A stretch of 32,416 bases of DNA from Lamprocystis purpurea DSM 4197 (lineage in GTDB: Bacteria; Pseudomonadota; Gammaproteobacteria; Chromatiales; Chromatiaceae), in the NCBI RefSeq assembly GCF_000379525.1, contig NZ_KB902375.1:24498-56913 (forward strand). The letters are read 5' to 3'. This document shows positions 1 through 32,416 of the stretch, piece by piece (positions within the stretch are counted from its first letter, which is position 1; each line of letters starts with the position of its first letter). Under the pieces are notes generated by a model, which did not search any database, had not been told where the DNA came from, and worked only from the letters and a program-made list of their open reading frames with translations. The position numbers and the translations under genes are program-made.

Positions 1-108
1 CAATGACGCGATTCCGGCAGGTCACGTCGCCCGCAAGCGGGCTCCTACGGAGCTTGATTCTTGATAGCGTCTTATTCGGAAATCGCCTAAAGTCCGACAG
101 GCTGCTAG
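1..108. repeat. 108-bp dispersed repeat, left copy (inverted relative to 11765-11872)
   Basis: Reading 1-108 against the reverse complement of 11765-11872 shows one mismatch (near base 25). The copy may extend beyond the window edge. It contains the small palindrome family gcccgcaagcgggc. It lies just downstream of the stop codon of the RibB/RibA-like gene. The two copies are inverted and bracket about 11.7 kb of DNA. No open reading frame or transposase accompanies it, so it looks like a non-autonomous repeat rather than an insertion sequence. Confidence 0.85.
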
Positions 109-140
109 CGGACTTGCTTCGCTTATGAGTAAACGGCTCC

Positions 141-1262
141 TCAGCGCCCGCCGCTGACGTACTCGACCACCTCCAGGTCGAACCCCGAGATGGCGTGCAT
201 GGCTTTCGGGGCGCTCATCACGCGCATTTTACGCACGCCCAGATCGGCCAGGATTTGGGCGCCAATGCCGTAGGTGCGCAGTTCGCTGCGTTCCTTATGA
301 CGCCGCGCCGGGACCGTGTCCTCGCCGTCATGCAACTGGAGATCTTTCAGGCGCGCCAGCAGGTCCGCGGCATTGTCGCGATTGCGCAGGACGACGATGA
401 CGCCCTCGCCCGCCTCCGCAATCTGGCGCATCACGGCCTGTAGCGGCCAGCCGCAGGCCGGATGCCGCGGGGCGAACAGGTCGCACATCGTATTCTGCAA
501 GTGGACACGCACCAGGATTGGCCGTTCCGGGTCGATCTCGCCCATGGTCAGCGCCAGATGCAGATCGTTGTCGATGCTGTCGCGATAGGCCAGCACCCGG
601 AACTCCCCATGTTCCGTGGGCATTTCACACTCACACTCCCTGATGACGGCCTTCTCGTGGCGAACCCGGTAATGGATCAGATCGGCGATGGTGCCGATCT
701 TCAGCCCATGGGTCTGCGCGAAGGCTTCCAGGTCGGCCCGGCGCGCCATGCTGCCGTCCTCGTTCAATATCTCCACGATCACGGCGGCGGGTTCCAGTCC
801 GGCCAGCCGGACCAGGTCACAGCCCGCCTCGGTGTGACCGGCACGCACCAGCACCCCGCCGGGTTGCGCCATCACCGGAAAGATGTGGCCGGGCTGCACC
901 AGATCGCGCGGCTGGGCATCCGCAGCAATCGCCGCGAGCACGGTCGCCGCGCGGTCGGCCGCCGAGATGCCGGTCGTTACGCCCTCGGCGGCCTCGATCG
1001 AGACGGTGAAGGCGGTGCCATGCGGGGCGTGACCGTCGGTGACCATCAACGGCAGACGCAACTGCTCGCAGCGCTCTTTGGTCAGCGTCAGACAGATCAG
1101 GCCGCGGCCGAACTTGGCCATGAAGTTGATCGCCTCGGGCGTCACCTGATCGGCGGCCATCAGGAGGTCGCCCTCGTTTTCGCGATCTTCGTCGTCCATG
1201 ATGACGACCATGCGACCGGCGCGCAGCTCGGCGATGATTTCTTCGGTGCTATTTAGCGGCAT
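141..1262 (-). CDS. ribB: 3,4-dihydroxy-2-butanone-4-phosphate synthase with degenerate GTP cyclohydrolase II-like domain (RibBX type)
   Basis: RibB converts ribulose 5-phosphate to 3,4-dihydroxy-2-butanone 4-phosphate and formate in cytoplasmic riboflavin synthesis. The N-terminal ~200 residues carry the acidic metal-binding motif [11 protein letters not shown] (residues 24-34) and the [11 protein letters not shown] segment (about 140-150). Residues ~205-373 have the RibA fold signature (terminal [13 protein letters not shown]). However, the zinc-binding cysteine cluster of GTP cyclohydrolase II is broken: only C260 and C270 are visible in the expected stretch, and the GDxxxSxxCxC pattern is absent. 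This matches the RibB-RibX hybrids known in many proteobacteria, where the second domain probably lacks cyclohydrolase activity. The start is ATG at 1262; there is no strong Shine-Dalgarno sequence, and three ~12-bp tandem units lie just upstream. Confidence 0.93.
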
Positions 1263-1277
1263 GGGAGGGACTTACAG

Positions 1278-1313
1278 CTTAGACCAGGGCTTAGACCAGG
1301 GCTTGGACCCTGG
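1278..1313. repeat. three ~12-bp tandem units upstream of ribB
   Basis: Two perfect copies of cttagaccaggg (1278-1289, 1290-1301) are followed by a diverged third, cttggaccctgg. They lie 16 bp upstream of the ribB start codon, in its likely 5' untranslated region. No riboswitch (FMN/RFN element) is recognisable here. Confidence 0.6.
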
Positions 1314-1360
1314 ACACGCTGAGCCGTTCACGGCGCGACGCGGCGTGTCTGCGGCCCACA

Positions 1361-1398
1361 AACGAAAAGGGCGGCAACAGAGTCATCTGCTGCCGCCC
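1361..1398 (-). terminator. rho-independent terminator downstream of tRNA-Pro
   Basis: On the minus strand an 8-bp GC-rich stem (gggcggca / tgccgccc, arms 1391-1398 and 1369-1376) is followed by TTTTCGTTT. It begins 8 bp beyond the tRNA-Pro 3' end, so it should terminate the tRNA transcript and the upstream operon before ribB. Confidence 0.8.
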
Positions 1399-1404
1399 AG
1401 TCAC

Positions 1405-1482
<78 letters not shown>

Positions 1483-1628
1483 GGTGGACGCGTAAGATTA
1501 CGTTTTAAGGCCGACCGTGTCAAGCCGCGAAACCAACCGGCAGCAATTCCAAATTTGGGCGGCACCGCGCGACCTCTGGTGGATGCGGCGCGCGCGACCG
1601 CCGTGCCGAGTCCCTGCCACCGAGCGGC

Positions 1629-1678
1629 GCGCCTTATCCACCCTACAACGGAGCCGGTTTCGTAGGGTGGATAAGCGC
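1629..1678. repeat. REP-like hairpin (gtagggtggataagcgc)
   Basis: The left arm at 1629-1646 pairs with gtagggtggataagcgc at 1662-1678, leaving a 15-nt loop. The motif is followed by gcagcgcatccacc, which resembles short palindromic repeats common in gammaproteobacterial genomes. Confidence 0.7.
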
Positions 1679-1789
1679 AGCGCATCCACCATCGGCCTCG
1701 CTGCCGACACGCTGTTGGCGGCGGCCACCCAAATTCGGAACTGCTGACCAACCGGGGTGCGATCCAAAGTGATGTGGTCGCAGATGCGC

Positions 1790-1873
1790 GTAGGATGGGC
1801 AGAGCGAGAGCGATGCCCATCCGGCCACCGCGACGCTTGATGATGGGCATCGCTCTCGCTCTGCTCATCCTAC
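1790..1873. repeat. 32-bp inverted repeat (REP/MITE-like)
   Basis: Arms 1790-1821 and 1842-1873 are reverse complements with one mismatch and a 20-bp loop. The outer ends are gtaggatgggcagagcgag and its complement. No coding content. It could form a stable RNA hairpin downstream of merR. Confidence 0.8.
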
Positions 1874-1951
1874 CGAGAGGCCCGGCCCCGTCAGTTCTGA
1901 TCACACCCAAACAACCGCACGAAGAACAACAGCCATGGACCCCACCGCGGA

Positions 1952-2329
1952 TCAACGGCGCAAAACGTGAAGGATCTCTTCGAGTTCCATGCGCATCTGC
2001 CGCAGCACCTGGTGGGTCTGGCTCAGGTCGTGCTTGGCCCCTTCGCCGCTGAGTTGCAGGCGGGCACCGCCGATGGTGAAGCCCTGGTCATAGAGCAACG
2101 ACCGGATTTGACGCACCATCAGGACATCGTGGCGCTGGTAATAGCGGCGGTTGCCACGCCGCTTGACCGGATTGAGCTGGGTGAACTCCTGTTCCCAATA
2201 GCGCAAAACATGCGGCTTCACGCCGCACAGTTCGCTCACCTCGCCGATGGTGAAATAGCGTTTGCCGGGGATCGGCGGCAGTTCGCCCGATCCGACGACC
2301 TCGACCTCGCTATTGCTCGGTTCCAGCAT
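1952..2329 (-). CDS. MerR-family transcriptional regulator
   Basis: A small (125-residue) DNA-binding regulator. The winged-helix segment runs from about residue 24 ([24 protein letters not shown]) through [10 protein letters not shown], the hallmark MerR helix-turn-helix and wing. A short C-terminal helix (about residues 95-125) would be the dimerisation coiled coil. There is no effector-binding extension or metal-binding cysteine pattern, so the inducer is unknown. The start overlaps the end of ihfA by 20 bp, implying translational coupling in the operon. A MerR-like gene after ihfA and before tRNA-Pro is a conserved gammaproteobacterial arrangement. Confidence 0.93.
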
Positions 2330-2609
2330 AGGCCTCCACGCGCGCTTTCAGTTTCTGACCGGGACGAAAGGTCACGACACGGCGAGCAGTGATCGGAATC
2401 TCTTCGCCGGTCTTCGGATTACGGCCAGGGCGCTCCTTTTTCTCACGCAGATCGAAGTTTCCGAAGCCGGAGAGCTTGACCTGATCGCCGCGCTCCAGCG
2501 CCGCCCGGATCTCCTCAAAAAACTGCTCGACAATATCTTTGGCCTCGCGCTTGTTCAGCCCGAGTTCTTCGAACAGATGTTCTGCCATATCGGCCTTAGT
2601 CAACGCCAT
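2310..2609 (-). CDS. ihfA: integration host factor subunit alpha
   Basis: IHF-alpha pairs with IHF-beta to bind and sharply bend DNA. It serves replication, recombination, transcription and, in many systems, CRISPR spacer integration. The 99-residue length is the family norm. Characteristic segments are [20 protein letters not shown] at the N-terminus, [15 protein letters not shown] in the middle and [20 protein letters not shown] on the DNA-intercalating beta arm, which includes the conserved Pro. It follows pheT with a 4-bp gap and overlaps merR, so it is inside the pheST-ihfA operon. Confidence 0.97.
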
Positions 2610-2613
2610 CGCT

Positions 2614-5004
2614 TCAATCCCTCAATCGTGCACCAAACTCGGACGCCAGACGGTCCAGTACCCGCGCAATCGTTTCATCGACCGTCTGGTCCGTAAGTGT
2701 CTGAGAAGATGCTTGTAAAATCAATCCCAAAGCCAGACTTTTTCTGCCGGAATCGATCGTTCCCCCGGCATAGACATCAAACAGTACCAGATCGCGCAGC
2801 AAGTCGGAGGCAGTGGCGCGAATACAGGCCGCGATATCACCGAAGGCGACGGCGGCATCGACGACGATGGCCAGGTCACGGCGGATGGCCGGAAAGCGGG
2901 AAATCGGGGCAAATCGGGGCAATGTGCCGGTGCCGAGCGCGGCCTGCTCGACCTCGAACAGGAAGGCATCGCCATGCAGGTCGAGCCCCGCGGCCAGCGT
3001 CGGATGGAGCATCCCCATGAGTCCCACCGGGTGCCCGTCGCGTTCGATCAGCGCACTCTGACCCGGATGAAGCGCGGGATGGCTGGCCGGGACAAAGCGG
3101 AAGCTCGACCCCGCGACGCCGCCGACCGTACCCAGCGCCAGCAGGGCCTCGACATCGGCTTTGAGGGTGAAAAAATCAGCCGGGCACGCGGGCTGCCCCC
3201 ATTGCTCGGCATCCACGCTGCCGATGACGAGCCCGCCGATGACCGCCTCCTGGCGCAGTCCATCGAGCCCTGGACGAAACCGCAGGCCGGTCTCGAAGAT
3301 GCGCACCCGCTCCTGCTGCCGGGCTTGATTGTAGCGTGCCGTGTGCAGCAACCCGGACCACAGTGACAGACGCATGACGGACAGGTCGGCACTGATCGGA
3401 TTGGCCAACACCAGCGGTTCGGCCCCCGGCTCGATCCGCGCCTGCAGCTCGGGGCTGACGAAGCTGTAGGTGATGACCTCCTGAAACCCGCGATCCACCA
3501 GGAGCAGACGCGCACGATCCAGCTCGAAGGCCGCCTCCGGGGTGCCCTTGGTGACGGCCGCGGAGCTGGTATGGCTGACCGGAATGCGTTCGTAACCGTG
3601 GATCCGCCCGACATCGGCGATCAGGTCCACCTCATGAATCAGATCGAAGCGCGCGCTGGGCGGCGTCACCCGCCAACCCCCGGCGACCGACTCCAGATCC
3701 ATTCCCAGGCGCGCCAGCAAGTCGGCAATGGTCTCGACGGGGATCTCCAGCCCCAGGATCTGGGTGCAGCGGGCCGTGCGCAGCATCAGCGGGGCGCGCT
3801 GCGGCAAGTGATCCGGGGCCAACACGTTCACCACCGGCCCAGGCTGACCGCCCACGCAATCGAGCAGCAGCCGGGTCGCACGCTCCATCGCCTGGACCTG
3901 CAGTCCGGGGTCCACGCCGCGCTCGAAGCGGTGGGATGAGTCGGTGTGCAATCCGTAAGCGCGGGCCTTGCCGGCAATCTGCGCCGGTGCGAAATACGCG
4001 CTCTCCAGCAGGATATCGCGGGTATCGTCCGCCACCGCGGTACGGGAGCCGCCCATGATTCCGGCGAGCGCCACCGGCCCGGCGGCGTCGGCGATGACCA
4101 GCGTATCGGGGCGCAGCACAATGTCGTCGCCGTTCAGCAGGGTCAACTGTTCACCGGCCTCCGCGAGCCGCACCCGGATCTCCTGATCCAGCCGGCCCAG
4201 ATCGAAGCCGTGCATCGGCTGACCCAGTTCCAGCATGACATAGTTGGTCACGTCGACCACCGGACTGATGGAGCGCACCCCGCCGCGACGCAGGCGTTCG
4301 CGCATCCACAAGGGTGTCTCGGCGCTGGGGTCGATCCCGCGAATGATGCGGCAGGCATAGCGCGGGCAGGCCGCGGGCGCCTCCAACCGGACCGGGAAGT
4401 GCGCATCGATCGCGGGCGCGACCGGCGCCGCTGCAAGCGGCGTCAAGTCGGTCCGGTTGATCGCCGCCACCTCCCGTGCCAGCCCGGCGATCGACAGACA
4501 GTCGCCGCGATCCGGTGTCAGGTCGACCTCGATACAAACGTCGTCGAGGCCGAGCCACGCGCGAAAATCCGCGCCGATCGGGGCCTCCATCGGCAGCGGC
4601 AAAATGCCGCTGGAGGTCTCGGCCAGCCCCAGTTCGACCGCCGAGCAGATCATGCCGAACGACTCGACACCGCGTAACTTGGCACGCTTGATCTTCACAT
4701 CGCCGGGCAGAACCGCGCCGATAGTCGCCACCGGCACCCGCTGGCCGGCGGCCACATTGGCCGCGCCGCAAATGACCTGCAACGGCGCGGCCGCGGCCAC
4801 CTCGACCGTGCACACCCGCAGTTTGGCGGCGTCAGGGTGGGGCTCGACCTGGGTGACCAGGCCCACGAGCACACCGTGGAACGCCGGCGCGGCGGCCGTT
4901 GCGGAGTCGACCTCGAGCCCCGCCATGCTAAGCTGATCGGCCAGGGTGCGGCTGTCGACCGGTGGGTTCACCCACTCCCGCAGCCAGGATTCACTGAAAC
5001 GCAT
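2614..5004 (-). CDS. pheT: phenylalanine--tRNA ligase subunit beta
   Basis: The large subunit of the cytoplasmic alpha2-beta2 phenylalanyl-tRNA synthetase. At 796 residues it is essentially the length of the E. coli protein. The N-terminal tRNA-binding OB domain contains [13 protein letters not shown] (from about residue 55). The B3/B4 editing region follows. The C-terminus is the ferredoxin-fold anticodon-binding domain ([13 protein letters not shown] through [19 protein letters not shown]). The start is ATG at 5004 with AGGAA about 10 nt upstream on the minus strand. The 81-bp gap to pheS holds three imperfect ~15-bp tandem units based on gaaccggaaa. Confidence 0.98.
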
Positions 5005-5028
5005 CTGGAGGGATTCCTATTATCTGTG

Positions 5029-5076
5029 AACCTGAAAATCGGTGAACCGGAAATCCTTGAACCGGAAAAGGCACTC
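5029..5076. repeat. imperfect tandem repeat between pheS and pheT
   Basis: Three consecutive units resembling tgaaccggaaa (tgaacctgaaa, tgaaccggaaa, tgaaccggaaa) are spaced about 15-16 bp apart in the pheS-pheT gap. They have no coding role and could affect coupling between the two genes. Confidence 0.6.
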
Positions 5077-5085
5077 TTCCTGGGA

Positions 5086-6252
<1,167 letters not shown>

Positions 6253-6274
6253 TTATGGCCGTCGAACGTGATCA

Positions 6275-6336
6275 CCGGACGTAGGGGCGGGTTTGAAACC
6301 CGCCCCTACACCAGGAATCTGTCTGGATATCAGGTG
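6275..6336. repeat. ~60-bp palindromic repeat, copy A (3' of rplT)
   Basis: Contains a 29-nt near-perfect palindrome at 6281-6309 (gtaggggcgggttt, central base, complement), followed by a unique tail ending in gatatcaggtg. The whole element recurs in inverted orientation at 7673-7735. It sits 43 bp beyond the rplT stop codon. Confidence 0.85.
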
Positions 6337-6379
6337 CGGAGCCGATCATCACTGCCCGCGTCCTTGCGGGTGTGCGGCG

Positions 6380-6739
6380 TCAGGCCGCCAAGGCGCCCTT
6401 GGCCTGTTCGGCGATGGCGGCGAAGGCGACGCTGTCGTGGTAGGCGATATCCGCCAGCATCTTGCGGTCGACCTCGATCCCGGCCTGCTTGAGCCCGTTG
6501 ATCAGGCGGCTGTAGGACAAGCCGTTCTGGCGGGCCGCCGCGTTGATACGGGCGATCCACAGGGCGCGAAACTGGCGCTTCTTCTGGCGACGGTCGCGAT
6601 AGGCGTACTGGCCGGCCTTGATGACGGCCTGCTTGGCGACGCGAAAGACGCGACTACGTGCACCGTAGTAGCCTTTCGCCAACTTCATGATCTTTTTGTG
6701 ACGGGCGTGCGCGGTTACGCCCCGTTTAACGCGTGGCAT
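6380..6739 (-). CDS. rplT: 50S ribosomal protein L20
   Basis: L20 binds 23S rRNA early in 50S assembly, and in E. coli it represses its own operon by binding the rpmI-rplT mRNA. The length (119 residues) and sequence are typical: [20 protein letters not shown] at the N-terminus, then [39 protein letters not shown] and [19 protein letters not shown]. The start is ATG at 6739 with GAGAGA just upstream. The gap to rpmI is only 32 bp, consistent with co-transcription. Confidence 0.98.
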
Positions 6740-6771
6740 CTTCTCTCTCCGGTATCAGGTGCGATCAGCGA

Positions 6772-6966
6772 TCAGCAGTAAGGAATCATCCGCAGGGCAG
6801 ACTTCAGGTCCGAGGAATGGACCAGCCGGGCCGCGCGCAGATGACGCTTCCGCTTGGTCGACTTCTTGGTCAGGATGTGACGCCGGAAAGCCGAATAACA
6901 CTTGACGCCGGTGGCGGTGCGCTTCAGACGCTTGGCCGCCCCGCGATTGGTCTTGATCTTGGGCAT
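6772..6966 (-). CDS. rpmI: 50S ribosomal protein L35
   Basis: A small basic protein of the large ribosomal subunit. The 64-residue form begins [15 protein letters not shown], the standard L35 N-terminus, and contains [18 protein letters not shown] chose ATG 6966, which has GGAG about 10 nt upstream. A TTG three codons further out (6975) would add MSN, which the family lacks. It sits between infC and rplT, as in other gammaproteobacteria. Confidence 0.96.
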
Positions 6967-6994
6967 ATTGCTCAACTCCGCTATTTGCGAACTG

Positions 6995-7513
6995 TTATTT
7001 CTTCTTGGGGCCGAGCACCATCACCATCTGGCGTCCTTCCATCTGGGGTTGGGATTCCACGATGCTCAACTCGGTGAGGTCAGTCTCGATGCGCTTGAGC
7101 AACTCCAGCCCAAGTTCGCGGTGCGCATGTTCGCGACCACGAAACCGCATGGTGACCTTCGCCTTGTCCCCTTCTTGGAGGAAACGCATCAGGTTGCGTA
7201 GTTTGACCTGATAGTCTCCCTCGTCCGTCCCTGGGCGAAACTTGATCTCCTTGATCTGGACCTGCTTCTGCTTCTTCTTGGCTTCGTTCTGCTTCTTTTT
7301 CTGATCGAAGCGAAACTTGCCATAGTCCATGAGGCGGCATACCGGGGGCTCAGCGGTCGGGACGATCTCCACGAGATCCATGCCCGCCTCTTCCGCCATT
7401 TCCAGGGCCTCACGGACCCTGACGACTCCGACCTGGTTGCCGTCCGCGCCGATCAACCGTACTTCCGGGATGTTGATCTCGCGATTGACGCGGTTTCTCT
7501 TTGGTGCAGCGAT
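6995..7513 (-). CDS. infC: translation initiation factor IF-3 (probable ATC start)
   Basis: IF-3 binds the 30S subunit, prevents premature joining with 50S and proofreads initiator tRNA and start codon. The N-domain ([21 protein letters not shown]), the lysine-rich linker ([16 protein letters not shown]) and the C-domain ([34 protein letters not shown]) are all present. The only conventional start is a GTG at 7528, which has no Shine-Dalgarno sequence. The GTG itself is followed by GGAGGAA, then 6 nt, then ATC at 7511-7513. E. coli infC starts at ATT, and IF-3 represses translation from that rare codon, so ATC (giving 172 residues) is the better start. The GTG form would have 177 residues. 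Confidence 0.95.
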
Positions 7514-7520
7514 TGCCGGT
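7514..7520 (-). promoter_or_regulatory. infC leader boundary (spacer between Shine-Dalgarno and ATC start)
   Basis: The strong Shine-Dalgarno GGAGGA lies at about 7521-7526 on the minus strand, immediately upstream of these bases. It is optimally spaced for an ATC start at 7511-7513 and is located inside codons 1-3 of the alternative GTG reading. This arrangement decides the start call. Confidence 0.6.
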
Positions 7521-7528
7521 TCCTCCAC

Positions 7529-7738
7529 AAGGTTTGAAAAAAGGCCGTCCCTGTCCGAGTGCCGGGTGCGACCCGGCCTGCGCTTGCGTTGTCGAACGCC
7601 GGCACAGCGTGCGCTGGCGTCGACCGCGGGTGGCGACGTCCGGTCGCCCCCCTCAACCTGTTATAGCCTTCTCACCTGATATCCAGACAGATCCTATGGT
7701 GTAGGGGCGGGTTTGAAACCCGCCCCTACGTCCGGCCC
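7529..7738. other. thrS-infC intergenic region with possible attenuator
   Basis: About 210 bp without a gene. On the minus strand a GC-rich hairpin (gccgggtcgcacccggc, about 7561-7577) is followed by further inverted sequence and a run of six T (7537-7542), just ahead of the infC start. It could terminate or attenuate transcription from thrS. The thrS-proximal half is occupied by the palindromic repeat copy B. Confidence 0.4.
7673..7735. repeat. ~60-bp palindromic repeat, copy B (3' of thrS)
   Basis: Inverted copy of the element at 6275-6336. It includes the 29-nt palindrome (7701-7729) and the cacctgatatccagacag tail, and begins 3 bp after the thrS stop codon. The two copies bracket infC-rpmI-rplT. 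Confidence 0.85.
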
Positions 7739-9658
7739 TCAGTGCGCGCGCGTCGCGACCGCATCGTTCAGGCAGGCCGCGAAACCGTCGAGATCGAATG
7801 ACCCGAGATCCTGGCCCTTGCGATCACGGACCGTCAACCGCCCGGTTTCGACCTCGCGATCACCGACTACCAGCAGATAGGGGACCCGTTGCAGGGTGTA
7901 CTCGCGAATCTTAAAGCCGATCTTCTCGTTTCTCAAGTCCGAATCCACACGGAAGCCCTTTTTGCGCAAGGCTTTAGCCACTTCAGTCGCATAGGGGGCC
8001 TGCCGATCGGTGATATTCAGGACCACCGCCTGCACCGGCGCGAGCCAGACCGGCAGCAAACCGGCGTAATGCTCGATCAAAATCCCGATGAAACGCTCCA
8101 CCGAGCCCAGAATCGCCCGGTGGATCATCACCGGAGTCTGCTTGCTGTTGTCCTCGGCGATATAGTGCGCGCCCAGGCGTCCAGGCATGGAAAAATCTAC
8201 CTGGATGGTCCCGCATTGCCAGGCACGGCCGATGCTGTCGTGCAGGGTGAACTCGATCTTGGGGCCATAGAAGGCGCCCTCGCCCGGCTGGACCTTGAAC
8301 TCCAGGCGCTTGGCCTTGAGCGCCAGATCCAGGGCCGCCTCGCCCTTGTCCCACAGGTCGTCGCTGCCCACTCGTTTCTCGGGACGCAGCGACAGGGCCA
8401 GCGCAATCTGATCGAAACCGAAGTCACGATAGGTCTCGAAGACCATATCGATGAGGGTCGCGACCTCGGTTTGGAGCTGGTCCTCGGTGCAGAAGACGTG
8501 GGCATCGTCCTGCGTGAAGCGCCGCGCCCGCATCAGCCCGTGCAGGGTGCCGGAGGGCTCGTTGCGGTGCACGACCCCGAACTCGGCGATGCGCAGGGGC
8601 AGATCGCGGTAGCTCTTCAACCCCTGGTTGTAGAGCTGGATGTGCCCTGGGCAGTTCATCGGCTTGATCGCGAAGTCGTGCTCGTCGATATGGGTGGTGT
8701 ACATGCCGCCGGCGAACTTGTCCCAGTGACCCGAGCGCTCCCATAGGGAACGGTCCAGAATCTGCGGCGTCTCCACCTCGTCGTAACCGTATTCCATGAG
8801 CTTCTCGCGCATGTACTGCTCGGCCAGGCGATAGATGATGCGGCCCTTGGCGTGCCAGAAGGCCATGCCGGGCGCCTCGTCCTGAAAGTGGAACAGATCG
8901 AGCTGCTTGCCGAGCTTGCGATGGTCGCGCTTCTCGGCCTCTTCCAAGCGGGTCAGATAGGCTTTGAGTTCCTTCTTGTCGCGCCAGGCGGTGCCGTAGA
9001 TGCGCTGCAACTGGGCGTTCTTCGAGTCGCCGCGCCAATAGGCGCCGGCCACCTTGGTCAGCTTGAAACCCTCGCCCAGGCGGCCGGTGCTCGGCAGATG
9101 CGGCCCGCGGCAGACATCGAACCAGTCGCCCTGACGGTAGATCGAGACTTCTTCCCCCACCGGGATGATGTCCTCGATGATCTCGACCTTGTAGGTCTCG
9201 CCGAGCGCGGCGAAGACCCCTTTGGCCTGCTCCCGATCCATGACCTCGCGCACGATCGGCAGATCGCGCTTGACGATCTCGTGCATGCGCGCTTCGATCA
9301 GTACCAGATCGTCCGGGGTGAAGGGCTCGGCGCGGGCGAAGTCGTAGTAGAAGCCGTTTTCGATCGCGGGGCCGATCGTCACCTGAGTGCCGGGATAGAG
9401 TTCCTGCACCGCTTGGGCCATCACATGGGCAGCATCGTGGCGCAGCAGTTCCAGGGCGTCGGTTTCATCCTTGGCGGTGACGATGGCGAGCGCGGCATCG
9501 GTGTCGATCACGAACGACGTATCGACCAGCCGGCCGTCCACCCGCCCGGCCAGCGCTGCCTTGGCGAGACCCGGACCAATGGACGCGGCCACCTGATGCA
9601 CGGACACCGGGGCGTCGAACTGACGGAGCGAACCGTCGGGAAGTGTAATCTGGGGCAT
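7739..9658 (-). CDS. thrS: threonine--tRNA ligase
   Basis: Class II synthetase that charges tRNA-Thr in the cytoplasm; in E. coli it also represses its own translation. The order is an N-terminal TGS domain (residues 1-60, [14 protein letters not shown]), an editing domain with HDAAH (H74, H78) and the later [10 protein letters not shown], then the catalytic core. The core has the zinc-site cysteine in KPMNCPGH and motif 2 near [22 protein letters not shown]. The C-terminal anticodon-binding domain follows. I chose ATG 9658 (639 residues) because MPQITLPDG is the family N-terminus and AAGGA lies about 9 nt upstream. A TTG at 9694 would start inside the regulatory hairpin. Confidence 0.98.
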
Positions 9659-9680
9659 GGGCGAATCCTTTGATTCAGTG

Positions 9681-9701
9681 GTGATCGATACCAAGGATCA
9701 C
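9681..9701 (-). promoter_or_regulatory. thrS leader hairpin mimicking the tRNA-Thr(GGU) anticodon arm
   Basis: On the minus strand GTGATC/GATCAC form a 6-bp stem closed by a C-C mismatch around the 7-nt loop TTGGTAT. The E. coli tRNA-Thr(GGU) loop, as I recall it, is UUGGUAA, so 6 of 7 positions agree, including U33, the anticodon GGU and A37. The hairpin ends 22 nt upstream of the thrS ATG. In E. coli an anticodon-like arm in the thrS operator at a similar position is bound by ThrRS to block ribosome loading. The role here is inferred. Confidence 0.6.
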
Positions 9702-9848
9702 ATGACGGATCGCCTGACACGAACTTCAGGCGGGAACCAAACGAAACAGCCGCCAGCGGCCGGTCACGAGCAACCAGCACACGGGCAATCACCACGACGG
9801 GCGACACCGGGCTGGACGCTTGCGACTGGCCGCGTGCGGCTGGAATAT

Positions 9849-9924
9849 TGGTAGGCGCGATTGGACTCGAACCAACGACCCCCACCATGTCAAGGTGGTG
9901 CTCTAACCAGCTGAGCTACGCGCC
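9849..9924 (-). tRNA. tRNA-Val(GAC)
   Basis: 76-nt minus-strand cloverleaf. Acceptor GGCGCGT pairs with the complementary 3' arm, followed by ACCA. The D arm is GCTCAGCTGGTTAGAGC. The anticodon stem CCACC/GGTGG has loop TTGACAT (anticodon GAC), and the T arm is GTTCGAGTC. It lies upstream of thrS in the same orientation; a 190-bp gap separates them. Confidence 0.97.
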
Positions 9925-9942
9925 TGTCGTCAAGAGCCCACA

Positions 9943-9971
9943 ATGTTAACGACGTGGCGGGGTCTTGGCAA
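9943..9971 (-). promoter_or_regulatory. candidate sigma70 promoter for tRNA-Val
   Basis: On the minus strand TTGCCA (9966-9971), a 17-bp spacer and TAACAT (9943-9948) lie 19 nt before the tRNA 5' end. Both hexamers are near consensus. No experimental support; by-eye call. Confidence 0.45.
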
Positions 9972-10022
9972 ACGTTTTTTCATCGATGCCGAAACGAGCG
10001 CAACAACAACCTGGAGTTTGCA

Positions 10023-10205
10023 ATGCCGTCCGACGTCACAACACACTGGCAGCCCGTGGATCTGGGCGACGGGGTCCGCGCCTGTTTCGAGGTCATCCCC
10101 CGCGGGGGCCGCGAGGAGGTCGGCGTTCTCGATGCCCTCCCCTTCGATCAAGTCACCAAAACCCTCGGCAAGATCGCCGCCAGCCTCGGCGCGGCCATTG
10201 CGAAG
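10023..10205 (+). pseudogene. Trypco1 (CU044_2847-type) domain protein, 5' fragment
   Basis: Trypco1 domains are small (~100 residues) and are typically encoded beside trypsin-like proteases in NTP-dependent conflict systems; their biochemical role is unknown. This fragment starts at ATG 10023 with GGAG 7 nt upstream. It encodes the N-terminal half: MPSDVTTHWQPVDLG, then GREEVGVLDALPFDQVTKTL, then the start of the conserved helix GKIAASLGAAIAK. At 10206 it switches abruptly into sequence copied from the neighbouring trypsin gene and stops at 10229. The missing half appears at 10618-10806. Assignment rests on pattern resemblance and genomic context. Confidence 0.6.
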
Positions 10206-10503
10206 TGGTCGGGCGCGACACCACCCTGAGCAGCCCCATCGCCTGCGGACCCTGGCAAGGCGCCCCGCGCCAGGCGGTGCTCCGCCACCTTGACGGCGAC
10301 CTGGACCTGGCCCTGCTGCATGACCCCGACGGACCGGCACCTGTCCTGGCTTTGGCCCCGCGCCTCGGCGCCCCGCCGGAATCCGGCGCCGACCTCATCG
10401 GCATCGGCTATCCGGTGCGCGACGACCAGCCCGAGTTCGACCAGATCACCGGCCACTACGAAGGCGAGACCAGCCGGCAACCCGCCGCCGGCGGCACCCG
10501 GAC
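10206..10503 (+). pseudogene. internal fragment of a trypsin-like protease (duplicate of part of 10830-11768)
   Basis: Very similar to about 10957-11250, starting gtcgggcgcgacacc and ending ggcggcacccggacc. It corresponds to residues ~44-139 of the intact protease downstream. It includes the segment with the catalytic Asp (GDLDLALL) but neither the His nor the Ser motif, so it cannot be active. Small indels (for example extra residues after GPAPV) show that it has diverged. It is fused in place after the Trypco1 5' fragment and is followed by a REP-like element. Confidence 0.8.
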
Positions 10504-10506
10504 CAG

Positions 10507-10617
10507 CTTCTCGTTCCCACGCTCCAGCGTGGGAATGCCGTCCGGCCGCTCCAGCGGCCGGTGGCGCCACGCGACGCTGGAGCGTCGCGACTTGCTCCCA
10601 CGCTGGAGCGTTGGAGC
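10507..10617. repeat. multi-hairpin REP-like element, copy 1
   Basis: About 110 bp made of four short hairpins: tcccacgctccagcgtggga, cggccgctccagcggccg, cgcgacgctggagcgtcgcg, and a final cccacgctggagcgt. It is nearly identical to 11919-12031. It sits exactly at the junction between the trypsin fragment and the Trypco1 3' fragment. Confidence 0.85.
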
Positions 10618-10806
10618 CAAATCACCGCAACCCTCGGCAAGATCGCCGCCGGCCTTGGCACGGCCATCGCCAAGGCCAAGCCCACCAAGGCCAGCGTCGA
10701 GCTCGGCCTGGAACTGGGTCTGGAGTCCGGCGCCCTGGTCACACTCATCGCCCGCGGTACCGGCACGGCCAATCTCAAGGTCACGCTCGAATGGGGCGGG
10801 TCCTGA
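10618..10806 (+). pseudogene. Trypco1-type domain, 3' fragment
   Basis: Encodes the C-terminal half of a Trypco1-like domain. The duplicated helix QITATLGKIAAGLGTAIAK (compare VTKTLGKIAASLGAAIAK at 10152-10205) is followed by ASVELGLELGLESGALVTLI and the closing strand ANLKVTLEWGG. The frame is open upstream through the REP-like element to 10561 (a GTG), so an 81-residue product is conceivable. Without the N-terminal half it is unlikely to be a full domain. It ends 24 bp before the intact protease gene, where Trypco1 genes usually lie. Confidence 0.6.
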
Positions 10807-10829
10807 GCGCCGCCCCCTGAGTGCCCGCC

Positions 10830-11768
10830 ATGCCGCTGCCCGACACCGCCGTCGACCCTGGGCTGGCCGCCCTGCGCGCGGCCTGCGTGCGGGTGATGGG
10901 CGCGCGCCCCGGCTGCGGCTTCCCGCCCGCGCCGGGCTGGCTCGTCACCTGCGCCCATGTAGTTGGGCGCGACACCGCCCTGGGCAGCCTCATCGCCTGC
11001 GTACCCTGGCAGGGCGCTCCGCGCGCGGCGGTGCTGCGCCACCTTGACGGCGACCTGGACCTGGCCCTGCTGCATGACCCCGATGGACCGGCCCCGGCGC
11101 TACGCCTCGGCGCCCCACCGGACCCCGGCGCCGACCTCATCGGCATCGGCTATCCGGTGCGCGACGACCAGCCCGAGTTCGACCAGATCACCGGCCATTA
11201 CGAAGGCGAGACCAGCCGGCAACCCGCCGCCGGCGGCACGCGGACCATGCTGAAATTCAAGGACAGCCAGATCGAGCCCGGATTCAGCGGCGGCCCCCTG
11301 TTCGCACCCGGCCGCGGCACGGTCATCGGTGTCATCCGCTGGAGTCGGGATGTGCGCACCGCCCTCGGCGGTTGGGCCATTCCCACTCACGACCTGATCG
11401 ATTGCTGCGCCGCCGCGGGGGTCCCGATCGCGCCGTCCGGCCCGGCCGCCCCGCCCGTCGGCAATCTGCCGGCCCGTCTGCGCGACCTCCTGCTCGCCCT
11501 GCCCGGCTGGAGCCAGACGCGCCGCCGCCGCCAATTCATCACCCTGGCGCTGTGGCAACAGCCGATCCTGAACCGGATCGACCTGGACGGCACCCCGACC
11601 GACGTCGCCGCCGACCTGGCGGTCGCCTGCCTTGAACAGGGCGGACCCGACGCCGACGGCTACACACCGCTGCTTGCGCTGCTCGCCGCCGTGCCGTCCG
11701 AGTTCGGCCCCCAGGCCGCGCGCGATCAGGTGATCGCCGAGATCCTGAGCGCGGCAACGCGACCCTAG
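10830..11768 (+). CDS. trypsin-like serine protease with C-terminal effector-associated domain (EAD)
   Basis: A 312-residue protease of the kind used as effector in NTP-dependent prokaryotic conflict systems. Residues ~8-200 carry a full trypsin triad: His43 in LVTCAHVV, Asp77 in GDLDLALLH and Ser153 in EPGFSGGPLF. Residues ~213-295 form an all-helical module (LRDLLLALPGWSQTRRRRQF, ILNRIDLDG, DGYTPLLALL). This module resembles the N-terminal ~95 residues of the NTPase encoded at 12055-14849, as expected for EADs that pair homotypically. No signal peptide, so it is probably cytoplasmic. The start is ATG 10830; GTG 10821 is an alternative, and neither has a clear Shine-Dalgarno. The stop codon lies within the edge of a 108-bp repeat. 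Confidence 0.88.
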   Translation: MPLPDTAVDPGLAALRAACVRVMGARPGCGFPPAPGWLVTCAHVVGRDTALGSLIACVPWQGAPRAAVLRHLDGDLDLALLHDPDGPAPALRLGAPPDPGADLIGIGYPVRDDQPEFDQITGHYEGETSRQPAAGGTRTMLKFKDSQIEPGFSGGPLFAPGRGTVIGVIRWSRDVRTALGGWAIPTHDLIDCCAAAGVPIAPSGPAAPPVGNLPARLRDLLLALPGWSQTRRRRQFITLALWQQPILNRIDLDGTPTDVAADLAVACLEQGGPDADGYTPLLALLAAVPSEFGPQAARDQVIAEILSAATRP

Positions 11769-11872
11769 CAGCCTGTCGGACTTTAGGCGATTTCCGAATA
11801 AGACGCTATCAAGAATCAAGCTCCGTAGGAGCCCGCTTGCGGGCGACCTGACCTGCCGGAATCGCGTCATTG
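11765..11872. repeat. 108-bp dispersed repeat, right copy
   Basis: Reverse complement of 1-108 with a single difference. Its first bases (ctag) include the stop codon of the protease gene. Just beyond it, at 11884-11907, the motif gtcgcccgcaagcgggc reappears inverted relative to 11826-11850, forming a further hairpin. Confidence 0.85.
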
Positions 11873-11918
11873 TGCCCCCACCCGTCGCCCGCAAGCGGGC
11901 TCCTACGGGTTGGAATTT

Positions 11919-12031
11919 CTTCTCGTTCCCACGCTCCAGCGTGGGAATGCCGTCCGGCCGCTCCAGCGGCCGGTGGCGCCACGCGACGGCTTCCGCGTCG
12001 CGACTTGCTCCCACGCTGGAGCGTGGGAGCC
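11919..12031. repeat. multi-hairpin REP-like element, copy 2
   Basis: Near-identical to 10507-10617 in the same orientation, with the same four-hairpin structure (the third hairpin differs: cgcgacggcttccgcgtcgcg). It occupies the space between the convergent protease and NTPase genes and ends 23 bp beyond the restored stop codon of the NTPase gene. Confidence 0.85.
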
Positions 12032-12054
12032 AGATCAATAAGAATATCAGTGGC

Positions 12055-14849
12055 TCAGTGTTCAGAGTCGATGGGGACGGAACACAACAAACGCACGCCG
12101 AGGACGCTATGGCGGGCGCTGAAGGGGTCCCGGAAGCGGGACGCGGCAAGCGCGGCAGCCGTACTGCTGCTCCACGAGCCGCCGCGCACCGCCCGCTCAT
12201 CCCGCCCCTGGGTGTCGCTGTCATCCGGGTCGGCGTATTTGTTCAGGCACCACTCCCAGCACAGTTACCCGCGCAGTCCATGAGCCCATAGGGCGAGCAA
12301 TTGCGCGGGTACAGGCCGACCGCGGTGGTCTCGCGCAGGTACAGGGGACCGGTGCGGTCGTAGGTCTCGTCGACGTTGGCATCGCCGCTGCGGTAACCGG
12401 CGCCCCAGGGGAAATCGCGGCCGTCGGTGCCGCGCGCGGCCTTCTCCCACTCGTACTCGGTGGGCAGACGGATGACCTCCGCGGGGCCGATCAACCCGGC
12501 GGCACGCAGGCGCACGGTCAGCCAGCGGCAGTAGGCCAGGGCCTCGACCCAGGCGAGTTCGACCCGCGGGCGGTTGGGTTGGTCCCATTGGGGTTTGGCG
12601 GGCTCGGGAGGCGCGAAACCTTCCTGCCACCAGCGGTCATCCTCATACGCCTCCTTCACTTGAGTAAAGGCCAGGTACTGGACATTGGTGACCGGATAGC
12701 GGGCGATCCGATAGGCCCCGGTCTCGCGGGTCGCGCCGTCCTGCCAGTGGAAAGGCCCGGCGGGAACGGCCTGCCAGGCGATGTCGGGCAGGCCGTCCGG
12801 CCGCAGTCCCACGCCCGCGCGGTCGTCTCCCAGGGCAGCGAGCAGGTCGCCCAGGCGGGTCCGGCGGCTGTGCCAGCGCGGCGCCTGTGCGGGGTCGGCG
12901 AGTTGGGCAAGCACCTGATCGAGGCCGGCACGCAGCCAGACCGGGGCCTGCGGATCGGCCGCGCGCAACCGCGCGACCAGGGCGCTCAGGGTCGCGGCCT
13001 CGCGGCCCTCGCCGGTGAGGGTGTGCAGGAGCGCGGTGCGGGGGTCCAGGTCCGGACCGGCGGCGGACGCGGACCCGGCGGTGTCCGCGGCGCGCGCCGC
13101 CTGGGTCAGGTCGAGCAGTTCCGCGGCGTCGTCGCGCACCAGGAAGTGGGCGATGAGCGGCGCGTCGCGCACCAACTCGGCCCAGAGTTCGGCGCCCTCC
13201 AGCAGTTTGCGCTGCTCCAGGACCACCTCCGGTCTGGGCTTCAGCCCGTCCGGCCGGCCGGCGGCGGCCCAACCGGCGGCGTCCTGCGCCAGGCGGGGGC
13301 GCAGCATCAGGGCCTCGCGGCGCCGCTCGATCCACTGCGCCAGGGCGGGCCAGGCGTTGAACAGCGCCTCGTGGGCGACCTCCACCACGCGGCCCTGGAG
13401 GACGTCGGCGGCGGACCTGGTCTCGCACCGCCCGGCGGTGACCAGCAACCGGGCCTGGGGTCCGGCCAGTTCGCGGATCAGCGCCTGCGCCGACGCGTCC
13501 CCCTCCCAATAGGCCAGGTCCTCCCGCCGGCGGGTCGCCTCGCCGTCCAGGCGCACGGTGAGCAGCCGCGAGAAGACCCGCGGCAAGGTCGGGTCCAGGT
13601 CGACCCCGGCGCGGGCGACCGCCTCGCGGGCCCGTTGCGCGATCACCCCCGCGAGTCCGCCGATGGCGTCATAGTCGGCCTCGCCCAGCGTCGGCTCGGG
13701 CTGGCCGCTGCAGCGGGTGTAGAGGTCCTTGAGGGCGAAGGCGAGCAGGGCCAGCCCGCCCGGTTGGCGGTCCGCGTCCCTGACCAGCCGGTTGGTCAGG
13801 GCGTCGACCAACCGGACCGGCCGGGCCAGGGTGCGCCGCCGCACCGGGCCCTCGACCATCTCGGTCATGGCCGCCGGACCGGGGGTGCCGACCCCATAGT
13901 GGGCGCAGTCGTTGAACACGGCACGCAGACCGGGGTCCGCAATGCAGCGGTCCAGAAAATCCGACCGGATGGTGATCACCAGGCGCGGGTAACCGGCCTG
14001 ACCCAGGACCAGGAGCAGGGTATCCAGAAAGACCTGACGCTCGGCGTCCGCAATGCTGGTGAAGAGCTCTTCGAACTGATCGACGATCAGCAGCCAGCAG
14101 GCCCCGGCGGGTCGCCCGGCGAGCACCCGTCCGGTCAGTTCGGCGAGGCCCGCGCGGGTGCCGCGCAGAGCCGCCGCTTCCTGGTCCGGATCGCCGAGGC
14201 CGGGGATGCCGGCCGGCCCGAGGCTGTAGACCAGATTCTGCAGAGGGTCTCGGGATGGCTGCGAGGGCTTCATCGCGGTGATCACCCAGCCCGCGGAGCC
14301 GGCGATCGGGGTGCGGGCCGGGTCCTTGAGGGTACCCCAAAGACCAGCGCGGACCAGGGAGGACTTGCCGGACCCCGAGGCCCCGGCGACCACCAGCAGG
14401 CCCTTGCCCTGGGGGGTCTGAAGCCGCGCCAGCAGATCCGCGGTCTCGGCCGTGCGGCCGAAGAAGATCGGCGCCTGGGTGTGGTCCAGGGCCAACATGC
14501 CGGGATAGGGGGCATGGGGCCAATCCACCACGGGGCTGGTACAGCCCAGACGCTCGCGCAGGCGGTCGAAGTCCGCTTTGACCCGGCCATCGGCCAGGCC
14601 CTCGTCACGGAGCGCGCCGAGCACGGCGCACAGGGGCGTTTCACCCCGTTCGGTGGGCTGGTCGAAGTCCAGGCAGGCGCGAATCAGCTCCGAGACCACT
14701 ACCGCCGGTGCACCGTCCCACTGCACCTCCCCGATCACCTGGTGGTTCAGCAGGGCAAGGGACACCAGCGCTTTGAGCCGGCGCTGATCCTTCAGGGGCT
14801 CGATCCGCTCCAGCAGGCGGCACAGGTCGTTGAAGGTCGATTGGTCCAT
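12055..14849 (-). pseudogene. EAD-nSTAND NTPase-FGE-like protein, frameshifted near the 3' end
   Basis: A multidomain conflict-system protein. Residues 1-95 form an effector-associated domain (RRLKALVSLALLNHQVIG, GETPLCAVLGAL) like the one ending the neighbouring protease. Residues ~128-560 are an nSTAND1-type NTPase: Walker A GASGSGKSS at 156-164, Walker B LLIVDQFEEL at 253-262 and sensor strand LVITIRSDF. From ~residue 680 it has a formylglycine-generating-enzyme/sulfatase-modifying fold (VPAGPFHWQDG, YPVTNVQYLAF, RLPTEYEWEKAARG, YGLMDCAGN). The frame then reaches a stop at 12243, giving 868 residues. Shifting by 2 nt at 12259-12263 restores WEWCLNKYADPDDSD... RGGSW... for 67 more residues to TGA at 12055. 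TTG 14858 is an alternative start. It may be a true pseudogene, a phase-variable tract or a sequencing error. Confidence 0.82.
12091..12183 (-). other. DGR variable-region-like 3' segment of the FGE domain (out of frame)
   Basis: In the restored frame the codons run from RGGSW to LGVR. Framework residues (RGGSW, AA, R, R, R, G, R) sit at the spacing seen in DGR-diversified FGE/C-type-lectin domains, whose templates read RGGSWNNN...RAANRNR...IGFR. Nearly all positions that would be Asn (AAC/AAT) in such a template are here codons with free bases 1-2 and third base C or T: AGC, AGC, AGT, TCC, TTC, GAC, TTC, AGC, GCC, CAT, AGC, GTC, CTC. That pattern is expected from adenine-directed mutagenesis. 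No reverse transcriptase or template repeat is visible in the window. Confidence 0.5.
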
Positions 14850-14975
14850 GGGTGCCAAGGATACCGCGATTGCACCAGGCGAACGAATACTTGCCCAATC
14901 TCCGGAGCGGTGTCACGAGAAGCTATTTCGCGCTGTTCGGATGTTGTCTGCCGGGGCTCTGTTGCCTATGCTTGA

Positions 14976-15662
14976 ATGACAGCACGACGACCACCGAGAT
15001 CCCGCCCGATGCCGTCAACACCCTCTGCCCGTCGTCCGCTCAAGACCCGCAATACCGCCTGGGCGCGCGGCCTGGCCCGCTGGCTGGTGGCCCGGCGGGT
15101 CGCGCCCAATCATATTTCGCTGCTGAGCCTGGTGTTCGCGGCGCTGGGGGCTATCGCTATGCTCCTGTCGCCAACGGTGCCGCCAGAGGTGCGCGCCGGG
15201 CTCTATCTGGCCGCGGCCGCCTGTATCCAGTTGCGTCTCCTGTGCAACCTGTTAGACGGCATGGTGGCGGTGGAGGGCGGACTCGGCTCGCGCTCCGGAG
15301 AGGTCTACAATGAAATCCCGGACCGCATCGCCGATCCGCTGCTGATCGTCCCGGTCGGCTATGCCTGCGGACTCGCCTGGGGGCCTGAACTGGCCTGGAC
15401 GGCGGGACTCCTGGCCTTGCTCACCGCCTATATCCGCGCCCTGGGCGGCACCCTGGGTCTGCCCCAGAACTTCCAGGGACCCATGGCCAAGCCCCACCGG
15501 ATGGCGGCGCTGACCACCGGCCTCCTCGGCGCCGCACTGGTGAGCCCCTGGGGGCTGGACGGCGTGCTGCTGCTGCTGGTGTTGATCCTGATCGTGCTCG
15601 GCACCGGGCTCACGGCCGTGCGTCGCACCCAGACGATCCTCCGCGCGCTGGAGGCGCGATGA
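14976..15662 (+). CDS. CDP-alcohol phosphatidyltransferase family protein (YnbA-like)
   Basis: An integral membrane enzyme predicted to transfer a phosphatidyl group from CDP-diacylglycerol to an alcohol. Its several hydrophobic segments include ISLLSLVFAALGAIAMLL, TAGLLALLTAYIRALGG and GVLLLLVLILIVLGTGL. The family motif is present in variant form at about residues 91-120: NLLDGMVAV...GEVYNEIPD, with Asn in place of the first and third Asp and Val in place of the Arg. As I recall, E. coli YnbA has the same two Asn replacements (NALDG, LNETGD), so this looks like a subfamily trait rather than decay. The alcohol substrate is unknown. It overlaps the acyltransferase gene by ATGA. ATG 15009 is an alternative start. 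Confidence 0.85.
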   Translation: MTARRPPRSRPMPSTPSARRPLKTRNTAWARGLARWLVARRVAPNHISLLSLVFAALGAIAMLLSPTVPPEVRAGLYLAAAACIQLRLLCNLLDGMVAVEGGLGSRSGEVYNEIPDRIADPLLIVPVGYACGLAWGPELAWTAGLLALLTAYIRALGGTLGLPQNFQGPMAKPHRMAALTTGLLGAALVSPWGLDGVLLLLVLILIVLGTGLTAVRRTQTILRALEAR

Positions 15663-16279
15663 ACACGGCACCGGCCGCCGCCCGACTGCTCGCCGGACTC
15701 ACCCGACTGATCACCGGCGTGCGAGCCCAGTGGGCGGGCGCCGCGCCGACCACCGCCCAACGCGTCTATTACGCCAATCACAGCAGCCATCTGGACACCC
15801 TGGTGATCTGGGCCTCCCTGCCCGCCCCCCTGCGCGCCCGCACCCGCCCGGTGGCCGCGGCGGACTACTGGGACCGGCCGGGGCTGCGCCGCTGGCTGGC
15901 CTGCCAAGTGCTGAACGCGCTGCTGGTCGAACGCGCCGGCGGCTGCGGCAGCCGCGAGGCCCTGCGCCGGATCGATGAGTCGCTCGCGGCGGGTGACTCG
16001 CTGATCCTGTTCCCCGAGGGCACCCGCGGCGACGGCACCACGGTCGGTGAATTGAAACCGGGGCTCTATTTCGTCGCCCGGCAACGACCAACCGTGGAAC
16101 TGGTGCCGGTCTATCTCCAGGATCTCAGCCGCATCCTGCCCAAGGGCGAGGTGTTGCCGGTACCGCTGCTGGGCAGCGCCACCTTCGGCGCGCCGCTCGC
16201 CCTGGCACCTGGAGAGGACCGGCACGCCTTTCTGCAACGGGCCCGCGCGGCCCTGATCGGCCTGGGAGCACGCGGATGA
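15659..16279 (+). CDS. PlsC-type lysophospholipid acyltransferase
   Basis: A 206-residue 1-acyl-sn-glycerol-3-phosphate acyltransferase family protein. The catalytic motif NHSSHLD (about residues 40-46) fits NHx4D, and FPEGTRGDG (about 118-126) is the second conserved block. Expected at the inner membrane, acylating a lysophospholipid. It has ATGA overlaps with both neighbours, so the three genes form a tight operon: acyltransferase and cytidylyltransferase could supply CDP-diacylglycerol to the CDP-alcohol transferase. It is shorter than housekeeping PlsC (~240), suggesting a specialised paralog. Confidence 0.9.
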   Translation: MNTAPAAARLLAGLTRLITGVRAQWAGAAPTTAQRVYYANHSSHLDTLVIWASLPAPLRARTRPVAAADYWDRPGLRRWLACQVLNALLVERAGGCGSREALRRIDESLAAGDSLILFPEGTRGDGTTVGELKPGLYFVARQRPTVELVPVYLQDLSRILPKGEVLPVPLLGSATFGAPLALAPGEDRHAFLQRARAALIGLGARG

Positions 16280-17223
16280 ACCTGCTGACCGACCCTGAGA
16301 TGCTGCTCCTGCTCGGCGGCATCGGCGGCCTGCTGACCCTCAGCAGCCTGATCGGCTGGGCCCTGGATCGGCGAGTGCGCGAAGCACCGGCGCGGCTGGT
16401 GATCGCCAACCTCAATGCCCGCATCCGCTCCTGGTGGATAATGACGGCGGTGTTCGTGGCGGCGCTCGCCACCGGCGGGATCGGCTCGGTGATCCTGTTC
16501 GCACTGACCTCCTTTATCGCCCTGCGCGAATTCATCACACTCACCCCGACGCACCGCGCGGATCACCGCACCCTGTTCTGGGCCTTCTTTATCTTCGCCC
16601 CGGTCCAGTACCTGTTGGTCGGCATTCAGTGGTACGGCCTTTTCGCCATCTTCATCCCGGTCTATGCCTTCCTGTTCATCCCGCTGCGTAGCGCCTTGGC
16701 CGGCGACACCGAGGACTTCCTGGCCCGCACCGCCAAGATCCAATGGGGCCTGATGATCGCCGTCTACTGCGTCAGCCATGCCCCCGCCCTGTTGATGCTG
16801 GAGATCCCCGGCTATCAGGGTGAGGGAGCCAAGCTGCTGCTCTATCTCATCATCGTGGTGCAGCTCAGTGACGTGCTCCAGTACGTCTTCGGCAAGACCC
16901 TGGGCAAACACCGGATTGTGCCCCGCTTGAGTCCCAACAAGACCTGGGAAGGCACCGTCGGCGGCATCGTCGCCGCCACCCTGGTGGGCACCCTGCTGTG
17001 GTGGGTCACGCCCTTCACCCCCTGGGCCGCGGCGGTCATCGCGCTGCTGATCTGTCTGACGGGTTTTGCCGGCGGGCTGGTGATGTCGGCGATCAAACGC
17101 GACCGCGGCGTGAAAGACTTCGGCACGCTCATCGAAGGCCACGGCGGGATCCTGGACCGCATCGACTCACTGTGCTTCGCCGCTCCGGTGTTCTTCCATG
17201 TCGTGCGCTATTACTACACCTGA
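16276..17223 (+). CDS. phosphatidate cytidylyltransferase (CdsA/YnbB family)
   Basis: A multi-pass membrane enzyme that makes CDP-diacylglycerol from phosphatidate and CTP. The CDS signature is intact near the C-terminus: SAIKRDRGVKDFG, then EGHGGILDRIDS (about residues 276-303), including the metal-binding Asp residues. Upstream lies the conserved SPNKTWEGTVGG. Several transmembrane helices are apparent (for example MLLLLGGIGGLLTLSSLIGW and WIMTAVFVAALATGGIGSVI). At 315 residues it is slightly longer than housekeeping CdsA (~285). It is last of the three-gene phospholipid operon and overlaps its predecessor by 4 nt. Confidence 0.95.
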   Translation: MNLLTDPEMLLLLGGIGGLLTLSSLIGWALDRRVREAPARLVIANLNARIRSWWIMTAVFVAALATGGIGSVILFALTSFIALREFITLTPTHRADHRTLFWAFFIFAPVQYLLVGIQWYGLFAIFIPVYAFLFIPLRSALAGDTEDFLARTAKIQWGLMIAVYCVSHAPALLMLEIPGYQGEGAKLLLYLIIVVQLSDVLQYVFGKTLGKHRIVPRLSPNKTWEGTVGGIVAATLVGTLLWWVTPFTPWAAAVIALLICLTGFAGGLVMSAIKRDRGVKDFGTLIEGHGGILDRIDSLCFAAPVFFHVVRYYYT

Positions 17224-17458
17224 AGTGCGACGGAATACACGGCCGGACGCGGCAGTTCGGTGTAACATCACGGGCTGTTCGGTGGCGATCACGCGGGAAC
17301 CGCAAGCCTGAATCCCGCTCGCCGGCGCCGGACAGTCCAGCCCCTACGTCGGTCGCAGTCGGGTCCATGCCGGCCTGCAGTCCGGAAGACCGCCCGTCAA
17401 TGCCATTGATGAACGACGTTCCGAACAATCCTCACCTGTAACATCGGAGAACAGATTC

Positions 17459-17881
17459 ATGTCCCTGAAACACGTCATTGCCGCATCCGCCGTCGCCGTC
17501 GCTATCGCATTGTCCGGCGTGGTCAGCGCGGACAGCGTCGCTGACAAGGCTGCCGCCGCCGCCAAAGCCGCGGAAGCATCGGTCCTCAAAGCCGCCGCCG
17601 CGGCTCAGGAGGCAGCCGCTGCCGCCATGAAAGAGAGGACGCTCAAGATGAAAGAAGCCGCTGCCGCGGATGCCAAGGCGGCGGCTGACCCGACCGGGGC
17701 AAACCGGAAGGCCGCCGCGAAAGCCGACGACGCGGCAGACGAGGCCGCGGTCAAGGCCGAGGTGGACGAAGACAAGGCCGCCGCCGCGCAGGACCGTGCC
17801 GCGGTAGACCTCCAGAAGGCCGACAGCGCCCAGACCGATGCGATGCTGAAAGACGAGGCGGCAGCAATCGGCGGCCGTTGA
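17459..17881 (+). CDS. small secreted alanine-rich, probably coiled-coil protein
   Basis: A 140-residue protein beginning with a clear Sec signal peptide: a basic start, the hydrophobic core VIAASAVAVAIALSGVV and the cleavage-like SA-D (about residues 24-25). The mature part is a run of Ala/Lys/Glu/Asp heptad-like sequence (KAAAAAKAAEASVLKAAAAA, DEAAVKAEVDEDKAAAAQDR), so helical and probably coiled-coil. No cysteines or enzyme motif. The start is ATG 17459 with GGAGAA 9 nt upstream. I do not recognise a family; roles such as a periplasmic spacer or a small histone-like Ala/Lys protein are guesses. It stands alone, with 235 bp upstream of it. Confidence 0.8.
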   Translation: MSLKHVIAASAVAVAIALSGVVSADSVADKAAAAAKAAEASVLKAAAAAQEAAAAAMKERTLKMKEAAAADAKAAADPTGANRKAAAKADDAADEAAVKAEVDEDKAAAAQDRAAVDLQKADSAQTDAMLKDEAAAIGGR

Positions 17882-18359
17882 GATCGCTGCGGCGCCGCGG
17901 GGGATCTCCGGAGCGCCGAGCCTGAACCGATCAACGAACCCCGGCGCCGGGCTCGCCGGCTCAGGGCGCCCCGGACCTCGGCCGCGCCATGTGCCAGAGT
18001 CCGGCCGTCCGGACTGAAGGCAAGCACGCCGGCGGACGCGGCCTGCCAATCCAGCGTGCTGACCGGTGCGCCGGTAGATGTCAGCCAGCAACTAGGTTAT
18101 GCGTCAGGGCTGAGGATCCCCATACCGAGTTGCACCCGCTCCGCCACGGGCCGGGCGAGGCTCGCGATGCGATGAGCGCTTACAAACACACACCAGCACC
18201 CCTCCCGGCCCCGCTACCACCAAGCGGCGGAGCACGGTAGGATCAACCAAGCGTCCCGCCTGGAAGACCGATGCCGGAAGGACTGCATATGGAAACAGCG
18301 CTTTGCATTCACCGGATTGCCGTGTCGCACACCCTGCCGGCTGACGTCAGGGCCGCACC
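17882..18359. other. intergenic region with palindromic GC-rich sequence and a gene remnant
   Basis: No intact gene is supported. The first ~100 bp contains inverted GC-rich words (gcgccgagcc / ggctcgccgg) without a T run. The minus strand holds a WD40-like remnant. A short ATG frame at 18289-18360 (METALCIHRIAVSH) leads directly into the Fic gene but is not recognisable. Confidence 0.4.
17968..18090 (-). pseudogene. WD40-repeat remnant
   Basis: On the minus strand one frame reads TLDWQAASAGVLAFSPDGRT followed by LAHGAAEV, the hallmark of a WD40/beta-propeller blade (xVLAFSPDGRTLAxG). It is open for only about one blade before degenerating. Probably the relic of a larger WD40 gene, a class frequent beside STAND/trypsin conflict genes. 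Confidence 0.4.
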
Positions 18360-19202
18360 GTGAACAGATGCCTCAGCGCGCGGCAAAGCGGTAGCCTGCC
18401 CGAACCGCCGCCTGAGCACCGCGGCCAATCCATCCAAGGCGACGAATCGCATCGGCACGCCTTGAAACCGGAGTCCTGGACTCAGGCCATCACCACCTGG
18501 CGTGCCACCTCCACTGCCGCCCGAGCACAAACCCGCTGGAGCCGCATCCCGCGGAACGTCGCCGAGTCCATGGCGTTCGAGCGCGAACCCATCCCGCTCG
18601 CGACCGTGGAGCACTGGCACACCAACCCACCACGCCGACAAGCGACCGTCGGCCCCCAGGAACCCCTCGCAGGTCCCAAGGCCATCGCCCGGCAAGTCCT
18701 GACCCTGGAACAGCAGATCGAACAGGCCCGATTCGATACCCGAGCCCTGGACGACCAACTGGTACACGACCTGCACACCGCCATCTGCGCACCCGTTGCG
18801 CCGCATCTGGCCGGATGGCGCCGTGTCGGCGTCACCGTCGGCAGCCACGTCGCCCCGCCGTGGCCGCTGGTGCCAATCCTCATGCGCGACTACGGACGCG
18901 ATCTGGAGGCCCGCCTCGCCGCCCAGGGTTTGGAAACCACAGAACGGCTGCTCGAAACCCTCGCCTTCGCCGAAGGCCGACTACTGCGCATCCACCCCTT
19001 CGCCGACTACAACGGCCGGGTTACCCGCGTGTTTCTGCGTCTGGTGCTGCGGCGGCTGGAACTCCCGCCGGTGCGGTTGGCGCCGGGTGACGATGAGCGG
19101 GGAAGCTATCTTGCGGCGCTGGCCGCGGGGGATCGGGGAGATGGGACGCTCTTGATAGGTTGTTGGAATACACGCTTTCGAAGCGCGCAAACTGATGGTT
19201 AA
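18360..19202 (+). CDS. Fic family protein (probable AMPylase) with N-terminal inhibitory-type motif
   Basis: Fic enzymes usually transfer AMP from ATP to a hydroxyl of a target protein. The catalytic motif is IHPFADYNGRVTR (His212), close to HPFx(D/E)GNGRxxR but with Tyr in place of the first Gly. Upstream blocks HLAGWRRVGVTVGS and PPWPLVPILMRDY are typical of the fold. SMAFER at residues 70-75 fits the (S/T)xxxE(G/N) inhibitory helix of class II Fic proteins, except that Arg replaces Gly/Asn. Because this lies upstream of the first internal ATG (18570), I keep the longer GTG start at 18360, although the first ~40 residues look weak. No antitoxin gene is adjacent. Confidence 0.8.
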   Translation: MNRCLSARQSGSLPEPPPEHRGQSIQGDESHRHALKPESWTQAITTWRATSTAARAQTRWSRIPRNVAESMAFEREPIPLATVEHWHTNPPRRQATVGPQEPLAGPKAIARQVLTLEQQIEQARFDTRALDDQLVHDLHTAICAPVAPHLAGWRRVGVTVGSHVAPPWPLVPILMRDYGRDLEARLAAQGLETTERLLETLAFAEGRLLRIHPFADYNGRVTRVFLRLVLRRLELPPVRLAPGDDERGSYLAALAAGDRGDGTLLIGCWNTRFRSAQTDG

Positions 19203-19922
19203 CCTCTCAAACGCCACCAGAGAAGCGCACCGTTCCATGGTCAGCAACCTTTGCAGCGCTGTCAAAGCATAAGCACTCCAGCCGGGACTAGGCACCATCC
19301 CACCCGAGACCCGACGATACATGACATATCCGAACACAATACGCTCTGTCTGCAACGACAGGTCAGCCGCTGAGTCCATCTGCCTACTGATGTTTCAGGA
19401 CAGCCACGAGGAGCACTACGAGGCAAAGCATGACCGCCCCAGCAACCATGACATAAAAGTCGATCTTCATAAGCACCTGTGCCAAAGACAAAAAACCTTC
19501 CAAAATACCGGAAAAATTGATTTCCATGTTTAGATGCGTTCTACGCTTAAGAATGCTATTATTTTGAATGTGGAGAGAATAGACGAGCGAGGCGACCTGT
19601 TCAAGCACTTAGTGGACACGCTTGTGTCACCTACCGCTGGAACTCACTACATGTTGTGATGCTCCCGATGACGATCCAAGCCTTTCCCCGTACGTTACAA
19701 CGGTGCCCCATTGAAGCAGATGCGTTCTACGCTTTCTTGGATCGGTCTCAGCGAAACTTCCCCGGCCACGCACCGGGGCCTCATTGCAGAAGCGGACGAC
19801 CCACGCGATCCCTTCAGAGCAACCGCGAAGCGTTTCGTCCTCTCGCGAGCAACACCCAACGGACTTGCACGGGCAACACCAAAATGTTCTTCAGCTCGAA
19901 CACTCTGGAGCGATTCGCCAAG
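19203..19922. other. AT-rich gap upstream of the cas operon
   Basis: About 720 bp, clearly richer in A+T than the flanks between ~19,300 and 19,660 (for example ttaagaatgctattattttg). Only a possible tiny membrane-protein gene on the minus strand is seen. The cas3 frame stays open back to 19656, but that stretch does not look like Cas3. A promoter for the cas operon is expected here; I cannot place it confidently. Confidence 0.5.
19384..19527 (-). CDS. possible 47-residue single-pass membrane protein
   Basis: From ATG 19527 the minus strand encodes MEINFSGILEGFLSLAQVLM and a strongly hydrophobic segment (FYVMVAGAVMLCLVVLLVAVL, residues ~23-43) ending in KHQ. One membrane helix preceded by an amphipathic stretch would fit a small membrane or toxin-like peptide. 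There is no clear Shine-Dalgarno and the frame extends further upstream (to 19608). No homolog is recognised. It may be chance in AT-rich DNA. Confidence 0.35.
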   Translation of the reverse strand: MEINFSGILEGFLSLAQVLMKIDFYVMVAGAVMLCLVVLLVAVLKHQ

Positions 19923-22753
19923 ATGACATTCGAAGCTAGCTTTACGAGTCTGGCGGGGTTCCCGCCGATGTCCTGGCAGATCCGGCTATTTCGTGACTGG
20001 TTTGCGCGCGGCATCGTTCCTTCCGCTGTCGATGTACCAACGGGTTTAGGTAAGACGGCTGTCATGGCCTTATGGCTACTCGCTCACGAGCAGCGAGTCG
20101 CTTTGCCAAGACGCTTGGTTTATGTAGTCGACCGCCGCGCCGTTGTCGATCAAGCAACGGACTTCGCGATCAAGCTGCGGAAAAACCTGAGTTCTGAACG
20201 ACCTCTGTCAATCTCAACGTTGCGCGGGCAACATATCGATAACCGTGAATGGCTGGAGGATCCGAGCGCCACTGCCATTATCGTCGGCACCGTAGACATG
20301 ATCGGTTCGCGTCTCTTGTTCGAGGGCTTTGGTGTCTCACGAAAGATGCGCCCCTACCATGCAGGACTACTCGGAGCCGACACCCTGGTCGTGCTCGACG
20401 AGGCGCATCTTGTGCCTCCTTTCGAAAAATTGCTGGAAGCGATCGAGACCGATGCCAACCAATTTGGCCCGAGGGTTAACGCGGACAGAACGCTAGTTCC
20501 GCCATTCAAACTGCTCTCGCTTTCCGCGACTGGACGTGAGCGTTCGGGCACGGTCTTTCAACTGGAAGAATCGGACTTGGACGAACCACACCTCCAGCAG
20601 CCCGTGACACAACAGCGACTCAACGCGAGGAAAGCGCTAACCTGTTCACCTGCAAGCGAGAAAGATCTGCCGGTCACCTTGGCCGAAGCTGCCTGGAAAA
20701 TTTCCGACCAAGGTCAGAACGCTGTCCGCTGCATTCTTTACTGCAATAGTCGAAAGACCGCAGAAGCTGCCAAGGTGCAGATTGATAAGCTGATCGCTGA
20801 GCGAAAGAAAACGGGCCAGAATACGATGGACAGCGAGACGGAACTTTTCGTCGGTGCGCGCCGTGTATTCGAGCGTGAGACGGCCGGTGAGAAACTGAAA
20901 GAAATGGGCTTCCTGGCGGGCTCCGACACTGAGCTAACTGGGCCAAGGTTCCTGGTCGCGACGTCTGCGGGCGAAGTCGGCGTCGACCTCGACGCGGATC
21001 ACATGATCTGTGACCTAGTGGCCTGGGAGCGCATGGTGCAACGACTTGGCCGCGTAAACCGACGTGGAGAGGGCGATGCTAAGGTGGTCGTCTTTGATAC
21101 CGGCGCACCCAAGCCTGCAAAAGCAGACAGCCCGAACCCCAGTGAAGCACGCGCAATCAGGCAGCATACCGCGCTACACGCGCTCGTCGGAGCACTGCCA
21201 CAACACGCGGACGGATCGGCAAATGTCAGCCCTGGTTCGCTTCGCGCTTTGAAGACTCGGTCGGTTACCGATGACCAGTTACGTGTGCATATTGCTGACG
21301 CCACCTCCCCGGTACCGTTGCGCCCTGCACTCACCCGTGCCCTCGTCGATGCCTGGTCCATGACATCGCTCAAAGAACACACGGGGCGTCCTGAGGTTGA
21401 TCCATGGCTTCGAGGTTGGGTCGATGACGAACCTCAAACGGGAATCCTTTGGCGTAAACACCTTCCAATCCGCGTCAAAGGTGCAACTGTCGAACCAAAA
21501 GAGATCGAAGCTTTTTTTGAAGCCGCCCCGCCGCACATTAGCGAGATTCTGGAAACTGAGACCTGGCGGGTGGTCGATTGGCTCATGCCGGTGGCAGCGA
21601 AACACTGGGAGCAAGCACGACAACGCACAAAGCAAGATGACTCGCCAGATCGCGAAACACCGATATTTCACGAAGCCGCCGATAAGGCACAACAATCGCC
21701 GGCGATCCTAAGCGGATCAGATTGCGTTGCCTTTGCACTCTCTCCAACCGGCGATCTTGTTCAAGCCTGCAAGCTGTCCGATTTCATTCCCAATGACAAA
21801 ATGACTCCGGCGAACCTTCGTGATCGCTTCCGCAAAATCCTCGTCGGAAAAACTCTGGTAGTGGACGCAAAGTTCGGTGGTCTGACTGACGATGGGCTGT
21901 TGAGCGAGAAGGTTAGCGCTCCTCCCCGTCATACCGCAGACGACGGGGAGGACTGGCTGAATCCACCAACAGACAAACCAGCAACTGAGAATAAGACCGA
22001 TAAACAAGCTCCCGTGATCCGCTTCCGAGTGCGGAGCATCCAGGGAAAAATCGAAGAACGATCAGAAGCCGACAAAGATTGGCGGGAGCGACTGCGTTTC
22101 GCAACCGAAGAGTCCGACGACGGAGAAAGCGTTCGCTGGTTGGTGATCGACAAATGGCGCTACGACGCTGCAACTGAAGACGACCGGTCGGTCGGTTCCC
22201 TGCAAAGTCTTAAAGCGCATCAGTCTTGTGCAGCCACCAAGGCAAGAAACCTCGCCGACCGGATCGGACTCCCCGCCCCTTATACACGCGCCCTCGTGAT
22301 CGCGGCACGCCTTCATGACGAGGGAAAACAAGCCGAACGGTGGCAACGGGCGTTCAACGCGCCTCGTCAAGGCAGCCCCTATGCCAAAACCAAAGGACCC
22401 TGTAACTGGCGCCTTCTGGACGGTTATCGACACGAGTTTGGATCACTGAGGTATGCGCAAGACGATCCGGAACTGAAGTCGCTTCCGCTTGACCTGCAAG
22501 ACCTGATCCTGCACATGATTGCCGCTCACCATGGGCAGGCCCGCCCTTTGATACCAACCGCCGGGTGCGAGGACGCACCACCCTCCATACTGGCTCAGCG
22601 CGCACGTGATGTTGCCCTTCGCTTCGCTTGCTTACAGCAGCGCTGGGGGCCTTGGGGACTTGCCTGGTGGGAGTCTCTACTTCGCGCGGCGGACCAGCAA
22701 GCGTCACGCGAAAACGATTCCAAGCAATCATACGCCAAGCAGGAGGCTGACTA

Positions 22754-22754
<1 letters not shown>
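19923..22754 (+). CDS. cas3: CRISPR-associated helicase/nuclease Cas3, subtype I-G (Cas3 with C-terminal HD)
   Basis: Cas3 unwinds and degrades target DNA after Cascade recognition. From ATG 19923 it has 943 residues, beginning MTFEASFTSLAGFPPMSWQI. The helicase part has Walker A PTGLGKT (39-45), DEAH in VVLDEAHLVPP (159-162), SATG (motif III), and motif VI-like MVQRLGRVNRRGEG. The HD nuclease part is C-terminal (AARLHDEGK, H798-D799; later IAAHHGQARPL), the domain order of subtype I-G/I-U Cas3. The frame is open to 19656, but those 89 extra residues do not look like Cas3. The stop overlaps the csb3 start (TAATG), showing an operon. Confidence 0.95.
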
Positions 22755-24816
<2,062 letters not shown>

Positions 24817-24818
24817 TT

Positions 24819-27029
24819 ATGGCTCAGGCACTTGTGATTTCGGTTCGCCTCTTCGAAGGGCGGTACCACGGAGCAGGTGACTGGCCTCCTGCGCCGGCTC
24901 GTGTATTTCAAGCGCTGATTTCTGGATCGGCGATCGGCGACAAGTTGCCTGATGAGTTTCGCGCGGGATTAGCATGGCTAGAGGGGTTGCCAGTACCCCT
25001 CATCGCGGCGCCTAGATCTCGATCCGGGCAACGATACACGAATTATGTCCCTAATAACGATCTGGACCATGTTGGCGGTGATCCAAAATTAATCGGGAAG
25101 ATTCGTGATGGCAAGCTGATCCGACCCCAGTTATTCAACGCGGAAATTCCGCTTATCTTCTGCTGGCTCTTCGACTCAGGTCACCCTGACTCACGAAATG
25201 CTCAGGTCATTTGTAAAGCAGCAAAACAAATCTACCAATTGGGTTGCGGAATCGATATGGCGTGGGCTTGGGCCGAGGTTCTGAGCGAGGATGATCTGGA
25301 AGCACGACTCACAGGTTATGTGGGAACCCTGTTTCGGCCTACCCCTTACGGCCAGGGTGTTCTGCTCGATTGCCCGATCATCGGTTCACTCACGAGTCTT
25401 GAAACACGCTACGCCGCGAACCTTAAGCGTTTCAGCCGAAGCTTGGTGGGTAACAAAGTTAACATGCTCTTGACTCAAGCGCCAAAGCCGTACTTTCGAT
25501 CAGTCGTCTACAATAGCCGACCATTCCGACGTCTCTTCGAAATACGCGCCTCAGCCGCTGGTGCACCTTTCGCAGGCTGGTCGCAGGAACGGACTGCGGA
25601 CCTCGTCGCTCGGCTGCGCGATACTGCAGCCAGTGTGCTCACCAAAGCGCTTCCCGAACAAAATGCGCTGATCGAGCGGAGACTGATCGGTCGGGACGCA
25701 ACCGGGCGCGATATAGCATCACGAATCCGGATCATCCCCTTACCATCGATCGGGCACGCCCACGTTGACCGAGGCATCCGTAGGGTGCTCTTGGAGGTGC
25801 CAACGGGTTGCGAGATTGCAGGCGAGGACATCGCTTGGGCATTCTCCGGACTCTTGGTCAATCAGAGTGTCGACATAAATACGGGCGAGGTATTGGAAGA
25901 AACCAGACTTACCCCGACGACTGACATGCGGATGCTTGAGAAGTTCGGAATCGAATCCGACGACTCGAACCGGTTGTGGCGAACAGTAACGCCCGCCGCG
26001 CTCCCCCAGCCTTCGGCGCGACGCCGGATCGACCCGAATCATCTTAAAGATGAGATCAAGGGCGCCAAAGAACGCTTGGCTGAGGAAGCACGTGCCGGGA
26101 CCGCGGTGCTTCACGCGTTGCGTCATGCCGGTGTCCGTCAACGAGTGAACTCCGTCCGGGTACAACGCGAGCCCTTCGCCGCGAGAGGTGCGCGTGCCGA
26201 GGCATTCGCTGCCGGGACCCGTTTTGCGAAAGAGCGGCTTTGGCATGCCGAGATTCAGTTTGCCGAGCCTATAGACGGGCCTTTGATCATCGGTGACGGA
26301 CGCTATTTGGGTCTGGGTTTGCTGGCCCCGGTCCGACGTGTAGAGGGGGCTTTCGCCTTCGCGATCACTGACGGCTTGGTTTTTCCTGCCGATCCAGAAG
26401 AGCTAAGCCGGGCGCTGCGCAGAGCGGTCATGGCCCGCGTACAAGCGCAGTTGGCGCGCGGCAATCCACTTCCAGCGTTCTTCTCCGGGCATGCGCCGAC
26501 CGGCGATCCTTTGCGCGAGGGCAATCATGGCCATCTCGCCTTTGCGGCCGATCTCTCGCGACACCGCCTCCTGATTCTTGCGCCGCATCTGATCGAAGCC
26601 CGTGCGCCGACAGGATGGGAGCGCAATCAGTTGGCAACGCTCAATGCGGCGGTCAAAGATCTCATCGACTTGCGGGCCGGAGTAGCTGGGCGCCTGACGC
26701 TTCTCCCCGAAACAGTCGTACCAGATGAGGATCCGCTTTTCGCTCCGGCTCAACACTGGGAAAGCGTGACAGACTATCGGCCAACGCGACACGCCAAACG
26801 AGTTGAGGCGGCCGATGCGCTCGTCATCGACGTCCTGACGGAGATCCGGCGGAGCGGCATACCGGAACCGGCGGTAGAGGTGCTAGACGTTGCAGAAGGA
26901 CCGCGCGGCGGGCTTGCTGGTCGTTTTCGTCTGCGGTTCAGAACGGCCCAAGCCGGACCACTTCTCATTGGTCGAACACGCCATTTCGGAGGCGGATTGT
27001 TTCAACCGGTCCCTGCAATTGATGTTTGA
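24819..27029 (+). CDS. csb2: subtype I-G Csb2 (Cas5-Cas6 fusion)
   Basis: A 736-residue RAMP fusion of the GSU0054/Csb2 family: a Cas5-like N-terminal half capping the crRNA 5' end and a Cas6-like C-terminal half that should process pre-crRNA. The N-terminus ALVISVRLFEGRYHGAGDWP with PPAPARVFQALI is the Csb2 hallmark. The C-terminus ends in a Gly-rich RAMP loop (RTRHFGGGLFQP). I did not identify the Cas6 catalytic His with confidence. Last gene of the interference module; csb1 ends 2 bp upstream, and ~1 kb of non-coding DNA follows. Confidence 0.93.
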   Translation: MAQALVISVRLFEGRYHGAGDWPPAPARVFQALISGSAIGDKLPDEFRAGLAWLEGLPVPLIAAPRSRSGQRYTNYVPNNDLDHVGGDPKLIGKIRDGKLIRPQLFNAEIPLIFCWLFDSGHPDSRNAQVICKAAKQIYQLGCGIDMAWAWAEVLSEDDLEARLTGYVGTLFRPTPYGQGVLLDCPIIGSLTSLETRYAANLKRFSRSLVGNKVNMLLTQAPKPYFRSVVYNSRPFRRLFEIRASAAGAPFAGWSQERTADLVARLRDTAASVLTKALPEQNALIERRLIGRDATGRDIASRIRIIPLPSIGHAHVDRGIRRVLLEVPTGCEIAGEDIAWAFSGLLVNQSVDINTGEVLEETRLTPTTDMRMLEKFGIESDDSNRLWRTVTPAALPQPSARRRIDPNHLKDEIKGAKERLAEEARAGTAVLHALRHAGVRQRVNSVRVQREPFAARGARAEAFAAGTRFAKERLWHAEIQFAEPIDGPLIIGDGRYLGLGLLAPVRRVEGAFAFAITDGLVFPADPEELSRALRRAVMARVQAQLARGNPLPAFFSGHAPTGDPLREGNHGHLAFAADLSRHRLLILAPHLIEARAPTGWERNQLATLNAAVKDLIDLRAGVAGRLTLLPETVVPDEDPLFAPAQHWESVTDYRPTRHAKRVEAADALVIDVLTEIRRSGIPEPAVEVLDVAEGPRGGLAGRFRLRFRTAQAGPLLIGRTRHFGGGLFQPVPAIDV

Positions 27030-27146
27030 TCGAAGTTCTCGATGATGCCCCCAGGTTGGGCCGACCATCCGAAGTCCAGCCTACAACGGGATGACAAGAA
27101 CGATCCGACGACCGCGACCATGGACATGCTCCGGTCGCCACGAGCC

Positions 27147-27202
27147 GGAGTCTCAAGCTTCAGCCTTGGATCGCGAGCGCCAAGGCTGAAGCCTTGGACT
27201 CC
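27147..27202. repeat. 23-bp inverted repeat (hairpin)
   Basis: Arms 27147-27169 and 27180-27202 (core aggcttcagccttgg and its complement) are separated by 10 bp. It resembles short REP-type hairpins and could terminate transcripts from csb2, although no T run follows. Confidence 0.75.
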
Positions 27203-27559
27203 AAGACCTTGATCGCCCCAGGCTTAGAAGCGGCTGCCAGCCGGTTCAAAGCACCGGCATGGCGTTTCTTTAAACACGGGGGCCGGAACGATGATCAGGA
27301 CCGCGATGATCAAGCCCCCGACCTCAATGCCCCAAACTGTGCCGGACATCTCACTTGCCGCCGCCAGGGGCTTCCATACTTAACCGGCACGCGGCGCGTT
27401 TCGCGTACCGTGATGCAGTCCATCGCCTTGTTTCAATGATTGAAATGGTTACGTATCCGTAGGAACCCTCCTGGCGATGACGCATGTCGATCAGCAAAGG
27501 ACAGTGCCGGCACACAGAGGTCGCGACCCGGTTTTCCGGTCGGTTGTGCTGTGCATTGC

Positions 27560-27975
27560 CGACACCCGCGGGCTGGACGCCCGCGGGTCCGGCGGCACCC
27601 TGGGCGACGCCACCCGACATCCAACACCGTTTTCCAGCCGCGGTTCTGATCCGGATCGGCCAGCCGGACCTCGCCGCCGCGCATCAGACCCCCCACTGCT
27701 CGCGTGATTCTTTGCCCGCACGACGCGCCCCATCGGCGTCGAGCGCACCGTTCTCTGCCGGGAGAAACGCCACATTGAGTTGCCGCACCTCGGCACGCGC
27801 CGCCGCGGCCATTGCCTTCATCAGGCGCTCAGGCTGCTGCCGCAACAGGGACTCGGCAAGCACGACGCGCACCACCTCCGACCTGGCAGGCCATTCAGTG
27901 CCGCCTCGGTATCCTGCCGCACGGCCAGCCCGTCCGGCCCACGCAAACTTGACTGACCCATGCTGCATCAACCTG
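27560..27975 (-). pseudogene. decayed two-gene remnant, possibly toxin-antitoxin
   Basis: On the minus strand a coding-like stretch LAVRQDTEAALNGLPG is interrupted by a frameshift and continues in another frame as RSEVVRVVLAESLLRQQPER, then LMKAMAAAARAEVRQLN, to a stop at 27683-27685. That stop overlaps an ATG (TGATG) that begins MRGGEVRLADPDQNRGWKTV before degenerating. A short first gene coupled to a second starting M-R-x-G-E-V-x-L-A-D-x-D resembles an antitoxin followed by a MazF/PemK-like start. This is only a resemblance, and neither part is intact. Confidence 0.35.
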
Positions 27976-28049
27976 ATACGTTTTTCATGCGAACGCGCGT
28001 ATAGCAAGCATCACGTTCAAACCGCTGAGCGTGCCACAAGGAGTCCACC

Positions 28050-29804
28050 ATGGCCATCGCCGAACACCCCGAACAGCTCGATCTGGAACTCCCCTTCCCG
28101 GAGTTGATCCGCGACGTGCCGCTGCTGCCGGCGCGCATGCTCAATGAGTTTTGCTATTGCCCGCGTCTCGCTTACCTGGAGTGGGTTCAAGGCGAGTGGG
28201 AAGACTCCAGCGACACGGTCGAGGGGCGGCATGTCCACCGCCGGGTGGACAAACCCGGCGGTAAGCTGCCGGCCGCCGCTGACCAGGCTAAGATCAAAGC
28301 GGCGGAAGACGAAGGCGCGGTGATGGAAAAGATCCACGCCCGATCGATCACCCTGTCGTCGAACCGGCTCGGACTGATCGCTCGGCTCGATCTGATCGAG
28401 GGCGAGGGACTCACGGTCACTCCGGTCGACTACAAGCGCGGCAAACGCCCCCATGTGCCGCACGGCGCCTATGACCCGGAGCGGGTGCAACTCTGCGTTC
28501 AGGGGATGATCCTGGCCGAGCACGGATACCAGTGCGACGCCGGGGTGCTCTACTTTGCCGGCAGCCGCGAGCGCGTGCATGTCGAGTTCACCGAGGAGTT
28601 GCGCCGGCTCACGCGCACCACCATCGACGGTCTGCGCTTCGTCGCGGCCGGCGGACGCATCCCCGCCCCACTGGAAGACAGCCCCAAATGCCCGCACTGC
28701 TCGCTCGTGGGTATCTGCCTGCCGGATGAGATCAGCTTCTTCCGCGGCGCCGACATCGCCCCGCGCCCGCTCGCCGTCGGGCAGGAAAGCGCGATGCCGG
28801 TCTATGTCCAGGCGTTTCATGCAAAGGTCGCGAAGGCCGGCGAATGCCTGGAGATCTTCGTCGACGATGTGAAGACCCAAACCGCCCGGCTGATCGACAC
28901 GTCCCAGCTCGTTCTGTTCGGCAACGTTTACGTCACCAGCCCCGCCCTGACCGAACTCATGGCCCGCGGCATCCCGGTCAGTTGGCACAGTTATGGCGGC
29001 TGGTTCAGCGGCCATACCGTCGGCACCGGACACAAGAACGTCGAGCTGCGGCGCGCGCAGTTCCGCGCCGCGGACGACCCGGCCTTCTGTCTGCGTCTCA
29101 CCAAGGGTTTGATCGAAGCCAAAGTCCGCAACTGCCGCACCCTGATGCGACGCAACTGGAAAGTCGGCGATGCCGCTCCCGCCGACTTGCTCGAAGCCAT
29201 GAGCGGCGACGCCCGCCGGGTGCTCAGGGTGCCGGACCTGGAGACCATGCTCGGCGCCGAGGGCAGCGCCGCCGCCCGCTATTTCGGCAACTTCGGCAAG
29301 CTCATCAAACCCAGCGGACCGGAAGACAACTTCGCTTTCGACTTCACCACCCGCAACCGCCGCCCGCCCACCGACCCGGTGAATGCGATGCTCTCTTTCG
29401 CATACACGCTGATGGTGCGCATTTGGCTCGTCACGCTCTCAGCCGTCGGTTTCGACCCCTATCTCGGGTTCTACCACCAACCGCGCTATGGTCGCCCCGC
29501 GCTCGCCCTGGACCTGATGGAACCTTTCCGCCCCCTGATCGCCGACTCCAGCGTGCTCCAGGCGATCAACAACGGCGAAGTCCGCCCGACCGATTTCGTC
29601 TCCGCGGCCGGCAGCGTCAACTTGACCCCGGACGGGCGCAAGCGATTCATCGCGACCTTCGAGCGCCGGATGAGCCAGGAGGTCACACACCCGGAGTTCG
29701 GCTACCGGCTCAGCTACCGCCGACTCTTCGAACTCCAGGCCCGGCTGCTCGCCCGTCATCTGCTCGGGGAACTCGATGTCTACCCGAACTTCACCCCCCG
29801 TTAA
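28050..29804 (+). CDS. cas4-cas1: CRISPR-associated Cas4-Cas1 fusion
   Basis: An adaptation protein of subtype I-G: Cas4 trims and selects prespacers by PAM, and Cas1 integrates them with Cas2. It has 584 residues. The Cas4 domain (1-~235) has cysteines C35, C37, C214, C217 and C223 for an iron-sulfur cluster, and the RecB-like nuclease motif VDYKRGK (D126, K129). The Cas1 domain (~250-584) has AEGSAAARYFGNFGKL (catalytic Glu), GFYHQPRYGRPALALDLMEP (catalytic His and Asp) and the NAMLSFAYTLM helix. ATG 28050 has AGGAG 8 nt upstream. GC-richer than cas3-csb2 upstream. The fusion is a hallmark of I-G loci such as that of Geobacter sulfurreducens. Confidence 0.97.
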   Translation: MAIAEHPEQLDLELPFPELIRDVPLLPARMLNEFCYCPRLAYLEWVQGEWEDSSDTVEGRHVHRRVDKPGGKLPAAADQAKIKAAEDEGAVMEKIHARSITLSSNRLGLIARLDLIEGEGLTVTPVDYKRGKRPHVPHGAYDPERVQLCVQGMILAEHGYQCDAGVLYFAGSRERVHVEFTEELRRLTRTTIDGLRFVAAGGRIPAPLEDSPKCPHCSLVGICLPDEISFFRGADIAPRPLAVGQESAMPVYVQAFHAKVAKAGECLEIFVDDVKTQTARLIDTSQLVLFGNVYVTSPALTELMARGIPVSWHSYGGWFSGHTVGTGHKNVELRRAQFRAADDPAFCLRLTKGLIEAKVRNCRTLMRRNWKVGDAAPADLLEAMSGDARRVLRVPDLETMLGAEGSAAARYFGNFGKLIKPSGPEDNFAFDFTTRNRRPPTDPVNAMLSFAYTLMVRIWLVTLSAVGFDPYLGFYHQPRYGRPALALDLMEPFRPLIADSSVLQAINNGEVRPTDFVSAAGSVNLTPDGRKRFIATFERRMSQEVTHPEFGYRLSYRRLFELQARLLARHLLGELDVYPNFTPR

Positions 29805-29830
29805 CCTGAGTTGATCAGACTCACCCGGTC

Positions 29831-30124
29831 ATGAACGAACGACTCTACATCGTCGCTTACGACATCTCGGAACCCGGACGCTGGCGCCGCATCTTCAAAC
29901 TGATGAAAGGTTACGGCGAATGGGTTCAACTTTCCGTTTTTCAGTGCCGCCTCACACCGAAACAGCACGCCGAACTGGTCGCGCTGCTCGACGGCATCAT
30001 CAACCACGTGGAAGATCACATCGTCTTGATGGACTTGGGCGTTGCTGATAATGTCATCCCACGCGTCGTCAGCCTGGGGAAAGCCGAGTTCCAGGTCATT
30101 GAACATGAGGTGATCATCGTTTGA
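29831..30124 (+). CDS. cas2: CRISPR-associated endonuclease Cas2
   Basis: A 97-residue ferredoxin-fold protein that dimerises between Cas1 dimers in the integration complex. It begins MNERLYIVAYDISEPGRWRR, with the conserved Asp of YDIS at about residue 11. GEWVQLSVFQCRLTPKQ and the HIVLMDLG strand follow, giving typical Cas2 spacing. It lies 26 bp after cas4-cas1, in the same operon, about 515 bp before the first CRISPR repeat. Confidence 0.97.
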   Translation: MNERLYIVAYDISEPGRWRRIFKLMKGYGEWVQLSVFQCRLTPKQHAELVALLDGIINHVEDHIVLMDLGVADNVIPRVVSLGKAEFQVIEHEVIIV

Positions 30125-30483
30125 TCCACTGCGCATCGACCTGAATCGACACTGCGAGACGCCCGTCGCCCCGCGAACACCGGGCCTTCGCTCATCGTCA
30201 ACGTCGAGCGGACCCGCTTCTTCAGGCTAAACCGCGCCCAGCGCGGTATGCGATGTTCTTGGATTGGCTCGGCCCCGGCAGACTCGACAATTGATGGAGT
30301 TGGCGCTTTTAAAGTTTTGAAGAGCATCAATTTTAAGCCGCGTCTCCAGCGAGGTTGGTTAAATCCCCAAGGCCGAACACACAATGAAAATTACGTATTT
30401 CGCGCCGGACGCGGTTTAGGACACGCAACGAAACACCAGGCTCGCCGGGAGGCCGCGAGCGCTCCAATGGTGCGTCAAACCCC
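30125..30483. other. non-coding DNA between cas2 and the CRISPR leader
   Basis: No gene is supported. The stretch holds GC-rich palindromic words (ccgcgcccagcgcgg; cgccggacgcgg) and AT-rich interruptions (gcgcttttaaagttttg, atcaattttaag). It has the look of another REP-like element. A frame running across it on the plus strand has no recognisable features. Confidence 0.5.
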
Positions 30484-30638
30484 GTGAGCACTCGCAGAAA
30501 TTTGCTCTTTAAAAATCAGGAAAATGATTTACACTTCTCTTGTCTTGAGTCAAGTCGTGGCGCGCAAGTGCTTTCCGATCAGGGAGCGCTCGCAAAGCGC
30601 CCCGCAACCCGCGCCCCTGGCGGGCTCCAGAGCGGGCT
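30484..30638 (+). promoter_or_regulatory. CRISPR leader
   Basis: Immediately upstream of the first repeat on the cas side. The distal part is AT-rich (tttgctctttaaaaatcagg), as is usual for leaders that carry the pre-crRNA promoter and IHF-type sites; the last ~70 bp is GC-rich. Orientation is supported by the repeat 3' end ATTGAAGC, similar to the ATTGAAA(C/G) end of many type I repeats. No exact promoter is assigned. Confidence 0.6.
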
Positions 30639-32416
30639 CTTTCCGCGGCGAATTCGCCGCGGCCTCATTGAAGCAGCCCATGAACCGGCCTTTGTGAATT
30701 TCATCGGAGAGCTTTCCGCGGCGAATTCGCCGCGGCCTCATTGAAGCTGCCGACCACGTGATTGATCTGGCGCAGTATCGGGTGCTTTCCGCGGCGAATT
30801 CGCCGCGGCCTCATTGAAGCCCCAGCTCGCGCAGCAGCATCTGGCGCTCCGGGCCGGCTTTCCGCGGCGAATTCGCCGCGGCCTCATTGAAGCCGCTCCA
30901 GGTCGCATCATCCAGCCCCAGGTCTTTTTCTTTCCGCGGCGAATTCGCCGCGGCCTCATTGAAGCAGCTCGCCCAGCAGCGACACGCGCTCGACATCGTC
31001 CTTTCCGCGGCGAATTCGCCGCGGCCTCATTGAAGCATGGAGTGCCGTATTGGCGGTGGGTGGTCAGGCAGAGCTTTCCGCGGCGAATTCGCCGCGGCCT
31101 CATTGAAGCCAGCCGCGCCAGCAGATCCCCGGCGCGGATCAGCTCCTTTCCGCGGCGAATTCGCCGCGGCCTCATTGAAGCGGCTGGCTTGTCGTCGGCC
31201 AGTTCGAGTTCGAGGACCTTTCCGCGGCGAATTCGCCGCGGCCTCATTGAAGCGGGTCAGTACCCCCGGCCTGGCCCGGCGCCACAAGACACCTTTCCGC
31301 GGCGAATTCGCCGCGGCCTCATTGAAGCCAGACGCGAGGACCGGCGATGTGCCCCAGGGCGAGACCTTTCCGCGGCGAATTCGCCGCGGCCTCATTGAAG
31401 CATCGGTGATCCGCGCGGCAAGGTCAGCGGCAGCAGCGGCTTTCCGCGGCGAATTCGCCGCGGCCTCATTGAAGCGGTCCGGCGCCCTATTTCGAGACCG
31501 TCAACACCATGGCTTTCCGCGGCGAATTCGCCGCGGCCTCATTGAAGCGAGGCCATGGCGCGGGCCGGACTGGCGAACCAGCAGCTTTCCGCGGCGAATT
31601 CGCCGCGGCCTCATTGAAGCATCCCCTAGCCGCGCCGACCCCAAATGCAGGGCCGCCCTTTCCGCGGCGAATTCGCCGCGGCCTCATTGAAGCTCATCAG
31701 TCGCCCCGCCGCCCGGCGGCGGATAGGACCTTTCCGCGGCGAATTCGCCGCGGCCTCATTGAAGCAGCTCGCCGGTCTCCGGGTCCACCCGCCCGGCCTG
31801 CTTTCCGCGGCGAATTCGCCGCGGCCTCATTGAAGCAACCAGAACAACAGAACAGAGCGCACAGTGCCAGAAGCTTTCCGCGGCGAATTCGCCGCGGCCT
31901 CATTGAAGCGCGCCAAGCCCAAGCCTTTCAGGCATCTGTCGGCGCTTTCCGCGGCGAATTCGCCGCGGCCTCATTGAAGCGATATCGTTTTCAATTTTTT
32001 CTCGCCGCGACTGCTTTCTTTCCGCGGCGAATTCGCCGCGGCCTCATTGAAGCCATGGCCCCCAAGCGCCGATGTGACCAGCAGCTTCCTTTCCGCGGCG
32101 AATTCGCCGCGGCCTCATTGAAGCGTTCCTGAGAATGCCTTTTCCCAACCCGCGGGCGCGCTTTCCGCGGCGAATTCGCCGCGGCCTCATTGAAGCGCCT
32201 TTCTGGGCGCTGTCTTTGATGCCGCCGGCTACCTTTCCGCGGCGAATTCGCCGCGGCCTCATTGAAGCGGCTTCGGCGGTCGCGGCGGTGACGGCGGCTT
32301 GCGAGCTTTCCGCGGCGAATTCGCCGCGGCCTCATTGAAGCAGCGCTGCACCCTGGGAGTCAGGGCACACTGGTCAAGAGCTTTCCGCGGCGAATTCGCC
32401 GCGGCCTCATTGAAGC
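30639..32416 (+). CRISPR. CRISPR array, 25 repeats / 24 spacers, subtype I-G, truncated by window end
   Basis: The 36-bp repeat starts CTTTCCGCGG and ends CCTCATTGAAGC, with first copies at 30639, 30712, 30785, 30858, 30930 and 31001 and the last at 32381-32416. All 25 copies look identical by eye, and the 25th ends exactly at the window edge, so the array probably continues. Spacers are 35-39 bp, mostly 36-37, all different. Each repeat contains the perfect 20-bp palindrome CCGCGGCGAATTCGCCGCGG, giving a strong crRNA hairpin for the Cas6-like half of Csb2. Cleavage at its base would leave a handle ending ATTGAAGC. The lack of repeat decay suggests the leader-proximal part of an active array. 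Confidence 0.99.

Follow-up and report, generated by a model that had tools for sequence, protein, structure and literature searches.

An orphaned, frameshifted sensor gene of Lamprocystis purpurea DSM 4197 and the probable variable region of a former diversity-generating retroelement target at its detached end

Does the end of a sensor gene that is stranded in the wrong reading frame represent the variable region (VR) of a diversity-generating retroelement (DGR), and if so, does the genome still contain the template repeat (TR) and the reverse transcriptase (RT) that would have varied it? The window, which is the whole stretch of DNA analyzed, comprised 32,416 nt from Lamprocystis purpurea DSM 4197 (GCF_000379525.1, NZ_KB902375.1, positions 24,498 to 56,913, forward strand). 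All coordinates given here are positions within this window, with position 1 as its first letter. Genome contigs were scanned for orthologues, and among the best 80 of 520 confirmed stretches, one close orthologue was found on JACDZG010000159.1 of the MAG Chromatiaceae bacterium ppb02, which is also genome G116. The close comparison is based on this full orthologue and on a partial one from genome G119. The gene and its neighborhood contained the following features:

12243..14858, minus strand: sensor ORF, EAD8-nSTAND1-FGE, 871 aa, shortened by a frameshift within the FGE domain (Pfam)
residues 8-104 of the sensor ORF, minus strand: EAD8 (Pfam)
residues 117-537 of the sensor ORF, minus strand: nSTAND1 (Pfam)
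residues 713-865 of the sensor ORF, minus strand: FGE, truncated (Pfam)
12260..12263, minus strand: extra TG, the frame-shifting site (CACA on the plus strand), absent from ppb02 and from the G119 remnant
12055..12258, minus strand: out-of-frame end of the FGE domain, including the stop codon
12097..12183, minus strand: putative DGR VR, with the bases differing from ppb02 between 12104 and 12175
11919..12037, no strand assigned: palindromic MITE-like repeat, copy 1, directly behind the sensor tail
10821..11768, plus strand: uninterrupted ORF of 315 aa for a trypsin-like peptidase that contains EAD8 (Pfam), with a similar ORF in ppb02
10507-10624: palindromic MITE-like repeat, copy 2, following the partial trypsin gene copy

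The preliminary description, made from the letters of the DNA, had proposed a fusion of EAD and STAND modules to an FGE-type sensor, and EAD8, nSTAND1 and FGE were all present in the ORF 14858-12243. They occur in a single protein with a trypsin-EAD8 protein encoded nearby, which is likely the partner of the sensor. The minus-strand ORF terminated with ...LMDCAGNCAGSGA before its stop codon, and the other minus-strand frame, 12258-12055, was translated as WEWCLNKYADPDDSDTQGRDERAVRGGSWSSSTAAALAASRFRDPFSARHSVLGVRLLCSVPIDSEH, likewise up to a stop codon, which supplies the part of the FGE domain that the ORF lacks. In the alignment, the shift amounted to 2 nt, one additional TG relative to ppb02, exactly the size and the out-of-frame C terminus that had been described before. 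The FGE-sulfatase match of the window ORF was truncated and reached 5.2e-22, compared to 8.8e-36 in the intact ppb02 orthologue. The window copy is left without the end of the FGE fold and without an in-frame VR, and because the extra TG separates the sensor from its variable tail, this copy is most likely inactive.

A VR in a C-terminal FGE or C-type-lectin domain, here out of frame, agrees with known DGR targets. A profile of seven FGE parts matched 2y3c, the variable protein 1 of Treponema denticola, with E=6.7e-17 among 34 matched sequences, albeit ranked below 7spq, EgtB and other ordinary proteins of the FGE fold. In that protein the FGE/C-type-lectin domain is also the part varied by a DGR; its protein context is different and is not known to include EAD8 and nSTAND1. 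For DGR 6 of Thiohalocapsa sp. PB-PSB1, the respective part of PMC10907252 describes a target with EAD8, nSTAND1 and a C-terminal FGE domain plus a trypsin-EAD8 gene nearby; it proposes invader sensing and protease-driven cell death for this type of conflict system and states that CLec-STAND proteins were not experimentally characterized. The window resembles this system by its EAD8-nSTAND1-FGE sensor, its trypsin-EAD8 gene and its origin from a purple sulfur bacterium. It differs in that the target is frameshifted, that neither a TR nor a functional RT was found in the assembly, and that a MITE-like repeat follows the VR; degenerate loci with MITE-like repeats in place of DGR parts are described in the same part of PMC10907252. 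In the EAD-linked conflict systems outlined in the relevant part of PMC7159879, effector-associated domains also join the components and DGR-linked FGE-type domains occur, but these are mainly MoxR-vWA ternary systems, unlike the window. Literature searches yielded nothing that matched diversity-generating retroelement together with Thiodictyon, or ppb02 together with Chromatiaceae. The kind of system, that of DGR 6, has already been published, and new is its orphaned and frameshifted member.

Evaluation of the tail as a VR needs to consider how its variation is distributed. The ppb02 orthologue was an uninterrupted 946-aa ORF with 93% amino acid identity over residues 1-866. Inside the VR, 27 of 87 nt differed (31%), and identity was complete over 78 nt on its upstream side and over 179 nt on its downstream side. 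Counting aligned bases only, the immediate flanks (12342-12184 plus 12096-11760) differed at 4 of 494 positions (0.8%) and the rest of the sensor gene at 176 of 2,516 (7%). On the trypsin side (11696-10618), 77 of 1,079 aligned bases were different. The most divergent other 87-nt window within 14858-10618 was located in the trypsin gene (11458-11372) and contained 16 differences. The segment is hypervariable and not conserved when it is compared with this relative, as the preliminary description had expected; it had placed the VR at 12091-12183, which was the right region without the exact bounds, the best placement being 12183-12097. The differences were distributed to codon positions 1, 2 and 3 as 11, 12 and 4. 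The G119 remnant (L271, contig C337) comprised about 900 bp of the sensor gene, 95% identical to the window and with one in-frame stop, and contributed a partial third allele, in which unrelated sequence enters the VR after its first codons. These opening codons were AGC AGC AGT in the window, TTC ACC AAT in ppb02 and CAC AGC TAT in G119, so that the third bases agreed in all three. Restriction of the hypervariability to the VR between close relatives is documented by this one close full orthologue and the one partial third allele.

Outside of the VR itself, the surrounding stretch of about 580 nt, to which the MITE-like repeat behind the tail also belongs, was >99% identical to ppb02, in contrast to the 7% difference in the rest of the sensor gene (P=5.6e-10 for the contrast in identity). 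The near-identical flanks suggest that the changes in the VR may be recent.

A DGR should leave its changes at positions that are adenine in the template. The cognate template was not found, and the TRs of seven related DGRs were used instead, over 75 nt with 26 differences between the window and ppb02 (one-sided Fisher test). The differences were distributed as follows:

G116 (ppb02) TR: 17 of 24 adenine sites, 9 of 51 other sites, P=1.1e-5
G049 TR: 16 of 23 adenine sites, 10 of 52 other sites, P=4.2e-5
G107 TR: 16 of 21 adenine sites, 10 of 54 other sites, P=5.1e-6
G035 TR: 15 of 25 adenine sites, 11 of 50 other sites, P=1.4e-3
G004 TR: 16 of 29 adenine sites, 10 of 46 other sites, P=3.4e-3
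G117a TR: 14 of 24 adenine sites, 12 of 51 other sites, P=3.8e-3
G117b TR: 11 of 20 adenine sites, 15 of 55 other sites, P=0.026

For the most part, the differences coincided with adenines in the TRs of related DGRs. Differences were also present at 5 of the 39 positions at which none of the seven TRs has an adenine; under a DGR model, these must be ascribed to drift or a different template. In the nine columns with AAY codons, the first two bases differed in 13 of 18 cases, the third base in 1 of 9.

Two further tests carried less weight. The window VR alone was changed relative to the G049 TR at 17 of 23 adenine sites and 19 of 58 others, and with the seven TRs the enrichment at adenine sites gave P values of 2e-4 to 2e-3 for the three TRs with the fewest other changes. 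This test was dropped as a proof of a DGR and is not decisive because some FGE paralogues of unknown status are similarly enriched, for instance L016 with 24 of 29 and 20 of 52 against related TRs. The NNC/NNT codons emphasized in the preliminary description were indeed present, since all nine codons of the window tail at columns that are AAY in at least four of the seven TRs were NNY, as were 13 of 18 in the remaining columns of the comparison; with an NNY background of 57% in the sensor gene, nine of nine gives P=0.0065. As a signature specific for DGR targets it failed, because 17 of 34 compared tails, the window included, scored nine of nine (tail L029 was left out due to a 3-nt gap), and the test is weak when taken alone.

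The orthologues of the sensor are accompanied by DGR machinery. The G049 orthologue, located at a contig start, was 60% identical over residues 384-866, contained one in-frame TGA, and adjoined a TR relative to which 15 of 23 adenine sites but 0 of 58 others were changed; a bAvd fragment (PF22296) was nearby. The orthologue in the Thiohalocapsa MAG SRR4030058_bin.7 (L152) shared the three domains EAD8, nSTAND1 and FGE with the window at 51% identity. Its VR was at the extreme C terminus at the gene end, followed by a TR 438 bp beyond and then by an RT with the motif IGNLTSQ; all five mismatches between TR and VR were at TR adenines. Unlike the window, this locus has target, TR and RT in a row, and among the five loci examined for such a set, it alone had one. 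Self-comparison of eight loci for TR-VR pairs with mismatches at template adenines was successful in seven of them, the eighth, L089, showing no such pair. The portions of mismatches at template adenines were:

G049: 15 of 15
G116: 11 of 11 and 9 of 9
G004: 17 of 18 and 17 of 17
G107 (L147): 12 of 12
G035: 19 of 19 and 11 of 13
G117 (L150): 16 of 16, twice
G117 (L148): 14 of 19, weaker

RTs with an IGxxxSQ motif were encoded in L145 (G116), L146 (G004), L147 (G107) and L150 (G117), and further ones in G107, G116, G118 and G119, with 29 of 49 RVT_1 matches looked at as loci; none was seen on the G049 and G035 stretches. The proposal of a VR had been tied to the occurrence of a TR or an RT in this genome or close relatives, and IGxxxSQ RTs as well as adenine-specific TR-VR pairs do exist in genomes of the same genus and the same family.

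Within L. purpurea DSM 4197 itself, the outcome was different. The draft assembly consists of 211 contigs and has a completeness rating of 100%. A search of this draft with the window VR, the G049 TR and the ppb02 VR yielded no TR matching the window VR, and all matches were inside FGE genes; when the VR of the paralogue on contig C165 with its tail was used, the matches were C165, C123 and a dispersed repeat. There was no TR close to the sensor gene in the window, none on the ppb02 stretch bearing the orthologue, and no cognate TR in the eight genomes (L. purpurea DSM 4197 and seven others) searched with the ppb02 VR. In these seven, the matches besides ppb02 and the G119 remnant, which were partly inspected individually, were 67-78% identical over at least 59 bases, or short. 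An RVT_1 search of L. purpurea DSM 4197 detected one fragment and no DGR RT; by its motif, we take this fragment to be group-II-like. With a profile built from nine IGxxxSQ DGR RTs, a single match was obtained, which covered profile positions 1-50 of 200 (E=6e-10); the profile had 12 matches in ppb02, 10 in G107 and 8 in G119, the weaker of which include other RT types. This DGR-RT fragment (L270:5754-6281, contig C1) lies in a 175-aa ORF without YxDD and without a Pfam family, which faces an FGE gene. The genome search for a DGR RT and a TR that the preliminary description had suggested ended with an RT fragment devoid of the catalytic motif and no matching TR. Because the draft assembly contained a DGR RT as a fragment only, the sensor was sorted as a former target and not as part of an active DGR. 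Given this 211-contig draft, the DGR machinery was probably, though not certainly, lost rather than left unassembled.

Other FGE genes of this genome, which has 53 FGE matches, nevertheless bear traces of DGRs. Compared with the G116 TR, the paralogue C123 was changed at 16 of 24 adenine sites and 3 of 57 others (P=1.5e-8), and C165 at 12 of 24 and 6 of 57; L034 was changed at 14 of 20 and 6 of 61 relative to a G117 TR. These adenine-biased fits indicate that DGRs most likely acted once in this genome. The paralogue C165 also switches its frame inside the gene. On contig C172, the neighboring FGE genes L002, L017 and L029 are very similar before and after the VR and strongly different inside it, which is a DGR-like footprint. 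A hairpin just past the stop codons of C123 and C165, at which both contigs end, was considered as a DGR homing hairpin and rejected. It is uninformative on DGRs because it belongs to a 55-bp repeat (at the L087 and L088 ends) that is spread through the genome, with at least 38 further places when the 40 best candidates were scored, one of them at about 30227-30281 of the window.

Taken together, hypervariability relative to ppb02, coincidence with adenine sites and the machinery beside orthologues support the reading of the segment as a DGR VR, and with a probability of about 0.86 it belongs to an orphaned, frameshifted former DGR target of the DGR 6 type. Since the cognate template was not found, we infer the DGR mechanism, and with it a putative retrohoming into the window VR, from the pattern of the differences; no donor was seen. 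In the relatives, and presumably in the ancestors, a DGR RT would copy the TR while misincorporating at adenines, and the VR would be replaced by the resulting cDNA, so that binding residues change and the framework is kept. The C-terminal FGE/C-type-lectin domain may provide the changeable surface that binds a trigger molecule, and binding would lead to assembly of the STAND protein with nSTAND1 as the NTPase switch. EAD8 as an adapter would then recruit the neighboring trypsin-EAD8 protease by EAD8-EAD8 contact, as proposed in the part of PMC10907252 on such systems. The sensor would thereby have an immune function. The assembly of L. purpurea DSM 4197 lacks both the template and a functional RT, and the extra TG cuts the sensor before its variable tail.

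Alternatively, the tail may have been acquired from another FGE gene through ordinary recombination or gene conversion, with no mutagenic retrohoming at this locus. The 53 FGE matches and the near-identical tract flanking the VR are in line with such an event, but no donor was found, as the matches to the ppb02 VR with flanks other than those of the window, ppb02 and G119 are only 67-78% identical over at least 59 bases, or short, and conversion alone would not preserve third codon bases while altering first and second ones, which makes this very unlikely. An ordinary FGE domain on which a DGR never acted, with exposed loops varying by positive selection or relaxed constraint, would explain why paralogues of unknown status vary at the same columns and why no cognate TR was found. 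It would not explain a divergence of 31% in the VR vs 0.8% in the flanks, the coincidence of differing sites with adenine sites of related TRs, or orthologues that carry TRs and in one case also a DGR RT, and it is the least probable of the possibilities considered.

The extra TG might also be an assembly or sequencing error, with template and RT unassembled and the target live. A draft of 211 contigs could hide them, the more so as contigs C123 and C165 end just past other DGR-like targets at a dispersed repeat. On the other hand, the RT profile with its 12, 10 and 8 matches in three relatives found merely a fragment here, the genome is rated 100% complete, and C165 likewise changes frame, which together leave a live target rather doubtful. 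For the former DGR target, a tail that was exchanged recently and then mutagenized anew could account for a near-identical tract of about 580 nt with a divergent VR. A tentative course of events, possible although not the one to be expected, would be a recent horizontal tail exchange, then a phase of intense DGR mutagenesis in one or both lineages, and then loss of the DGR here, by which the repertoire was frozen.

The intact ppb02 copy and the frameshifted copy in L. purpurea DSM 4197 form a natural pair in which a DGR-diversified STAND sensor can be studied, the former in a genome with several DGR-type RTs, the latter in one in which no working DGR was found. With this pair, the fate of a receptor after loss of its retroelement and the exchange of receptor tails between species become testable in purple sulfur bacteria. 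On the other side of the tail, part of the trypsin-EAD8 gene is duplicated (10205-10505 vs 10959-11247, 91-95% identical), and the upstream copy is partial and stops at the MITE-like repeat.
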